64,000 bases of DNA. It comes from Clostridia bacterium (GTDB lineage: Bacteria > Bacillota > Clostridia > Oscillospirales > CAG-272). The position numbers were made by a program, and so were the translations under genes. Positions 1-64,000 of the stretch are shown here, in pieces. The number at the start of each line of letters is the position of its first letter. The first letter of the stretch is position 1. The stretch lies in NCBI GenBank assembly GCA_017463485.1, contig JAFTPD010000002.1:129229-193228 (forward strand). The letters are read 5' to 3'. The notes under the pieces were generated by a model that saw nothing but the letters and a program-made list of their open reading frames with translations, had not been told where the DNA came from and made no database searches.

Positions 1-954
1 TTTGCAGACGTGCGGATATTCGGTTACGTAAACGAGGTCTGCGAGCGGTGCGAAATGCAGTTTTCTGCCGTTAGCTTTGACCTTGGCGATAACGTGACAG
101 TCGTTGCATTTCGCGGAACTGACGACAATATCGTCGGCTGGAAGGAGGATTTTCACCTATCCTTCCGCGAGGAAGTGCCGTCGCATAAAAAGGCGGTGGA
201 GTATCTTGCCGCCCACCCGCTGACGAGAAAAACTCATCTGTATGTAACCGGACACTCCAAGGGCGGCCACCTTGCCGTTTGGAGCGCGGTACATTCACAT
301 AAGAAGATACGCGACAAGATAGTTAAGGTATACAGCCTTGACGGTCCGGGCTTTTTGCCGCAGGTTATAGCGTCGGAGCAATACCGCGAAATGTCGGACA
401 GAATAACTACACTTGTGCCGCAGTCATCACTTGTCGGACTGTTGCTAGATAACGACCGATCCTTCCAGATCGTCAAAAGCAGAAAAAACGGATTGCTCCA
501 GCATAATCCCATGCTTTGGGAGGTAATGGGCGGCGGATTCGTAAGACTCCCACAGCTTTCCGCGCAGGGTGTCAAAAACGATACGGTACTGCGCGAAAAG
601 ATAGCTGCACTGACACCCGAGGAGCGGGAGCAATTTACCGAGGTGATTTTCGATATACTCAGCGCAACAGGGGCAAAAACCTTGTCGGAGCTAAACGAAA
701 GCAAGGTAAAAAACGCCATCACCGTAATTAAAATGGTAAACGAGCTTGACCGAGAAACACGCGACGCCGTAGGACTTCTCTTTGCGGCAATGCTGAATCT
801 TGACGTTGGCAAAAAGGGTAAGGAAAAGAGAGAACCGCAGGAAAACGGCAAAGCCGCGCGCGGCGAGCTTGACGTGACCTTCTTTCCGCTTGTTGCGGAA
901 GCCTTGAAGCGTGACCCCGCCGATAAAAAACAAAAGGGAAAGGAAACGAAATGA
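1..954 (+). CDS. DUF2974 (Mbeg1-like) alpha/beta-hydrolase, 5' end cut by window
   Basis: The reading frame is open from base 1 (codons F-A-D before the GTG at 10), so the true start probably lies outside the window. The visible product has a lipase-type nucleophile elbow GHSKGG near residue 82, preceded by a strand reading LYVT, and an FRGTDD motif near residue 35, as in DUF2974/Mbeg1-like lipase-fold proteins. The C-terminal quarter is charged (Lys/Glu) and probably disordered. No signal peptide can be judged. Its stop codon overlaps the holA start (ATGA), so the two are translationally coupled, although no functional link is known. The substrate cannot be inferred. Family assignment is from motif recognition; enzymatic activity is inference. 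Confidence 0.8.
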   Translation, partial: FADVRIFGYVNEVCERCEMQFSAVSFDLGDNVTVVAFRGTDDNIVGWKEDFHLSFREEVPSHKKAVEYLAAHPLTRKTHLYVTGHSKGGHLAVWSAVHSHKKIRDKIVKVYSLDGPGFLPQVIASEQYREMSDRITTLVPQSSLVGLLLDNDRSFQIVKSRKNGLLQHNPMLWEVMGGGFVRLPQLSAQGVKNDTVLREKIAALTPEEREQFTEVIFDILSATGAKTLSELNESKVKNAITVIKMVNELDRETRDAVGLLFAAMLNLDVGKKGKEKREPQENGKAARGELDVTFFPLVAEALKRDPADKKQKGKETK

Positions 955-1997
955 ATCTGTTAAAGGAAGCGGATCTTCGCCGAAAAATAAAAGCAGATCC
1001 TACGGGCGCGTATTTTTTCTTTGGCGAGGAGGATTATATGAAGGCGGCGGCTATATCTGCCGCCCGCGACGCAGTGCTTCACGCAAACGGTGACAGCGTT
1101 GGCGATTGCTTTAACGATATCCGCCTTGGCGGAACGGATTTCAGTGCCGACGCGCTTGCTGATGCCGCCAATTCTCCTCCTATGATGGGTGAGCGCAAGA
1201 TCATAACCGTCACGGGGCTTCGTATAGACGATATGAAGGCGGCAGATTTTGAAGACCTGTGCGCCACACTCTCTGAGATTTCCCGTCCCGAGTTTGACTA
1301 CAATCTCCTGATAATCTCGGTGGATTCGGATGCGTTTGATTACGGTACGCTTCCAAAGCGCCCGTCAGCAAAGCTGACAGCACTGTGCGAGCATCTGACC
1401 CCCGTGTATTTTGAACGCAATACCCCCGCACGGCTTGCCGCTTGGGTAGGTAAGCATTATCAGCACGGAGGGGCTGAGGCTGACGCGCAGGTCTGCTCCT
1501 TCACCGTTGATTGGTGCGGTAGAGATATGTATAAGCTGGCGTCCGAGATACATAAGGTCGCGTCCTATGTCCGCGCCAAGGGCAGGAAAGCGGTTACTGT
1601 CGACGACGTAAAGCTTGTGGCGATCCCCGCCGTGGAATACGACGCCTTCGCCTTTACCAACGCTATAATGGAGCAGCGACGCGACTTAGCATTGAATATT
1701 CTCGCCGACCTTAAATTCAGACGGGAAGAGCCTATAATCATTCTCTCGGAGGTCAACCGCGTGCTGTGCGATCTGCTGTCCGTCAAGGTCATGTCGGACG
1801 AGGGTGCAACGGTGGGAGAGGTCGCTGAGGCGTTGCGTATGCACGAATATAAAGCGGGACTTTATCTCCGTCAGGCAAAGAATATGGAGCTGACCCGACT
1901 CAAAGCCGCCGTCCGAAGCTGTGACGACGCTGATAAAGCCTTGAAGCTCTCCGCCAAAGGATATGCCGTTATTGAAAAGCTTATCTGTTCGCTTTAA
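951..1997 (+). CDS. holA: DNA polymerase III delta subunit
   Basis: 348 residues, typical for HolA. The N-terminal part carries the family signature around YFFFGEEDY (residues 21-29), where delta subunits read LYLLxGEExY, followed by an AAA+-like fold and the C-terminal collar domain (REEPIIILSEVNRVL region). Delta opens the beta sliding clamp within the clamp-loader complex. It lacks a functional ATP site, as expected for the family. The ATG overlaps the stop of the upstream hydrolase gene, so it is probably co-transcribed with it. In many Clostridia holA stands next to comEC or rpsT; neither is visible here, although a ComEC-like hydrolase lies at 62.3 kb. Confidence 0.92.
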   Translation: MNLLKEADLRRKIKADPTGAYFFFGEEDYMKAAAISAARDAVLHANGDSVGDCFNDIRLGGTDFSADALADAANSPPMMGERKIITVTGLRIDDMKAADFEDLCATLSEISRPEFDYNLLIISVDSDAFDYGTLPKRPSAKLTALCEHLTPVYFERNTPARLAAWVGKHYQHGGAEADAQVCSFTVDWCGRDMYKLASEIHKVASYVRAKGRKAVTVDDVKLVAIPAVEYDAFAFTNAIMEQRRDLALNILADLKFRREEPIIILSEVNRVLCDLLSVKVMSDEGATVGEVAEALRMHEYKAGLYLRQAKNMELTRLKAAVRSCDDADKALKLSAKGYAVIEKLICSL

Positions 1998-2086
1998 GTG
2001 CATTTTATACAAATTGCCTCGCCGCGTTTTGTGTATGTTTGCTACAAAAAATTGGCTTGGCGTTTAAAGTTTATTAAAATTACCGA

Positions 2087-2115
2087 TTGAATTTGCTGAA
2101 AATTTGGTATATAAT
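2087..2115 (+). promoter_or_regulatory. Sigma-A promoter of the HPr-like gene
   Basis: TTGAAT at 2087-2092 and TATAAT at 2110-2115, separated by 17 bases. It is about 100 bases before the start codon at 2217. Confidence 0.75.
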
Positions 2116-2216
2116 GTAAGTGTAAAGGTAGAGCACCACCGCATTGGAGCTTGAGCCTTTTCGGAAAAAATGCAACAGACCGCACAAAAAGAAAGATGCG
2201 GCAGAAAGGAACGGAA

Positions 2217-2459
2217 ATGAAATCCATTTATATTAAGCTCAGTACGATTGACGACGTATATTCCTTTGTAAACATTATCGTCGGTTTTAACGGCGACGTG
2301 GATCTTGAGTCCGGCCGTTACAAGGTAGACGGAAAATCCCTGTTGGGTATTTTCAGCCTTGACCTTCGCAAACCCATTAAGCTGACCTTCCACGACGATT
2401 CCAAGGTTGACGAGCTTTTCGCAAAGATCAAGCGCTTCGTTGTAGAAAAGGCAGAATAA
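2217..2459 (+). CDS. HPr-like protein lacking the active-site histidine
   Basis: 80 residues, the length and fold pattern of HPr phosphocarrier proteins. The start ATG at 2217 follows a GAAAGGAACGG ribosome site; earlier in-frame starts lack one. The regulatory Ser46 neighbourhood is preserved (residues around KSLLGIFSLDL match the KSIMGVMSLG pattern of HPr). The N-terminal HARPA loop, which holds the phosphorylated His15, is replaced by a stretch reading TIDDVYSF with no histidine. It therefore cannot accept phosphate from Enzyme I in the usual way. Such His-less HPr paralogues (Crh is one example in Bacillus) can act as Ser-phosphorylated regulators; that role here is inference. It is monocistronic, with its own promoter and terminator. 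Confidence 0.75.
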   Translation: MKSIYIKLSTIDDVYSFVNIIVGFNGDVDLESGRYKVDGKSLLGIFSLDLRKPIKLTFHDDSKVDELFAKIKRFVVEKAE

Positions 2460-2516
2460 GACTGAAATTCAGATGCGGCTGATATACTTTTGATGATGAT
2501 ACGATAATGACATATC

Positions 2517-2553
2517 ATGGACCCCGACGCCGAGAGCGTCGGGGTCCATTTTG
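2517..2553 (+). terminator. Intrinsic terminator after the HPr-like gene
   Basis: A perfect 14-bp stem (2517-2530 with 2536-2549) with a five-base loop, followed by a short T run. Confidence 0.85.
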
Positions 2554-2583
2554 TAAAATAAGGGATAAATAAAGCAAATCCCC

Positions 2584-2612
2584 TTGACAAAATGACGAGA
2601 TTGGTTTATAAT
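2584..2612 (+). promoter_or_regulatory. Consensus sigma-A promoter of proS
   Basis: TTGACA (2584-2589), 17 bases, TATAAT (2607-2612): a perfect consensus. The leader before the start codon is only about 40 bases, so there is no room for a T-box. Confidence 0.88.
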
Positions 2613-2657
2613 AAACTGTAACTATATCATAAACAGTCGAAAGGCAGAAACAATAAA

Positions 2658-4094
2658 ATGGCAAAAGAAAAAATGGTTGAACAGATCACGTCAATGGATA
2701 CCGACTTTGCGCAGTGGTATACCGACGTTGTAAAAAAAGCGGAGCTGGTTGATTATTCGGGCGTGCACGGTTGTATGATCATCCGCCCCTACGGATACGC
2801 GATCTGGGAAAATATTCAGGCAGATCTTGATGCAAGATTCAAAAAGCTTGGACACGAAAACGTATATATGCCTATGTTCATTCCCGAAAGCCTGCTTCAG
2901 AAGGAAAAGGATCACGTAAACGGCTTTGCTCCCGAATGTGCGTGGGTAACGGTTGGCGGCGAGAATAAGCTGTCCGAGCGTCTTGCTATCCGTCCTACCT
3001 CCGAAACACTTTTCTGCGAGCATTACAGAAATATAATCCACTCCTACCGCGACCTGCCCAAGCTGTATAACCAGTGGTGTAGCGTCGTGCGCTGGGAAAA
3101 GACCACCCGTCCCTTCCTCCGTACCTCCGAGTTCTTGTGGCAGGAGGGACATACTATGCACGAGACCGAGGAGGAGGCACTCCGCGAAACACGTCAGATG
3201 CTTCAGGTATACGAGGACTTTTACAGAGAGTCGCTTGCTATCCCCGCTATTGTCGGACGTAAGACCGAGAAGGAAAAGTTTGCGGGAGCAGAAGAAACCT
3301 ATACTATTGAGCCTATGATGCACAATGGCGTAGCTCTTCAGGGCGGTACGTCGCATTACTTCGGCACGGGATTCTGCAAGGCATTTGATATTACTTACAC
3401 CGATAAAGAAAACAAGGTGCAGTATCCTCACCAGACTTCATGGGGAGTTTCCACCCGTATGATCGGTGCGATCATTATGACTCACGGCGACGATAACGGA
3501 CTTATCCTGCCTCCGAGAGTAGCCCCCATTCAGGTAGTCATCATTCCCGCCGCTCAGCATAAGGAGGGCGTTCTTGAAGCCGCAGGCGCACTCAAGGATA
3601 AGCTTGCTGAAAGCTTCCGCGTAAAGCTGGATGACAGCGATAACTCTGCGGGCTGGAAGTTCAGCCAGTACGAGATGAAGGGCGTTCCCGTAAGACTTGA
3701 AATAGGCCCTCGCGATATTGCCTCCAACTCCTGCGTGCTTGTCAGCCGCGTTACAAGAGAAAAGAAGATCGTATCTCTCGACAATATTGTAGAGGAGGTA
3801 CAGGCAATGCTGGATCAGGTGCACGAGGAGCTTTACAACCGCGCGCTTGAAAACCTCAAGTCCAAGACTCACGAGGCGAAGGACTTTGATGAGTTTACCG
3901 ATATCGCTACCAACCGTCCCGGCTTCATCAAGGCTATGTGGTGCGGTGACGTTGAGTGCGAGGATAAAATCAAGGACGTAACGGGCGGTGTCAAGTCCCG
4001 TTGCATACCCTTTGATGAGGAAAAGCTGTCCGACGTTTGCGCTTGCTGCGGAAAGCCCGCCAAGCACCTGGTCGTCTGGGGCAGACAGTATTGA
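2658..4094 (+). CDS. proS: Prolyl-tRNA synthetase, archaeal/eukaryal (short) type
   Basis: 478 residues. The sequence opens with a [18 protein letters not shown] segment and carries class II motifs: motif 2 around [15 protein letters not shown] (near residue 150) and motif 3 in a [17 protein letters not shown] segment (near residue 265). The C-terminal part has paired cysteines (CGDVEC, CACCG), the zinc-binding extension typical of the archaeal/eukaryal form. It lacks the INS editing domain of the long bacterial ProS, consistent with its length. Charges tRNA(Pro) with proline in the cytoplasm. Its own consensus promoter drives it. This type is common in Clostridia and Bacteroidetes, so its presence alone is not evidence of recent transfer. 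Confidence 0.95.
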
Positions 4095-4107
4095 TATATT
4101 AAAAATT

Positions 4108-4138
4108 ACTACTCCCGCGGAAACACCGCGGGAGTAGT
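4108..4138 (+). terminator. GC-rich stem-loop between proS and the SEDS gene
   Basis: A perfect 13-bp inverted repeat (4108-4120 with 4126-4138). There is no T run on the plus side; the next bases are the ribosome binding site AAAGG of the SEDS gene. On the minus strand it is followed by a short T run, but no minus gene ends here. It may be a weak terminator or attenuator, or a structure affecting initiation. Confidence 0.45.
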
Positions 4139-4152
4139 TGAAAGGAAAGCTA

Positions 4153-5304
4153 ATGCCGAGATCAGCACAGGGTACGGTCAAAAAACGTTTTCTGCTTCTT
4201 TTGCGCCGAATCAACTGCGTTGACCCGGTTCTTTTTGTATGCACGCTTGCCTTGACAGCGATCAGTATCGTGACCGTCTACGGTGCGGTGGACAACTTCG
4301 GTCAGAGCAAGCTGAAAATGCAGATAGCCATGGCGATAGTTGGTATAATACTTACATACGTCGTCGCAAATCTTGACTATCACGTTATCGTGGATAAGCT
4401 ATGGCTGTTTATGCTGATATTCTCCATAGCTATTCTTACCGTCACCCTCTTTCTCGGAACGACGGGCGCAGAGAGGGAAACGGCAAATAAAAGCTGGCTG
4501 ACTATTCCTATCGTGGGAATTGCCATACAGCCGTCCGAGTTTGTCAAAATAACCTTTATCTGTACCTTTTCAAAGCATCTGTTAACAGTGGGGGACAGAA
4601 TAAACCGCCCACGTGAGCTGCTGCTTTTGCTTCTCCACGCAGGCGCAATTATCGGCTGTATCCTTCTGTCGGGCGACCTCGGCGTTGCCCTCGTCTATAT
4701 CGCAGTGATGCTGATAATGCTGTTCGTCGCGGGACTTAATCTGTGGTATTTCGGCGGTGGTGTGCTTTTGCTCCTCGGAGGATTACCGTTTTTGTGGAAT
4801 TTCCTCGCTCCGTATCAGCAGGACAGAATACTCGTGGGCTTTGACCCCGAGCTTGACCCGCTTGATAAGGGCTGGCAGCCGCTTCTCAGCCGTCAGTGTA
4901 TTGAAAACGGAGGACTTTTCGGAGTCGGACTTTTCGGCGGGGGTGACTATGAGCAGCTTGCCGCATCCCATACCGACTTCATATTCGCCACCGTCTGCGA
5001 GAAATTCGGATTTTTAGGTGGGGCAGTGGTAGTCATAACACTTATCGTTATGGCGGCAAGAATACTGTGGATAGGCAGACAGGCAAGCCACGACTACGGA
5101 ATGTTTATCTGTGTCGGCGTTGCGGCAGTGCTTATCGCGCAGAGCGTTGAAAATATCGGAATGTGCCTCGCAATGCTGCCCGTCGTCGGAATAACTCTGC
5201 CGTTTTTGTCCTGCGGTGGATCGTCACTGCTTGCTACCTACATCCTTATCGGAATGGTACATAGCGTCCGCGCTCACAGCCCTATGCGCCGTATCCACGA
5301 GTAA
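4153..5304 (+). CDS. FtsW/RodA/SpoVE (SEDS) peptidoglycan glycosyltransferase
   Basis: 383 residues with about ten hydrophobic membrane segments. The start ATG at 4153 follows AAAGGAAAGC. Family signatures are present: QPSEFVKI (near residue 140), a loop with ENGGLFGVGLFGG, then ASHTDFIFA, whose Asp corresponds to the proposed catalytic residue of SEDS enzymes, and LPFLSCGGSS near the C-terminus. SEDS proteins polymerise lipid II together with a class B PBP. No partner PBP is adjacent, so elongation (RodA), division (FtsW) and sporulation (SpoVE) roles cannot be separated from sequence alone. The 3' end overlaps the convergent gene by about 80 bases. Confidence 0.9.
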   Translation: MPRSAQGTVKKRFLLLLRRINCVDPVLFVCTLALTAISIVTVYGAVDNFGQSKLKMQIAMAIVGIILTYVVANLDYHVIVDKLWLFMLIFSIAILTVTLFLGTTGAERETANKSWLTIPIVGIAIQPSEFVKITFICTFSKHLLTVGDRINRPRELLLLLLHAGAIIGCILLSGDLGVALVYIAVMLIMLFVAGLNLWYFGGGVLLLLGGLPFLWNFLAPYQQDRILVGFDPELDPLDKGWQPLLSRQCIENGGLFGVGLFGGGDYEQLAASHTDFIFATVCEKFGFLGGAVVVITLIVMAARILWIGRQASHDYGMFICVGVAAVLIAQSVENIGMCLAMLPVVGITLPFLSCGGSSLLATYILIGMVHSVRAHSPMRRIHE

Positions 5305-5742
5305 CGGATATTCAAAAACGTATTTTCGGACGAGAGTGGAAAGTATGCAGGCAACGACGGACAAAAGAAACCATAAAACGCTCATGGAAAAGCAGATCTG
5401 CCCGAGAAAATTCAAAGGCTTTGAGCTGTAATCCCAAATATTCATGCCCATAAAAATGTTCAGTATACAGCCCGCCAAAAGCTCGAGCGCGGTAATTATT
5501 ACAGCGCCCAGAAAAGCGCGGAAGGCAAGGGAACGGTGATGGAAAAATCGGTTTGCGTGGTAAATAAAATAAAAGCACAGCCCGCCGAGCAAACCCATAG
5601 TCGGGTGTGACCAGCCACGCCAGCCAAGCTCCATGAGATAGTAAAGCGTGCCTCCCGAGGCAAATAAAAACAGCGTTAACAGAATATTGTTCCAAGCCGC
5701 GTCTGTATGGGCGCGGCTTGCTTGATCTTTTTGTGATCTCAT
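5224..5742 (-). CDS. Membrane protein of the PF06541 (putative ABC transporter permease, CmpB-like) family
   Basis: 172 residues with four hydrophobic segments. The start is set at 5742 because AAGGAGC stands about eight bases upstream; an in-frame ATG at 5775 lacks such a site. Conserved family features are visible: LYYLMELGWRGWSHPTMGLLGG near residue 35, ALELLAGCILN, and NIWDYSSKPLNFLGQIC. This family is named as a putative ABC permease, but its function is not established. The last 27 codons run antisense into the end of the SEDS gene, an unusual overlap for convergent genes; the family normally ends near the RKYVF motif, so the tail may be recent read-through sequence. Confidence 0.75.
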   Translation of the reverse strand: MRSQKDQASRAHTDAAWNNILLTLFLFASGGTLYYLMELGWRGWSHPTMGLLGGLCFYFIYHANRFFHHRSLAFRAFLGAVIITALELLAGCILNIFMGMNIWDYSSKPLNFLGQICFSMSVLWFLLSVVACILSTLVRKYVFEYPLLVDTAHRAVSADAMYHSDKDVGSKQ

Positions 5743-5933
5743 AGCAAGCTCCTTGAAGATTTTGGTTTGTAACATATTAACATGTCAAATTTATGCAAAA
5801 TACCAAATTTGTTGTGCATTTACGACATATTTTGCTTTTCTATTTGTATCAAATGTGAAATTGCTGTATAACAGCCACAGAAAACGGAGGCAAAATGTGT
5901 GAAAATGGATATGGGGAAATAAGCAAAAACCCC

Positions 5934-5962
5934 TTGCCAAAAAAACAATTCTGTGGTATACT
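5934..5962 (+). promoter_or_regulatory. Sigma-A promoter of nagA
   Basis: TTGCCA (5934-5939), 17 bases, TATACT (5957-5962), with TGTGG directly before the -10. No clear operator is seen between the promoter and the gene. Confidence 0.75.
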
Positions 5963-5995
5963 ATATCTTGTATACATTTTAGGCGTGCGAAAGGA

Positions 5996-7162
5996 ATGAT
6001 AGATTTGTCACTTTTGATTTGTAACGCAAAGGTATATGACTCTGAACACAAAGAGTTTTTCGACGGCTCGGTGCTGACCGAGCAGGATAGAATAGTATGC
6101 GTCAGCCGTGACCCTGCACCTCTCGAACCCGACGGAGCTACCGTTGTGGATGCCGAGGGACGTATGCTCATCCCGGGACTTGTTGATATACATACTCACG
6201 GCAGAGCGGGCGGCGATTTCAATACCGCCGACGACTCCCTTATGATAAAAATGGCAAAGAGCTATCTTTCGTCGGGAGTTACCGCAGTAATGCCCACATT
6301 GGCTTCTGCCACGCTTGACGAGCTGACGGCTTCAGTCGAGCGCATCAACACCTTGAGATGTGTCGAAGGAAGCTTGCCTTACGTCATAGGCGTTCACCTT
6401 GAGGGAAGATATCTCAATCCCTCAAAGCGTGGTGCACACGCTCCCGAATTGCTGTGCGCTCTTGACGCGGACGAGCTTGAGAATATCATTAACCGCATCC
6501 ACGGCGAAAAGCATATAAGTGCGGCACTTGAGCTTGATACTGACGGTTCCTTTCTCCGTCGCGCCCTTGAGCTTGGCGCGACCGTAGGACTCGGACATAC
6601 TGCGGCTGACTTTGCAACTGCCACAAAGCTCATCAATAGCGGCGTCACCACAATGACGCATCTTTTCAACGCAATGCCGCCTCTCCATCACCGTGACGGA
6701 GGTGCTGTTGCCGCAGGTCTGCTTGGCAGTGCATATTGCGAGCTTATCTGCGACGGATTCCATATCGCGCCCGAGATGGTCAAAATGGCTTATCGCCTGC
6801 TGAAGGATGATGATCGCCTCGTGCTTATCACGGATTCCATGGAAGCGACGGATTGTGCGGACGGTGAATATACTATCGCAGGTATGCCTGTGACCGTCAA
6901 GGACGGAAAGGCAAGAACGCACGACGGCGCTATCGCGGGAAGCACGCTGACGCTTCTTGACGGCGTGAAAAATCTTACCGACTTTGCAGAAATACCGTTT
7001 GAGGATGCGCTCTATTGCGCTACTCTTGCACCCGCAAGGGCTGTCGGAATTTCGGACGAGCTTGGCTCAATAGAAAAGGGAAAAAGAGCGGATATGCTCC
7101 TCCTTGATAAGGATTTCCGAATTCAGCTTATTGTATGCGGAGGCGAAAAAGTCAAATTTTGA
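5996..7162 (+). CDS. nagA: N-acetylglucosamine-6-phosphate deacetylase
   Basis: Up to 388 residues. Metal and catalytic motifs of the amidohydrolase family are in order: HTHG (near 65), HLEG with the metal-binding Glu (near 130), GHT and LFNAM (near 195-220), DGFH (near 245), and the catalytic Asp in TDSMEA (near 275). HLEGP is normally conserved; here HLEGR is read. It converts GlcNAc-6-P to GlcN-6-P plus acetate. The start is uncertain: the ATG at 5996 sits one base after AAAGG, too close, whereas a TTG at 6005 has correct spacing. nagB is not next to it. The gene has its own promoter. Confidence 0.93.
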   Translation: MIDLSLLICNAKVYDSEHKEFFDGSVLTEQDRIVCVSRDPAPLEPDGATVVDAEGRMLIPGLVDIHTHGRAGGDFNTADDSLMIKMAKSYLSSGVTAVMPTLASATLDELTASVERINTLRCVEGSLPYVIGVHLEGRYLNPSKRGAHAPELLCALDADELENIINRIHGEKHISAALELDTDGSFLRRALELGATVGLGHTAADFATATKLINSGVTTMTHLFNAMPPLHHRDGGAVAAGLLGSAYCELICDGFHIAPEMVKMAYRLLKDDDRLVLITDSMEATDCADGEYTIAGMPVTVKDGKARTHDGAIAGSTLTLLDGVKNLTDFAEIPFEDALYCATLAPARAVGISDELGSIEKGKRADMLLLDKDFRIQLIVCGGEKVKF

Positions 7163-7213
7163 TCCGTATTCTCTGCATTTGCGCCAAAATAAAAACAGGT
7201 GGGTAATTTAAAA

Positions 7214-9211
7214 TTGAATCACACACATAATATAAACAAAAAGAAAAACAGCTTTTGGTCAAAGCTGTTCGGAAGAAAAGGACTGCTGATATTAGTTGAC
7301 GGCTGTTGTCTTTTAGTAGCATACGCAATCGTCGCATTTATCTCAAGCTCCTTCGGAGTACCGACGAAAATCGAATTTGACCTTCCCAAATACGTAATAA
7401 ACGTTGCAATATTCGCGTTCTATATATTGCTTATGAGAGCAATATTCAAGTCCTATTCCAACGTTTCGAGATACGCAAACTCCAAATCCTACATTTCTTA
7501 CGTCTTTGCCGACGTAAGCGCAGGCATTTTGGGTTATGTCACGGTGCATTTTGTGGATGCAAGCGCTCCCGCAGATATAGGTCTTCTCAACAGCGTTTGC
7601 GTTATCGCGCTTTTTGATCTTGCAACGCTTGTTTCGCGCTTCTTGTATCAGCAGCTCTATCAGCGGCATAATGCCAATGAGTTCAAGGGTTCAAACAAGA
7701 TCGGTGTCGCTATCGTTGGCGCAGGTCAGGTCGGCGCGCTTCTCGCAGAGGAGCTTACTTATAAACGCTCTCACTACAAGCCGCTCTGCTTTATTGACCG
7801 AGATCCCGAAAAGATAGGTGGCAGAGTTTGCGGACTTAAGGTATTTGCTGAGAACGACGACGTTGCGGACGTTGTAAAAAGACTTGACGTGCAGGAGATT
7901 TTCATTGCAATCGATTCAATGACGTCAAAGCAGACCAAGGAGATGCACGAGCGTTACAGCCGCACAGGCTGTAAGGTCAAGATATACGATTTCCCCATGA
8001 AGGATGCGACGTCATCAGGTCTTGACGCAAAAAGGAGAGTCATTCGTGAAATCAAGATAGAGGACCTTCTGTTCCGCGACGCTCACAAAATTGATATCAT
8101 GACCATAGCGCCTTACTATCACGGAAAGACCGTGCTGGTAACGGGCGGCGGCGGATCTATCGGAAGCGAGCTTTGCCGTCAGATCGCAAAATGCTCGCCC
8201 AAAAAGCTGATAATTCTGGATATTTACGAGAACAACGCCTACGATATACAGCAAAAGCTCATCCGTAAATATGGGGACGAGCTGGATCTTGCCGTGGAGA
8301 TAGCCTCCGTGCGCGACATTGACAGACTCGACTGTGTATTTGCAAATTACCGTCCCGACGTGGTATTTCACGCCGCGGCGCATAAGCACGTGCCTTTGAT
8401 GGAGCATAGCTCCTGCGAGGCGATAAAAAATAACGTCATAGGTACTTATAATACCGCTAATATGGCAGAAAAATACGGGGTGTCAAAGTTCATCCTCGTT
8501 TCTACCGATAAAGCGGTAAATCCCACGAATATCATGGGCGCGTCCAAGCGTATGTGCGAAATGGTGATACAGTGCCGCACGGATAGCAGAACATCATTCT
8601 CCGCTGTAAGATTCGGAAATGTGCTTGGTTCTAACGGCTCGGTAATACCTCTGTTCCGCGAGCAGATAACCGCAGGCGGACCTATTACGCTGACGGATAA
8701 GCGCATCATCAGATATTTTATGACCATTCCCGAGGCAAGCCAGCTTGTTATGCAGGCGGGTGCTATGGCAAAGAGCGGGGAATTGTTTGTGCTTGATATG
8801 GGCAGACCGATAAAGATCCTCGATATGGCTGAAAATATGATACGCCTTGCAGGACTGCAGCCTTATAATGATATTGATATCGTAGAGATAGGTCTGCGCC
8901 CTGGCGAAAAGCTGTACGAGGAGCTGCTTATCAAGACCGAAACCCTTGATAAGACGGATAACGAGCTTATATTTATAGAAAAAGATGCACCCCTTACCCG
9001 TGATGAGGTGGAGCGCCGCATAGGTATTCTGCGCGAAGCGGTGGAAAGAAATAAGGATAAGCTGGAAGCCTCAGATATCAAGGCGGCAATGATGCAGGTC
9101 GTTCCGACTTACCACGAGCCGGAGGAGGTAAACAGAAAGGCTTATAAGTCGGATGAAATGCGCTCTGCAAATACTCCCGACTCCGAAGAAAAGGTTTTAG
9201 TCAACGCATAA
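7214..9211 (+). CDS. Membrane-bound nucleotide-sugar 4,6-dehydratase/epimerase (CapD/PglF family)
   Basis: About 665 residues. Four N-terminal membrane segments (roughly residues 20-135) are followed by a CoA-binding-like Rossmann domain (AIVGAGQVGALLAEEL, near 165) and a second, catalytic SDR domain (LVTGGGGSIGSELCRQI, near 310). The active-site region reads VSTDKAVNPTN then MGASK, the Met/Lys form seen in UDP-GlcNAc 4,6-dehydratases. Likely product: a 4-keto-6-deoxy sugar nucleotide for surface glycans. A TTG at 7214, ten bases after AGGTGGG, is the better start than the GTG at 7199, which lies inside that site. It stands alone rather than in a capsule cluster. A terminator follows. Confidence 0.9.
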   Translation: MNHTHNINKKKNSFWSKLFGRKGLLILVDGCCLLVAYAIVAFISSSFGVPTKIEFDLPKYVINVAIFAFYILLMRAIFKSYSNVSRYANSKSYISYVFADVSAGILGYVTVHFVDASAPADIGLLNSVCVIALFDLATLVSRFLYQQLYQRHNANEFKGSNKIGVAIVGAGQVGALLAEELTYKRSHYKPLCFIDRDPEKIGGRVCGLKVFAENDDVADVVKRLDVQEIFIAIDSMTSKQTKEMHERYSRTGCKVKIYDFPMKDATSSGLDAKRRVIREIKIEDLLFRDAHKIDIMTIAPYYHGKTVLVTGGGGSIGSELCRQIAKCSPKKLIILDIYENNAYDIQQKLIRKYGDELDLAVEIASVRDIDRLDCVFANYRPDVVFHAAAHKHVPLMEHSSCEAIKNNVIGTYNTANMAEKYGVSKFILVSTDKAVNPTNIMGASKRMCEMVIQCRTDSRTSFSAVRFGNVLGSNGSVIPLFREQITAGGPITLTDKRIIRYFMTIPEASQLVMQAGAMAKSGELFVLDMGRPIKILDMAENMIRLAGLQPYNDIDIVEIGLRPGEKLYEELLIKTETLDKTDNELIFIEKDAPLTRDEVERRIGILREAVERNKDKLEASDIKAAMMQVVPTYHEPEEVNRKAYKSDEMRSANTPDSEEKVLVNA

Positions 9212-9214
9212 AAT

Positions 9215-9242
9215 AAAAAAGCACTCGCAAGAGTGCTTTTTT
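9215..9242. terminator. Bidirectional intrinsic terminator
   Basis: Stem of AAAAAAGCACTC with GAGTGCTTTTTT around a GCAA loop; A and T tracts on both sides serve the plus gene ending at 9211 and the minus gene ending at 9250. Confidence 0.9.
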
Positions 9243-9249
9243 ACTTTAA

Positions 9250-9558
9250 TTATTTCGCCAGAGCCTGGTCAAGCCAAATAAGACCGTAGCCGAAAGCCTC
9301 AAAAAGTCCTGTTTTTGAGCCCTGACGGTAGATCTTCGTCTGGTCGGCGCTTTCCAGCACCTGCACGAGGATCTTATCGGGGAGGGTCTCGCCTCCGTCC
9401 TCCTTGTAGCTCATGATCTCAAGCACAAGGATATACTTTTCGTGCATATCACCGTAGCAGATGGTGTCGCCCTCGCGCACCAACGGTCTGCCTTTATACA
9501 TAAGATACTTGCCGCCGGTGAGTGGACGGGACGTATCGTAAGCAATATTGTCAGCCAT
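9250..9558 (-). CDS. Small conserved-looking protein of unknown function
   Basis: 102 residues. The start at 9558 follows AAGGAGG; an upstream in-frame ATG at 9591 lacks a ribosome site. No membrane segment, signal or known motif is recognised. The sequence is soluble and beta-rich in appearance, with a YMLYKGRPLVREGDTICYGD-like first half and an alpha-helical end. A good minus promoter (9652-9680) and a terminator flank it, which argues that it is expressed. It is not part of a larger operon. Confidence 0.75.
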   Translation of the reverse strand: MADNIAYDTSRPLTGGKYLMYKGRPLVREGDTICYGDMHEKYILVLEIMSYKEDGGETLPDKILVQVLESADQTKIYRQGSKTGLFEAFGYGLIWLDQALAK

Positions 9559-9651
9559 ATCAAATCCTCCTTCAAGCTTATTCAAACACAAACGAGTCCG
9601 AGTCGGGGAAAAAGTGCCGTCAAGGATCGTAAAACGAATATATCCTTATAT

Positions 9652-9680
9652 ATTGTACCACAAAATTTTATAAAAGTCAA
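9652..9680 (-). promoter_or_regulatory. Sigma-A promoter of the 9250-9558 gene
   Basis: On the minus strand TTGACT (9675-9680), 17 bases, TACAAT (9652-9657), with TGTGG before the -10. Confidence 0.78.
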
Positions 9681-9721
9681 TCATATTTTAGCAATTTATT
9701 TATCAATACGCAATTTTATAC

Positions 9722-9750
9722 TTTACAAAACTAAAAAAGTGTGGTATACT
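9722..9750 (+). promoter_or_regulatory. Sigma-A promoter of nrdR
   Basis: TTTACA (9722-9727), 17 bases, TATACT (9745-9750), with TGTGG before the -10. Confidence 0.75.
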
Positions 9751-9788
9751 GTAGAAAAGATTAGTCAAAGAAAGGAAGCTTTTTCCGT

Positions 9789-10241
9789 ATGAAATGTCCC
9801 GGATGCGGATTTCCCGAGAGTAAGGTAACTGACTCCCGTCCTTGTATGGAAGGCAACAGTATTCGCCGCCGCAGAGAATGTATGTCCTGCGGACGCAGAT
9901 TTACCACCTTTGAAATGGTGGAGGCTATGCAGATAGTGGTTGTCAAAAAGAACGGCACGAAGGAGCTGTTTGACCGAAGCAAGCTGCTTGGCGGCATACT
10001 TAAAGCTACACAAAAGCGCCCTGTAAATGCGGAGCAGATAGTCAACGAGGTGGAGTCTGACCTTCAGAATTCGCTTCACCCCGAGGTCACCTCCACAGAG
10101 ATCGGCTCAATGGTAATGGATAAGCTGAAGGTGCTGGATGACGTCGCATACGTCCGCTTTGCATCCGTTTACCGCGAGTTCCGCGATCTCGATTCCTTCC
10201 TAAAGGAATTGCAGGAGCTTAAAGGCACGGAAAATCAATAA
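9789..10241 (+). CDS. nrdR: Transcriptional repressor of ribonucleotide reductase genes
   Basis: 150 residues, the usual NrdR length. The N-terminal zinc ribbon (CPGC at residues 3-6, CMSC at 31-34, with the SRRRR-like basic patch IRRRRE between) is followed by an ATP-cone domain (VVVKKNGTKELFDRSKL onward). NrdR binds NrdR boxes and senses dATP/ATP to control nrd operons. No nrd gene lies in this window, so the targets are elsewhere. The gene has its own promoter and terminator. No NrdR box pair was noticed in front of it. Confidence 0.96.
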   Translation: MKCPGCGFPESKVTDSRPCMEGNSIRRRRECMSCGRRFTTFEMVEAMQIVVVKKNGTKELFDRSKLLGGILKATQKRPVNAEQIVNEVESDLQNSLHPEVTSTEIGSMVMDKLKVLDDVAYVRFASVYREFRDLDSFLKELQELKGTENQ

Positions 10242-10285
10242 AAATAAAGAAGCTCTCGGGATTTTGCCGAAAGCTTCTTTATTTT
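10241..10285. terminator. Bidirectional terminator between nrdR and the CPBP gene
   Basis: A 19-bp stem (10241-10259 with 10267-10285) with one mismatch on the plus strand that becomes a G-U pair on the minus strand, so it fits the minus gene slightly better. It overlaps the last codons of the CPBP gene (stop at 10279). Confidence 0.82.
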
Positions 10286-11169
10286 GTTATTTTAACGGGG
10301 ATAAAGCACACGCACACAGTCGATATAAGCAATACAACAGTTACCGCAAGACCGCCCTCCGCGCCAAAATCGCCACCGTTGATGATCGACAGGGTGGAAT
10401 CGTGCGTCGCGCGGAAAACTGATACCTGCGGAGCAACGCCGCTGATATTGATGCCGAAAATATTGCCCTCTGCAAAATTCCACGCGGTGTGTATTGCGGC
10501 AACACCCCAAATGCTTCCTCGACGCCAAAAGTAAATACCCGCAAAAATTCCAAACAGCGCAATATTGATAAGCGCGATAGGTGTTATAGACGAGTTGCCG
10601 AGATGGAGCAGGGAAAAGGCAACTGCGTTCACTCCAATCGCCACGGGGGGCTTTTGCCGCGCGGCAAGGGAGTTGAGCAGATAGGAGCGGCATAACACCT
10701 CCTCCGCCATACCCTGCACTATGAATCCTCCTAAAAACAAGAGCACGGAGGGAATAATTTTGCCGACGTCACCCGACAGCGAAAAGCGATATCCACCAAA
10801 AGCAAAGCAAGCAAGCACAACAGCACCGAACATTATAAGCCCGACTAAAAGTCCCGCCGCGTATTCAACAGCAGCCCTATGCTTTATAAATCCAAGGGAA
10901 GTATAGCTCCTGCCTTCAAAAAATCTGCAATAAAGCAGTACGGCGGCAATTATGACAGCAGTTGAATAAAGGTCGGTGGGTGAGAGCGGTGCGGGCGCGA
11001 CGCCAAACAGCGGGGAGAGCAAAAATTGCGACAGCAGTCCGGCGAGAAGCTCGGATGTAAAGAAAATCAGCAAGAATACCGCAAGCTCCAAAAGAAGAGG
11101 CAGCGAGTACGCTTTTTTTGTCGCCGCGTCAAGCATTTGATTTTTTGAAAATAGCTTGTCTGTGTGCAT
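10279..11169 (-). CDS. CPBP-family intramembrane (Abi/Rce1-like) protease
   Basis: 296 residues with about eight membrane segments. The three conserved CPBP motifs are present: EEVLCR (EExxxR, near residue 155), FSLLH (FxxxH, near 185) and HTAWN (HxxxN/B, near 230), which build the glutamate/histidine active site inside the membrane. AAAGGAGGTG stands just before the ATG at 11169. Members process membrane peptides or act in self-protection against bacteriocins; no bacteriocin or prenylation gene is adjacent, so the substrate is unknown. Transcribed alone from a minus promoter at 11198-11226. Confidence 0.88.
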   Translation of the reverse strand: MHTDKLFSKNQMLDAATKKAYSLPLLLELAVFLLIFFTSELLAGLLSQFLLSPLFGVAPAPLSPTDLYSTAVIIAAVLLYCRFFEGRSYTSLGFIKHRAAVEYAAGLLVGLIMFGAVVLACFAFGGYRFSLSGDVGKIIPSVLLFLGGFIVQGMAEEVLCRSYLLNSLAARQKPPVAIGVNAVAFSLLHLGNSSITPIALINIALFGIFAGIYFWRRGSIWGVAAIHTAWNFAEGNIFGINISGVAPQVSVFRATHDSTLSIINGGDFGAEGGLAVTVVLLISTVCVCFIPVKITK

Positions 11170-11197
11170 ATCGCACCTCCTTTACCGTGATAAATAT

Positions 11198-11226
11198 ATT
11201 GTAGCATAAAGTAACGGGAAATTCAA
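11198..11226 (-). promoter_or_regulatory. Sigma-A promoter of the CPBP protease gene
   Basis: Minus strand TTGAAT (11221-11226), 17 bases, TACAAT (11198-11203). Confidence 0.72.
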
Positions 11227-11244
11227 GTATTTAGCAAAATTCCG

Positions 11245-11273
11245 TTGACTTTTTTGATGTAGTGTGGTATACT
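11245..11273 (+). promoter_or_regulatory. Sigma-A promoter of the M29 aminopeptidase gene
   Basis: TTGACT (11245-11250), 17 bases, TATACT (11268-11273), with TGTGG before the -10. Confidence 0.8.
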
Positions 11274-11310
11274 GAAAAAGTAAATAAACTCTTAACCGAG
11301 GTGTAAAAAA

Positions 11311-12552
11311 ATGAAGAAAGCAACACTAAAAAATTACGCAAATCTGCTGGCTCGCATGGGTATCAACGTCAAAAAGCACGACGCTGTCATCATCACCGCA
11401 GGACTTGACCAGCCCGAATTCGTTTATATGTGCGTTGAGGCTTGCTATAAGGCGGGCGCGGACAGAGTAATCGTGGATTGGAGCTATCAGCCTCTTATGA
11501 AGCTCAGCACACGATACCAGAGCGTCAAAACGCTTGGTACGGTTGAGGCTTTTGAGGAAGCTCGACTGAAATACCGCGTTGAAAAGAACCCTTGCATGCT
11601 TTACCTGCTTTCGGACGATCCCGACGGACTCCGCGGTATCAACCAGGAAAAGCTCGCCAAGGCTCAGCAAATGCGCTATGGCATCATCAAGCCTTACCGC
11701 GAGGCTATGGACAATAAATACAAGTGGTGTATCGCCGCAGTACCCGGAGAGGCTTGGGCGAAAAAGGTGTTCCCGGGCGAACGCACGTCTACCGCAGTAG
11801 AGAAGCTGTGGCGCGCTATCCTTGTGTGCAGCCGCGTAATTGACGGCGAGGGCAACGACCTTGATCCCGTTGCCGAGTGGTACAAGCATAACCTCAGCTT
11901 CCACAAGAGATGCGAATACCTCAATAGCCTTGGACTTCGCACGCTTGAATATAAGTCCGCAAACGGTACGGATATCCGCGTAGGACTTATGGAAGGCGGA
12001 CTTTTCCTCGGTGGCAGTGAGAAAAATCTTGACGGCGAGGTGTTCAATCCCAATATTCCGAGCGAGGAGACCTTTACAACTCCCAAGTGCGGCGAGGCGG
12101 AGGGCATCGTTTATTCCTCGCTTCCGCTGTCCTATAAGGGCGAGGTTATTGACAACTTTAGCCTGACCTTCAAGGGCGGCAAGGTGGTCGAGGTACACGC
12201 AGAAAAGAACGAGGATCTGCTCCGTCAGATGGTTACAATGGACGAGGGTGCTTCCATGCTTGGCGAATGTGCGCTCGTGCCTTACGATTCGCCTATCCGC
12301 AACAGCGGCATTACCTTCTATGAAACGCTGTTTGATGAAAACGCCGCTTGCCATTTTGCGCTTGGCGAGGGCTTTACCAACTGTGTTCGCGACTATGATA
12401 AGTACACCCGCGAGGAGCTTCACGAGAGGGGTGTCAACGACTCCATGATCCACGTTGACTTCATGATAGGCACGGCTGATCTGTCCGTTGTTGGTATATG
12501 TGCCGACGGTCGCCGCGTTGAAATCTTCAAGAACGGAAACTGGGCTATCTGA
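11311..12552 (+). CDS. Aminopeptidase, peptidase family M29 (AmpS-like)
   Basis: 413 residues, typical for M29. The C-terminal half carries the metal-ligand region: a Glu in the GEAEG / GEC segments, the His of ENAACHFALGEGF (near 350), and His/Asp of HVDFMIGTADLSV (near 388-395), matching the two-metal site of AmpS/AmpT. It removes N-terminal amino acids from peptides in the cytoplasm. A well-matched promoter precedes it, and the ATG of the next small membrane-protein gene begins two bases after its stop, so the two form an operon. Confidence 0.92.
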   Translation: MKKATLKNYANLLARMGINVKKHDAVIITAGLDQPEFVYMCVEACYKAGADRVIVDWSYQPLMKLSTRYQSVKTLGTVEAFEEARLKYRVEKNPCMLYLLSDDPDGLRGINQEKLAKAQQMRYGIIKPYREAMDNKYKWCIAAVPGEAWAKKVFPGERTSTAVEKLWRAILVCSRVIDGEGNDLDPVAEWYKHNLSFHKRCEYLNSLGLRTLEYKSANGTDIRVGLMEGGLFLGGSEKNLDGEVFNPNIPSEETFTTPKCGEAEGIVYSSLPLSYKGEVIDNFSLTFKGGKVVEVHAEKNEDLLRQMVTMDEGASMLGECALVPYDSPIRNSGITFYETLFDENAACHFALGEGFTNCVRDYDKYTREELHERGVNDSMIHVDFMIGTADLSVVGICADGRRVEIFKNGNWAI

Positions 12553-12553
12553 T

Positions 12554-12973
12554 ATGAGCAACGAAATTAAAAAGCCTTGGATAATCCTTCGTGCGCTTGT
12601 GATTTTCTCTGTGTTTGCCATTCTGCTTGTGGCGGTGCAGTATTTGTCCTACCACCACTATTCCGACGTTGCCGAATGGAAAACGGCGGGATCAAGAGAA
12701 GCGCTGATCTATAACGGGGAGGAATACCTCTTGTCAGGCGAATACGCTACCGGCAAGCTTCCGTCGTCCAAGTATAAGCTTCAAAAGACGGAGGGCGAGC
12801 TGAAAATCGAAGGAATATGGGAGTCCTTCAAGGGCGTTATCCTTGTTTCCTCCATTGAAAACAACGAGGATCTTATCGTCGTTACCTACGAGAACGGCGA
12901 CAGATACGTTTACTACAAAAAGGGAACTGATAATCCCGCAAAGCCCTCAACGGACACCGAGCCCGTTGGCTAA
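12554..12973 (+). CDS. Small single-pass membrane protein, function unknown
   Basis: 139 residues. The ATG at 12554 is two bases after the aminopeptidase stop, which indicates translational coupling; a longer frame from 12488 would overlap the upstream gene without a ribosome site. Residues 9-32 form one membrane segment preceded by KK, so the remaining beta-strand-rich domain is probably outside. No catalytic motif is recognised. The tail is Pro/Thr/Glu-rich. A role connected with the peptidase is only suggested by the operon. Confidence 0.7.
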   Translation: MSNEIKKPWIILRALVIFSVFAILLVAVQYLSYHHYSDVAEWKTAGSREALIYNGEEYLLSGEYATGKLPSSKYKLQKTEGELKIEGIWESFKGVILVSSIENNEDLIVVTYENGDRYVYYKKGTDNPAKPSTDTEPVG

Positions 12974-12979
12974 ATAAAG

Positions 12980-13012
12980 ATAAAGGCATCTGCACGACGC
13001 AGATGCCTTTGT
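12980..13012. terminator. Bidirectional intrinsic terminator
   Basis: 12-bp stem AAAGGCATCTGC with GCAGATGCCTTT (12982-12993, 12999-13010), loop ACGAC. It lies between the convergent small membrane protein gene and argH. Confidence 0.85.
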
Positions 13013-13014
13013 GT

Positions 13015-14400
13015 TTATTTAGGTTGTCTTACGGAAACGAAATTCCGAGCAATAGCGATCTGCTTGATGACAGATTCGGGTGCAGGGCCGCCGTAGCATG
13101 AGCGTCCGCGCACGCAAACGTCAAGGTCGATAGCGTCGTAAACGTCTGCCTCAAAGACCTCCGACATAGACTTGTACTCGTCAAGCGTGAGCGTTTCAAG
13201 CGTCTTTCCGTTCTCAATGCAGTAAGCCACGAGTTTACCGACGATCTTGTACGCCGTGCGGAAGGGGAGTCCCTTCTTTACCATATAGTCGGCGCAATCG
13301 GTGGCGTTGATAAATCCACTGCTTGCTGCATTGCGGAGCTTGTCGCGCTTTACCGTCAGCGTGCGGAGCATATCGGCAAACAGCTCAAGGCACATTTTAG
13401 CGTTGTCAATGGAGTCAAAGATCGCCTCCTTATCCTCCTGCATATCCTTGTTGTACGCCAAGGGAATACCCTTCATAACGGTCAGCAGAGCAGTCAGATT
13501 TCCGTATACACGTCCCGACTTTCCTCGCACCAGCTCGGCAATATCGGGGTTTTTCTTTTGCGGCATTATGGAAGAGCCCGTAGAATATGCGTCGTCAAGC
13601 TCAACGAATGAAAATTCGCTTGAACACCAAAGGATTATCTCCTCCGAAAATCTTGACAGATGCATCATCACAACAGACAGCGCATACGCCATATCAAGCA
13701 CGAAATCGCGGTCGGAAACGCCGTCCATACTGTTGTCGCTTACCTTGGAAAATCCGAGCTGTTCAGCCACGAAATGGCGGTCAATAGGGTAAGTCGTACC
13801 CGCAAGCGCGCAAGAACCAAGAGGCATAACGTCGGCATGCGAGCTGACCTCCTCAATACGTATAACGTCACGCATGAACATCTGTGCGTAAGCCATAAGG
13901 TAGTGACCGAGAGTCACGGGTTGTGCACGCTGAAGGTGAGTGTATCCCGACATAACCGCGTCATAATTTTCTTCTGCCTTGACGGTAATTACGTCAAGCA
14001 GACGAAGCAGGAGGGCGCGGATCTCATAAGCTTCCTTGCGGATATACATGTGAATATCAAGGGCTACCTGATCGTTACGGCTGCGGGAGGTGTGAAGTCG
14101 CTTACCCGTGTCGCCGATTCGCTCGGTGAGCACACTTTCGATAAACATGTGGATATCCTCCGCCTCGGGATCAAAATCCAATTTGCCCGAGTCAATATCC
14201 GCGAGTATTTCCATAAGAGTCTTGCAGATAAGCTCCGACTCTGACTCCTCAATTATTCCGCACCTTCCAAGCATAGTGGCGTGGGCGATAGAGCCCGTGA
14301 TGTCCTCGCGGTACATACGACAGTCAAAGCGAATAGACGAATTAAAGTCATTTACGCGGCTGTCGAGTGCCTTGGAGAACCTTCCGTCCCACATTTTCAT
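13015..14400 (-). CDS. argH: Argininosuccinate lyase
   Basis: 461 residues, standard length. The fumarase/aspartase superfamily signature GSSIMPQKKNPD is present near residue 280, with TSRSRNDQ near 105 and a GYTHLQRAQPVTLGH segment near 155 carrying the catalytic residues. Splits argininosuccinate into arginine and fumarate, the last step of arginine synthesis. It lies 21 bases downstream of argG in one operon. It ends at a terminator shared with the convergent gene. Confidence 0.97.
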   Translation of the reverse strand: MKMWDGRFSKALDSRVNDFNSSIRFDCRMYREDITGSIAHATMLGRCGIIEESESELICKTLMEILADIDSGKLDFDPEAEDIHMFIESVLTERIGDTGKRLHTSRSRNDQVALDIHMYIRKEAYEIRALLLRLLDVITVKAEENYDAVMSGYTHLQRAQPVTLGHYLMAYAQMFMRDVIRIEEVSSHADVMPLGSCALAGTTYPIDRHFVAEQLGFSKVSDNSMDGVSDRDFVLDMAYALSVVMMHLSRFSEEIILWCSSEFSFVELDDAYSTGSSIMPQKKNPDIAELVRGKSGRVYGNLTALLTVMKGIPLAYNKDMQEDKEAIFDSIDNAKMCLELFADMLRTLTVKRDKLRNAASSGFINATDCADYMVKKGLPFRTAYKIVGKLVAYCIENGKTLETLTLDEYKSMSEVFEADVYDAIDLDVCVRGRSCYGGPAPESVIKQIAIARNFVSVRQPK

Positions 14401-14421
14401 AAAAACGTTTTCCTTTAAAAA

Positions 14422-15663
14422 TTATTTGTTGTTAGCCTCGCGTCTTACATCAAGAGTAGCCTTTACCTTGATGGGCAGACCGAAGAGGTTGATAAATCCG
14501 TTTGCGTCGTACTGATCGTAAACGTCGTCCTCGTCAAAGGTTGCGATCTCCTCGTCGTACAGAGTGTAGGGAGAGGTGAGGGAAGCGAGAATGATGTTGC
14601 CCTTGTAGAGCTTCAGCTTAACGTCACCAGTAACGGTCTCCTGAGTCTTTGTGACGAAAGCGGAGAGTGCCTCTCTTGCAGGGGTGTACCACTGACCGAA
14701 GTAAACGTAGTCAGCAAACTTGCCTGCGAGCATCTGCTTGAGATGCATGGTCTCGCGGTCAAGAGTGATGGTTTCAAGCGCGTCGTGAGCGGCATAGAGG
14801 ATAGTTCCGCCGGGAGTCTCGTAAACGCCGCGGCTCTTCATACCGACAAGACGGTTCTCGACCATATCAACAAGGCCGATACCGTTAGCGCCGCCAAGCT
14901 CGTTCAGCTTTTCAAGCAGGGTAATGCAGTCAACCTCTTCGCCGTCGATAGCGGTGGGAACACCCTTTTCGAAATGAATGGTAACGTAAGTAGGCTTGTC
15001 GGGAGCCATCTCGGGGGATACGCCCATCTCAAGGAAGCCGGGCTTGTTGTACTGAGGCTCGTTAGCGGGGGACTCAAGGTCAAGACCTTCGTGGGACAGA
15101 TGCCAGATGTTCTTGTCCTTGGAGTAGTTGGTCTCGCGGTTGATCTTAAGCGGAATACCCTTTTCCTCGGCGTAAGCGATCTCTTCCTCGCGGGACTTGA
15201 TATCCCAAGTTCTCCAAGGCGCGATAATGGCCATTTCGGGAGCGAAAGCCTTGATAGTCAGCTCAAAGCGCACCTGGTCGTTACCCTTACCTGTGCAGCC
15301 GTGCGCGATAGCGTCAGCCCCCTCAGCCTTTGCGATTTCAACAATACGCTTTGCGATAATGGGACGAGCGAATGAAGTGCCGAGAAGGTACTGGTTCTCA
15401 TAACGTGCGCCCGCCTGAAGGGTAGGGTAGATAAACTCCTCGATAAAGGGCTTGCGCAGATCCTCGATATAAAGCTTGGACGCGCCCGTCTTGATAGCCT
15501 TTTCTTCAAGACCGTCGGTTTCAGAGCCCTGTCCGACGTCACCGCAAACAGCGATAACCTCGCAACCGGGGTAGTTGTCCTTGAGCCACGGAATGATAAT
15601 GGACGTGTCAAGACCGCCCGAATAAGCAAGTACGATCTTTTTGATTTCTTTTTTTGCTTTCAT
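14422..15663 (-). CDS. argG: Argininosuccinate synthase
   Basis: 413 residues. The PP-loop motif AYSGGLDTS is near residue 13; [13 protein letters not shown] and [13 protein letters not shown] are further family signatures. Joins citrulline and aspartate with ATP use. It is first in the argGH operon, with AGGAGGA before its ATG. No argF, argB or carbamoyl-phosphate genes are seen here, so citrulline synthesis is encoded elsewhere. Confidence 0.97.
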
Positions 15664-15736
15664 TTTTAAATCCTCCTATGCCACTCGGCAATTTATTACT
15701 TTAAAACAGTAAACGAAAAACATTTCGACAAGCATA

Positions 15737-15765
15737 ATTATACCTCAATAATATCAATATTTCAA
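15737..15765 (-). promoter_or_regulatory. Promoter of argGH
   Basis: Minus strand TTGAAA (15760-15765), 17 bases, TATAAT (15737-15742). Confidence 0.72.
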
Positions 15766-15768
15766 TAG

Positions 15769-15800
15769 GCATATTAAACAATTTTGCATAAATATTAAAC
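15769..15800 (-). promoter_or_regulatory. Possible ARG-box region upstream of argGH
   Basis: A/T-rich imperfect repeats TGCATAAATATTAAA and CATATTAAACAATTTTG lie just upstream of the -35. They resemble the TGNATwwwwATNCA half-sites bound by ArgR/AhrC. The match is imperfect and the AT-rich background makes chance likely, so this is a suggestion from position and operon content. Confidence 0.3.
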
Positions 15801-15913
15801 GCCGCTTTTATAAATAAACATTTTTCTAAGCGAGGCATAAATTGCAGGGGTTAAAATACGCGCGAAAAATCAAAAATAATTGACGGAACGAAACTCAAAA
15901 ATGGAGGCACAAA

Positions 15914-16714
15914 ATGTTCTCGCGTAAAATAAAAATCAAATATGTATCCGTGCTTGCCGCGATACTTGTTGCCGTTATGCTCTGCACGTCGGTATCGGCA
16001 GAGAGCATGGGCTGGTACTGCGTGCACGTAAAGGATCACCGACAGCCCACCGCAGACGCGCGTCTTGCCGAGGTGGAGCGACACGGCGGTTACTATATAG
16101 ACCATAATAATACCTCGCCTACAGCAGAAAGCAAGGTGGTCTACCTTACCTTCGATGCAGGATATTGCAATGAAAATCTTGAGAAAATAATTGACGTACT
16201 TGCTGCAGAGCAGGTCACAGGCGCGTTTTTTATTCTCGGAAATCTCGCAAAAAGTAACCCCGACACAGTGAAGCGAATGGCTGACGGCGGCAATCTCGTC
16301 TGTAATCATACCTATACTCATAAGGATATGTCAGATAAGCCGATAGACGAGCTTGCCGCAGAGTTGAAACGCCTGGAGGAAGAATGTAAAGTCAGCGCGG
16401 GGGTTGAGGTGGCAAAATATTTCCGTCCGCCCGAGGGAAAATTCAGCACTCAAATGCTGGATAACGCTGTGAAATTAGGCTATAAAACGGTGTTCTGGAG
16501 CTTCGCCTACGCCGACTGGGATAACAACAGGCAAATGTCCACCGACAAGGCAAAGGCAAAAATAATGGAAAATATTCACAACGGAGCAGTCATTCTCCTG
16601 CATCCTACGTCTGCCACAAACGCGCAGATACTCGGTGACGTTATAAGGGAGCTGAAGGCGGACGGCTATCGCTTCGGTTCGCTTGATGAGCTGACGGGTG
16701 AGCAGAATGCGTAG
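15914..16714 (+). CDS. pdaA: Delta-lactam-biosynthetic de-N-acetylase (PdaA-type polysaccharide deacetylase)
   Basis: 266 residues with an N-terminal signal peptide (about residues 1-29, ending in VSA). The NodB domain reads LTFDAGY near 76, where FDAGY rather than FDDGP is the hallmark of PdaA, then NHTYTH, RPPEGK and LLHPT. PdaA removes acetyl groups from muramic acid so that muramic-delta-lactam can form in spore cortex, normally with CwlD. This supports a sporulating host together with WhiA and SpoIIIAA. The ATG at 15914 follows TGGAGGC. The next deacetylase gene overlaps its end. Confidence 0.85.
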   Translation: MFSRKIKIKYVSVLAAILVAVMLCTSVSAESMGWYCVHVKDHRQPTADARLAEVERHGGYYIDHNNTSPTAESKVVYLTFDAGYCNENLEKIIDVLAAEQVTGAFFILGNLAKSNPDTVKRMADGGNLVCNHTYTHKDMSDKPIDELAAELKRLEEECKVSAGVEVAKYFRPPEGKFSTQMLDNAVKLGYKTVFWSFAYADWDNNRQMSTDKAKAKIMENIHNGAVILLHPTSATNAQILGDVIRELKADGYRFGSLDELTGEQNA

Positions 16715-17504
16715 GATAAAAAATCGCCGTCATGGGGATGAGAGGGAGTCGTTTTCTCGGTTTATGGGGGTGGCGGGAGTTATATTTCTGTTGCTTGCAC
16801 TGCTTGGCTTTTTTCTTGCATGGAAAAGAACGACGAGAGGCGATGAGGCGATAGCAGTGGCGAGATATACAGACAGTGCGGTGTGGGGAGAGGACGAGCT
16901 TGTGTATCACAAAAAGAGAAACGACCGCATGGAAATAGCACTTACCTTTGACGACGGACCGCACCCGTATTACACGCCGATAATTCTGGATATTCTGGAT
17001 GAGTATGGCGTCAGCGCGACCTTTTTTACGGTGGGGGAGAACATTGAGTATTATCCAAAGACCGCCGAGCGACTGCTTGAGTCGGGACACGAGGTGGAAA
17101 ATCACACCTTCTCACACGCTCGGATCGGAAATATGTGTTACGGAGATATTATGAGCGAGATCGAGCGGTGCGAGGATGCCGTGTCAGCTGTTTCGGAGCG
17201 CAAGACTAAATTTCTGCGTCCTCCCCAGGGACAGATGAGCGAAACAGTGAAGGAAGTCATAAAAAACCTCGACTACCGTGTCGTGCTATGGGACGTGGAT
17301 ACCCGTGATTGGGCACACACGTCGCCCGAGGATATAAGGGATAACGTTCTGTCTGTGGTAACGGCAGGGGATATAATCCTTATGCACGATTTTATCGGTC
17401 ACGATAGCCCAACCCCCGACGCTCTGCGATTGCTTATCCCCGAGCTTATTGAGCGCGGTTATAAATTCGTGACAGTCAGCGAGCTGATAGACGGCAATCC
17501 GTAG
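16707..17504 (+). CDS. Membrane-anchored polysaccharide deacetylase (NodB domain)
   Basis: 265 residues. A basic N-terminus and a membrane segment (about residues 19-42) anchor an extracellular NodB domain. Motifs in order: ALTFDDGPH (metal-binding DD), HTFSH, RPPQGQ, and LMHD near the C-terminus. Probable substrate: N-acetylglucosamine or muramic acid in peptidoglycan. The ATG at 16707 overlaps the stop of pdaA; an alternative GTG at 16698 is possible. Two consecutive deacetylases, one cortex type and one general type, probably form an operon. No strong terminator follows, only the weak hairpin at 17552. Confidence 0.87.
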   Translation: MRRIKNRRHGDERESFSRFMGVAGVIFLLLALLGFFLAWKRTTRGDEAIAVARYTDSAVWGEDELVYHKKRNDRMEIALTFDDGPHPYYTPIILDILDEYGVSATFFTVGENIEYYPKTAERLLESGHEVENHTFSHARIGNMCYGDIMSEIERCEDAVSAVSERKTKFLRPPQGQMSETVKEVIKNLDYRVVLWDVDTRDWAHTSPEDIRDNVLSVVTAGDIILMHDFIGHDSPTPDALRLLIPELIERGYKFVTVSELIDGNP

Positions 17505-17551
17505 ACCTCGTTGCGGTTTGAATTGAAATTGAAAATGATATATTGGAATTC

Positions 17552-17574
17552 GGGCTGTCTCATTAAGACAGCCC
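17552..17574. other. Stem-loop without T tract
   Basis: 9-bp perfect stem GGGCTGTCT with AGACAGCCC around CATTA. It lies between the deacetylase and the following promoter. It may be a weak terminator. Confidence 0.4.
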
Positions 17575-17637
17575 CTCGAAAATGATGGTAAGGAACTCGT
17601 CATTTACAATTTAGATTAAAAAAATCTGCCGTGCCGC

Positions 17638-17666
17638 TTGTAAAAATTGAAAATATATGTTATACT
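17638..17666 (+). promoter_or_regulatory. Promoter of the 726-residue protein gene
   Basis: TTGTAA (17638-17643), 17 bases, TATACT (17661-17666). A strong AAAAGGAGG ribosome site precedes the ATG at 17698. Confidence 0.65.
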
Positions 17667-17697
17667 GTATACAGATAAGCAAAAGGAGGCGTGAAAT

Positions 17698-19878
17698 ATG
17701 AATTTTGATCACAATATATCGCCGCTCCCGCCCTACTCAAAGGAACAGTGGCTTCCCACCGCATTTCTTGCGGAAAATCCGGAGGCGTTTGGCTTTGTGT
17801 CGGAGGCAGTACCCGTTGCTATGCGCACTCTGCTTGTGTCTGCAGACGGCAAGCCCTCCAAGCGCGGAATGATACCGCCAACGTACATATATCCTTATAA
17901 CGAGGCAAACCGCCTTTTTGAAAGTCTTTTTTCGGAGATCCTTGACAACTCCGAGGAAAACCTTGATATTATCAACCGAAGCCTGTCGGGTACGGAGAAC
18001 GGATACGAGCATCTCGTGTCGAGATACGCTGCCGTAATGACACAGGCGTTGGCACTCCAGACCATGCGCGCGACTCCCTCAGAGTACGTGTCCGAGTCAA
18101 GCGCTACCGAGTATTACGCCAACCGTCTGGGCGAGAATATCTCCGCAGGTCTTTACCGACTTCGTCGCGCCATGGCGGATTTTGGCGGACTTGCTCCCAG
18201 TGCGGAATCGGATTTTTCGGTATCCTTGGCTGTTTGCAAAATTGAAAACGTGCAGGGCGACGAATTCGCCATCAATATGTTCGGTGCAGGTAATTTTAAG
18301 TTTTTCCTGCTGGATTACGAAGGAATGAAGGTGCTGTGGGAGGAAAAACTGCCTCGCATAGAAGCACTTGAACCTACGGAGTGCGCCCCCGCCGTTGCAA
18401 CTAAGACCGTAGTTTTGCAAAAGACCATGCCGTTTGCCGTTGTCGTCTTGTCGGACGGCGCATGTGACCGCTCGGGCGATACCAACTCAGCTTCAGGGCT
18501 CTTGCGTAATCAGAACGCGCTTGTGTGGCGCGAGCGGATGAAGCTGGAGGAGGTCATGCTCCGAATGATCGTCGGAAGTCAGAGCGAGCATACCTTTGCC
18601 CCACGTGCAGTGCAGTATTTTTCGGGACATATCGTAAGCGATGACAGCGCGTCGGGCGCACTTACCCTTGTCGGTACGTCCTACGATATCTTCGCCACAG
18701 AGTGCCGCCGCCGTTTGGAGGTGTTGGAAAATGCAATGACACTTCTGCCCGACGGATATGACACCGAAAATCCACCGTCCATCAAGGACTTTGACGAAAC
18801 TGAGTCAGCATTTCTCGACGACCTGCAAGCTCGTTATCCCACACTGCGCGCCATCACGTCGGCAACTCTTTCCCGACATATCAAGATCGCGATAATGGGT
18901 ATAATCAATAATAACACCGCCGAGCTTGAAGGGGACAGCGTGATTCCGCTTGACTACATAAAGACAGTATATCGCTCATTTGATTGCGAAAACGACAACG
19001 ACCGCGAGCAGCTTGCAGTAAACCAAAAGCTTATTGCCGAGCTTATGGCGAGCAACTGGATAACCTTGCGACCTCTGTTTTGCTACGCCGCTGACGGCGA
19101 GAGTGAGAGCTCACCCATGCGCGAGGAGAACGCCGCGGCTTATTCCGCTTGCCTTGAAATGAACGAAACGCTTACCAGGCTCGCTCAAAGACGCACTGCG
19201 CTGATCGATTCGCTCTATTCCGAAATGAAGCTGTGCGCCGAAATTATGGAGGCTCAAAAGGACGGACTTATCCATAACCGAGTATCCGAGCAGAATTTCG
19301 ACTCTATGATAAAGCTACTGACAGAGAATATCCCAAGCGCGGCAGATGCGCTTCGCGAGGAGTGGAGCGAAAGCTCCGTTACCGCGCAGACCATGCTCAC
19401 GGCGTATACGGCAGAGCGCGAGCGGCTGTTTTGGAGTGACGTGGATAACGCACTCGTTCCGTGCTACGAGGCAGTGCTTGACGGCTCTGTCGGAAACGGA
19501 TTCTGGGGAGATATCAAGGCAAATGCAAGGCTTACCTTAAAGGACGAAGATACGTCTGACGTGGAGAGACTGCTCGATATGATACAGATAATTTCGGATA
19601 GCTGTGGCGAGATATACGACGCGATCTCAACAAGAGCGGCAGTAATGCGCACCGTTCAGCATATCAGCGGTGACGGTGCCTGGAATAAGACCTGCCTGCG
19701 CGCAATGCTTCGCGAATTTTCGGGCTGGGAGGACAGTGACGTTGCCCGTATCGACGACTCCGTGCGCTCCGAATACCGCGCTATGGTGGGACGCTGGCGC
19801 GAGGCACAAACGCTTGTCAATAAGCAGAAGGAAGCCTTTGACGATTACTACAAGGTATACACCGCATTTGTTCAATAA
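17698..19878 (+). CDS. Unrecognised 726-residue cytoplasmic protein with a faint PP2C-like core
   Basis: No family is recognised with certainty. There is no signal peptide or membrane segment. Residues about 155-260 show a pattern reminiscent of PPM/PP2C phosphatases: strand SLAVCKIENV, then MFGAGNFKFFLL, then PFAVVVLSDGACD, where PP2C enzymes have GDS and a metal-binding SDG. The first metal Asp appears to be absent. The remaining 450 residues are mostly charged helices, with heptad-like runs near 490-560 and 690-720 that could be coiled coils. It stands alone between its own promoter and a strong terminator, and is 2.2 kb long with normal codon use. It could be a signalling phosphatase relative (as in SpoIIE or stressosome proteins), but this is inference. 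Confidence 0.6.
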   Translation: MNFDHNISPLPPYSKEQWLPTAFLAENPEAFGFVSEAVPVAMRTLLVSADGKPSKRGMIPPTYIYPYNEANRLFESLFSEILDNSEENLDIINRSLSGTENGYEHLVSRYAAVMTQALALQTMRATPSEYVSESSATEYYANRLGENISAGLYRLRRAMADFGGLAPSAESDFSVSLAVCKIENVQGDEFAINMFGAGNFKFFLLDYEGMKVLWEEKLPRIEALEPTECAPAVATKTVVLQKTMPFAVVVLSDGACDRSGDTNSASGLLRNQNALVWRERMKLEEVMLRMIVGSQSEHTFAPRAVQYFSGHIVSDDSASGALTLVGTSYDIFATECRRRLEVLENAMTLLPDGYDTENPPSIKDFDETESAFLDDLQARYPTLRAITSATLSRHIKIAIMGIINNNTAELEGDSVIPLDYIKTVYRSFDCENDNDREQLAVNQKLIAELMASNWITLRPLFCYAADGESESSPMREENAAAYSACLEMNETLTRLAQRRTALIDSLYSEMKLCAEIMEAQKDGLIHNRVSEQNFDSMIKLLTENIPSAADALREEWSESSVTAQTMLTAYTAERERLFWSDVDNALVPCYEAVLDGSVGNGFWGDIKANARLTLKDEDTSDVERLLDMIQIISDSCGEIYDAISTRAAVMRTVQHISGDGAWNKTCLRAMLREFSGWEDSDVARIDDSVRSEYRAMVGRWREAQTLVNKQKEAFDDYYKVYTAFVQ

Positions 19879-19922
19879 AAACTCAAAAACCGACCTGCGA
19901 ATACAGGTCGGTTTTTGAGTTT
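19879..19922. terminator. Strong bidirectional intrinsic terminator
   Basis: 19-bp stem (19879-19897 with 19904-19922) flanked by A and T tracts; serves the 726-residue gene and the minus-strand ruvAB-containing operon. Confidence 0.92.
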
Positions 19923-21537
19923 AATTGAATTCTATTTTCGTGGTAGTATCGAAAAAATCTCTCGTCACGCGGCTGATAGCCGAAATGACGTCGCTGGGGA
20001 GCATGGAAACCTCGCCAAGCTCTGCGCGCGCCGCCTCACCTGCAAGTGAGTGGAGCAGCACCGCCGCCGAGATGCGACGAACAACGTCGGAATCACTCGC
20101 CTCCGTGTCAAACGCGACGTCTGCAAGCATAGCACCGATAATTCCCGCAAGCACGTCACCCGAGCCGCCCTTAGCCATTCCCGAATTACCGTGGGGATTG
20201 ATATAACACTCTCCGTATGGAGAGACGATAACGGTGTGCGCGTCCTTTAAAAGCACGAACACACCGTGCTCCTTTGCAAATTTTCTTGCGTGATAAGGCA
20301 TATCCCGCAGTATTTCGCGCACCGAGATACCCGTCAGCCGAGCAAATTCCGCAGGGTGGGGAGTTATAACGGTGACGTGTCGTCCGTTGTCCGCAAACCG
20401 TTTTGTCAGCCAAAGCTGAGGATTTTCGGATAAAATATTCAAGGCGTCCGCATCAAGAACGAGCGGCTTTTCTCCTCCAAAATTTAATACCCGTTCAAGC
20501 AGGGCAAAAGCACATTTGTCTTTTCCAAGACCGCAACCGATAACTACAACATCAGCCGACGTCATAGCGGGATCAAGCGCAAGATTTGAAGCGCAAGCTT
20601 CGCCGTTATAGGTGGTAAGGATTGCCTCGGGGAGCTGTGATTGAATAATGACACGGTTGTCCTCGTGGGTGAAAACGTGCGCAAGACCGATACCGCAGCG
20701 CAGTGCCGCAGACGTGGAAAGATAAGCCGCGCCGCTCATACCGCGACTGCCGCAGATAAAGAGGACACGCCCAAAGCTACCCTTGTTGCTTTGCCGTCCT
20801 CGGCGGAAAAATTCGGGTAGATGTTCTTTGCCAAGCATACGCATCTGCTCCTTCTGACAAACGGGAGAAAGGTCAACTCCTATATCGCAAACGCGGATAT
20901 CTCCCGCATATTCCACTGCGGGAAAGCGCAAAAGTCCGCTTTTAAGTGCCTGAATACACACGGTAACGTCCGCCCTGACGGCAATGCCGCAAATTCGTCC
21001 GCTATCCGCATCAATTCCCGAAGGCACGTCTACTGAAAGAATGGGCTTATCGCAACCGTTGACAAGCAAAATAACGTCAAAAATCTCACCCTTGATATCT
21101 CGCGACAGTCCGATCCCGAAAATAGCGTCAACAATGCAGGTGTAGGTGTCAATAGACGCAAAGAGGTCTGCTTTTGAAATAAACCCAACACCCTCCGCCA
21201 CGGCAAGACCGTATTGGCGCATACATTCAACGCTTGTTTTCACTTTGTCGGGAAATCCGTCGGACGTGACCGTACCAACAAAGCACACGTTAGCGTAAAT
21301 TTCTTTGCCATGCAAAAGACGAGCCATGGCAATTCCGTCGCCGCCGTTGTTGCCGCCACCCGTAAGTATAAGCACGCGGCGCGTATCAAAGCGACGGTCA
21401 GCGATAAGCACGTCCACAGCAGACGCCGCCGCGCGTTCCATAAGCGTTTGCGAGGGGATATTTAATTTTTCAATGGTGTAGCAGTCGCAGAGCTTCATTT
21501 GCGCCGCCGACAAAACGGGAATATAATCGCCGTTCAT
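19921..21537 (-). CDS. nnr: Bifunctional NAD(P)H-hydrate epimerase / ADP-dependent dehydratase
   Basis: 538 residues. The N-terminal YjeF-N domain (about 1-215) carries GGGNNGGDGIAMAR, and the C-terminal carbohydrate-kinase-like domain carries TPHPAEFARL and GNSGMAKGGSGDVLAG. It repairs hydrated NADH/NADPH: epimerisation of R to S hydrate, then ADP-dependent dehydration. The ATG at 21537 is chosen because GGAGGA lies nine bases upstream; a GTG at 21546 that overlaps the ruvB stop has no spacing. It is the last gene of the DUF951-yfhO-ruvA-ruvB operon. In Clostridia it is often near acpS or alr, so the ruvB linkage is less usual. Confidence 0.92.
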   Translation of the reverse strand: MNGDYIPVLSAAQMKLCDCYTIEKLNIPSQTLMERAAASAVDVLIADRRFDTRRVLILTGGGNNGGDGIAMARLLHGKEIYANVCFVGTVTSDGFPDKVKTSVECMRQYGLAVAEGVGFISKADLFASIDTYTCIVDAIFGIGLSRDIKGEIFDVILLVNGCDKPILSVDVPSGIDADSGRICGIAVRADVTVCIQALKSGLLRFPAVEYAGDIRVCDIGVDLSPVCQKEQMRMLGKEHLPEFFRRGRQSNKGSFGRVLFICGSRGMSGAAYLSTSAALRCGIGLAHVFTHEDNRVIIQSQLPEAILTTYNGEACASNLALDPAMTSADVVVIGCGLGKDKCAFALLERVLNFGGEKPLVLDADALNILSENPQLWLTKRFADNGRHVTVITPHPAEFARLTGISVREILRDMPYHARKFAKEHGVFVLLKDAHTVIVSPYGECYINPHGNSGMAKGGSGDVLAGIIGAMLADVAFDTEASDSDVVRRISAAVLLHSLAGEAARAELGEVSMLPSDVISAISRVTRDFFDTTTKIEFN

Positions 21538-21542
21538 GCGGA

Positions 21543-22742
21543 TCACTCCTCCGAGTCAGCAGGAGCGTCGAAAAATCCTACCTGATCGCGTGCGGTACTC
21601 GCATTTGCTCTCGGCATAGGAATTCCGAGATGATTGTAGCCAAGGCGGGTTACGCATCTGCCTCGCGGCGTGCGATTGACAAAGCCCATCTGCATAAGAT
21701 AAGGCTCGTAAACGTCCTCAATGGTGACCGATTCCTCTCCGATGGTAGCCGAAAGAGTTTCAAGTCCAACAGGACCGCCGTCGTAGAATTTAATAATGGT
21801 CTCAAGGATCTTTCTGTCCGTGTTGTCAAGTCCGAGCGCGTCTATTTCAAGTCGGTCAAGCGCATAACCTGCGATAGCGGAGTCAATAACGTCCTTGCCG
21901 CTGACCTGCGCGAAATCGCGCACGCGCTTAAGCAGACGGTTAGCAATTCGGGGCGTTCCGCGAGAACGGGACGCGATCTCGTAAGCACCGTCATCGCTGA
22001 TCTCGATACCTAAAATTGACGAGCTGCGCTTAACGATAAGAGCCAGCTCCTCGGGAGTGTAGAACTCCAGCTTGAGCAGAACGCCAAAGCGGTCACGCAA
22101 GGGGGGAGTCAGCTGACCTGCGCGGGTCGTAGCACCGATAAGCGTGAACTTGGGAAGGTCAATTCGAATACTTCTCGCCGCAGGGCCTTTTCCGATAATA
22201 ATGTCAAGCGCGTAATCCTCCATGGCGGAGTAAAGTATCTCCTCGACCGCGCGGGACAATCGGTGTATCTCGTCGATAAACAAGACGTCGCCTTGATTGA
22301 GATTGGTCAGAAGCGCCGCAAGATCGCCCTGCTTTTCGATAGCGGGACCCGAAGTAATTCGGATATTAACACCAAGCTCGTTGGCAATTATGTTGGAGAG
22401 AGTGGTCTTACCAAGACCGGGAGGACCGTAAAGCAAAACGTGGTCGAGTGTGTCGCCGCGAAGCTGCGCCGCTTCAATATAGACCTTAAGATTTTCCTTC
22501 GCCTTTTCCTGACCGATATAATCGCCGAGGTGCTTTGGGCGCAGACTGTTTTCGCTGTCGTCGTCACCCGGCTTGAAGGAGGTGGAAACTATGCGATTTT
22601 CAAAATCCATGTCCTCATCAGTATCCCAATCCGAGCCCGAGTGTCTGTCCTCGTAAGCCTTTTCGTAAAGATCGGAGGGGGAATTGTCGCCGTCCGCAAA
22701 CAGGTCAAAGGCGGTGATATTAGTCTTTGAATTTTTGCTCAT
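21543..22742 (-). CDS. ruvB: Holliday junction branch migration ATPase RuvB with N-terminal extension
   Basis: 399 residues, about 55-60 longer than standard RuvB. Walker [10 protein letters not shown], Walker B FIDEIHRL, and the sensor [18 protein letters not shown] are intact, and the C-terminal winged helix follows. The extra N-terminus (residues 1-60) is acidic and rich in Asp/Ser, likely disordered; the canonical start region begins near [22 protein letters not shown] precedes the ATG at 22742, so the extension seems real rather than a misplaced start. With RuvA it drives branch migration. It is 22 bases after ruvA. Confidence 0.95.
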
Positions 22743-22764
22743 AATAGCTCATCCTTTCCGAAAA

Positions 22765-23394
22765 TCAAGAGCGCATAAGGCGCTTCAAGGCTTCCTTGAT
22801 GATATCCTCAAGTGGGAGGGAGTCCGTGTCAATATTTTTGAGTACGTTCTGCGCTTCGCCACGAGTGTAACCAAGCACAATAAGTGCATCCTGCGCCTCG
22901 CTGAGCTTGCCTCGTGCGGCTGTGGGGGAAATATTAGCGACAGGTGCTTCGGCGGCAGACAGATCAAATTCTGTCTGCTTTGAAAGCTTGTCCTTCAGCT
23001 CAAGAATAATTCTTGCCGCCGTTTTCGGGCCGATACCGCTTGCGGCGGAGATCGCCTTTTTGTCGTCTGTGCAAACCGCGAGAGCAAATCTTTCGGGAGT
23101 AAGCTGTGATAAAATAGACATAGCCGCCTTAGGGCCAACGCCCGAAACGGATATAAGCATTTTAAAGGAGGAAAGCTCGCTTTCGTTAATAAATCCGTAA
23201 AGCTCGATGCCGTCCTCGCGCACCGCAAGATAAGTATAAAGGGTTGCGTCGGGGGGAGTGGTAACGCTGTGACGCGGAGGCAGAGCTCGATAGGTATTTT
23301 CGCTGACGGTTAGCTTGTATGCCACGCCCATAGCGTCAATGACCGCATATCCGGGAGCGGCGGTGACAAGCTTTCCCTTGATGTAGTAAAACAT
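22765..23394 (-). CDS. ruvA: Holliday junction DNA-binding protein RuvA
   Basis: 209 residues. The start at 23394 (MFYYIKGKL) follows AGAAAGGA; a longer frame from 23424 has no site. The OB-fold domain, two helix-hairpin-helix motifs (LISVSGVGPKAAMSIL and AASGIGPKTAARIILELK) and the mobile C-terminal domain III (ALIVLGYTRGEAQNVL) are all visible. Tetrameric partner of RuvB. ruvC is not in the window. Third gene of the five-gene minus operon. Confidence 0.96.
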   Translation of the reverse strand: MFYYIKGKLVTAAPGYAVIDAMGVAYKLTVSENTYRALPPRHSVTTPPDATLYTYLAVREDGIELYGFINESELSSFKMLISVSGVGPKAAMSILSQLTPERFALAVCTDDKKAISAASGIGPKTAARIILELKDKLSKQTEFDLSAAEAPVANISPTAARGKLSEAQDALIVLGYTRGEAQNVLKNIDTDSLPLEDIIKEALKRLMRS

Positions 23395-23415
23395 AGCTTT
23401 TCCTTTCTTTAAGGC

Positions 23416-23444
23416 TGCAACCATGCCGTTCTGACATGGTTGCA
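23416..23444 (-). other. Stem-loop in the yfhO-ruvA intergenic gap
   Basis: 10-bp inverted repeat TGCAACCATG with CATGGTTGCA. There is no T tract on the minus strand, so it is more likely a processing or partial attenuation site than a full terminator. Confidence 0.45.
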
Positions 23445-23469
23445 GGGTTCAATTTACTTTTGGTAACTG

Positions 23470-26400
23470 TTATTTCTTGCGTGACTTGCCCTTGTCGCTG
23501 TCACCCGTGAATGAGTGCTTCTTTGGCTCATCCGCCTCGTCGTCATCCAAATATCCGATATCGCCGCGAGCCATAGGAGTCAGCTCCTCGTCGGTAGGAA
23601 GCTTTGGCAGCTCCTCGCCGTCGATAAGAACGGTCTTTTTAAACAGCTTTATCTTCTTGATAAAGGGATAAGCTGCAAGGATCGCGATAAACAGCACGGT
23701 GCTGACAGAGGTTACGATAATGCCAAGCATTATTTCGGCAGGCATATATTGCAGCCTGATATCATGCTCGCCCGCCTTGTCAATACGGAAGGAGATCAGT
23801 GCGTCGGAGGTTTCAAAAATATCCACCTCCTTGTCGTCAACGTATACGTTCCAGCCCTCGTCGTAGGGAATGGAGGTATACATAAGCTGATCGTCCTTGA
23901 GAGTCTTAACAGAGCCCGTAAGATTATCGTCGGTGTAATCCTCGTTTATCACAAGCTGTGTCTTTGCAAGTCGCTCAATGGCATCCTTGAATACGTCCAT
24001 ATCAAGGTAATAGACGTAAGAATCCTTCTTGCGGGTATAGAAATTCTTGGAGTCGTTGTCAATGGTGATGGTCAGTGAGAGCTGTTCCTTGGTAGACTCG
24101 CCGAGATAGATCATACGGGTGGTTTCATTACCGCCGAAAGCAAGCGTGAGACCCGTGATAGGCTCTTTCGTCAAGGAATTCGCCTTGAGCTTGACCTGAC
24201 GGTTATATCCCGTGGGATTGTAGTAATAAAGCATTGTGTCCGTAGGAACGGTGAACGTGTAAGTCAGAGAAGCGGCCTTTTCCTTGTCCTCGGGAAGGTA
24301 TTTTTCCTCGTCGATCTTGTCCGCTGTTCTGGATGCGTCTATATGCTCGTGCTTCATGTTGTTGAGGGTTATATCCTCCGACATGACCGCAGGAACGAAT
24401 ATCTGCACTGGCTCATCCTCTCCGAGCATAGCGGCAACGAGAGCGTTGAGTCGCTCAAAGGGGGTGTCGTAGTCGGTCATCTTGAAGTCACCGTAATCTT
24501 CTGCAACTCCGTAAGCCAGCGAGAGGGCGTATTCGTTAAGATATACGTCGTAAGTTCCCGTCAGCGTGACGTCCTCACTGTAACCGTAATCCTCCTTGGT
24601 GTAAAGCGGATCTCCGTAGTAATCCGAGAAATCGTAGTTGGAAATAATATACTTAACGCCAAGCAGGGAATCGTTCACGGGATTTCCACCGAAATATTTG
24701 GACCAGTGAGATTTCGAGGAATATCCCATCTTCTGCAAGTAGACTATGGTGTCGCGGTTGAGCGTAGAGGTGGAAAGGCTCAAGCCCTTCGTGCCGAGAG
24801 CCATTGAATCGTTTGTCTTTTTGTGATAGGTCTTTTCTGTTCGGTAGAAGGATTTGTCATTTTCCTCAATAGTGTCCACAATGGGACGGAAGGTGTCAAG
24901 GAAGTTGTTGTATTTGGAATAGGACGAATAAGAAACGTCCTCGTCAAACTTGTTCACGTCGCAAAGTGCGCTGGTGAAAACCTCTGCACAGACGATAAAT
25001 GCGAGCACGGTCACAAGCAGCTCCTTGTTCTTTTTCTTGGATCTGCCCATGAGGCAAATGATTATAAAGTAAACGAGCAGACAGAACAGCGTAAGTCCCA
25101 CAGTGCCCCAAGGAGAGATGACCATTTTTTCGTTGAGTCCTGTAATATAATCACCAAGCTCCTGAAGGAGAAGGGTATACAGACCGATAAATGCGACTAC
25201 GCCGAGCAGTGCCTTGCGGCTGAAAAATTCAATATGCTCAAACGCCTTATACGCAAGAGAAATAAGAATGAAGCAGAGCATAAAGCTGTAACGGTAGTTG
25301 AGCCAGTTGGGCTTCTGGAAGCCGTGCCAGATAAGATCAAGCGGGCTTACCGCAAAGGACGCGATAAAGAATACGATCAGAAGCGCCGCCGCAACCTTTT
25401 TGCGGTTGGAGAACTTCTTGGACATAAAGTAGGCAGGCACCATGATAACGGTCAGCACGCCGCAGTACACGAAGGGCAGTCCCGCAGGTCTTACGGTGTC
25501 GTAAGAGGAGGGGAGAAGCTTGTAAAGGAATTCAAAAAGATTGAACTTCTGATTGATGGACCAGTCGGGGTTGGAGAACTCATTTTTACCGAAGGAGAGC
25601 GCGTACCTTGCAGACAGAACGGTAAGCGCCGCAATACCGATTGCAAGTAACGCCCAGCCGCCCATGCGCAAAACGGAGCGCACGAAATGATTTTTCTCGC
25701 CGAAAGGATTGTTCTCGTTATTCTCGTTGTGAGCAAAATAGTAATAGAACGAGTAGATCACAGTATAGATGCACACCATGTAACCGATATAGAAGTTACT
25801 TATCAAAGTGATGGCGAGAATAGTCGTAAACAGACGGAAATGCCCCTTTTTGATAAGCTCCTCAATGCCGTAGGTCAAGAGAGGCAGCCACATCAGCGCG
25901 TCTATCCACATGGAGTTGTGCTGTTGGATAACGGCGTAAGAGGACATAGCGTACATTATCGAAAAGGTGATAATAGCCAGCTTGTTTACCTTGGCGGAAT
26001 GCTTGTGGAGATAGAATCCCATGGTAAATCCGCTGATAGCCGATTTCAGTATGAAGATGAACAGAAGCGCCTCAAGCATTCTGTCCTTGGGGAACAGTGC
26101 CACAAGCCAGGAGAAGGGGCTGGCGATATAGTAGTCGTATATTCCGAGGAACTCACCGCCGAGTGCGCGGGAGAAGGAATAAAGCAGACTGCCGTCGCCG
26201 TAGATGAAATCGCGCAGCGCCTCGTAAAAATAAACGTACTGACCGTTAAGGTCAAGCACGAGCACCGAGCCGTCGCCAAACGGGTACAGACCGCGCACAA
26301 GATATATAAGGAACATGATCAGCGCAGGAATAGCCGCCGCAAGCCACAGATATCCGTAGGTATCAATAAGGGAGCGACGCTTTTCGCTGAGCAACCGTCC

Positions 26401-26484
26401 TTTTATCTGCGTGAATTTATTTTGTTTTGCCGGTGTAGCGACGTTTTCCGCCGACTGTTGTTCATTCAAAGGCATGTTTTCCAT
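23470..26484 (-). CDS. YfhO-family multi-pass membrane protein (putative GT-C glycosyltransferase)
   Basis: 1004 residues with about 13 membrane segments in the N-terminal 550 residues, a large extracellular domain, a late membrane segment (about 925-950) and an acidic Lys/Asp tail. The DGSVLVLDLNGQYVYFYEAL loop after the first segment fits the YfhO pattern, where an acidic residue in the first extracellular loop is catalytic in GT-C enzymes. Bacillus YfhO is linked to glycosylation of lipoteichoic acid. GGAGG precedes the ATG at 26484. Second gene of the operon. Confidence 0.88.
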   Translation of the reverse strand: MENMPLNEQQSAENVATPAKQNKFTQIKGRLLSEKRRSLIDTYGYLWLAAAIPALIMFLIYLVRGLYPFGDGSVLVLDLNGQYVYFYEALRDFIYGDGSLLYSFSRALGGEFLGIYDYYIASPFSWLVALFPKDRMLEALLFIFILKSAISGFTMGFYLHKHSAKVNKLAIITFSIMYAMSSYAVIQQHNSMWIDALMWLPLLTYGIEELIKKGHFRLFTTILAITLISNFYIGYMVCIYTVIYSFYYYFAHNENNENNPFGEKNHFVRSVLRMGGWALLAIGIAALTVLSARYALSFGKNEFSNPDWSINQKFNLFEFLYKLLPSSYDTVRPAGLPFVYCGVLTVIMVPAYFMSKKFSNRKKVAAALLIVFFIASFAVSPLDLIWHGFQKPNWLNYRYSFMLCFILISLAYKAFEHIEFFSRKALLGVVAFIGLYTLLLQELGDYITGLNEKMVISPWGTVGLTLFCLLVYFIIICLMGRSKKKNKELLVTVLAFIVCAEVFTSALCDVNKFDEDVSYSSYSKYNNFLDTFRPIVDTIEENDKSFYRTEKTYHKKTNDSMALGTKGLSLSTSTLNRDTIVYLQKMGYSSKSHWSKYFGGNPVNDSLLGVKYIISNYDFSDYYGDPLYTKEDYGYSEDVTLTGTYDVYLNEYALSLAYGVAEDYGDFKMTDYDTPFERLNALVAAMLGEDEPVQIFVPAVMSEDITLNNMKHEHIDASRTADKIDEEKYLPEDKEKAASLTYTFTVPTDTMLYYYNPTGYNRQVKLKANSLTKEPITGLTLAFGGNETTRMIYLGESTKEQLSLTITIDNDSKNFYTRKKDSYVYYLDMDVFKDAIERLAKTQLVINEDYTDDNLTGSVKTLKDDQLMYTSIPYDEGWNVYVDDKEVDIFETSDALISFRIDKAGEHDIRLQYMPAEIMLGIIVTSVSTVLFIAILAAYPFIKKIKLFKKTVLIDGEELPKLPTDEELTPMARGDIGYLDDDEADEPKKHSFTGDSDKGKSRKK

Positions 26485-26516
26485 TTTTTCCTCCGTTTTT
26501 ATGTATAACTATTCAG

Positions 26517-26711
26517 TCAATCCTGCACAGGTCGAATACTTTTAATAGCTTTTTCAAGCTTTATTCTGTCAAGTACAAGGTCGCGTCCACAGCTCTCGCA
26601 TACAATACGAACCTCACTGCCCACACGCATAACCCGAAACAGCTTGCCGCCGCAAGGGTGCGTTTTTTTAAGCTCCAGAACGTCACCGACGTTAAGTTTG
26701 ATTATCTGCAT
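26517..26711 (-). CDS. DUF951 family small zinc-ribbon-like protein
   Basis: 64 residues, standard for DUF951. The ATG at 26711 has GAGGG upstream. The sequence shows the family pattern GDVLELKKTHPCGG then CESCGRDL, with three cysteines and a His that could bind a metal. Function is not established; the family is widespread in Bacillota, often near rpsF or ychF. First gene of the minus operon with yfhO, ruvA, ruvB and nnr. Confidence 0.9.
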   Translation of the reverse strand: MQIIKLNVGDVLELKKTHPCGGKLFRVMRVGSEVRIVCESCGRDLVLDRIKLEKAIKSIRPVQD

Positions 26712-26747
26712 AAACAATTTCCCTCATTTAGAAAATCTACACAAACC

Positions 26748-26776
26748 ATTATACCACATAATCACCTAATTGTAAA
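26748..26776 (-). promoter_or_regulatory. Promoter of the DUF951-yfhO-ruvAB-nnr operon
   Basis: Minus strand TTTACA (26771-26776), 17 bases, TATAAT (26748-26753), with TGTGG before the -10. Confidence 0.8.
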
Positions 26777-26813
26777 CCTTATTTCATTATTATTTACATT
26801 TAAAATATAATTT

Positions 26814-26852
26814 TACAAAAGAGCCGCCCTGCGAGATTGTCGCAGGGCGGCT
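26814..26852 (-). terminator. Intrinsic terminator after the S1-domain gene
   Basis: 13-bp GC-rich stem (26822-26834 with 26840-26852) followed on the minus strand by CTCTTTTGT. Confidence 0.85.
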
Positions 26853-26856
26853 ATCC

Positions 26857-27825
26857 TTATTCAAATACAGTTTCGACGCGCTTTCTTGCGCCTGCGGGAG
26901 AGTATACCCATGAGTCAATATGCTCCGTTTTGTCCCCGTGTATGTAATAGGTGAGGGGAGTGGGGAAGGTCGGCTCGGTACGGTAGCTGTCGAGCAAGAC
27001 CAGCTTTATCTTCATGCGCTCGGGAATTATGCTTTTGATGAATACCGCGCACCCTCTGCCGATCATGGAGCGATAAATGTCCCTGTCCTCCTCTCGCACC
27101 TCAGCAAGTCCCGCAAGATTGGGGGATAGCTCAACAAAAACGCCGTAATCCTCAACGCTTCGTATAATACCCGCCACCGTCTGTCCCGACTCAAAATTCG
27201 CGGCGTTTTCCTCCCACGTGCCAAGCAGCTCCCGCATGGAAACAAAAATACGGTCGTTTGAGCGGTCAATACTGCGTACCACAGCCCATATCGCCTGACC
27301 GCAGTACAGTCTGTCACGGGGATGCGATATGCGGGATACCGAAATAGCATCAACCGATAACAGCGATACCATTCCGCAACCTATATCAACAAACGCGCCG
27401 AATGGCTCAAGATGCGTAACTCGCGCGTTGATAACGTCACCCGCGCACAGGGCGGATAAATATCGCTCGTAGCATTCCATTTGCGCAAGCCTGCGCGAAA
27501 GGTGCGCAACTATTCCATCGGGACGCCGTTCAATTCCGATTACCTTGAAGCAGACCGCCTTGCCAACGCGGGTAAGCACGGCAATATCCTTTATCTCGTC
27601 GCCGTTTTTGACGTATGCACATTCTGCGCGCGGAATGATCCCCCTTACGTTTGGCATGGCAGGGAAATCAACGTGCAGATCAAAGGAGGAATCGCACAGC
27701 CTTGCTATCCCTTCAATTATAGCGCCACATGCCATAGCGCGCTCAAGTCCGTCCAGCGTAGATATAAATTCTCGGTTTTGCGGAGACGATAAAAGATTTC
27801 CTTCGGGTAAATAATACTTTTCCAT
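26857..27825 (-). CDS. S1 RNA-binding domain protein (RpsA/IspH-S1-like)
   Basis: 322 residues. The start at 27825 follows AGAAAGGAAAG; the frame is open upstream but unsupported. At least two clear S1 repeats are present: residues about 125-190 (GDVINARVTHLEPFGAFVDI) and 205-270 (GQTVAGIIRSVEDYGVFVEL), with a more divergent one at about 40-115. It is much shorter than canonical six-domain ribosomal protein S1. A three-domain form of this kind is common in Clostridia and is thought to bind RNA or ribosomes. It is monocistronic, divergent from rplM. Confidence 0.82.
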   Translation of the reverse strand: MEKYYLPEGNLLSSPQNREFISTLDGLERAMACGAIIEGIARLCDSSFDLHVDFPAMPNVRGIIPRAECAYVKNGDEIKDIAVLTRVGKAVCFKVIGIERRPDGIVAHLSRRLAQMECYERYLSALCAGDVINARVTHLEPFGAFVDIGCGMVSLLSVDAISVSRISHPRDRLYCGQAIWAVVRSIDRSNDRIFVSMRELLGTWEENAANFESGQTVAGIIRSVEDYGVFVELSPNLAGLAEVREEDRDIYRSMIGRGCAVFIKSIIPERMKIKLVLLDSYRTEPTFPTPLTYYIHGDKTEHIDSWVYSPAGARKRVETVFE

Positions 27826-28037
27826 AGCTTCTTTCCTTTCTTTTCTCAGTGTTTGTCCTTGACTACAAGAGGAATATATGCCGTACACCTTCGGTGTATG
27901 ACCGTAAAGCATAAAAAATTCAGATAGAAAAATGTGATGGCGCGTGAGAATGAAAGAGAAAAAGCGACGAAAACGCGAGAAAATGAGAGGTCTTGATATG
28001 CTAAATTAAAAAAATCAAAAATTTTTTAAAAAAGGTA

Positions 28038-28066
28038 TTGACAAGCCCAAATTGTTGTGGTATAAT
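28038..28066 (+). promoter_or_regulatory. Consensus promoter of rplM-rpsI
   Basis: TTGACA (28038-28043), 17 bases, TATAAT (28061-28066), with TGTGG before the -10. The leader is only about 40 bases, too short for a large L13 leader RNA. Confidence 0.9.
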
Positions 28067-28109
28067 AGGCGAGCATGAGAAAATGAACTATATGAAAGGA
28101 ACTATCAAA

Positions 28110-28538
28110 ATGTCCACATTTATGCAGAAAAAAGAAGCTGTGGTACGCAAGTGGTACATCATTGACGCAGCAGGCAAGCCACTCGGTAAGACTGCTGTTG
28201 CAGCTGCAAACTTGCTCCGCGGTAAGAACGATCCTACGTTCACCCCCCATATCGACTGCGGTAACTTTGTTATCGTAATCAACGCTGATAAGGCTGTTCT
28301 CACAGGTAAGAAGATGGAACAGAAGTATCACTACCATCATTCCGGCTATATCGGCGGCATGAAGAGCGTTCAGTACAAGACCTTGATGGCAACCAAGCCC
28401 GAAAGAGCTATGGAGCTTGCAGTTAAGGGTATGCTCCCCGATACCACCCCCGGTCGCGCTGCATTCACCAGACTTAAGGTATATGCAGGCGAGGCTCATA
28501 AGCACGCGGCACAGAAGCCCGAAGCTTACGAGTTTTAA
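28110..28538 (+). CDS. rplM: 50S ribosomal protein L13
   Basis: 142 residues. The ATG at 28110 follows AAAGGA with nine-base spacing. Family signatures include [29 protein letters not shown] and [20 protein letters not shown]. Early-assembling 23S rRNA-binding protein. Co-transcribed with rpsI 26 bases downstream, as in most Bacteria. The region 27826-28037 before the promoter is A-rich and shows no gene. Confidence 0.98.
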
Positions 28539-28564
28539 TTAGAAGAAAGGAAGGACATAGCCCT

Positions 28565-28966
28565 ATGTATACAAGTGCAAAACCCTACTTCTACGGCACA
28601 GGCCGCAGAAAGAAGTCTGTTGCTCGTGTTCGCATCTACCCCGGTAGCGGCGAGATCACCATCAACGGTCGCAGCATCGACGAATATTTCGGACTTGAGA
28701 CTCTCAAGCTTATCGTAAACCAGCCCTTTGGCGTAACCGGCACACAGGGTAAGTTTGATATCGTTGCAAACGTAAACGGCGGCGGTATCTCCGGTCAGGC
28801 AGGCGCTATCCGCCACGGCGTTGCTCGCGCTCTCGTAGCAGCAGACGCTAACTACCGTCCCGCTCTTAAGGCAGCAGGATTTATGACCCGTGACCCTCGT
28901 ATGAAGGAAAGAAAGAAGTACGGACTCAAGGGCGCACGCCGTGCACCTCAGTTCTCAAAGAGATAA
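28565..28966 (+). CDS. rpsI: 30S ribosomal protein S9
   Basis: 133 residues. [13 protein letters not shown] at the N-terminus and the basic C-terminal tail ending in APQFSKR, which reaches the P site, are diagnostic. AAGGAAGG precedes the ATG at 28565. Second gene of the rplM-rpsI operon, closed by a terminator at 28986. Confidence 0.98.
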
Positions 28967-28985
28967 TTTATTATTTCTCATATAC

Positions 28986-29014
28986 AAAAGCTCTGCATCA
29001 CGCAGGGCTTTTTG
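28986..29014 (+). terminator. Terminator of rplM-rpsI
   Basis: 11-bp stem AAAAGCTCTGC with GCAGGGCTTTT (one G-U pair) and a T tract. Nearly the same hairpin recurs at 41489. Confidence 0.88.
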
Positions 29015-29114
29015 TTTTTCGTATGGTGGAGGATTGCTTCCGTCGAAAACGGACAGAGGACGTTCGTCCCTACGGATGGTAAATAATTGAGCCGTATTAT
29101 TTGGATACCAATAA

Positions 29115-29152
29115 CGGCAGCCTTCTACCGTGTGGTAGAAGGCTGCCGCATT
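29115..29152. other. Strong 15-bp stem-loop downstream of the giant gene
   Basis: Perfect stem 29115-29129 with 29134-29148, loop GTGT, followed by GCATTTTG on the plus strand. On the minus strand it lies about 30 bases past the stop of the giant gene and probably ends or protects its transcript, though its minus-side T run is poor. Confidence 0.6.
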
Positions 29153-29177
29153 TTGTTTGAATATCAAGTAAAATTCA

Positions 29178-32100
29178 TTATTCAAACTTGTAATACTTGG
29201 AATACAAAATTCCTTCAGCATTACTTACGACAAGAATAGCGTCGAGTGCGATCTCATCCGCTGTTCTTACGTCGTCGAACATAGTCACTCCGTAGATCGT
29301 GCCCTTGAAGTACTGACCGCTCGTAGCTCGTTTGTCGTTTCCGACGTTGAAATCACTCGTTATCTCGGGAACGGCAACCGTAAGCTCAACGGTTTCTGCC
29401 AGCACACCGTTTACGTAAAGCTTTACGGTGAGTCCGTCAATGGTCAGTGCAACGTGGGTAAACGAGTTGGAACGAATGTCTGTACTGAATACGTGCGAAT
29501 ATCCGACTCCGTTAACCTTGTAGTACAGACGGGGATTTCCTTCGGTATAGATCTCAAAGTTGATAGCATCTCCGCTTCCACCGTCATACGAGCCAATAAT
29601 TACACCCGCGCGGTTTCTGTAATCGGGAGAAAGCTGTATCAATGCTTCAAATGTCATGGGAGAGGACGCGATAATATCAGTATTCAACGCATCACTCTCA
29701 GAGCCCAATGTAAGTCCTGCATTATCTGCAATGGAAACGTTATTAACATCAGTGTACGTGCAGGAAATTTCCTTTACAGAAATCAATTTACCGCATACAG
29801 TACATTCCTTGTGCTTGAGTCCGTTTGACGTTGCAGTAGCCTCACGGTCAATTATCCAATCACTCACTACGTGATCGTTGTCTGCGGTGTGAGGGTTGCA
29901 GTCTGTATAACCGTAGACTACGGAGTACATGAGATCGTCAGCTTCCGTGGGAGTCAGCAGGGAATCTGCCTTGATCTCTTCAGCGCTTCTAACGTCACCG
30001 AACAGCGCCAGCGAATAGATCTCACCCTTGAAGTACTGCGAGTTCTCATATCTGTTATCACCGCCGACCACGTAGTTCTTAGTGGTAACAGGCAGTTCAA
30101 GAGGAAGCTGTGCAGTTTCGACAGCCTCGCCGTCGACGTACAGCGTAGCCAACGTTCCGTCAACCGTGAGCGCGATATGGACGGGAGCATCAGAGCGGAT
30201 ATCGGTATTGAATATCGTATTTACTCTTACGCTGTTATTTACGAAGAATAGTCGCACACGTCCCATTTCATATATCTCAAAGGTAATCTGCTGAGAATCG
30301 TCGCCGTAATAGTTACCGAATATAACGCCTGCACGTCCGTCCATTGTGGTAGGAACGTGTAAGACGGCTTCCATGGTGTAGGGAGCTGTAGTGAGGTCAT
30401 CAATACGGTCGATATGTATTCCGTCAAAGGTGTGTCCCGTAGGGCGGTATTCGGGAGTGGTGGCAGATTTAATTTCGTCGGTGAGGTTGCACGAATAGAT
30501 GAGCGACTCGGCGTCAGCAGCCACCGAGGCAAAGTCGGACTTGATCTCATCTGCGGTTCTTGCGTCGCTGAACATATATACCGAGTAAAGCTCACCCTTG
30601 AAGTACTGAACGTTATCAACGCGATTATCGCCGCCGATCCTGAAATTTTCGGTAGCTTCGGGAAGGTCAATGAGCATAGCCTTTGTTTCCTTCAGATCAC
30701 CGTCAACGTACAGGTAAGCAGTTTGTCCGTCAACAGTTACCGCGATATGGCGTTTATCGTAAGAGCGGATATCTGTGCCCGAGAATAAGCATTCGCCCTT
30801 TGTGATGCCGTCGTTATAGAATAGTCTTGCACGTCCGTTATAGTAAACCTCAAGATTTATCTGAGCGCCCGTACCGTTGTCATAGTTACCCACAATTACA
30901 CCCGCTCTATCCCAATAGCTCGGCAAAATGCGGATAGTCGCTTCGATAGTATGGGGTGCGCTTGCAAGAGTGTCTACGGATACGGAGGAGTCTGCTGTAA
31001 ATCTCGTTCCTTCCTCCAAATTATCCGCAGCATTTTCTACCTTGGTGAAGTAGTTGAGGTAGAGGAGAGAATCAGAGGCATTATCCATCATAAGGCTGTC
31101 ACGCTTGATTTCGTTAGCGTTCTTTGCAACGCTGTAAAGTCCGACAGCGTAGATCTTGCCCTTGAAATACTGTGCGTTATTTGCGCGGTGATCGCCGCCG
31201 ACCATAAAGTTATCGGTTACAGAAGGGATAGCGTAGGGGAACTCGGCAGTATCCGCAATCTCGCCGTCTACGTAAAGAGTAGCGGTTTTTCCGCTCATCA
31301 CGACCGCAATATGGGTCGGTACACCCGTGCGAACGTCAGCATCAAAATATACCGTTGAGGCATATCCTGCCTTGTTAACGTAGAGTCTGGGAACACCGTT
31401 ATCGTATATTTCAAGGTTGATCTGATTCTGTGTACTTCCGTCGTAATTTCCGAATACGACACCACCGCGTCCCGTATGCGTTGTGGGAAGGCTGATTATT
31501 GCTTCGACGGTCAGAGGAGCAGAGGAGAGAGCTTCAAGTGAAATATTCGTGTTCTCATCAGGAGAGATACCGATATTTTCTATGGAATCGGAATTCGGAG
31601 CGGTTGCAAAGCTTCTCGAATAAAGGAGACCATCGGCGTCATTGGCGACAACAAACATATCCTTTGCGATCTCTGCCTCTGTTCTTACGTCACTGAACAG
31701 TGCAACCGAGTAAATCTCGCCCTTGAAGTACGGTGAATTGTACAGGCGGTTGTCGCGACCGATCATCAGTTCATCGGAAATAGCAGGTATGTTACCAGAC
31801 AGAAGCTGGGTATCCGCAAGAGCCCCGTCTATATAAAGTCTTGCGATTTTGCCGTCAACAGTAACCGCAATATGCACGGGAGTGTCGGAGCGGATGTCAG
31901 ACTCAAAGAAGCACTCGTCCTTTATACCGTTATTCTTGATGTAAAGTCTTACCTGACCGTAGTTGTAGATCTCAAGGTTTATCTGGTTAGCACCCATTCC
32001 GTCGTAGTTGCCTACTATAACGCCGCCACGATCAAGGTGCTGCTTGGAGAGCTGGATATACGCTTCAAAGGTCAAGGGCGTTTGAGAAATGCCCGTAGTC

Positions 32101-35100
32101 ATTTTTTCCTCACCTGTAAACCACATACCCTCCATTCCAACGTCGGTGTTTTCGTTTTCCTTCTCTCCAACGGAGACCTCCTTCATCTCGACTATACTGC
32201 CGCATACGGTACAATCCTTATGCTGAACACCGTTAGAGCCGAGCGTAGCCTCCTTATCGACTATCCATTCACCGGGACGGTGAATGGTTCCGGTGATGAT
32301 CTTTTCGTCGCAGTAGATACACGGAATGTAATAGTAACCGTGTTCATTGGTCTCGGGAATAAATGTCTGCTCGTCACCGTAAGTATGCTCAACGATTCCA
32401 ACAGTAGTAAGATCAGCCATATTGAAGAATACGCTGTCCTCCTCGCAATCGGTTTCCTTGATAACGAGCATAAAGTTGGACTGATAGCACATTGAGCCCG
32501 CATGCATATTGCAGGAGTTGAGCAGGGAAACGTAATATCTCTGTCCATCCTTGACATACGACATAAGGATGTCCTTGTTGTGTACGGAATCGTGCTTGAA
32601 TTCGTTGAGAGATATAAGTCCGATATCCTTGCCGACTGTCAAGCCGTTAAGCTTTGTACCGTCAAAGTTTTCCATCATACCGTAGAATTTGTTTTCTACG
32701 TTTTTGTTGTTGAAGAAGGAGCCGACAATAATGTCCTCCATCTGCTGTCCGAGCGGGAAGTTGGAGTTATACTCCGCCGCATTCCATATAAATATTATGG
32801 AGTCTTCGGAATCATACATTTCGCGGAGATACTTGCAGTAGGGGTTGTAAGCTTCATCCCATACGGTAGTACCGCCGGCAAATGGAGTAAAGTAAAGCTC
32901 AAATACGTCGTCGCTTTCCGTTCCGAGATAAACGAGTTGCTCATCAGCAGGAATCTCGTCATCCTTGCCCGCAAGAATAAGATCTATCTGTCTTGCGCCC
33001 TCGCGGCTCATAAAATCCTGGAACTCGTATATCTGCTCCTGTCCGCAGTACTCGGAGATAAGGCGCAGATAGTTAGCAGACACGCGATAGATATATTCGT
33101 GGTCGGAAACTATGGTCGCGGTCTGCAGCTTCCAGTTGGCGTTATAACCCTTGGAGGTAATACCGTCAAGGTTGGAGCTGGAGGTCCATACGGCATTTTT
33201 ATGCTCAACGCCGTTAATATCGAGGTAATGTGATACCGCGCAGAGCTTGGTGTGCATCATATCTGTTCCGCCCTTTTGTTCGAGAGTCCAATAGCAGAAG
33301 GAGAAGTTCATGTAGTCGCCCACAACACCCTCGGCATAATCAGCATCGCAGGGAGTGTCAAGGTGAGCGGTGAAATACTCGTAGAAATTGGGATCGCTTG
33401 AATTGATCGGGTACGCATCAAGCTGACCTATAACGGTGACATTGATACCCATCTTAGCCGCCGATACAAGCAGATAGGAAACACGGACAAATCCAAATTC
33501 GTCATATTCACATCCGACAAGCTGACGCATATAGCCGAAGTAGCGGCTGTTGCGGTTGATGTTAACCGCAGCTTCAATGGAGAATCTGTACGCGGATATT
33601 GCGATAGAAACCTCCTCTTCGGGGTGTGCCTGCTTGTAAAGCATAGCCTGATAGATAAGGATTCCTTCGCTGGCGGTTGCGATTCCGTCCTTGGCGTAAG
33701 CCGCATATACGAAGCTATCCACAGTTACCGTGCCGCCGTTGATATTTTCAAAATAAGTCACTCCGTCACTCAAGAAGTTGGAGCTCTTATCAAGAACGGG
33801 AAGATCTTCGTAGTATTTGCTTATGTATCCGTCGTTTGTGTTCTGAGCAAGATCAAATACGTCGTTGACGGATACGGGAGCCTTTTCGGGAGTAATATCA
33901 GCCTCTGGTATTTCGTGAACGTAATCGTCATAAGAGGGAATAGCCGAGCTGATCTCCGCTACGGTAAGCAGATTGTAGATTGCCGTAGCCCAGTAATCTG
34001 CATTAAGCTCGCCCGTGGCGTCGTTGTCAGTGTATTTGGACTTGTCAATATTCAGCTTTGCATTGACGGTGTTACCCCAGATGATAGGACCGCCCGTGGT
34101 TGCGGTATTGCCCGAAACAGTCAGTCCGACTAATTTGACGACAGTTCCCGACGTGGTTTCGTACATAAATCCGCCCTTGTCGGCACTGTTGTCAGTAGCG
34201 GTAATGTTATACATATCCACAAGAGACTTGTTGGAGATGTATAGAGCTCCGCCCGCTCCGTCAGCTACGTTTGAATCAAATGTGCAGGTGTGAAGCACCG
34301 ACTGTGAACCTGCAGTATAGATCATCAGCGAGCCACCGTTTTCAGCACAAGTGTTTTGACTGAAGGAGGTATTGTAGACGTTGATAATAGCGTCGGTATA
34401 TGCGTATACAGCACCGCCGTTCTTGGTAGAAGAGTTTGCCGAGATATCGCTGTTGTAAATATTGAGTGTAGCCTCGTCAACGTGGATAAATCCACCGTTG
34501 CCAGAGGCATTTCCAGCAGCAGTAACGTTATTCATGGTTACGGTTGCGGAGGAAGTGATCTTCAGCGCACCGCCTGCATTGTTGGCAGAGTTGGAGCTAA
34601 AGGTCGCGCCGTTTATCTCAACAGTGCTTCCCGCAAGATACCAAGCGCCGCCCTGACCGTCCTCGTCAACGGTTGCGGTGTTTTCGGTAAATTCCGAATT
34701 TTCAACGTAAACGCCGACCTTGGAAAGGGTAGAGAGCGCGCCGCCGTTTACTCCTGCGCTGTTTGACTTGAATACTGTGTCTGTAATGGTGAGAATATTC
34801 CATTCATCCTCAAGCGCACTGCGTCTTGTTGCGTAAATAGCGCCACCGTTGGAGGTTGCAGTATTGGAAGTCAAAACGGAATTTTTGATCTCAACCTTTG
34901 AGTTGATTTCGCGGTTGCTCTGATAGGATACGTATATCGCACCGCCGTTTGCAGCCGCGATGCTCTCTGTGATCTCAACGCCGTCGAGTGTGAGATAAGA
35001 GCTGCGGACGACGATTGCACCGCCGTGCTTTCCTGATGTATTGGACGACATTACAGAGTCGGTGACGGTTGCCATGCTTTCGCCTGCGATATAAATAGCA

Positions 35101-38100
35101 CCCGCTTCGGTAGCCGCCGAGTTTTCCGTGAATTCGCCGTTTTTAACGGTAAGCGAGACCTTTCTGTCAGCATATATTGCGCCGCCGCTTGCCGAGGAAG
35201 CGTTGCCTATCTCGAGAGAAGCCTTGTTGCCCGTAAATGTACAATCCGTGACCGTTGCGATAGCACCCTCGGGATAATCAGCCGACGAAGCGTACAGTGA
35301 GAGTGAGCCGCCGAGAGTTGCCTCGTTGGCGGTAAATGTGCATCTTGTCAGCTCGACATATCGGGTTATGGAATTCAGACTCGATTTGGAGGCATAGACA
35401 GCACCGCCGCGGTTGGTTGCGGTATTACCCTCAAAGGATGAATCGCGGACAGTAAGCTGACCGTACATGCAGATCGCACCGCCGCTGCCTTTAGTAGAGG
35501 AGTTGTTAGTAAATGAAGCGTGACCGTAGATCACATTTGCAGTAAGAGTGGAGGCGTAAATAACACCACCAGAGCTGCGAGCTACGTTGTCGCTGAATAC
35601 GACCTCACCGTGCGCTCCGTCAGTAGTTCCGACGTACAGATGGACCTGTGCGGAGTTGGGGGAGTAGTATACACCGCCCGAAACGGTGGCTTCGTTTCCG
35701 ATAAAGCTGCCGCCAAATATTCTTGTGATTCGGTAGCTGTAGATAACGCCGCCTCGCGCGCCGCGGTTTGCTTCAAATGTACCGCCGTATATGTTGAGGT
35801 TACTGTTGTTGAAGATAAGTCCGCCGACAGTGCTGTGACGTTCTTCCTCGCCAAGGGAAGTATCGCCCTCGTCGTTTATGGTATTGTTTACGTAATGACC
35901 TCCGTAAATGTTGAGCGTTCCGCTGGCAACAACGGCAAGAGTACCGCCTATGCGGTTTTCGATACTGAGGATATACTTTTCATCCAAGGTCCTCAGATTT
36001 CCAACCTTGCAGAAATTCTGCACGGTCACGTTTTCGTAAAGCTCGACCGTGGAGCTGTAACCGATAAACAGAACGCTTCCCACTACGTCAACGGTCATGT
36101 TCTCGGAATTACCGTCAAATACCAGAAGATCCTTTTGCGTGGAAAGGGGATTACCCAACGTAAGCTTTGCATTGTTGCCCATAAGCAACGCGCTCTTGCC
36201 GTCTGCATTCTCTCCGATAACGAATATATCGCCGCCGAAATCGGGAGCGCGGGTAAGCGTATGACCGATAGTAGTAAAGATAGTGGTGTCACCCGTGATG
36301 TAGAAGGTTCTGTCAAGCTCAAAGTCAGCAACCACGCGGATGTGCTTAGCACCGGAAAGGATAGCCGTTTCAAGCTCGTCGGCAGTTGCTACGTCAATAG
36401 CATCCGCCATGTGATCGTAAGCCTCATTACCGTAGTCGAGATATTTGGGAATATCCTCGGTAATTTCGCTATGGGTAAGCTTATTGTAAATAGCCGCCTT
36501 CCAGTAATCACTGTCATAATCGCCGCTTGCATCAAGATCGGTGTACTTGGATTTGTCGATTTGAAGCTTCGCGTTAGTGGTGTTACCCCAGATGATAGGA
36601 CCACCCGTAGTTGCAGTATTACCTGAAACCGTAAGTCCGACTAATTTGACGACCGTTCCGGATGTGGTTTCGTACATAAATCCGCCCTTGTCGGCGCTGT
36701 TGTCGGTTGCAGTGATGTTGTAGAGCTGAACTTGAGATTTGTTTGAGATATACAGCGCACCGCCGTAAGCACCAACGTTCTCGGCAAAGGTACAGCTGTG
36801 TATTACAGAGTTTGTACCGCCGTTGTAGATCATCAACGCACCGCCATTTGCAACAGAGGTATTGCCTATGAAATCAGTGCCGTAGGCATTGAATACAGCA
36901 TCATCCGCTGCATGTACTGCACCGCCGGAAGTATTTGCCGTATTGTCCGATATAACGCTGTTGTAGATGTCAAGCGTAGCCGCCTCAATATAAGCCACGC
37001 CCCCCGACTTCTTAGCTGAGTTGCCCGTAACAGTCACGTCGTTGAGCAAAGCAGTTGCCGAGGAAATAAGGTATATCACACCGCCTTCCGCGGATGTGGC
37101 AGAGTTGCCGGATATGGTCGCACCGTTGATTTCAATATGAGCGCCGTTCAGGTAGAACACACCGCCTGTAGTGGCTGTGTTGTTGGTGAAATCGGTATCC
37201 TCGAAATATGCCCTCGAATTACCGCTCATATAGATAGCGCCCGCTCTGGATGCAGAGGTGTTCTGATCGAAGGTCGTGTTGTAGACAACCATCTCGCGGG
37301 TTTCCTCTCGCTCGTTGTTGCCAGTTAGATAGATAGCCGCGCCGTGCTTGGAGGCAGTGGAGTTTCCAATAAATTCGGAATCGCTTATCGTCATGCGAGT
37401 TGCAGAGGCGTAGATAGCACCGCCGTGGCTGGTAGCAGCGGAGTTGCCCTCAAACGTTGCATTCTTGATAGACGCGAAGTTGCACAGATACAAAGCACCG
37501 CCGCCACTTGTTGCGGTGTTGTTTTTGAAGATTATCTCGCCGTTTTCTACTTCGTCACATTCGTAACCAACATACAGATATGCACCCGTGCTGGCGGGGG
37601 TATAGAGAACGCCGCCAAGCGTTGAGGATGAGTTTTCAGTAAAAGTACCGTTGTAAATACGGAGAGTACGGTAGTTGTAGAGAGAGCCGCCGCGTCCTGC
37701 GTGGTTATTCGTGAACGTACCGCCGTAAATATTCATAACGCCGTGGTTGTAGAAGGCGCCGCCCTGACTGGAAAGGCTTCCCTCATCCGTAGCAGCAGTA
37801 ATATCGTTAACAGTGTTGTTAGAATAAGCACCGCCCCAGACGTTCAGCTCGCCGCCGTTTTCAACTATTGCCACAGCACCGCCGATACGGGCGGGATATG
37901 AGAGACTGTAATCACCCGCCGTGGTGCGGTCATTACCAACCTTGTTGTTATTCGTTACGGTGAGCTTTGTCCCAAGGTTAGCTTTTGAATCGTCACAAAC
38001 GAACAGCACTGTGCCAACGACATCGACAGCCATTTCGGCACTGTTACCGTCGATCGTGAGAGCCGCATCCGAGCCGTCAAGCTTAGCAAGAGTCAGAACG

Positions 38101-40460
38101 GCGTCCTTTTTACTCTTGCCGTCAGCGTTTTCGCCAACCACGAAAATATCTCCGCCAAAATCAGGCGCTCTTTTGAGGGTGTGTGCTTCGTCGGCAAAGA
38201 TGGTTACGCTTGATGTGACGTAGAAGGTTCTGTCAAGCTCAAAGTCAGCAGTGATACGGATAAGTGTATATCCGACCTCCAAGGCGCGCTCGAGCTGAGC
38301 CGCTGTCTGTACATTGGTTATCGACTCTGCCACGGGCGGCTCAACGGTAGCACCCGAATAGTCAACGTAGGAGGGTATAGTACCCGTCTTATCGTAGACC
38401 GTCAGCAGGTTGTAAATAGCTGTCGACCAATACGTGTCGTCCCAGTCGCCCGCGTAGTCGTTATCAACGTATTTTATCTTGTCGATGTAAAGCTTTGCGT
38501 TGGTAGTATTACCCCAGATGATAGCACCGCCCTCGGTAGCAGTATTGCCCGATAGAACAAGTCCGACAAGGGTTACAACAGTTCCAGCAGTGGTTTCATA
38601 CATAAATCCGCCCTTCACCGCACTGTTGCCCGTAGCACGAATGTTATACAGATCGACCTGTGACTTGTTTGAGATGTAGATAGCTCCGCCGCTTCCCGTA
38701 GCAATGTTATTTTCAAATATGCAGGAGTGGATGAGGGAATCAAGCCCGCCGTTGTAGATCATGACAGCGCCGCCGGTCGAAGCAGTGTTTTTGCTGAATA
38801 CGGTTGCATAAGCGTTGAATACGCCGTCTGTATATGCGTATACAGCACCACCGTTTTTATCAGCAGAGTTGTTTTTGATCGTACTGTTATAAAGAGAGAG
38901 TGTTGCAGCCGTCTGGTATACGAATCCGCCCACAGATGCTGAGTTTCCGTCAGCCGTGACGTTGTTCATAACAGCGCTTGCGGAGGAATATAGTGAAACT
39001 CCGCCGCCGTTTGTAGTAGCAGTATTATTCGTAATATTCGCTCCGTTGATCTCAACGGAAGCGTTGGTCGCGTAGATAGCTCCTCCGTAAGTGGTAGAGC
39101 TGTTTTCGGAAAAATCTACGGATGCGAAATATCCGCGAGCCGTACCGCTCATATAGATCGCGCCGCCGCGCTTGGAAGAGTTGTTCGTAAACTCAGTGCC
39201 GTCTACGATAAGCTCCTTGATATCCTCATCCTCGTTATTTCCGGTGATGTAGATCGCACCACCGTAACCCGCAGTAGCCGTGTTGCCGTCAAAAGCAGAG
39301 CTTTCTATCGACAGCTCCATAGCACCCGCAGCAATAGCACCACCGTGACCTGCGGCGGTAGTGTTACCGATAAATTGAGTGTTTTTTACAGAAGCAACGT
39401 GCTGTGCATAGATAGCACCGCCGCTTGACTCGGAGGAGTTGTTTTCAAATACGACAGAGCTCTCAACCGTGTCGTTGTCCTCACCTATGTAAAGATAAGC
39501 GGAGGTGCTGTTGGGGACGTATATCGCGCCACCGAGGGTAGACGCGGTATTATTGATGATCTTTGCGTTATAGATGTTCATTGTGCGGTAGTTGTAAAGC
39601 GCACCGCCTCGTCCCGCGTGGTTACCGTCAAATGTACCGCCGAATATGTCAAGCGTACCGTAGTTATAGATAGCACCGCCCTGGCTGGAAACTGTACCCT
39701 CGTCGGTGGATGAATCGGTAATGTCGTTTACACTGTTATTGGTGTAAAGACCGCCGTAGATCTGCATAGCCGCCTTGTAAGAAACAATGGCAACAGCACC
39801 GCCGATACGCACGGGGTAGGAAAGCTTATACTCCTCGCGCGCAGTTTTTTCGTTGCCGATCTTAATGTGATTTTGAACTGTGAGGTTATAGTAAAGATCG
39901 GTTCTTGATCCTTGGCGCACAAAGAAAACCGTACCCACGACGTCAGCCGTCATATTTTCCGAATTTCCGTCTATGACTATCATAGATGCGGTAAAGTCGT
40001 CGGGCTTACCAACCGTAAATATTACAGGCTCGGCAGTCGCAGTGCCGTCGCTGTTTTCTCCGATAACAAAAATATCACTGCCAAAATCAGCCGCTCTTTG
40101 AAGCGTGTGCGCTTCATCCGCTACTATTACGGTGTCTGAGACAACGTAGAAGGTGCGGTCAAGCTCAAAGTCTGCCATTATGCGGATAGCTGATGATCCA
40201 GCCGCAAGAGCAGCCTCAAGCTCGTCGGCTGAAGCAACGTCAACAGCGTTACTGTAATCCACAGTGGCATCGCCGTCGTCGTCAGGCTCAACAACGTCGC
40301 CGCTGTCAACCTCGTTTTCGGGGGGGATCTCTTCGTTCTCGACTACGTTTGCGATTTCTTCAGCAAAAATAGCCATCGGAGCAAAATTAAGCAGCATAGC
40401 CATAAGTATCACTATGGATAGCACTCTTAATTGCAACGATCTTTTCGAGTTCGTTTTCAT
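29178..40460 (-). CDS. Giant secreted protein: Pmp-like beta-helix modules, PLD-like domain, five LamG-like modules
   Basis: 3760 residues with a signal peptide (residues 1-33, ending IFA) and an acidic linker. Residues about 74-2180 comprise three related modules of right-handed beta-helix repeats rich in GGAIY and FxxN motifs, as in chlamydial Pmp proteins; each module opens with an ELDRTFYV strand. Residues about 2187-2690 resemble the phospholipase D superfamily: two HxK motifs (HTK near 2404, HNK near 2627), each followed by a strand and SSN or NSCN. A CTVCG segment follows, then five copies of a concanavalin/LamG-like module (about 165 residues each, signature YFKGEIYSVALF). No LPXTG, SLH or C-terminal membrane segment is seen, so its attachment is unexplained. 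Likely surface adhesin or enzyme; substrate unknown. Confidence 0.85.
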   Translation of the reverse strand: MKTNSKRSLQLRVLSIVILMAMLLNFAPMAIFAEEIANVVENEEIPPENEVDSGDVVEPDDDGDATVDYSNAVDVASADELEAALAAGSSAIRIMADFELDRTFYVVSDTVIVADEAHTLQRAADFGSDIFVIGENSDGTATAEPVIFTVGKPDDFTASMIVIDGNSENMTADVVGTVFFVRQGSRTDLYYNLTVQNHIKIGNEKTAREEYKLSYPVRIGGAVAIVSYKAAMQIYGGLYTNNSVNDITDSSTDEGTVSSQGGAIYNYGTLDIFGGTFDGNHAGRGGALYNYRTMNIYNAKIINNTASTLGGAIYVPNSTSAYLYIGEDNDTVESSVVFENNSSESSGGAIYAQHVASVKNTQFIGNTTAAGHGGAIAAGAMELSIESSAFDGNTATAGYGGAIYITGNNEDEDIKELIVDGTEFTNNSSKRGGAIYMSGTARGYFASVDFSENSSTTYGGAIYATNASVEINGANITNNTATTNGGGVSLYSSASAVMNNVTADGNSASVGGFVYQTAATLSLYNSTIKNNSADKNGGAVYAYTDGVFNAYATVFSKNTASTGGAVMIYNGGLDSLIHSCIFENNIATGSGGAIYISNKSQVDLYNIRATGNSAVKGGFMYETTAGTVVTLVGLVLSGNTATEGGAIIWGNTTNAKLYIDKIKYVDNDYAGDWDDTYWSTAIYNLLTVYDKTGTIPSYVDYSGATVEPPVAESITNVQTAAQLERALEVGYTLIRITADFELDRTFYVTSSVTIFADEAHTLKRAPDFGGDIFVVGENADGKSKKDAVLTLAKLDGSDAALTIDGNSAEMAVDVVGTVLFVCDDSKANLGTKLTVTNNNKVGNDRTTAGDYSLSYPARIGGAVAIVENGGELNVWGGAYSNNTVNDITAATDEGSLSSQGGAFYNHGVMNIYGGTFTNNHAGRGGSLYNYRTLRIYNGTFTENSSSTLGGVLYTPASTGAYLYVGYECDEVENGEIIFKNNTATSGGGALYLCNFASIKNATFEGNSAATSHGGAIYASATRMTISDSEFIGNSTASKHGAAIYLTGNNEREETREMVVYNTTFDQNTSASRAGAIYMSGNSRAYFEDTDFTNNTATTGGVFYLNGAHIEINGATISGNSATSAEGGVIYLISSATALLNDVTVTGNSAKKSGGVAYIEAATLDIYNSVISDNTANTSGGAVHAADDAVFNAYGTDFIGNTSVANGGALMIYNGGTNSVIHSCTFAENVGAYGGALYISNKSQVQLYNITATDNSADKGGFMYETTSGTVVKLVGLTVSGNTATTGGPIIWGNTTNAKLQIDKSKYTDLDASGDYDSDYWKAAIYNKLTHSEITEDIPKYLDYGNEAYDHMADAIDVATADELETAILSGAKHIRVVADFELDRTFYITGDTTIFTTIGHTLTRAPDFGGDIFVIGENADGKSALLMGNNAKLTLGNPLSTQKDLLVFDGNSENMTVDVVGSVLFIGYSSTVELYENVTVQNFCKVGNLRTLDEKYILSIENRIGGTLAVVASGTLNIYGGHYVNNTINDEGDTSLGEEERHSTVGGLIFNNSNLNIYGGTFEANRGARGGVIYSYRITRIFGGSFIGNEATVSGGVYYSPNSAQVHLYVGTTDGAHGEVVFSDNVARSSGGVIYASTLTANVIYGHASFTNNSSTKGSGGAICMYGQLTVRDSSFEGNTATNRGGAVYASKSSLNSITRYVELTRCTFTANEATLGGSLSLYASSADYPEGAIATVTDCTFTGNKASLEIGNASSASGGAIYADRKVSLTVKNGEFTENSAATEAGAIYIAGESMATVTDSVMSSNTSGKHGGAIVVRSSYLTLDGVEITESIAAANGGAIYVSYQSNREINSKVEIKNSVLTSNTATSNGGAIYATRRSALEDEWNILTITDTVFKSNSAGVNGGALSTLSKVGVYVENSEFTENTATVDEDGQGGAWYLAGSTVEINGATFSSNSANNAGGALKITSSATVTMNNVTAAGNASGNGGFIHVDEATLNIYNSDISANSSTKNGGAVYAYTDAIINVYNTSFSQNTCAENGGSLMIYTAGSQSVLHTCTFDSNVADGAGGALYISNKSLVDMYNITATDNSADKGGFMYETTSGTVVKLVGLTVSGNTATTGGPIIWGNTVNAKLNIDKSKYTDNDATGELNADYWATAIYNLLTVAEISSAIPSYDDYVHEIPEADITPEKAPVSVNDVFDLAQNTNDGYISKYYEDLPVLDKSSNFLSDGVTYFENINGGTVTVDSFVYAAYAKDGIATASEGILIYQAMLYKQAHPEEEVSIAISAYRFSIEAAVNINRNSRYFGYMRQLVGCEYDEFGFVRVSYLLVSAAKMGINVTVIGQLDAYPINSSDPNFYEYFTAHLDTPCDADYAEGVVGDYMNFSFCYWTLEQKGGTDMMHTKLCAVSHYLDINGVEHKNAVWTSSSNLDGITSKGYNANWKLQTATIVSDHEYIYRVSANYLRLISEYCGQEQIYEFQDFMSREGARQIDLILAGKDDEIPADEQLVYLGTESDDVFELYFTPFAGGTTVWDEAYNPYCKYLREMYDSEDSIIFIWNAAEYNSNFPLGQQMEDIIVGSFFNNKNVENKFYGMMENFDGTKLNGLTVGKDIGLISLNEFKHDSVHNKDILMSYVKDGQRYYVSLLNSCNMHAGSMCYQSNFMLVIKETDCEEDSVFFNMADLTTVGIVEHTYGDEQTFIPETNEHGYYYIPCIYCDEKIITGTIHRPGEWIVDKEATLGSNGVQHKDCTVCGSIVEMKEVSVGEKENENTDVGMEGMWFTGEEKMTTGISQTPLTFEAYIQLSKQHLDRGGVIVGNYDGMGANQINLEIYNYGQVRLYIKNNGIKDECFFESDIRSDTPVHIAVTVDGKIARLYIDGALADTQLLSGNIPAISDELMIGRDNRLYNSPYFKGEIYSVALFSDVRTEAEIAKDMFVVANDADGLLYSRSFATAPNSDSIENIGISPDENTNISLEALSSAPLTVEAIISLPTTHTGRGGVVFGNYDGSTQNQINLEIYDNGVPRLYVNKAGYASTVYFDADVRTGVPTHIAVVMSGKTATLYVDGEIADTAEFPYAIPSVTDNFMVGGDHRANNAQYFKGKIYAVGLYSVAKNANEIKRDSLMMDNASDSLLYLNYFTKVENAADNLEEGTRFTADSSVSVDTLASAPHTIEATIRILPSYWDRAGVIVGNYDNGTGAQINLEVYYNGRARLFYNDGITKGECLFSGTDIRSYDKRHIAVTVDGQTAYLYVDGDLKETKAMLIDLPEATENFRIGGDNRVDNVQYFKGELYSVYMFSDARTADEIKSDFASVAADAESLIYSCNLTDEIKSATTPEYRPTGHTFDGIHIDRIDDLTTAPYTMEAVLHVPTTMDGRAGVIFGNYYGDDSQQITFEIYEMGRVRLFFVNNSVRVNTIFNTDIRSDAPVHIALTVDGTLATLYVDGEAVETAQLPLELPVTTKNYVVGGDNRYENSQYFKGEIYSLALFGDVRSAEEIKADSLLTPTEADDLMYSVVYGYTDCNPHTADNDHVVSDWIIDREATATSNGLKHKECTVCGKLISVKEISCTYTDVNNVSIADNAGLTLGSESDALNTDIIASSPMTFEALIQLSPDYRNRAGVIIGSYDGGSGDAINFEIYTEGNPRLYYKVNGVGYSHVFSTDIRSNSFTHVALTIDGLTVKLYVNGVLAETVELTVAVPEITSDFNVGNDKRATSGQYFKGTIYGVTMFDDVRTADEIALDAILVVSNAEGILYSKYYKFE
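29181..32130 (-). repeat. Five tandem LamG-like coding modules inside the giant gene
   Basis: About 550-bp modules at roughly 31600-32130, 31020-31540, 30480-30990, 29900-30430 and 29181-29690 encode the same domain, each with GRAGVIxGNYDG, DIRSxxPxHIAxTVDG and QYFKGEIYS. They are diverged at the DNA level, so the amplification is not recent. Confidence 0.8.
33925..40240 (-). repeat. Three large beta-helix coding modules inside the giant gene
   Basis: The modules lie at about 38340-40240, 36420-38310 and 33925-36400. A shared anchor encoding ELDRTFYV recurs at about 40146, 38221 and 36303, a period of roughly 1.92 kb. Stretches of the DNA are nearly identical between copies, for example around 38590, 36660 and 34150, where the SGTVV and YETT codons fall. 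The third copy has extra rungs. Confidence 0.8.
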
Positions 40461-40516
40461 TGTTTTTTCCTTTCCATACCGCGGTCGTGCGGCACTGTAA
40501 ATATAAGGTTAATTAC

Positions 40517-40544
40517 ATTATACCATATTATGAGGAAAAAGCAA
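40517..40544 (-). promoter_or_regulatory. Promoter of the giant surface-protein gene
   Basis: Minus strand TTGCTT (40539-40544), 16 bases, TATAAT (40517-40522); GGAAAGGAAA precedes the ATG. Confidence 0.6.
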
Positions 40545-40591
40545 GTTATTTTTTTGTAGATCTGCCGATTACTGAAAACTCCGCCATCCTG

Positions 40592-40620
40592 TTTACTTTT
40601 TTACAGTTCTGTGATATAAT
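40592..40620 (+). promoter_or_regulatory. Promoter entering the 125-bp repeats (NimA-like gene)
   Basis: TTTACT (40592-40597), 17 bases, extended -10 TGATATAAT ending at 40620. The -10 is the first part of repeat copy 1. It would produce a leader of about 365 bases before the gene at 40992. Confidence 0.6.
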
Positions 40621-40950
40621 ATACGCAGAAATCCTTGCTGACGCAAGTCTTTGGGCTCCGCCCTGCGCGCACTTCGTGCGCCTGCGTCATTGATGACTTT
40701 GCAAAAATGTCCGTGCAAGCACACATTTTTGCTTCATGATATAATATACGCAGAAATCCTTGCTGACGCAAGTCTTTGGGCTCCGCCCTGCGCGCACTTC
40801 GTGCGCCTGCGTCATTGATGGCTTTGCAAAAATGTCCGTGCAAGCACACATTTTTGCTTCATGATATAATATACGCAGAAATCCTTGCTGACGCAAGTCT
40901 TTGGGCTTCGCCCTATGCGCACTGTCGTGTGCCCGCGTTATCGAAGTAAA
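40612..40950 (+). repeat. 125-bp structured direct repeat, two full copies and one divergent partial copy
   Basis: Copies start at 40612, 40737 and 40862, an exact 125-base period. Copies 1 and 2 differ at one base. Each full copy has a promoter-like TGATATAAT, then a three-way junction: outer stem TGACGCA/TGCGTCA (40639-40645, 40683-40689 in copy 1) enclosing hairpins GGGC/GCCC and GCGCAC/GTGCGC, then a second hairpin with 10-bp arms GCAAAAATGT/ACATTTTTGC (40701-40732). Copy 3 lacks the second hairpin and carries substitutions that keep pairing through G-U. The array fills the 531-base gap between the giant gene and the NimA-like gene. No coding potential is evident. Confidence 0.85.
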
Positions 40951-40991
40951 TCCTTGTAGCAAATTTTATCTAAAAAATAGGAGTAGTGAAA

Positions 40992-41468
40992 ATGTTCAGA
41001 GAATTAACTCGCAAAAATAAGGAATTGTCTATGGAAGAATGTGTGCGTGTACTAAAAAGTGAAAAGCGCGGCGTTTTGTCGGTTCTTGGAGATAATGGTT
41101 ATCCGTACGGTATGCCAATGAATCATTGGTACGACGAGAATGACGGCAAGCTTTATTTTCATTGCGGCAGGGCGGGACACAGACTGGATTCCTTGAAAAA
41201 GCATAACAAGGTGTCATTTTGTACTTATGACAGGGGTTATTCACGTGAGGGAGAGTGGGCGCTGAATATAAAAAGCGTTATAGTATTCGGTACGGTGAAA
41301 ATAATTGATAACGCTGATAAAATAAAAGACATAACCACAAAGCTCAGTCATAAATTTACCTCTGATGAGGAATATATCCAATCCGAAATTGAAATGCACC
41401 TGAAAGGAACGCTTCTTTTGCAGCTTATCCCAGAGCATATCTGCGGTAAATCAGTGCAAGAGTCGTAA
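40992..41468 (+). CDS. Pyridoxamine 5'-phosphate oxidase-family flavoprotein (NimA-like)
   Basis: 158 residues. The ATG at 40992 has AGGAG eight bases upstream. The split-barrel flavin-binding pattern is visible: RGVLSVLGDNGYPYGMPMN near 28-46 and LYFHCGRAGHRLDSLKKHNKVSF near 56-80. Members include 5-nitroimidazole reductases (Nim) and small FMN-binding proteins; resistance cannot be claimed from family membership. The leader contains the structured repeats, which could control its expression. Terminator at 41489. Confidence 0.83.
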   Translation: MFRELTRKNKELSMEECVRVLKSEKRGVLSVLGDNGYPYGMPMNHWYDENDGKLYFHCGRAGHRLDSLKKHNKVSFCTYDRGYSREGEWALNIKSVIVFGTVKIIDNADKIKDITTKLSHKFTSDEEYIQSEIEMHLKGTLLLQLIPEHICGKSVQES

Positions 41469-41488
41469 CTGAAACAATGCCATTTTTT

Positions 41489-41516
41489 AAAGCTCTGCGG
41501 CACGCAGGGCTTTTTG
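41489..41516 (+). terminator. Terminator of the NimA-like gene
   Basis: 10-bp stem AAAGCTCTGC with GCAGGGCTTT and a T tract; almost identical to the rpsI terminator. Confidence 0.85.
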
Positions 41517-41559
41517 GTTTATTATCATAAGCACATAAGGATAAATTTGGATATTTCTC

Positions 41560-41588
41560 TTGACATTTTCCATTTTATGTGATATAAT
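41560..41588 (+). promoter_or_regulatory. Consensus promoter of the solute-binding lipoprotein gene
   Basis: TTGACA (41560-41565), 17 bases, TATAAT (41583-41588), with TGTGA before the -10. Confidence 0.87.
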
Positions 41589-41673
41589 GTGGATGTAAAA
41601 GGGAGAATTTTGCCAAAAATTTGTTTACTTTTACCTAATTTACACCATCATGATAAAACGGAAGGAGGACCGA

Positions 41674-43431
41674 ATGAAAAGTAACGCAAGCATTAGAAAA
41701 CTGATGTGCCTTGTTCTGGCAGTAACTATGATTTTGCCCACGCTTGCCGCGTGCGATGGCTTGGACGGAATTTTGTCAACGTCCGACGGGGAAACCACAG
41801 CCGCGCAGGCGGAGAGCGAAAGCACGACGACAGAGGTAACGACGGTTTCTCCAACAGAAACCGAAGTCACCGTATCGGACACCGAAAAAGCTGATACTGC
41901 CGATTCGGATGAAACGGAGGCAGACACGGTCACAGAGCCATCAACGGAGGATAGCTCCGAGACAGCGACGACTACCGATCCTGATACGGAGTCCACAACG
42001 CCCGAGGTAGAAACACGCAAGCCACATAATACTAATTTTGAGGAAATAACTACTCCCGAGCCCGATCCTAATCCCACTATGCACGATCTTGCTGAGAATC
42101 TTGATTTCGGCAGACTTGAAATAACTATTCTTTCCGCGCACACTGACATGCAAGAGGATGAATTTTACCTTGGCGAAAATTATATTTCGGGGGCAAGGGT
42201 TATTTCGGATGCCGCTTACGAGCGTGACCTCGCGGTTGAAAAGCAGCTCAACGTCAATCTTGTAACTATCATCAAGGACAAGAATGAATACCTCAATTCA
42301 ACACACATGACGGATGTTCAGGGCGGTCTTGGCGAATTCCAAATAATTGCTGACAGGACCACGAACAAGGGCATTATGGTAATCGACGGTTTTTACCGTT
42401 CGCTGAATGATTTTGAGCAGATCAACCTCAATAAAGACTATTGGGCGCAGGGCTTTGGCGGTGCTGCAACCTTTGGCGAGGATAGAGATCAGTATCTTGC
42501 AACGGGTGCGTTTGCCGTTTCCGTATACCGAATGATGTACGCTACCTTCTACAATAAGGAGCATTTGAGTACATTCGGTATTGAAGATCCTTACACTCTC
42601 GTAAAAAGCGGCGAATGGACGCTTGACGCGCAGACTGCCATGATCAACGAGGCGTTTTCGGAGTCAAACAGCGAGGCTGTTTCAGAGCTTGGCGACTATT
42701 ACGGCTTTGTCACAGGCGAAAATATCAGCATGGATCCGTACCTTGTGTCATCTGACGTAAGACTTATCAAAAGAAGTGTAGTTAATTATGAGTGGGCGTA
42801 CGATAATTATGAACTTAACTATTTGACGAAGGTGGTCAAAAAAGTTCAGTCGCTTACGACTAACGATCACACCTACGTTTTTGATTCTACAAAGGACCTT
42901 CCTATGTCCCTTGACGTATTTCTGAAATTTGCTAACGGTGACGCTATGTTGGCTACGTCCATGCTCTATTCTTACGAGCGGTGCCGAGGCGAAATCGGAT
43001 TCGATATGGGAATCGTGCCTATTCCCAAATACTCAACCCTGCAGGAGCAGTATTACACTTACGTATCCGATATGGCTACAAGTGTTGGTATCAGCTCTGT
43101 CGTGTGTAGAGACGAGGAGAAAATAGGCGCGACGCTTGAAGCACTTGCTTACCACGGCTATAAGAATGTCGGAGATGTTTACCGTGAATTGTTGCTTCTC
43201 GATTGCGGAGAAAACGCCGTAGAGATGCTTGACTTAATGTACGACACCGCTGCCACCGATTTTACGGGTATAATGTCTTCAGCTATTGAAAGCTTTAAAA
43301 TGCGTGATCATTTCCGTCTTATTTTCAGAGGCACCTCGCAGGAAACTGTTGTAAGCCTTTTCGGCAAGAATCAGACGGCACTCAGGAGAAGCTTGAAAAC
43401 TATCAATATTAAAACATCAAAGTTGCCGTAA
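41674..43431 (+). CDS. Extracellular solute-binding lipoprotein (sugar ABC transporter type)
   Basis: 585 residues. The ATG at 41674 follows GGAAGGAGG. A lipoprotein signal peptide ends in TLAAC (Cys near residue 27). A Thr/Glu/Ser-rich linker of about 90 residues follows, then a domain resembling family 1 solute-binding proteins, including MGIVPIPKYSTLQEQYYTYVS and LEALAYHGYKNV near the C-terminus. It would capture a carbohydrate at the cell surface. No permease or ATPase gene is adjacent, so it is an orphan that must share a transporter or act as a sensor. Terminator at 43452. Confidence 0.82.
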   Translation: MKSNASIRKLMCLVLAVTMILPTLAACDGLDGILSTSDGETTAAQAESESTTTEVTTVSPTETEVTVSDTEKADTADSDETEADTVTEPSTEDSSETATTTDPDTESTTPEVETRKPHNTNFEEITTPEPDPNPTMHDLAENLDFGRLEITILSAHTDMQEDEFYLGENYISGARVISDAAYERDLAVEKQLNVNLVTIIKDKNEYLNSTHMTDVQGGLGEFQIIADRTTNKGIMVIDGFYRSLNDFEQINLNKDYWAQGFGGAATFGEDRDQYLATGAFAVSVYRMMYATFYNKEHLSTFGIEDPYTLVKSGEWTLDAQTAMINEAFSESNSEAVSELGDYYGFVTGENISMDPYLVSSDVRLIKRSVVNYEWAYDNYELNYLTKVVKKVQSLTTNDHTYVFDSTKDLPMSLDVFLKFANGDAMLATSMLYSYERCRGEIGFDMGIVPIPKYSTLQEQYYTYVSDMATSVGISSVVCRDEEKIGATLEALAYHGYKNVGDVYRELLLLDCGENAVEMLDLMYDTAATDFTGIMSSAIESFKMRDHFRLIFRGTSQETVVSLFGKNQTALRRSLKTINIKTSKLP

Positions 43432-43451
43432 TTATGCTAATATGTTAGAAA

Positions 43452-43489
43452 CACACCCCCGACTCCGCTTGGAGTCGGGGGTGCGTTTT
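43452..43489. terminator. Bidirectional intrinsic terminator
   Basis: 13-bp stem (43454-43466 with 43471-43483), loop GCTT, T-rich on the plus side; between convergent lipoprotein and icd genes. Confidence 0.88.
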
Positions 43490-43501
43490 GTTATTCAAAT
43501 T

Positions 43502-44722
43502 TTATGCGTCGAGAGCCGCTTGGAGTCGCTCGCGGATAGCGGCAATAAAGTCGCGGGAGTTAACTGCCTTAACAGCCACGCCCTCGCTGACAAGACCCGT
43601 AAGGTCTTTAGTCATAATGCCGTCAGTGAGCGTTTTTATGCACGCGCCCTCAAGCTTGTCGGCAAAGTCGCAAAGCTCGGGGAGGGAATCAAGCTCGCCT
43701 CTCTTGCGCAAAGCGCCCGTCCAAGCGTAAATGGTAGCCATGGGGTTTGTAGAGGTGTCCTCGCCCTTCAGATAGCGGTAGTAGTGCTGAGTTACTGTGC
43801 CGTGTGCCGCCTCGTACTCGTAGTTTCCGTCGGGGGACACAAGCACCGACGTCATCATAGCAAGCGAGCCGAACGCAGTGGAAACCATGTCCGACATAAC
43901 GTCACCGTCATAGTTCTTGCACGCCCAGATAAAGCCGCCCTCACTGCGGATAACGCGAGCTACAGCGTCGTCAATGAGAGTATAAAAATATCTGATTCCC
44001 AGCTCCTCAAACTGTGTCTTATATTCGCTGTCGTAGATCTCTTGGAAAATCAGCTTGAATGTCTGGTCGTACTGTTTGGAAATGGTGTCCTTGGTGGAGA
44101 ACCACAGATCCTGCTTTGTGGACAGCGCATACTTGAAGCAGGAATGTGCAAAGGAGCGGATGGAGCTGTCCTTGTTGTACTGACCCTGAAGCACACCTGG
44201 GCACTCGAAGTCGTAGACGGTCTGTCTGAAGCTTTCGTTTCCGTCCTTGTCGGTGAACACAAGCTCCGCCTTGCCCTCGGTAGGCACGCGATATTCGGTG
44301 GACTTGTAAACGTCGCCGTAAGCGTGACGAGCGATGGTGATAGGCTTTTTCCAATTCTTGACCGCAGGCTTTATATAGTCGATAAGAATAGGTGCGCGGA
44401 ATACCGTTCCGTCGAGGATCGCGCGGATAGTTCCGTTGGGAGATTTCCACATCTCGGTGAGGTTGTATTCCTCAACGCGCTGTTTGTTTGGGGTGATGGT
44501 CGCGCACTTGACCGCAACGCCGTATTTTTTGTTGGCGTTTGCCGCGTCAAAGGTAACCTTGTCCTTTGTCTTTTCGCGCTCGACAAGACCGAGGTCATAG
44601 TATTCGGTTTTAAGGTCAACAAAGGGGCAGATAAGCTCGTCCTTTATCATTTTCCAGAGAATTCTTGTCATTTCGTCGCCGTCCATTTCGACGAGCGGCG
44701 TTGTCATTTTGATCTTGTTCAT
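43502..44722 (-). CDS. icd: NADP-dependent isocitrate dehydrogenase, eukaryotic-like (type II)
   Basis: 406 residues. The start at 44722 has AGAAAGGA eight bases upstream. The sequence resembles mitochondrial/cytosolic IDH rather than the E. coli type: [46 protein letters not shown] and [13 protein letters not shown], with the NADP-binding segment close to it. It converts isocitrate to 2-oxoglutarate, here most likely for glutamate synthesis. It follows the aconitase gene by 19 bases; citrate synthase is not in the window. Confidence 0.95.
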
Positions 44723-44741
44723 ATCCAAATTCCTTTCTGCA

Positions 44742-46994
44742 TCAGTCGTTTTTGTGAGCGGCGTAGTAGTTCATAAGACAGCCGCGCAGAATGATTTCCT
44801 TTTCGTCCTCGGTAAGACCCTTGACGTTCAGCGTGATGTCACACACCTCGCCGTCCGCCTTTACGACCTTCGCGGGTATGGTCTCCTGACCGTTGGCAAT
44901 AGCGTCGCGGATACCCTCGACGAATACGCAATCACCGATCTCATAGGGGAAATCAGCACCTTCGGGCAATGTGAAGGGAAGAATACCCCAGTTGATGCAG
45001 TTGGAGCGGTAACGCTTGGTGGCGTACTCGTAGCAGATGTTAGCAAATCCGCCAAGCACCTTCTGACAGGAAGCCGCCTGCTCGCGTGCCGAGCCGTCCC
45101 CAGGCTTGTTTGCAAATACGCAAGAGCCGAACTGCGTGTTTTTCATAAGCTCGTCGGGATCTCCGACGGCAGAGAGAACCGCGCGCAGATGCTCGGAAAG
45201 CACACCATCGCGGCGTTCCTTTTCCTGTGCAGCTACCGCCTTGGAAAGTCCGACGTAATCGGGCGCGCGGCGGGAGAGAGCAAACTCGGACAGACGCAGG
45301 GGATTGGAACGGTAGGATGAGGTTTCGCCAGAGGGAATAAGCTCGTCCGTTGTAGTTACGGGGTCGCGAAGCACCGCCGCAAGCTCAACAAGCAGATTGT
45401 CTGACAGCTCGTACTGCGCGGGCCAATCGGTGATATTGGGGCCCATGATAAGCTCAACAGAGGGGTCAGCCTTGCCGTAGCCGTAGTAGAGCCGCTTCTC
45501 GTAAACAGATTTGTCAAAATGATACTCGTGGGGAGTGTAATCGTAGTCAATGTCCGTTGCGGCCGTTATCTTTCCGCCGTTGAGTGCAGTTGCCGCGATA
45601 GAACGTGCGTCCATCAGCGCAACGCCCGAGATCTGTCCCTCGCCAGGCTTTGAGCCCTCGCGGTTGGGGAAGTTACGGGTGGTGTGACGGAGGGAAAGGC
45701 CGTTGTTAGCGGGAACTTCGCCCGCGCCAAAGCAAGGACCGCAGAAGGAGGGCTTGATGACCGCACCCGCGCTGAGCAGGTCGGCAGTAGCACCTATCTT
45801 TGTAAGCTCCAAGGATACGGGAACGCTTGTGGGGTATACGGAAAGGGAGAAATATCCGTTTCCGCAAGAGCCGTCGCGAAGTATCGCCGCGGCTTCGTCA
45901 ATGCTGTCGAACATACCGCCTGCACAGCCTGCGATAATACCTTGATCTGCCATTACCGAGCCGTCGGGCTGTACCTTGTCGCAAAGCTTGAAGGTAGCCT
46001 TCTTGAACTTCTCGCCGGCTTCTTTTTCAACGCTCGCGAGGATCTCCTTGGCGTTTGCAAGAAACTCGTGAATGGTATAAGCATTCGAGGGGTGGAAAGG
46101 GAGCGCGATCATAGATTCCATCTCGTCAAGGTCGATCTCAATCATGGAGTCGTAGTAAGCTACGTCACCGGGGGCGAGCTTGCGGTAGTCCTCGGGACGT
46201 CCATGCACCTCGTAGTGCTTTTTTGTGACCTCGTCCGTCACCCAGATGGAGGACAGACAAGTGGTTTCGGTAGTCATAACGTCAATGCCGTTACGGAAGT
46301 CGATAGGCAGAGCCTTAACACCGGGTCCTACAAATTCAAGCACCTTGTTCTTAACGAAACCGTTGCCAAAGGTCGCTCCGACAAGTGCGATAGCTACGTC
46401 GTGAGGGCCGATACCGCGACGGGGAGTGCCCTTGAGATAGACCATGACAACCTCAGGGAAATTGATGTCGTATGTATTTTTAAGCAACTGTTTTACAAGC
46501 TCAGGACCACCCTCGCCGACGCCCATAGTACCGAGTGCGCCGTAACGGGTGTGAGAGTCCGAGCCGAGTATCATTTTTCCGCAGCCCGCAAGCTCCTCGC
46601 GTGCGTAGGAATGAATAACGGATTGATTTGCGGGAACGTAGATACCGCCGTACTTTTTAGCCGCGGAAAGACCGAAAACGTGGTCGTCCTCGTTGATAGT
46701 TCCGCCGACCGCGCAAAGGCTGTTGTGGCAGTTGGTCATAGCGTAGGGAATGGGGAACTCCTCAAGTCCGCTTGCGCGAGCGGTCTGAATGATTCCGACG
46801 TAGGTTATATCGTGTGAAACAAGAGCATCAAAGCTTATTTTCAGCTCTTTTTCGGTTCCTTTCTTATTGTGCGCTTGAAGGATAGAGTAGGCGATAGTGT
46901 TTTTTCTCGCTTCCTCGGGCGAAATATTCGCCGTTTGGGAGGGAATTCCGTTTACGAGATACATACCCTCCGAGTATAATTTTACTGCTTTCAT
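44742..46994 (-). CDS. acn: Aconitate hydratase (aconitase-family hydratase)
   Basis: 750 residues. The start at 46994 follows GGAGGT; an upstream ATG at 47012 contains that site inside its codons. Aconitase features: [21 protein letters not shown] near 150, the Fe-S cysteines in IAGCAGG (near 365) and FCGPC (near 430), and [13 protein letters not shown]. The length and motifs fit the Bacteroides/clostridial group that also contains YbhJ-type hydratases; the operon with icd supports true aconitase activity (citrate to isocitrate). Monocistronic promoter at 47029-47057 drives acn-icd. Confidence 0.85.
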
Positions 46995-47028
46995 GATCAA
47001 TACCTCCGACATGAAAATATACCCGTAT

Positions 47029-47057
47029 ATTATACCTCAAAATGCCCGTATAGTCAA
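47029..47057 (-). promoter_or_regulatory. Promoter of acn-icd
   Basis: Minus strand TTGACT (47052-47057), 17 bases, TATAAT (47029-47034). Confidence 0.8.
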
Positions 47058-47098
47058 GTGCTTTTACAAAATAAAGCGCTAAAATATGATAAATTTTA

Positions 47099-47127
47099 TT
47101 GACACGCGCTATCGTAGGTGATATAAT
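47099..47127 (+). promoter_or_regulatory. Consensus promoter of the SecB-like gene
   Basis: TTGACA (47099-47104), 17 bases, TATAAT (47122-47127). Confidence 0.87.
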
Positions 47128-47160
47128 GGATGTACGGAAACAAAGAAAGGAATTTTTGAA

Positions 47161-47580
47161 ATGGCAAAGGTCGTTGAATTCAAGCATTACCGCATAAATT
47201 CCATCGAGATGATGAACAAGCCGCGTCAAAACGGTAAAATGCAGCTCGAAAATAAATATTCGTATAACGTAAAGTACGCAGACAATAACACCTGTCTCGG
47301 CGAATTATCCGTGTCTGTGTCGGATAGAGCAGACCCCGACGTGTTTTTTGTCAGATTTACCATCATGGGATTTTTCAAGCTCACAGATGCGGGGGTAAAT
47401 GACAAGTACGCCGTTCATTACGAAAGCTACCGCACGCTTTTTGCCTACGCGCAGGCTGCTATGACACAATTAACCGCTCTGTCGGGTATCGCGCCTATCA
47501 TTCTTCCCGAGATAGATATCGAAAAGCAGGATATCTACCAGATGAAGCTTCCTAAAAACGAGCCGCCAAAGGGAGAATAA
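47161..47580 (+). CDS. SecB-like chaperone-fold protein
   Basis: 139 residues. The middle and end follow the SecB pattern: a beta-sheet core with VRFTIMGFFKL, then LFAYAQAAMTQLTALSGIAPIILPEIDI, where E. coli SecB has LFPYARECI..RGTFPQLNLAPVNF. AGAAAGGA precedes the ATG. SecB keeps preproteins unfolded for SecA; SecB-like proteins in Gram-positives also occur as chaperones of toxin-antitoxin modules, but no toxin or antitoxin gene is adjacent. A slippery sequence AAAGGGA (47568-47574) stands two codons before the stop and opens a coding-like tail in the -1 frame. Confidence 0.75.
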   Translation: MAKVVEFKHYRINSIEMMNKPRQNGKMQLENKYSYNVKYADNNTCLGELSVSVSDRADPDVFFVRFTIMGFFKLTDAGVNDKYAVHYESYRTLFAYAQAAMTQLTALSGIAPIILPEIDIEKQDIYQMKLPKNEPPKGE

Positions 47581-47720
47581 ATACAAACGGTGATGTTGTC
47601 GAATACGGCAATTTTGAAAAGGGAAAATTCAATAGCGCGGCTTTTGAATTTAATAGCTGGGAGGAGATGCCCGCAGATCCCGTCGAATCGGACGGCTTCA
47701 GCGTCTTTACCGCCTTATGA
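47577..47720 (+). pseudogene. Coding-like tail in the -1 frame of the SecB-like gene
   Basis: 47 open codons with ordinary gene-like codon choice and composition (product includes VVEYGNFEKGKF and FNSWEEMPAD), but no ATG, GTG or TTG start before its middle and no ribosome site. It joins the SecB-like frame exactly through a -1 shift at A-AAG-GGA. It may be a frameshift-expressed extension, a broken gene end, or a sequencing indel. Confidence 0.45.
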
Positions 47721-47763
47721 TTTTGTCGGAAATATTCCAATCAAAAAGGTTTGATCAAAACGT

Positions 47764-47800
47764 ATATAGCCGCCAAGTTATCGCAACTTGGCGGCTATAT
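47764..47800. terminator. Bidirectional terminator
   Basis: 16-bp perfect stem 47764-47779 with 47785-47800, loop ATCGC. It separates the SecB-like region from mscL. Confidence 0.82.
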
Positions 47801-47814
47801 TATTTCAAAATATA

Positions 47815-48378
47815 TCAGTCTTTTTTGAGCAATTCCTTGATCTCGCGGATGTTAGCATAGAACTCGTCGCGAGCAGCCTTTTCTGCGTCGATTGCAGCCT
47901 GAGCCGCAGCAGCCTTTGCGTCGTCCTCAGCCTTTTTCTTTGCGGCAGCCTCCTCGGCAATCGCAATTTCCTTGGCGTTGATCTTTCTTTCAGCCTTTTT
48001 GATAACACGGAGAGCTACAAAAATGGAGAATGCGATAATGATAAAGTCTATTATCGCCTGCAACCACAGACCGTACTGGATAGAGATCTTTGCAACCTCA
48101 ACAGCACCTTCAGCGTTGAGTACCTCCTCGCGAAGCACGTACTCCCACTCATTAATGCTGACACCGCTGGTAAAGTAAGACATAGCGGGGGTGATTATGT
48201 ACTTAACCAAGCCGTTGACGATAGCGTTGAACGCCGTAGCGACAACTACCGCAACCGCCATATCAAGCACGTTGCCCTTAGTAACAAATTTCTTGAAGTC
48301 CGCCCAGAAGCTTACGTGATTTGCCTTGCGGGCTTCCTTTTTTGCTTTTCTCAAAGCCTTTTTTTCTTCCTTTGTCAT
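47815..48378 (-). CDS. mscL: Large-conductance mechanosensitive channel
   Basis: 187 residues. After a basic 25-residue N-terminal extension, the canonical MscL helix reads FKKFVTKGNVLDMAVAVVVATAFNAIVNGLV, followed by the periplasmic loop and a second membrane segment (about 105-125), then a long Ala/Lys/Glu-rich cytoplasmic helix. It releases solutes on osmotic downshock. The basic extension and the long coiled C-terminus make it larger than the usual 130-150 residues. AAGGAGG precedes the ATG. It is probably the last gene of the hom-membrane protein-mscL run. Confidence 0.92.
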   Translation of the reverse strand: MTKEEKKALRKAKKEARKANHVSFWADFKKFVTKGNVLDMAVAVVVATAFNAIVNGLVKYIITPAMSYFTSGVSINEWEYVLREEVLNAEGAVEVAKISIQYGLWLQAIIDFIIIAFSIFVALRVIKKAERKINAKEIAIAEEAAAKKKAEDDAKAAAAQAAIDAEKAARDEFYANIREIKELLKKD

Positions 48379-48434
48379 ATTTGCCTCCTTAAAAATGTGG
48401 ATTTATAGATTAAAAAAGGGGAAACAGGTGTGGA

Positions 48435-49223
48435 TTACTGCGCGTCCGTTTCGGTCACGGGCAGCTCGTCGCCGTCGGGATATATTTCGGAATAGCCCGT
48501 CAGGACGGAAACGTATTCCCAAAGCTCCTGCTCGCCGCCCTTGTAAAAGGCAACGGCAGTTTCCATGTGCGTTACGTTTTTGGTGATGCCTTTTGCCTTC
48601 AAGCGAGTGTCAATGTCAACGAGAAAGGCAAGCGTGTCGTCGTATTTGTCCGAAAATTTCTTGGTGGCGGATTTAGGACCGTGAAGCACCTCAAACGTAC
48701 TGCCGTCGTTCATGGTAAAGTTCACGGAAAGACCTCGACTGGAGTCGCAGTCAACTTTATACGCGGTAACGTCGTCCCAAGAATATTCTTTGGTATCAAC
48801 GATAAAATGCGACTTTATGCCGTCCTCGGACACCAGCGTGTAAATGCCGGCGGAGAAAAAGGGAAGTACGAGGACAACGGCAAGGGCACAGCAGATTATG
48901 ATCCGAAGCAAGGACTTTGTGGGTACCTTGCGTTGCTTCAGCGGCTCTTGATAACCCACGCCGCGCTTTTTATCGTAATCCTCCTCGTTGGGGATGAACT
49001 TTATAAACAGTATCGCTTCAAGCAGAACAAAGCAGATAACGATAGCAGACTCGTTGAAATGCAAAAGCGCGTAAGCAGCACTGTCGCCATTTGCCGATTC
49101 CATCAGAAGTCCCGTAAGCTGACCTGTCAGAAAAATGAACAGCAGAAGTCCCGCAATAACTGCAAGTGTACCGAATACCAGCACAAGACAGCCGCCCTTG
49201 TTTGATTTTCCTTTTTTTTGCAT
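48435..49223 (-). CDS. Membrane protein with C-terminal soluble domain, unknown
   Basis: 262 residues with three hydrophobic segments (about 12-35, 57-77, 107-130) followed by a soluble domain of about 130 residues that begins SHFIVDTKEYSWDDVTAYKV, a pattern like bacterial PH-type domains that follow membrane helices. No catalytic motif is recognised. It starts nine bases after the stop of hom, without a clear ribosome site of its own, so translation is probably coupled. Confidence 0.65.
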   Translation of the reverse strand: MQKKGKSNKGGCLVLVFGTLAVIAGLLLFIFLTGQLTGLLMESANGDSAAYALLHFNESAIVICFVLLEAILFIKFIPNEEDYDKKRGVGYQEPLKQRKVPTKSLLRIIICCALAVVLVLPFFSAGIYTLVSEDGIKSHFIVDTKEYSWDDVTAYKVDCDSSRGLSVNFTMNDGSTFEVLHGPKSATKKFSDKYDDTLAFLVDIDTRLKAKGITKNVTHMETAVAFYKGGEQELWEYVSVLTGYSEIYPDGDELPVTETDAQ

Positions 49224-49232
49224 AGGCGTAAA

Positions 49233-50441
49233 TTACAGCACGCGGATGCGTGTGACAAGGGATGACGTGGTGGCGATAAGCTCGCGTGCTTCCTTTTCGG
49301 TCATAGAGCGTGAGATGAGAGCTGTGCGTCCGTTTTCCGAATATACTGCGGTAGCAGAGATGAGCTTGTTGATCTCTCCAAGCTCGGACAGAGGTGCATC
49401 AAACACGAAAAGATTTGCGCAGGAATATTCATCAAAGTCTGCAATATCGTCCTCATCTGCATCCGTCCATACGGGTGCTTTGATGCCCGAGGGAGTGTGT
49501 GCCATAATGTCGATCATATCGGCAACGACGGCGCTTGCTGTGGGAAGCTTTCCCGCGCCGGGACCGTAGAACATTACCTTGCCGACCATATCAGCATCAA
49601 CGAGGATTCCGTTGAATACGTCATTCACGCCGCCAATTGGGTTACTCATAGGCACAAGGCGAGGAGAAACCATAGCCAGAACCTTGTCATTTATCTTTTC
49701 GGTGTAGCCGATAAGCTTTATCGCATATCCCATTTTGCGCGCGAGAGTTATGTCGTCAAGCGTGATCTTGGTGATACCCTCGCAGTGAATGGAGGAGGGA
49801 GCGATCCTCTTTCCAAAGGACATAGCAGCAAGGATAACTATTTTTCTCGCGGCATCAAGACCTTCAACGTCAGCGGCGGGATTAGCCTCCGCATATCCCT
49901 TGCGCTGTGCGTCCTTGAGAACGGAATCAAAATCTGCGCCCTCGGATTCCATTTTGGTAAGAATGTAGTTGGTAGTTCCGTTGAGGATACCGCTGACAGA
50001 AATTATCTGGTTGGAGGAAAGGTCGTTGTTGATGGGACGGATGATCGGAATACCGCCGCCCACGCTCGCCTCAAACAGATAGGACGCGCCGTTTTCCGCA
50101 GCAAGCCTGAGTAGCTCAACGCCGAAGTTAGCAACGACCTCCTTGTTGGAGGTGACGACACTCTTGCCCGCCATCAGGCACGCTTTTGTAAAATCGTAAG
50201 CGGGATGCGAGCCGCCCATCATTTCAGCCACAATCGAAACCTCGGGGTCGTTAAGGATCACGTTGAAATCGTGAACGACAAGAGAGCCGAAGGGGCTGTC
50301 GGGGAAATCGCGAAGGTCAAGAATGTATTTTATATTGACGGAATCGCCCACCTTTTTTTCAATAAGAGCTTTGTTTTGAGTAAGCACCTCAACAGTGCCG
50401 CTACCTACAACACCAAAGCCAAGTACAGCTACGTTGATCAT
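49233..50441 (-). CDS. hom: Homoserine dehydrogenase
   Basis: 402 residues. NAD(P)-binding GFGVVGSGTVEVL at the N-terminus, catalytic domain with SGILNGTTNYILTKM and KGYAEANPAADVEGLDAARK, and a short C-terminal ACT-like domain for threonine feedback. Reduces aspartate semialdehyde to homoserine in the Thr/Met branch. GAAAGGAACT is upstream of the ATG at 50441. No thrB/thrC follow; a membrane protein and mscL do. Confidence 0.97.
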   Translation of the reverse strand: MINVAVLGFGVVGSGTVEVLTQNKALIEKKVGDSVNIKYILDLRDFPDSPFGSLVVHDFNVILNDPEVSIVAEMMGGSHPAYDFTKACLMAGKSVVTSNKEVVANFGVELLRLAAENGASYLFEASVGGGIPIIRPINNDLSSNQIISVSGILNGTTNYILTKMESEGADFDSVLKDAQRKGYAEANPAADVEGLDAARKIVILAAMSFGKRIAPSSIHCEGITKITLDDITLARKMGYAIKLIGYTEKINDKVLAMVSPRLVPMSNPIGGVNDVFNGILVDADMVGKVMFYGPGAGKLPTASAVVADMIDIMAHTPSGIKAPVWTDADEDDIADFDEYSCANLFVFDAPLSELGEINKLISATAVYSENGRTALISRSMTEKEARELIATTSSLVTRIRVL

Positions 50442-50506
50442 AATCGGGAGTTCCTTTCGAGGATAATTTTGACGTTAAAATTCGCCATTAAAAACATACA
50501 ACTAAC

Positions 50507-50535
50507 ATTATACCACAAAATTTTGAAAATTGCAA
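50507..50535 (-). promoter_or_regulatory. Promoter of hom
   Basis: Minus strand TTGCAA (50530-50535), 17 bases, TATAAT (50507-50512), with TGTGG before the -10. Confidence 0.78.
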
Positions 50536-50544
50536 ACAAAACTA

Positions 50545-50573
50545 TTGAAAAAATTTAAATTTTATGATAAAAT
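50545..50573 (+). promoter_or_regulatory. Promoter of the DUF4364 gene
   Basis: TTGAAA (50545-50550), 17 bases, TAAAAT (50568-50573); divergent from the hom promoter. Confidence 0.65.
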
Positions 50574-50606
50574 ATTACTGCAAAGTACACGAGAGGAGAT
50601 TTTGTC

Positions 50607-51161
50607 GTGACCTCACCTATCGGAAGTAAAAGAAACGTAAAGATTTTCGTGCTTTATCTGATGCAGAATATCGGATATCCGCTTGACTATATAACCATTA
50701 ATGATATAATAATGCAGACGGACTACGTTATGTTCCTGGATTTTGCGGAAGCCTTCCGCGAGCTTGAGGACGATGCGTTGATAGAAAAGCTGCCTTCCGC
50801 CGAGAACGGGGGCGACGAGCTTTATGCGGTCACGCGACGCGGAATGTACGTTGCGGAGCAGCTCAAAAGCGAGATACTTCCATCCCTGCTTGACCAGAGC
50901 CTTGAATGTGCGCTTCGGTATCTCGACTTCAAAAAGCGCGGCGTTAAGATCTCCTGCACCTATGAAAAGCTTAGCGAGGGCGGATATAATTTCCGCTGTA
51001 AGATAACCGAGAAGGCAAAGCTGCTCATGGAGGTGAATCTCTGGGTCGACTCCGAAAATCGCGCAAAGCGTATGGAGGAGCAGTTCAGAGGTCGCCCCGA
51101 AACGGTATATAAGAGCGTTAACGCGCTTTTGTCTGGTAACGTAAATTATCTTTGGGATTGA
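50607..51161 (+). CDS. DUF4364 family protein (winged-helix-like)
   Basis: 184 residues starting with GTG at 50607 after GAGAGGAGA. The N-terminal half has a winged-helix look (LYLMQNIGYPLDYITINDII then FAEAFRELEDDALIEK and YAVTRRGMYVAEQL), as expected for DUF4364, and the C-terminal half is beta-rich. The family is found mainly in Clostridia and is probably a transcription factor, but no target is established. Own promoter and terminator. Confidence 0.85.
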   Translation: MTSPIGSKRNVKIFVLYLMQNIGYPLDYITINDIIMQTDYVMFLDFAEAFRELEDDALIEKLPSAENGGDELYAVTRRGMYVAEQLKSEILPSLLDQSLECALRYLDFKKRGVKISCTYEKLSEGGYNFRCKITEKAKLLMEVNLWVDSENRAKRMEEQFRGRPETVYKSVNALLSGNVNYLWD

Positions 51162-51164
51162 AAG

Positions 51165-51197
51165 AAAAACGGGATGGTTATCCATCCCGTTTTTTTA
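51165..51197. terminator. Bidirectional terminator
   Basis: 13-bp stem AAAAACGGGATGG with CCATCCCGTTTTT, loop TTAT, with a long T run; between DUF4364 and the AEC transporter gene. Confidence 0.9.
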
Positions 51198-52151
51198 TAT
51201 TAATGTCACAATTTTTTCCGCCAGCATCAGTATCAGAGGAATAGTCGCAACGCAAAGCAGGGAAGATGTTCCCACGGTCTGCGCCGCGTACTCGGAATCA
51301 AGGTTATAAAGCTCGGAGAGCATGGTTATGGTGGATGCGCTGGGCAACGCCGCCATCGCTGTGCAAAACAGCACCGTCTGCGAGTCAAGGGGAGTAAGTG
51401 CCAGCAGGACGCAAACGACAAGCGGCATAACGAGAAGCTTCATAGCGGAGAAATAGTAAATTTTCAGGCTTCCGAATATCTGCTTTGCCGTTCTCTTGGC
51501 AAGCAAAGCACCGGTTATCAGAACGGAAATGGGGGTGCAGAGATTGCTCAGATATTTAAGGAATTTCAGTATGAATTCGGGCATTGCAAAGTTGGGGATC
51601 GGAATTGCAACAAGGTAAATAAGTATACCGATAAGGCAGGGGACAGTACCGAAATTTATAAATACTTTTTTGACCGTCAGCTTGATGTCGTCACGCTTGC
51701 GCGCAAGGATGGCAATACCCCACGTCCACAGGAATATATGAAAGCTGATAACGTAGAAAGAAGCGAGGAATAGCCCTTCGGGGCCGAAAAGAGCCTCCAT
51801 AATGGGAAAACCGATAAAACCTACGTTGGTGAACAAGAGAGAAAACTCGGATATCTTGCGCTCGTCAATATTGCGGAAACCCTTGCACATAATAAATGCA
51901 AGTATTGCCATAAAGGCGTGAAGCGCAAAGCCGATAAGCACGATCCTACCCGCATCCGCAAGCTTTTCATAGGAAAACTCCGCTTCTGCGAGTGCCGATA
52001 TTATCATCATAGGCTGACCTATTTTGATAATGAGGGTGGACAGATTTTTGGATGACGTGTCGTCAATGATCTTTAGTTTTCTTGCGATAAATCCGCAGAC
52101 GAGAAGCAAAAACAAGGTTGCGATTATAGTTATAAGAGCGGTAAAATCCAT
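51195..52151 (-). CDS. AEC family (auxin efflux carrier-like) transporter
   Basis: 318 residues with about ten membrane segments. The start at 52151 follows AGAAAGG; an upstream ATG at 52190 overlaps the UDG gene and lacks a site. Family pattern: LLLVCGFIARKLKIID near the N-terminus, FTNVGFIGFPIMEALFG near 130, and ALPSASTITMLSELY in the C-terminal half. Bacterial AEC proteins export or exchange organic acids such as malate; the substrate here is unknown. Follows the uracil-DNA glycosylase gene in the same direction. Confidence 0.87.
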   Translation of the reverse strand: MDFTALITIIATLFLLLVCGFIARKLKIIDDTSSKNLSTLIIKIGQPMMIISALAEAEFSYEKLADAGRIVLIGFALHAFMAILAFIMCKGFRNIDERKISEFSLLFTNVGFIGFPIMEALFGPEGLFLASFYVISFHIFLWTWGIAILARKRDDIKLTVKKVFINFGTVPCLIGILIYLVAIPIPNFAMPEFILKFLKYLSNLCTPISVLITGALLAKRTAKQIFGSLKIYYFSAMKLLVMPLVVCVLLALTPLDSQTVLFCTAMAALPSASTITMLSELYNLDSEYAAQTVGTSSLLCVATIPLILMLAEKIVTLI

Positions 52152-52170
52152 AAGTATGCCTTTCTTGAAA

Positions 52171-52734
52171 TCATTCAGAGAGTGCGTCAAGCTCAGCCTT
52201 TATTTTATACATGTCCGCAAGCATCTCCTCGCGCTTTTGCGTTCCAACCTCGCGCAAAAGAGCCGAAGGGTGATATACGGCGGTGAGAAGATAATTTCCT
52301 TTTTTGAAAAATTGACCGTGCTCGAGGGTGATCTTGAAATCGGGGCGTATCAACCGAGCGGCGGATATTCTGCCAAGACAAACGATTATTTTAGGCTGAA
52401 CCAACCGCAGCTGCTCGCGCAGATAACCGATGCATGCGTCCTTTTCGGACTCTTCGGGATCGCGATTTCGGGGAGGGCGGCATTTGAGAATGTTTGCAAT
52501 ATATACGCTTTCGCGAGGAATGTCTGCGGCGTACAGGTACTTGTCAAGAAGCTGTCCCGCACGTCCTACGAAGGGAATACCCGTCTTGTCCTCTTGCTCG
52601 CCCGGTGCTTCGCCTACGAACATGAGATCGGCGTTTTGGTTGCCCGTGCCGAACACAAGATTTGTGCGGGTGCTTCCAAGCGGGCAGGCGCGGCATTGCT
52701 GACACGTATTTAAAAGCTCATCCCAGGTTTGCAT
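52171..52734 (-). CDS. Uracil-DNA glycosylase, family 4
   Basis: 187 residues. The Fe-S cluster cysteines are in CQQCRACPLG (near residue 11-18) and two later Cys (KCRPP near 84 and the DACIGYL region near 99). Motif A is GEAPGEQEDKTGIPFVGRAG with the family-4 Glu, and motif B is HPSALLR. It excises uracil from DNA and is found in thermophiles, Clostridia and other bacteria. GGAAAGG precedes the ATG. With the AEC transporter it forms a two-gene unit. Confidence 0.94.
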   Translation of the reverse strand: MQTWDELLNTCQQCRACPLGSTRTNLVFGTGNQNADLMFVGEAPGEQEDKTGIPFVGRAGQLLDKYLYAADIPRESVYIANILKCRPPRNRDPEESEKDACIGYLREQLRLVQPKIIVCLGRISAARLIRPDFKITLEHGQFFKKGNYLLTAVYHPSALLREVGTQKREEMLADMYKIKAELDALSE

Positions 52735-52765
52735 ACCTTTCCTCCGAAATTTTTTCTACTGTTGA

Positions 52766-52794
52766 ATTGTACCACAAAACCGTCCCGCTTTCAA
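52766..52794 (-). promoter_or_regulatory. Promoter of the uracil-DNA glycosylase gene
   Basis: Minus strand TTGAAA (52789-52794), 17 bases, TACAAT (52766-52771), with TGTGG before the -10. Confidence 0.77.
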
Positions 52795-52834
52795 GTGGTT
52801 AAGCATAAAAAAATCGAAATTTTCAAAAAATACC

Positions 52835-52863
52835 TTGAAAGATGTCGCGTTATAGTATATAAT
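52835..52863 (+). promoter_or_regulatory. Promoter of the HAD phosphatase-murB-whiA unit
   Basis: TTGAAA (52835-52840), 17 bases, TATAAT (52858-52863). Confidence 0.77.
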
Positions 52864-52894
52864 ATATGAGTAAATATTGTACTTGGAGGCATCT

Positions 52895-53581
52895 GTGAAA
52901 TATACTACTGTTTTGTTTGACGCGGACGACACTCTGCTTGACTTCGGCAAATCCGAAAGGGAAGCGGTGAGAGATTGTCTTATCGCCCGTGGATTTCCTT
53001 CTACTGATGACGTTATCGCTCGGTATTCCGAGATAAATCAGCTTCATTGGAATATGCTGGAGCGAGGTGAGATAAGTCGAGAGCGGCTTTACGTTGAGCG
53101 ATTTGCCGCGTTTTGCCGCGAGCTTGGATTTGTGTGCGATGCTCAAAAATTCTCGGATGATTACCTTACAGCTCTGTCCACGAAGTCCTATCTTATCGAC
53201 GGTGCTTTGGAAATGTGCGAGCGGCTGTCAAAGCGGCTCCGTATGTACGTCGTTACCAACGGAAACGCCATGGTACAGCACGGCAGATTCGATCCTTCGC
53301 CAATAGCTCGCTATTTTGAACGGTCGTTTATCTCTGAGGAGATGGGAAGCGCCAAGCCCGCCGTTGAATATTTCAATCGGGTTTTTGCCGAGATCCCAAA
53401 TTTCGATCCGAATAAAACGCTGATCGTAGGTGACTCGCTGACCTCAGACATTCAAGGCGGTATAAACGCGGGGATCGATACCTGCTGGTACAATCCAAAA
53501 CGAAAATCCGCACCCGAGGGTATGCAAATAACCTACACCGCATACAATTATGATGAAATCATCAACCTGCTTTTAGGTTGA
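52895..53581 (+). CDS. HAD superfamily phosphatase, YjjG-like (noncanonical pyrimidine 5'-nucleotidase)
   Basis: 228 residues with a GTG start at 52895, eight bases after TTGGAGG. HAD motif I is FDADDTLLDF (nucleophile Asp; the second acid residue is Asp), motif II VVTNGN, motif III with the Lys of SAKPA, and motif IV IVGDSLTSD. The YjjG group dephosphorylates UMP, dUMP, dTMP and abnormal nucleotides. Fifteen bases separate it from murB, so they are likely co-transcribed. Confidence 0.87.
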   Translation: MKYTTVLFDADDTLLDFGKSEREAVRDCLIARGFPSTDDVIARYSEINQLHWNMLERGEISRERLYVERFAAFCRELGFVCDAQKFSDDYLTALSTKSYLIDGALEMCERLSKRLRMYVVTNGNAMVQHGRFDPSPIARYFERSFISEEMGSAKPAVEYFNRVFAEIPNFDPNKTLIVGDSLTSDIQGGINAGIDTCWYNPKRKSAPEGMQITYTAYNYDEIINLLLG

Positions 53582-53596
53582 GAAAGGGAGCCTGCT

Positions 53597-54571
53597 ATGA
53601 GCATTTCGCAATTAAATAACGTAACGGAAGCTCTTTGCGGGCTGAATGTCAAATTTACATTGAACGAGCCAATGGCAGCGCACACAGGGTTTCGCGCGGG
53701 CGGCTGTGCGGCTGTCGCGGTCTTTCCGAACACGGTTGAACAGTTGATAGTCGCGCTGAATATCGCCGACACCTATCGCGATAGCTTTCCTACGCTTGTG
53801 CTTGGCGGGGGTAGTAACACGCTGTTCTGTGACGGTGTGTTTGAGGGTGTCGTGATAATCACGTCGGGAATCAAGAGCTATTCTTTTTCCAAGCCGAGCG
53901 CTGATGGCAAAGTGACGTTTACCGCCGAATGCGGAGTACCGCTAACCGCGCTTGCACGGTATGCTTCCGAATATTCAAATGGCGACCAATTTGCCTTGTC
54001 GGGACTTGAGTTTGCTTACGGAATACCCGGTACTGTGGGCGGTGCTGTCGCTATGAATGCGGGTGCTTATGGTGGGGAAATGAAGGATATCGTAATCTCC
54101 ACCGTGTGCTATGACAGACTCAAAAGGGAAACCGTTATCCTTGACTCTGCCGCCCATAGCTACTCATACCGAAAAAGTATTTTTTCGACAAGACATGAGC
54201 TTGTTGTGCTGAGCACTGCGCTTCAGCTTACTCTTGCACCCAGGCAAGACGTAAAATCATTGATGCAGAAGAATATGCAAGCTCGCCGCGATAAACAGCC
54301 CCTTGAATATCCGAGCTGTGGCAGTACATTTTTGCGTCCCGAGGGAAGATTTGTCGGCAAGATGACCGAGGATCTGGGACTTAAGGGATACACCGTCGGC
54401 GGTGCACAGCTGTCCGAGAAGCACGGCGGATTCGTCATTAACCGTGGCGGAGCAACCGCTACCGACATACTTAACGTTATCGAGCATATCAAGGCTACCG
54501 TCCTGCGCGAATACGGCGTAGCGCTTGAATGTGAGATAAAAATTATTTCCGATACCTCAAAGGAGTTTTGA
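53597..54571 (+). CDS. murB: UDP-N-acetylenolpyruvoylglucosamine reductase
   Basis: 324 residues. FAD-binding motifs LVLGGGSNTLF (near 75) and YGIPGTVGGAVAMNAGAYGGE (near 145), the catalytic Ser in YPSCGSTFLRP (near 240), and the C-terminal Glu-containing ALECEIKII. The second step of peptidoglycan precursor synthesis. GAAAGGGAG precedes the ATG. It is followed five bases later by whiA. In other Bacillota rapZ and a YvcK-type gene lie between murB and whiA; here they are missing. Confidence 0.97.
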   Translation: MSISQLNNVTEALCGLNVKFTLNEPMAAHTGFRAGGCAAVAVFPNTVEQLIVALNIADTYRDSFPTLVLGGGSNTLFCDGVFEGVVIITSGIKSYSFSKPSADGKVTFTAECGVPLTALARYASEYSNGDQFALSGLEFAYGIPGTVGGAVAMNAGAYGGEMKDIVISTVCYDRLKRETVILDSAAHSYSYRKSIFSTRHELVVLSTALQLTLAPRQDVKSLMQKNMQARRDKQPLEYPSCGSTFLRPEGRFVGKMTEDLGLKGYTVGGAQLSEKHGGFVINRGGATATDILNVIEHIKATVLREYGVALECEIKIISDTSKEF

Positions 54572-54575
54572 GAAA

Positions 54576-55460
54576 ATGTCATTTTCACAGGACGTAAAGG
54601 CAGAGCTTGCCGCAACGCCTCCGCGTATGCCTTGCTGTCGCCGCGCCTTGCTGTTCGGTCTTTTGTACGACTCGCAGACTGATGGCGAGCGGCTGACGGC
54701 AACATATTCGGATACAAGCACGGCAGAACTTTGCGTAAATCTTATAAAATTTGCTTACGGACGGCAAGCGGACATGTGGTCGCTTCGCCGAGGTGCGCAT
54801 AAATATTCTGCTGTTTCATTCAGCCCAAAAAACGCCGTTAAAAAGCTTGATCTATTCGTTAAAACGCGAGATGAGAGCGTGATCTTCGAGTGTCCTGAAT
54901 GTGCGTCAGCTTTTGTGCGCGGCGCATTTATGGCAACAGGAAGCATCAGCGCGCCCAGCAGTGCATCACACCTTGAGGTGAAGCTTGCTCACGCCGAGCG
55001 CGTAGGAAATCTTTTTGATATCCTTTGCGGACTCGGACTTCAGCCGCTTACCTCCCAAAAGGGTAATGATTTCAGATTTTACTATAAAAACCGCTCTACC
55101 GTGCAGGATTTTATGTCATACATAGGCTGTAATCAAGCGGTTTTTGAAATGGTGAACTATCAGCTTCAAAAGGATCTGCGCAACGACGAGAACAGAGCCA
55201 CCAACTGTGTCACGCGCAATATCAGCCGTTCAATAACAGCAAGTGCCAAGCAGATACAGACGATAAGCGAGATACAGGCGCGCGGACTTATCGGCGCAAT
55301 GCCTCCAAAGCTGTTGCAAACGGCAAAGCTACGCCTTGAAAATCCCGAGGCTTCCATTGATGAGCTTGCCGCATTGCACACGCCGCCGATCAGCAAGTCG
55401 GGAGCAAATCACCGCATTGAAAAGATAATGGCTTGGTGCGAATCTCATCTACAAAAATAA
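54576..55460 (+). CDS. whiA: Sporulation regulator WhiA
   Basis: 294 residues. N-terminal part resembles a LAGLIDADG fold (PRMPCCRRALLFGLLYDSQ, FVRGAFMATGSISAP) and the C-terminus is a helix-turn-helix (ASIDELAALHTPPISKSGANHRIEKI). WhiA binds DNA and links cell-division and sporulation gene control. GAGTTTTGAGAAA separates it from murB by only four bases, so it is translated with murB. A weak terminator at most follows; the next promoter is at 55485. Confidence 0.95.
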   Translation: MSFSQDVKAELAATPPRMPCCRRALLFGLLYDSQTDGERLTATYSDTSTAELCVNLIKFAYGRQADMWSLRRGAHKYSAVSFSPKNAVKKLDLFVKTRDESVIFECPECASAFVRGAFMATGSISAPSSASHLEVKLAHAERVGNLFDILCGLGLQPLTSQKGNDFRFYYKNRSTVQDFMSYIGCNQAVFEMVNYQLQKDLRNDENRATNCVTRNISRSITASAKQIQTISEIQARGLIGAMPPKLLQTAKLRLENPEASIDELAALHTPPISKSGANHRIEKIMAWCESHLQK

Positions 55461-55484
55461 AAGATGGAAAATAGGAAAAAGCAC

Positions 55485-55513
55485 TTGCTTTTTCGGGGAA
55501 AATGTTATATAAT
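55485..55513 (+). promoter_or_regulatory. Promoter of the Mrp-type ATPase gene
   Basis: TTGCTT (55485-55490), 17 bases, TATAAT (55508-55513). Confidence 0.65.
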
Positions 55514-55575
55514 ATACCCTATGCAACAGAGGCGCTTATGCGCTTGGAAAAATAAATCAAGGATGGTAAAATAAA

Positions 55576-56421
55576 ATGTCAGAATGTACTCACAACTGTT
55601 CGACCTGCTCTGCTAACTGCTCCTCAAAGGACAGAGCAAGCATGTTTGAAGCTCCTCATCAGCTCAGCTCGGTAAAGCATATTATCGGCGTCGTCAGCGG
55701 AAAAGGTGGAGTGGGTAAATCGCTTGTAACCTCTATGCTTGCAGTTCTCATGCAGCGCCGCGGCTATAAGGTTGGTATACTTGACGCAGATATCACAGGT
55801 CCGTCTATCCCCAAGGCGTTTGGACTTAACAAACCCGTTGAAGGGGAAGGACTTGGCATGATTCCGCCCTCTACCACGACGGGTATTGATATTATGTCCG
55901 TCAATCTTTTGCTTGATGACGAAACTCGTCCCGTTATCTGGAGAGGTCCCGTTATCGCCGGCACGGTAAAGCAGTTCTGGACAGATACGATATGGCACAA
56001 CGTGGACTATCTTTTCGTAGATTGCCCTCCCGGAACGGGCGACGTACCGCTCACCGTATTCCAATCCCTGCCTCTTGACGGTATAGTTATCGTTTCAAGC
56101 CCTCAGGACCTGGTTTCCATGATAGTTTCCAAGGCGGCAAATATGGCGCAGATGATGAATATTCCCGTTGTGGGACTGGTTGAAAACATGAGCTACGTGC
56201 TTTGCCCCGATTGCGGCAAGAAGATCAATATTTTCGGCGAAAGCCATATCGAAGAGGTTGCAAATAAGTTTGGCTACGAGCTTCTTGGTAAGATTCCCAT
56301 GGACTCAAAGCTTGCCGCTCTTTGCGACAAGGGTTGGATCGAGATGATGGAAAACAATTATCTTGATGTCGCCGCCGACAAGATCGAGGCTATGCCATCC
56401 AATAATACCGTATCGAAATAA
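55576..56421 (+). CDS. Mrp/NBP35 (ApbC) family iron-sulfur cluster carrier ATPase
   Basis: 281 residues. A short N-terminal Cys-rich segment (CTHNCSTCSANC, residues 4-15) precedes the deviant Walker A GKGGVGKS (near 42-49). DADITGPSIPK follows, and the bridging CPDCG lies near residue 215. The Cys cluster and CxxC are typical of carrier ATPases that transfer Fe-S clusters to target proteins. Upstream promoter at 55485. A SanA-like gene follows after 22 bases with its own ribosome site and is likely co-transcribed. Confidence 0.93.
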   Translation: MSECTHNCSTCSANCSSKDRASMFEAPHQLSSVKHIIGVVSGKGGVGKSLVTSMLAVLMQRRGYKVGILDADITGPSIPKAFGLNKPVEGEGLGMIPPSTTTGIDIMSVNLLLDDETRPVIWRGPVIAGTVKQFWTDTIWHNVDYLFVDCPPGTGDVPLTVFQSLPLDGIVIVSSPQDLVSMIVSKAANMAQMMNIPVVGLVENMSYVLCPDCGKKINIFGESHIEEVANKFGYELLGKIPMDSKLAALCDKGWIEMMENNYLDVAADKIEAMPSNNTVSK

Positions 56422-56443
56422 TATAAGCGAGAAAGGAGCGGAA

Positions 56444-57136
56444 ATGTTCAATATTAAGGAATTCAAAAATCGACTTTGGATTCAGTGGGTATGCTATCTG
56501 CTCCTTTTGCTCACGCTTTTTATGATACTCGTACTGTCTGCCGGAATTTTTATGAGAGCCTCCTCTGACGCGAATATCGTTACCTTGGACGAGCTTGCAG
56601 AGATGGCTGGCGAGCAGGAATTTGACTGTATCCTCGTGCTTGGCGCGGGGTTGAGAGCGGACGGCACGCCAAGCCCTATGCTCTCTGACCGTGTAGATAC
56701 CGCCGTCAGCATTTATAACAGCGGGCTGTGCGATAAAATAATTATGAGCGGTGACCACACGGGTAGCTATAACGAGGTTGCTGCAATGAAACAGCAGGCT
56801 ATGGACGCGAGTGTCGCAGGGCGTGACGTTTTCCTTGACCACAAAGGATATTCAACTTATGAAAGCGTGTGGCGTGCCAAAGAGGTATTTGGTGCGAAGC
56901 GAATACTTATCGTGTCACAGGAGTACCATCTTTACCGTGCTGTTTATATTGCGGATCAGCTTGGGATTGAAGCTGTAGGCGTGTCCTCCGATTGCCGAGT
57001 CTATGCGGGAAGCGTGGGTAGGGAAGCGCGTGAGGTGCTTGCGAGATTCAAGGATATGTACCTCGCCGCCCGACGTGCTGCTCCCGATACCGAGGTCATT
57101 CCCGTGTCCCTTGATTCAAACGGAAATCTTACATAA
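56444..57136 (+). CDS. SanA/YdcF-like DUF218 membrane protein
   Basis: 230 residues with the ATG at 56444 after GAAAGGAGCG. One membrane segment (about residues 13-36) is followed by a DUF218 domain: CILVLGAG, PSPMLSDRVDTAVSIY, IIMSGDH, STYESVWRAKEVF and LIVSQEYHLYRAVYIADQLG, where the DUF218 family has conserved Arg/Ser/Glu residues near these. SanA-like proteins affect envelope permeability in E. coli; the biochemical role is not known. Strong terminator at 57135. Confidence 0.87.
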   Translation: MFNIKEFKNRLWIQWVCYLLLLLTLFMILVLSAGIFMRASSDANIVTLDELAEMAGEQEFDCILVLGAGLRADGTPSPMLSDRVDTAVSIYNSGLCDKIIMSGDHTGSYNEVAAMKQQAMDASVAGRDVFLDHKGYSTYESVWRAKEVFGAKRILIVSQEYHLYRAVYIADQLGIEAVGVSSDCRVYAGSVGREAREVLARFKDMYLAARRAAPDTEVIPVSLDSNGNLT

Positions 57137-57170
57137 AATAAAACACCGCATACGTGCGGTGTTTTATTTT
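57135..57170. terminator. Bidirectional terminator
   Basis: 16-bp stem AAAATAAAACACCGCA with TGCGGTGTTTTATTTT, loop TACG; between the SanA-like and AlaX genes. Confidence 0.9.
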
Positions 57171-58344
57171 ATAGTTTTTTAAAGAAATCCAAGATTGTCT
57201 GTTTGTCCGCTTTAGCCCTGCCTTGTTGCATTTCGGACGAGCCGCCTCCGCTTGCAAGGAGGGCTGTGCATATCTCGCTTGCGTAGGCTTTAAGGTCGAT
57301 ATCCGAGCTACCTCTGCCTATAACGAACTGATATCCGTCGGTATCGTTGCCGCTGAAAACACCGCATATACCGGTGCATTTGAGCACTGCTCGGTTGAGC
57401 AGCTTTCTGATGCTTATAGCGTCCAACTCATCAAAGAAGAAGCAAAGGTTTTTCTCACCTCTGTTGATCGAATTGATCGTAAAATCAATGATTTTTTGAT
57501 TGAGCGTGGCGATTTCTGCGCGCTTGCTGTCAAGTTCGCTCAAAAGATGCTCAAATCTGTCCAGCACTTCGTGCTGTTTGACCGACATTCGGGAGGACAT
57601 GGCGGAGATGGCGGTATAGCGGGCTCTGTAATCCTCAAGCGCCCAACGTCCGCACAAAGCGTGAACGCGTGTGCCGCCCTTGTATTTTATAGCGTCAAGT
57701 ATCTTTATCATTCCGATCTCGCCTGTGCTTTTAACGTGCGGCGCACAGCAGGCGCATTTGTCACAATCACCTATTTGAACTATTCGCACGTTTTCAGTCA
57801 GGTCAAGCTTGGAGCGATATTCAAGCCCCGCCAGCTCGTTGTCGGAAGGGTAGTATGCCGTGACGGGCAGATTTCGCCATACAATAGCGTTTGCTTCGTC
57901 TTCTATCATGTTCAAGGCGGCGCGATCGAGATAGCCGTCAAAGTCAAAATACATCTCGTCATCACTCAAATGGAATCCGACGTTATTGTAGCCAAAATGC
58001 TTGTGAACGAGCCCCGATATGATATGCTCGCCACTGTGATTTTGCATTCGTACAAAACGCGTATCGGCGTTTATCTGTCCGTAAACCTCCGCTCCTTCGT
58101 CAAGCGGTGCGCTGACCGTATGACATATAACCCCGAGCTTTTCCTGAACGTCAAGAACGTCGGCGGCACCAAGCACTCCGAGGTCGCACCTCTGCCCACC
58201 GCCCTCGGGGAAGAAGGCGGTTTTGTCAAGAACAACGGTGAATTTTCCGTCGCCATTTGCAACGCAGGATAAAACCGTAGCATAAAAATCAAAACGGTAG
58301 CTGTCAAGGTCAAATAATCTTTGAGTTTTCACTGTATTGCACAT
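57169..58344 (-). CDS. Alanyl-tRNA editing protein AlaX (long form with DHHA1)
   Basis: 391 residues. The start at 58344 is two bases after the stop of the CHAP gene, with GGAAAGAA before it, so it is translationally coupled. Editing motifs: FFPEGGGQRCD, NHSGEH (HxxxH) near 100 and CCAPH (CxxxH) near 200, which form the zinc site. The C-terminal DHHA1 domain ends with GGGSSEMQQG. It hydrolyses mischarged Ser-tRNA(Ala) or Gly-tRNA(Ala) in trans. Free-standing AlaX-L proteins are usual in Clostridia. Confidence 0.92.
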   Translation of the reverse strand: MCNTVKTQRLFDLDSYRFDFYATVLSCVANGDGKFTVVLDKTAFFPEGGGQRCDLGVLGAADVLDVQEKLGVICHTVSAPLDEGAEVYGQINADTRFVRMQNHSGEHIISGLVHKHFGYNNVGFHLSDDEMYFDFDGYLDRAALNMIEDEANAIVWRNLPVTAYYPSDNELAGLEYRSKLDLTENVRIVQIGDCDKCACCAPHVKSTGEIGMIKILDAIKYKGGTRVHALCGRWALEDYRARYTAISAMSSRMSVKQHEVLDRFEHLLSELDSKRAEIATLNQKIIDFTINSINRGEKNLCFFFDELDAISIRKLLNRAVLKCTGICGVFSGNDTDGYQFVIGRGSSDIDLKAYASEICTALLASGGGSSEMQQGRAKADKQTILDFFKKL

Positions 58345-58346
58345 AA

Positions 58347-59660
58347 TTATTCTTTCCGCTTCTTTCCGCATATAAATGCCGCGCCTATACCGATAACTCC
58401 CAGCGTGCCGACGGAGAGGGTAGAGCCGCATCCGCTTTCGGAGGGATGTTGGTTATCCGTATTCGATACGCTTTCGGTGGAGAGGGTTTCATCATTATGA
58501 GATGCTTCGGTGTCTAATGCCGTACCGTCAGTTTGAGCAGTTGAAACGCTATCGCTTTCGGTATCAACTTCGGTTTCGTGGCTTTCGGTAACGATATCCT
58601 CCGTCTCGGTGTTTACGGTGACTTCGGTCTCGGTTTGAGTTTCGTCCTCGGTAGTTTCAGGCTCGGTCTTATTTTCCGTCTCGGGCGCTTTTGTGGTTAC
58701 GGGAGCGGTGGTTTCCGCGTATTCAAGCTCGGCGGGTTGGAGCAGAAACATAGCGGTGGATTGAGTGTATCCGCTGACTCCGTTGTATTTGATATGTACC
58801 CAGCCGTCTGAGCGGCTGTCGCAGAATATCATAGCGCCGAGCGGTATTTTTTCGCTTTGTGACGTTACGTCAGCATCGTAATAAAGATTGAAGCTGTTGT
58901 CGGTAACAATGTAATCACCCTTTGTGAAATCGTTGCTTGGAGAATAGTCAAAGGTCACCTCGGTGCTTTCCTTGTATTTAGGTGTGCCGTAGCCCATTAT
59001 CTGCGCATCACTGAGCGCATAAGATTTAAGTCCCACGTTGTCGGATGTGTTTCCTTCAATAGTGTAAACATGCGTATCCGTGGTATAGAGAACAAATCCG
59101 ATATGGTCCGACCATCCGCCTGTTTTGTCCCAATCAAAGAAAATAAGATCTGCGGGCTTGGGTATGTAAGTGCCGCCGTAGGCTTTTCCTTCTTTATATA
59201 GCTTTTCAGGAATAAAGAAATCCTCGATCCAACGCTGACAGCTCATCTCGCCGTAAGCGTAATCAACGTGTGCCTGATTCAAGCACCAATTCACAAAGGT
59301 AGCGCACCAATCGAAGCAATAGTCGTTGTAATTTTTGGAATATATCCGCGCATACTCGGTGCAGTTGTTTGAGCTTTTGGTGTTAATGCCACTGTAATCG
59401 CCGACGTCACCCTCGTGATAGCCGAGCTGGGAGATGGCGATCTTGAGAACGTTGTTTCTGTGATTTTCGGTAAGCTCAAGTTGTGAAAAGTTCTGATACC
59501 ATACCGAGGTCTTATAGCTGTCGGAAAAGGTATAGCTCGTATCATTATATAACCAATTTCTCACCAGAACACCGTTGCCGTGAGGGGTAAGTGCCATGGC
59601 AGTAAAGGTTGCGGTGATAAGTATTAATGCGGATAGACCAAGAGCAAAAATTTTTTTCAT
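58347..59660 (-). CDS. Secreted CHAP-domain peptidoglycan hydrolase with SH3 domain and Cys-containing C-terminal anchor
   Basis: 437 residues. The start at 59660 follows GAAAGGACAC. A signal peptide (residues 1-24) is followed by a CHAP-like amidase domain: catalytic Cys in FDWCATFVNWC and His in WSDHIGFVL, then an SH3b-like domain (FNLYYDADVTSQSEKIPLG, near 255-310). A 100-residue Thr/Glu-rich spacer leads to ESGCGSTLS, a membrane segment and a KKRKE tail. The order Cys-motif, membrane helix, positive tail looks like a C-terminal sorting signal, but it is not LPXTG. Probable cell-wall endopeptidase or amidase. Promoter at 59724-59752. Confidence 0.83.
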   Translation of the reverse strand: MKKIFALGLSALILITATFTAMALTPHGNGVLVRNWLYNDTSYTFSDSYKTSVWYQNFSQLELTENHRNNVLKIAISQLGYHEGDVGDYSGINTKSSNNCTEYARIYSKNYNDYCFDWCATFVNWCLNQAHVDYAYGEMSCQRWIEDFFIPEKLYKEGKAYGGTYIPKPADLIFFDWDKTGGWSDHIGFVLYTTDTHVYTIEGNTSDNVGLKSYALSDAQIMGYGTPKYKESTEVTFDYSPSNDFTKGDYIVTDNSFNLYYDADVTSQSEKIPLGAMIFCDSRSDGWVHIKYNGVSGYTQSTAMFLLQPAELEYAETTAPVTTKAPETENKTEPETTEDETQTETEVTVNTETEDIVTESHETEVDTESDSVSTAQTDGTALDTEASHNDETLSTESVSNTDNQHPSESGCGSTLSVGTLGVIGIGAAFICGKKRKE

Positions 59661-59723
59661 AAATTGTGTCCTTTCAGAGATACCTTGGAGAGTCAAGAAA
59701 TATTTTCTTAGTTCTCCAATGTC

Positions 59724-59752
59724 ATTATAACATGGAAAATCTGTTTTGTAAA
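59724..59752 (-). promoter_or_regulatory. Promoter of the CHAP gene and alaX
   Basis: Minus strand TTTACA (59747-59752), 17 bases, TATAAT (59724-59729). Confidence 0.77.
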
Positions 59753-59838
59753 GGGGAATTCATCATTTCCATAAAATGCATAAGAGTGCAGAAAATGCAT
59801 TTGTTTTTAAAAATTTTATTATTTTTTTGAAAAAGGTA

Positions 59839-59867
59839 TTGCTTTTTTCAAACAAATGTGTTATAAT
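59839..59867 (+). promoter_or_regulatory. Promoter of secG
   Basis: TTGCTT (59839-59844), 17 bases, TATAAT (59862-59867), with TGTGT near the -10. Confidence 0.75.
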
Positions 59868-59923
59868 TGCGATAATTGAGTTCGTATGCAAACGTATACG
59901 CGTTTTTTATGGAGGATATTTTA

Positions 59924-60163
59924 ATGCAGACTTATGAAATCGTACTTGGTATCGTGCTTATGGTTCTGTCCGTAGCACTTACCGTTATCGTACTTTTCCA
60001 GCAGGGAAAGGACAAGAATCTTTCCGGTTCCATCACCGGTGCTGCTGAGGGCTATATGAGCAGAGGCAGAGCGAATTCCCGTGACCGTATGCTAAACAAG
60101 ATCACAGTTGCTCTCTCTGTTATATTCGTGCTTATCATTATTGCAATGTATTGCCTGATCTGA
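59924..60163 (+). CDS. secG: Preprotein translocase subunit SecG
   Basis: 79 residues with two membrane segments (about 5-25 and 55-77) joined by a cytoplasmic loop with QQGKDKNLSGSITG, the SecG signature. The ATG at 59924 follows TGGAGGAT; an upstream in-frame start at 59876 lies close to the promoter and has no site. It stabilises SecYE during protein export. In many genomes secG is followed by rnr and smpB; neither is here. Monocistronic with terminator at 60180. Confidence 0.94.
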   Translation: MQTYEIVLGIVLMVLSVALTVIVLFQQGKDKNLSGSITGAAEGYMSRGRANSRDRMLNKITVALSVIFVLIIIAMYCLI

Positions 60164-60179
60164 TAACAGATGCTAAGAT

Positions 60180-60216
60180 AAAAAGTCTGCCGTAAAATGG
60201 CAGACTTTTTATTTTT
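60180..60216 (+). terminator. Terminator of secG
   Basis: 12-bp stem AAAAAGTCTGCC with GGCAGACTTTTT, then T-rich. Confidence 0.88.
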
Positions 60217-60235
60217 CCTTTTTTCGTACGCCTTA

Positions 60236-60264
60236 TTGACATTTATGAGTCAATATGATAAAAT
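60236..60264 (+). promoter_or_regulatory. Promoter of the D,D-carboxypeptidase gene
   Basis: TTGACA (60236-60241), 17 bases, TAAAAT (60259-60264). Confidence 0.8.
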
Positions 60265-60315
60265 ATTGTGAGCATTGATAGAGGATTGCTTCAATTTTTG
60301 CAACGGAGGTTACCA

Positions 60316-61545
60316 ATGCCTGATTATAATAATGATAATGACATTCAAAATACCGCGGAGCTTGAAATAAAGCGCAGAGTCGAGGACCTGCCCGTCGAGA
60401 AGGTCGAGGAGGATACCGAGGATTTTGACGAGTTCGATTATTTTGACGAATTTGCGGCAAAATCCCCCGAGCCGCATACGTGGCCTGTCAGCACTAAAAA
60501 ATTCTACTTGTCCCACAAGGATAAGCTCTACATAACCGTGCTCCTTGCCCTTATAGCTTTGTTTGCGGTTATTGCCGTAACAGTATCCCTCGTGTGGCAT
60601 TTCCATGCGCCGCAGGGCGGAGTAAATAACGGCACGACCGCCGGGGATACTACCTCCGCGCAGACCGAGGACTCAGCGAAGGGAGAGACGCTTTTCCCAA
60701 CTATTGAGTTTATTCCCGCGGGCATATCCGATTCGGCTGACGATATAGCCGTCGACTCCATTAAATCTACCAACGCAGTATTCCTTGACGTTACCAATAT
60801 GACCGTTACCGCATCCCGTCTGGCGGACGAGCGTACCTATCCCGCGTCCCTTACCAAGGTAATGACACTTATCGTAGCAGTTGAAAATCTTCGCGGCTCA
60901 TCTGCTTTGACTGATACAATCACGGTCAGTGAGGAGGTTTTCGAAAGAATGCGTAAGGAGGGCGCCTCCGGCGCGGGACTTGAGCCGGGCGAGCAGTTGT
61001 CCGTTGAGTCCATGCTTTACGCGTTGATGCTGAAATCCGACGGTATTGCCGCTTGCGAGCTGGCAAAATACGTTGCGGGAAGCGAAGAAGCCTTTGTGGC
61101 ACTTATGAACGGTACCGCAGAGCGATTGGGACTTGAGGACACGCATTTCGTCAATCCCACGGGACTTCATGACAACGATCATTACTCCACCTGCCGCGAC
61201 CTGGCAAACATTATGGCGTATGCTATGCAGAATGAATTTTGCAAAAAGATCATGACTGAGGATCTTTACGTCGCTTCGTGTACTCAGGCAAACGGCAACA
61301 AATTTGAGTATCAGTTTTACCACTCCTTGCTTGTTACGCAATTCGATAAGCTGAATAAAACGTTACCTAACAGCGCAGTTGTAACTGCGGGAAAGACGGG
61401 ATATACAGAGGAGAGCGGATATTGTCTTGTGACCTACGCGCAGGCTGATAACGGTAACGGATATGTTGTGGTTACCACAGGTGCTTCGTCATATTCCGAC
61501 TGCATTTCCGACTACATTACCGTTTACGAAGCTTATATTCCTTGA
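60316..61545 (+). CDS. Serine-type D-Ala-D-Ala carboxypeptidase (PBP5/DacA-like), N-terminally anchored
   Basis: 409 residues; the ATG at 60316 follows GGAGG. An acidic cytoplasmic N-terminus of about 75 residues precedes a single membrane segment (about 77-100), so it is anchored from the N-terminus rather than by the C-terminal amphipathic helix of DacA. Active-site motifs: SLTK (SxxK) near 182, SDG (replacing SxN) near 240 and KTG near 360. It removes the terminal D-Ala from peptidoglycan pentapeptides. The SDG is also found in clostridial members. Terminator at 61553. Confidence 0.92.
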   Translation: MPDYNNDNDIQNTAELEIKRRVEDLPVEKVEEDTEDFDEFDYFDEFAAKSPEPHTWPVSTKKFYLSHKDKLYITVLLALIALFAVIAVTVSLVWHFHAPQGGVNNGTTAGDTTSAQTEDSAKGETLFPTIEFIPAGISDSADDIAVDSIKSTNAVFLDVTNMTVTASRLADERTYPASLTKVMTLIVAVENLRGSSALTDTITVSEEVFERMRKEGASGAGLEPGEQLSVESMLYALMLKSDGIAACELAKYVAGSEEAFVALMNGTAERLGLEDTHFVNPTGLHDNDHYSTCRDLANIMAYAMQNEFCKKIMTEDLYVASCTQANGNKFEYQFYHSLLVTQFDKLNKTLPNSAVVTAGKTGYTEESGYCLVTYAQADNGNGYVVVTTGASSYSDCISDYITVYEAYIP

Positions 61546-61552
61546 TTTTTAT

Positions 61553-61585
61553 CACCCGACGCAAAAGCGTCGGGTGTCTTTTTTT
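61553..61585 (+). terminator. Terminator of the carboxypeptidase gene
   Basis: 10-bp stem CACCCGACGC with GCGTCGGGTG, loop AAAA, then a T run. Confidence 0.92.
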
Positions 61586-61631
61586 GTTTGTCGGCATATA
61601 TTTATAAAAAAGGTAATTGAAAGGAGAGAGC

Positions 61632-62228
61632 ATGATAGTTACAAAACCCTATAACAGACAGCGCGCGGTGGAATATGCGACAACGTGGGCGCTGTCAAGA
61701 AATCCGCTGTTCTTTAATTTTACAGGACGCGGCGGAGATTGCACCAATTTCGTATCTCAAAGTTTACTTGCGGGCGCTTGCACTATGGACTATACCAGGG
61801 ACTTCGGTTGGTATTACATAAGCCCCGAAAACCGCGCACCTGCGTGGACAAGTGTGGAGTTTTTCTATGATTTTATAACGGGTCAGCCGCTTTTCGCTAT
61901 GGAAAACATGGGTATCGGACCGTTTGGCAGAGAGGTTAGTGATCGGGAATTGGAGATTGGTGACGTGATACAGCTTGCCAATGCCGACGGCGACTATTAT
62001 CACACGCTAATAATTACGGGATTTGAGGAGGGCGATATCCTTATCAGTGCTCATACCGACGACGCGCTCAACAGAAGGTTGTCGACCTACAATTACGCCT
62101 CCTTGCGGTATATCCACATAGACGGAGTGCATATCGAGGTCCCGGACGATATTTGCTTTGAGGATCTGCTTGACGCAGTGGCTGTGCGGGTAAACGAGCC
62201 GCCCGAGGATTTTTCGACAACTTCTTAA
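61632..62228 (+). CDS. Amidase_6 (putative amidase domain) protein without signal peptide
   Basis: 198 residues. The ATG at 61632 follows AAAGGAGAG. The amidase_6 signatures are YNRQRAVEYATTWALSRNP at the N-terminus, GGDCTNFVSQSLLAG with the putative catalytic Cys (near 40), and the His of YYHTLIITG (near 123), followed by SAHTDD. This domain is papain-like and usually found in secreted cell-wall proteins, but no signal peptide or membrane segment precedes it here. It may act inside the cell or in a spore compartment. No clear promoter is seen immediately upstream; read-through from the preceding gene is blocked by the terminator at 61553. Confidence 0.82.
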   Translation: MIVTKPYNRQRAVEYATTWALSRNPLFFNFTGRGGDCTNFVSQSLLAGACTMDYTRDFGWYYISPENRAPAWTSVEFFYDFITGQPLFAMENMGIGPFGREVSDRELEIGDVIQLANADGDYYHTLIITGFEEGDILISAHTDDALNRRLSTYNYASLRYIHIDGVHIEVPDDICFEDLLDAVAVRVNEPPEDFSTTS

Positions 62229-62235
62229 ATAGCTA

Positions 62236-62264
62236 TTGAAAATGGGAAAATTGTGTGGTATAAT
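62236..62264 (+). promoter_or_regulatory. Promoter of the ComEC-like hydrolase gene
   Basis: TTGAAA (62236-62241), 17 bases, TATAAT (62259-62264), with TGTGG before the -10. Confidence 0.82.
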
Positions 62265-62311
62265 GGTTGTGGTAAAACTGTAAGGAAAAAGTTTGAAAGG
62301 ACGGTAAGGTC

Positions 62312-63214
62312 ATGGCGGCAAAGAAACGCAGAAGAAGGAATAAGTCATTAAAATTGATCATTACGGTGGTCGTTGTTTTAGCGGCAATAATCGCGGGAGC
62401 ATTCGGCATAAATGAGATACAAAAGACGAGCGTTCAGTCCGGCTCCACGGTCGAGGATGGGGAAGCAATGATACATTTTATCGACGTGGGACAGGGGGAT
62501 GCTATCCTTATCACCATGTCGGAGGGCAACGTTCTTATTGATGCGGGAACAAATTCATCCGAGGATGAGCTGAAGGCATACCTTGACAATCTCAAGATCA
62601 CGGAGATCGAATATGCGGTATTTACACATCCTCACGAGGACCACATTGGCGGAGCTGATATGGTGCTTGAAAATTATGACGTAAATAATATTCTTATCCC
62701 CGATTACACGTATACGAGTGCAACGTATAACCGTATGATCGACTGTATTGAAAAGGAAGATGCAAAGCTGCATCTCGCAAAGCCTGATATGTCGTTCAAG
62801 GTGGATGACATGGAATTCTTCGTACTTGCGCCTATCAGCCAGACTCCGAAGGAAACCAACAATTCAAGCGTAGTTATCAAAGCGGCATACGGCTCGACCA
62901 CCTTCATGTTTACAGGTGATGCAGAAACGGCATCCGAGGAGGAGATAATCGCGCGTTACACCAAGGAATCGCTGAAGTGCGATCTTTTGAAGGTAGGGCA
63001 TCACGGCTCGGATACATCAACGTCCGACGAATTCCTTGCCTTGGTCGCACCCAAGTATGCTGTTATGCAGGTAGGAGCGGGCAATTCCTACGATCATCCT
63101 TGCCAATCAACTCTTTTGAAGCTTGAAAAGGCAGGTGTAGAATACTACCGCACCGATTTACACGGCGACGTTGTATTCGTAACCGACGGCAAAACTCTTA
63201 CTAAAAAGGATTAA
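62312..63214 (+). CDS. Extracellular ComEC/Rec2-like metallo-beta-lactamase-fold hydrolase
   Basis: 300 residues. A basic N-terminus and one membrane segment (about 13-34) place the domain outside. Metal-binding motifs: HPHEDH (HxHxDH, near 107), TGDAE (near 205) and KVGHHGSD (near 230). FIDVGQGDA near 55 marks the ComEC/Rec2 hydrolase branch. These free-standing domains may degrade DNA or other phosphodiesters; full ComEC channel segments are absent. Own promoter and terminator. Confidence 0.9.
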   Translation: MAAKKRRRRNKSLKLIITVVVVLAAIIAGAFGINEIQKTSVQSGSTVEDGEAMIHFIDVGQGDAILITMSEGNVLIDAGTNSSEDELKAYLDNLKITEIEYAVFTHPHEDHIGGADMVLENYDVNNILIPDYTYTSATYNRMIDCIEKEDAKLHLAKPDMSFKVDDMEFFVLAPISQTPKETNNSSVVIKAAYGSTTFMFTGDAETASEEEIIARYTKESLKCDLLKVGHHGSDTSTSDEFLALVAPKYAVMQVGAGNSYDHPCQSTLLKLEKAGVEYYRTDLHGDVVFVTDGKTLTKKD

Positions 63215-63228
63215 CCTAAACAAAATCG

Positions 63229-63265
63229 ATCCGTCGTTCCCATCAGGGGAGCGGCGGATTTTTTG
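63229..63265 (+). terminator. Terminator of the ComEC-like gene
   Basis: 13-bp stem 63229-63241 with 63247-63259 containing G-U pairs, then TTTTTT. Confidence 0.78.
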
Positions 63266-63266
63266 T

Positions 63267-63296
63267 TCTATTTTTTGCATCGATTCCGTATACTGT
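63267..63296 (+). promoter_or_regulatory. Possible sigma-E-type promoter of the spoIIIA operon
   Basis: TATACTGT (63289-63296) resembles the sigma-E -10 CATACANT in six of eight positions, and a TCTATTTT segment about 15 bases upstream could be the -35. spoIIIA operons are sigma-E controlled in Bacillus. No good sigma-A -35 is present. Confidence 0.35.
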
Positions 63297-63325
63297 ATCA
63301 ATCGGTGAATGGGAGGAGGAAAGTG

Positions 63326-64000
63326 ATGCGCGGCTTTTGTTACGGCAACAGCAACAAGGAAAAAAACTCTCTTGCCGAAGTGGCTGATACGCAGGTGTCA
63401 TTGAGATCAAACGCTCGCTTTTCTGATTCTGTGGCGAGCATACTTCCGCCACGTTTGACCGAGAAAATACTTATTGGCGTCGATAATATCGAGGAAATAC
63501 GCCTGCGTGCGGACAGGTACGCATCTATTACTGCCGGTGGGGAGAACATCACGGTTTTTGTCACTTTCACACGCGAGGAGCTGCTTGATCTGCTCGTGAA
63601 AATGTGCAAAGGGTCGATTTACAGCTTTGTTGACGATATAAACAACGGTTTCGTTACGCTTGACGGCGGAGTGCGAGTCGGAGTCTGCGGAAATGCAGCT
63701 ATCGAGGGTAAAAGGATCATTGGTGTCAGCGAGGTGACCTCACTATCCATACGAATCCCTCACAAAACTCCCGCAGTGGGTGCTGAGCTTTGCGAGCTTG
63801 TCTTAAAGAGCTCAGGCTGCGGCGGTGTGTTGGTATTTTCGCCGCCCGGAGTTGGCAAAACAACGCTTTTGCGTGGAATGGCAAGGCTTTTGTCTGGAGC
63901 GCAGTACGGAAAAAGAGTTGCAGTAGTAGACCCTCGACGCGAGCTTGCATTTGAGCTTTCGGGTAAGGAATTGCTGCTTGATATCCTGTCGGGATATCCG
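63326..64000 (+). CDS. spoIIIAA: Stage III sporulation protein AA, 3' end cut by window
   Basis: 225 codons are visible from the ATG at 63326, which follows GGGAGGAGGAAAG; the gene runs off the window. Family features: EEIRLRADRYASI near 53, GSIYSFVDDINNGFVTLDGG then RVGVCG near 95-120, and Walker A PPGVGKTT near 178, followed by VDPRRELAFE. SpoIIIAA is the ATPase of the SpoIIIA-SpoIIQ channel between mother cell and forespore. It is normally first of eight genes. Its presence is strong evidence for an endospore-forming lineage. Confidence 0.93.
   Translation, partial: MRGFCYGNSNKEKNSLAEVADTQVSLRSNARFSDSVASILPPRLTEKILIGVDNIEEIRLRADRYASITAGGENITVFVTFTREELLDLLVKMCKGSIYSFVDDINNGFVTLDGGVRVGVCGNAAIEGKRIIGVSEVTSLSIRIPHKTPAVGAELCELVLKSSGCGGVLVFSPPGVGKTTLLRGMARLLSGAQYGKRVAVVDPRRELAFELSGKELLLDILSGYP

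What the first reader, a model, noticed from the sequence alone, without database searches (positions are those of the whole stretch)
40612..40950. 125-bp structured repeat, tandemly amplified in the leader of a NimA-like gene
Three copies with an exact 125-base period; copies 1 and 2 differ at one base, so amplification is recent. Each full unit holds a TGATATAAT extended -10, a predicted three-way junction and a second hairpin with T-rich 3' arm. The divergent third copy keeps pairing through G-U changes (GCGCAC/GTGTGC and TGACGC/GCGTTA), suggesting selection on RNA or cruciform structure. The array sits in what would be a 365-base leader of a flavoprotein gene, so copy number could tune expression or act as tandem small RNAs or promoters.
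Basis: partly seen in the sequence, partly recalled or inferred. Interest (0 to 1): 0.72.

Follow-up and report, generated by a model that had tools for sequence, protein, structure and literature searches.

The report
Promoter-invading miniature mobile DNA element
The 125-base repeat is a local cluster of a small mobile DNA element, found in an order of mostly uncultured gut bacteria, that sits exactly inside gene start signals (promoters) and leaves the interrupted promoter with a matching signal at both ends.

Summary
The array is real: 40612-40938, period 125; copies 1 and 2 differ at one base (40696) and copy 3 is truncated. It is not peculiar to this gene. The unit recurs in the same genome, in 45 of 295 sampled genomes of its family and in 35 of 394 of its order, across 9 families. 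Rfam, plasmids, phages and viral contigs gave no match. Copies sit inside sigma-A promoters: unrelated upstream flanks carry a -35 at 16-18 nt before the unit's TATAAT in 62 of 95 first copies, peaking at 17 (shuffles 14%). At two sites, relatives without the unit show it entered at the -10 box. Helices covary strongly (36 of 38 pairs change on both sides), but G-U and A-C cells are equally common (109, 102), unlike in tRNAs (29, 0), so structure is probably kept as DNA rather than RNA. Best reading: a non-autonomous structured element that enters extended -10 promoter cores in register and grows in tandem. Its enzyme is unknown; Y1 transposases show no association. I found no description of it in the searches made.

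The parts
40592..40597 (+). Host promoter -35 (TTTACT), 17 nt before the first TATAAT
   Evidence: Sequence; scored (2 mismatches to TTGACA, spacer 17)
40612..40614 (+). TGA of the host extended -10 (TGN), directly before copy 1
   Evidence: Sequence; left TGN varies between loci
40615..40739 (+).
   Evidence: register inferred
40740..40864 (+). Element copy 2, one base different from copy 1
40748..40812 (+). Multi-hairpin 5' domain of copy 2: closing stem 40748-40753 with 40807-40812, three hairpins inside
   Evidence: Fold; helices kept by two-sided changes across the family
40826..40857 (+). Second hairpin of copy 2 (GCAAAAATGTCCGTGCAAGCACACATTTTTGC)
   Evidence: Fold; helix 5; pattern search
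40701..40732 (+). Second hairpin of copy 1 (same sequence as in copy 2)
   Evidence: Sequence, 125 bases before that of copy 2
40865..40944 (+). Copy 3: truncated, older-looking 5' domain without the second hairpin, next to the gene
   Evidence: BLAST match ends at 40944; alignment
40992..41468 (+). Downstream gene: pyridoxamine-oxidase-fold (Nim-like) flavoprotein, ATG start

Best explanation
The unit is a non-autonomous miniature mobile element of about 125 bp with no coding sequence of its own that was recognised. It consists of a TATAAT, a multi-hairpin domain, a conserved linker (usually ATTGACGGC) and a second hairpin followed by TCATGR. It is found in one orientation inside sigma-A promoters with an extended -10 (TRTGN-TATAAT). 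The host -35 and TGN lie upstream in register with the first TATAAT, and a second hexamer, probably the host's own old -10, lies behind the element's TGR. A promoter core is therefore kept and doubled. Shown: dispersal, promoter register, two sites empty in relatives, kept structure, tandem copies. Inferred: that the donor is a circle or excised strand whose joined ends (TCATGR-TATAAT) match the target core; that an enzyme supplied in trans recognises the folded DNA; that arrays grow by re-entry at the same core or by unequal exchange or slippage between the repeated cores. In this window an old copy beside the flavoprotein gene has lost its second half, newer copies lie upstream of it at the -10, and one of them is a very recent duplicate.
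For: Same genome: three further places at 93, 79 and 69%. Model matches in 45 of 295 family genomes, 24 of 71 genera, and in 35 of 394 order genomes, 9 families. -35 within 2 mismatches at 16-18 nt in 62 of 95 first copies, 45 of them at 17; shuffles 14%. Left logo TRTGN-TATAAT. Empty sites: G003 for the copy at C10:93010 and 9 of 11 genomes at the pgk promoter. 36 of 38 pairs with two-sided changes, none of 500 shuffles as high. Same-strand gene start within 400 nt downstream in 55 of 83 loci, 28% at random positions. A second copy begins directly behind the first in 27 of 109 copies, shuffles 6.0, maximum 12. All 75 right-end pattern hits in 45 genomes belong to copies or remnants: 73 coincide with model matches, one lies beside a match and one is a decayed copy at another promoter.
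Against: No transposition was observed and no enzyme or autonomous version was found. Other TG.TATAAT sites have a -35 nearly as often (23 of 42), so preference for promoters beyond the extended -10 motif is not shown. 33 of 95 first copies lack a -35 within 2 mismatches. Only two sites have empty counterparts, and one pgk relative (G167) has TATAAT itself. Left and right N of TGN agree in 36 of 46 copies, 26.6 expected, which an element-borne right TGN does not predict by itself. Model and alignments started from six copies and lean to their structure.
Confidence: 0.78

Rival explanations
1. A structured regulatory RNA or small RNA gene with its own promoter, spread or duplicated, that works as RNA (leader or tandem small RNAs).
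For: Predicted starts fall in the closing stem about 7 nt after TATAAT. Strong covariation. The element would be transcribed from the host promoter (inference).
Against: G-U and A-C cells are equal (109, 102 of 4561), against 29 and 0 in 16 tRNAs (that finder requires pairing). The reverse strand of copy 2 folds better. No Rfam family. Stems and the second domain differ widely in sequence. Upstream promoter sequence is not shared between copies.
Confidence: 0.1
2. A Y1 (IS200/IS605 or RAYT) dependent element: hairpin ends, insertion next to a short target, moved as single-stranded DNA.
For: Hairpins near both ends, repeated core at both ends, one orientation. A kind of element known for subterminal structures (PMC6006769, seen in the listing only).
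Against: PF01797 in 10 of 45 carriers and 67 of 250 non-carriers. None in the window's genome. The IS200 copies of G003 have unrelated ends.
Confidence: 0.2
3. Insertion with a plain target-site duplication of about 9 bp (TGNTATAAT) by a DDE-type transposase acting in trans.
For: Direct repeats of the core at both ends; left and right N agree more than by chance (36 of 46, 26.6 expected).
Against: Right TGR context is largely fixed within a genome while the left varies. Left and right differ in the C10:93010 copy (TGC, TGA) and at pgk (TATAAT, TATACT). No inverted repeat of 12 nt or more joins the ends.
Confidence: 0.12
4. Only a local tandem duplication of a promoter region, without mobility.
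For: Copies 1 and 2 differ at 1 of 125 bases.
Against: Dispersed copies with unrelated flanks in many genera and two empty-site comparisons.
Confidence: 0.03

Closest known systems
Correia repeat enclosed elements and other promoter-bearing MITEs
   Same: Small non-coding elements, mostly upstream of genes, bringing sigma-70-like promoter sequence to neighbours (review PMC10969869, passages read).
   Different: No inverted repeat of 12 nt or more joins the ends here; the element sits within the promoter core, in register with a host -35. Correia ends and target are recalled, not tested.
REP, BIME and REPIN elements, and PATE-type derivatives of IS200/IS605
   Same: Palindromic hairpin DNA, clustered copies, presumed to be moved in trans (PMC3733652, abstract and passages read; PATE is recalled).
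   Different: Far fewer copies (at most 11 matches per sampled family genome), one fixed orientation in promoters, no Y1 association. The linker GACGG reads CCGTC on the other strand, which recalls the CGTC tag of one REP group, but the layout differs.
IS110-type elements with circle-junction promoters (bridge RNA)
   Same: Circle junction that recreates a promoter, structured non-coding end, recombination at a short core (PMC11208160, passages read).
   Different: No recombinase gene in the 125-bp unit; the pairing pattern does not favour an RNA. IS110 recombinases were not searched for.
Integron cassette arrays (attC)
   Same: Folded sites and arrays next to a promoter (recalled).
   Different: Ends are direct repeats of TGN-TATAAT, no cassette gene, many dispersed sites. 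Not tested further.

Membership tests
MITE (miniature inverted-repeat transposable element) | Terminal inverted repeats | tested here: not met
   No inverted pair of 12 nt or more joins the unit's ends (region 40300-41300); shorter ones not excluded
MITE (miniature inverted-repeat transposable element) | Target-site duplication | tested here: inconclusive
   Core repeated at both ends, but often not identical
IS200/IS605-type non-autonomous element | Subterminal hairpins | tested here: met
   Kept helices in both domains
IS200/IS605-type non-autonomous element | Y1 transposase present, with shared ends | tested here: not met
   10 of 45 carriers against 67 of 250 non-carriers; ends unrelated in G003
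REP / REPIN | 20-40 bp palindromes at high copy number with a GTAG or CGTC tag | tested here: not met
   About 125-bp unit, at most 11 model matches per sampled family genome; definition from PMC3733652
IS110 element with bridge RNA | Recombinase (PF01548, PF02371) in the element or in trans | not tested
   No whole-genome search left (12 of 12 used); the unit itself is too short to hold such a gene
IS110 element with bridge RNA | Functional structured RNA | tested here: inconclusive
   G-U equals A-C, which speaks against it; no RNA data
Rfam families (release 15) | Score at or above a family's gathering score | tested here: not met
   Window and 12 loci: no family on the element
NimABCDEF (downstream gene only) | NCBIfam curated cut-off | tested here: not met
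   116.7 bits against 260; PF12900 is met

The most novel reading that the evidence does not exclude
A family of mobile DNA elements uses the bacterial promoter core itself as attachment site. The joined ends of the excised element are an extended -10 core (TCATGR-TATAAT) that recombines in register with host extended -10 cores, perhaps in the DNA melted by RNA polymerase. Each entry keeps the host -35 at work and adds a second -10, repeated entry builds arrays, and the folded DNA is read by a recombinase not yet linked to such elements.
Probability: 0.3. Interest if true: 0.82.

Novelty: new variant of a known kind. Interest (0 to 1): 0.64.

Why it matters
If this reading holds, the element has found a cheap way into a genome: it enters the promoter core in register, so a -35 and a -10 remain, and it changes the leaders of unrelated genes, pgk among them. 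It would be a natural case of in-register promoter rewriting across an order of gut bacteria, and it points to an enzyme still to be found. It is also a caution for RNA discovery: strong covariation alone does not prove a functional RNA, since the mismatch spectrum here points to DNA.

Tried and rejected
Rfam on the window, on the array at a permissive threshold (one chance-level hit, not on the unit) and on 12 loci: nothing on the element. Y1 transposase as partner: no association. A longer autonomous version: not seen; 75 right-end hits in 45 genomes were all copies or remnants. Viral contigs, plasmids, phages: none. Empty site for the window's own locus: the G003 orthologue has another gene upstream. 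AraC-gene site of G003: no match at E <= 1e-20 in the 7 other genomes searched. Left TAAT pairing with the linker ATTG as an extension of the closing stem: an unbroken helix of 5 or more in 3 of 83 copies, so not claimed. Papers on promoter- or TATAAT-targeting elements: nothing matching in the listings.

One search compared observed second copies, with shifts of one base allowed, to shuffles without shifts; repeated with the same rule the shuffle mean is 6.0, maximum 12.

Rows dropped: of 142 model matches low-scoring ones and 2 from a duplicate locus (L103) were left out, leaving 121, plus the window's first copy. One search then dropped 10 behind another copy, 6 with under 45 nt upstream, 6 not starting TATAAT-like and 5 with similar upstream sequence, leaving 95. 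One search found no right end in 10 and used 93. (pair counts) used the full alignments, low-scoring matches included.

Full report
What was claimed and what is there. That is correct: one array at 40612-40938, period 125; copies 1 and 2 differ only at 40696; copy 3 is 95% like them over 62 nt and then diverges. Copy 3 lacks the second hairpin and does not fold better than shuffles. The downstream gene (ATG 40992) encodes a pyridoxamine-oxidase-fold flavoprotein, related to Nim but below that model's cut-off.

It is dispersed. In the same genome the unit recurs at C10:93010-93133 (93%), C6:90511-90634 (79%) and C6:72631-72733 (69%). In the genus a nucleotide search finds it in 2 of 12 genomes and the model in 3 of 12 at E <= 1, one of them weakly. 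The covariance model, built from six copies, matches at E <= 0.001 in 45 of 295 genomes of the family, 24 of 71 genera, up to 11 matches per genome, and at E <= 0.0001 in 35 of 394 genomes of the order, 26 of 168 genera, 9 families. An exact 45-nt pattern scan of one genome for each of 84,980 species returned 53 stretches, titled Clostridia, Clostridiales, Eubacteriales, Oscillospiraceae or Ruminococcus, many from animal gut. Viral contigs (same pattern), plasmids and phages (blastn, E <= 1e-5) gave nothing.

It sits inside promoters. Upstream flanks of different copies are unrelated, yet a -35 within two mismatches of TTGACA lies 16-18 nt before the unit's TATAAT in 62 of 95 first copies. By distance the count is 45 at 17 and 0 to 10 at every other distance from 8 to 30. 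Shuffled flanks give 14%, other TATAAT sites in the same loci 24% (70 of 292), other TG.TATAAT sites 55% (23 of 42). So the target is the extended -10 core TRTGN-TATAAT (logo), and such sites are mostly promoters; a preference beyond the motif is not shown. In the window itself there are 8 TRTGN-TATAAT sites, 6 of them with a -35 within two mismatches at 16-18 nt, and only the array is an occupied one. A same-strand gene start lies within 400 nt downstream in 55 of 83 loci (28% at random positions); a divergent one on the upstream side in 28 of 83, near background (12 loci with short flanks skipped).

It was inserted. For the copy at C10:93010 the related genome G003 has the same flanks (90% and 86% identity) without the unit: TTGACA, 16 nt, TATAAT, then the sequence that follows the right end in the filled genome, one base apart at the first position. 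At the pgk promoter of another genus, 2 of 11 genomes carry the unit and 9 do not. The empty promoters have hexamers TATAGT (3), TATACT (2), TATATT (2), TACAAT (1) and TATAAT (1); the filled ones have TATAAT on the left and TATACT on the right.

Where the join lies. The right-hand context (TCATGG, TCGTGG, TCATGA and so on) is largely the same within a genome, for instance TCGTGG at all seven readable right ends of G260, with exceptions elsewhere, while the left TGN varies from site to site. So the left TGN is host and the right TGR element. The right hexamer departs from TATAAT beside an intact TCRTGR-like context in 23 copies, against 7 the other way (p 0.005; 93 copies); the left hexamer is exact in 85 of 95. 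With pgk this favours an element that starts with TATAAT, ends with TCATGR and pushes the host's old hexamer to its right. Against it, left and right N agree more than by chance (36 of 46, 26.6 expected), and selection on the left promoter with decay of the right one would look similar. I hold this detail at about 65%.

Structure. Both domains keep their helices by two-sided changes: 36 of 38 pairs, 94.9% of cells paired; shuffles give 22.4 pairs and 78%, slid partners 29-50% of cells (the alignment was fitted to the model). Some genomes keep the plan with quite different stems, and the second domain comes in at least three sequence types between the linker and TGG. Yet G-U and A-C cells are equally common, 109 and 102 of 4561, against 29 and 0 of 346 pairs in 16 tRNAs from the same loci (that finder itself requires pairing). 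An RNA under selection should show more G-U than A-C. Equality points to structure kept in double-stranded DNA, by recognition of a cruciform or hairpin or by arm-to-arm correction. The better fold of the reverse strand of copy 2 fits this.

Tandem growth. A second copy starts directly behind the first in 27 of 109 copies at 26 loci; shuffled partners give 6.0, maximum 12. It is often cut short: outside the window the second copy tracks the first for 11 to 131 nt. The window is a typical case: full copies at the -10, a truncated one beside the gene. Two contigs of G003 end inside copies, so arrays in drafts may be longer than they look.

Enzyme. No Y1 transposase was found in the window's genome (91% complete). 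Across the family 10 of 45 carriers and 67 of 250 non-carriers have one. The IS200 ends of G003 are unrelated. All 75 right-end hits in the 45 carriers belong to copies or remnants, so no autonomous version was seen. My preferred guess is a recombinase acting in trans on a circle, because the joined ends form an extended -10 core equal to the target. This was not tested.

Function. By anatomy each entry keeps a -35 and a TATAAT in register, moves the expected start into the element and places a second extended -10 before the gene. Effects on expression are inferred. In L110 a copy (127-272) precedes a cobalamin riboswitch (552-758).

Verdict. Observation confirmed, interpretation partly supported: an apparently undescribed family of promoter-invading miniature elements. 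That it is not in print rests on paper searches in an open-licence library that lacks most subscription journals, and on Rfam.

Noticed in passing
window 29178-40460 (-): A 3760-aa secreted-looking protein just upstream of the array, with Chlamydia-PMP-type repeats and five Laminin_G_3 stretches by Pfam.
   Followed up: partly
window 41560-41588 (+): A textbook promoter (TTGACA, 17 nt, TATGTGATATAAT) without an element, 700 bp from the array and before the 593-aa ORF 41650-43431: an empty target core.
   Followed up: partly
L110 127-758: A copy of the element lies upstream of a cobalamin riboswitch (Rfam RF00174, 39.9 bits).
   Followed up: no
L081, L110, L120, L144: Second-domain variants with other stems (GGCTAAAAG..CTTTTATGG and GGCTGATTT..AAATCATGG) between the same linker and TGG-TATAAT end; the model probably misses copies of these types.
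   Followed up: partly
L056 and L068: In two genera copies lie before the gene for what looks like peptide chain release factor 2 (sequences; name recalled, no family search made); whether these entries are independent was not checked.
   Followed up: no
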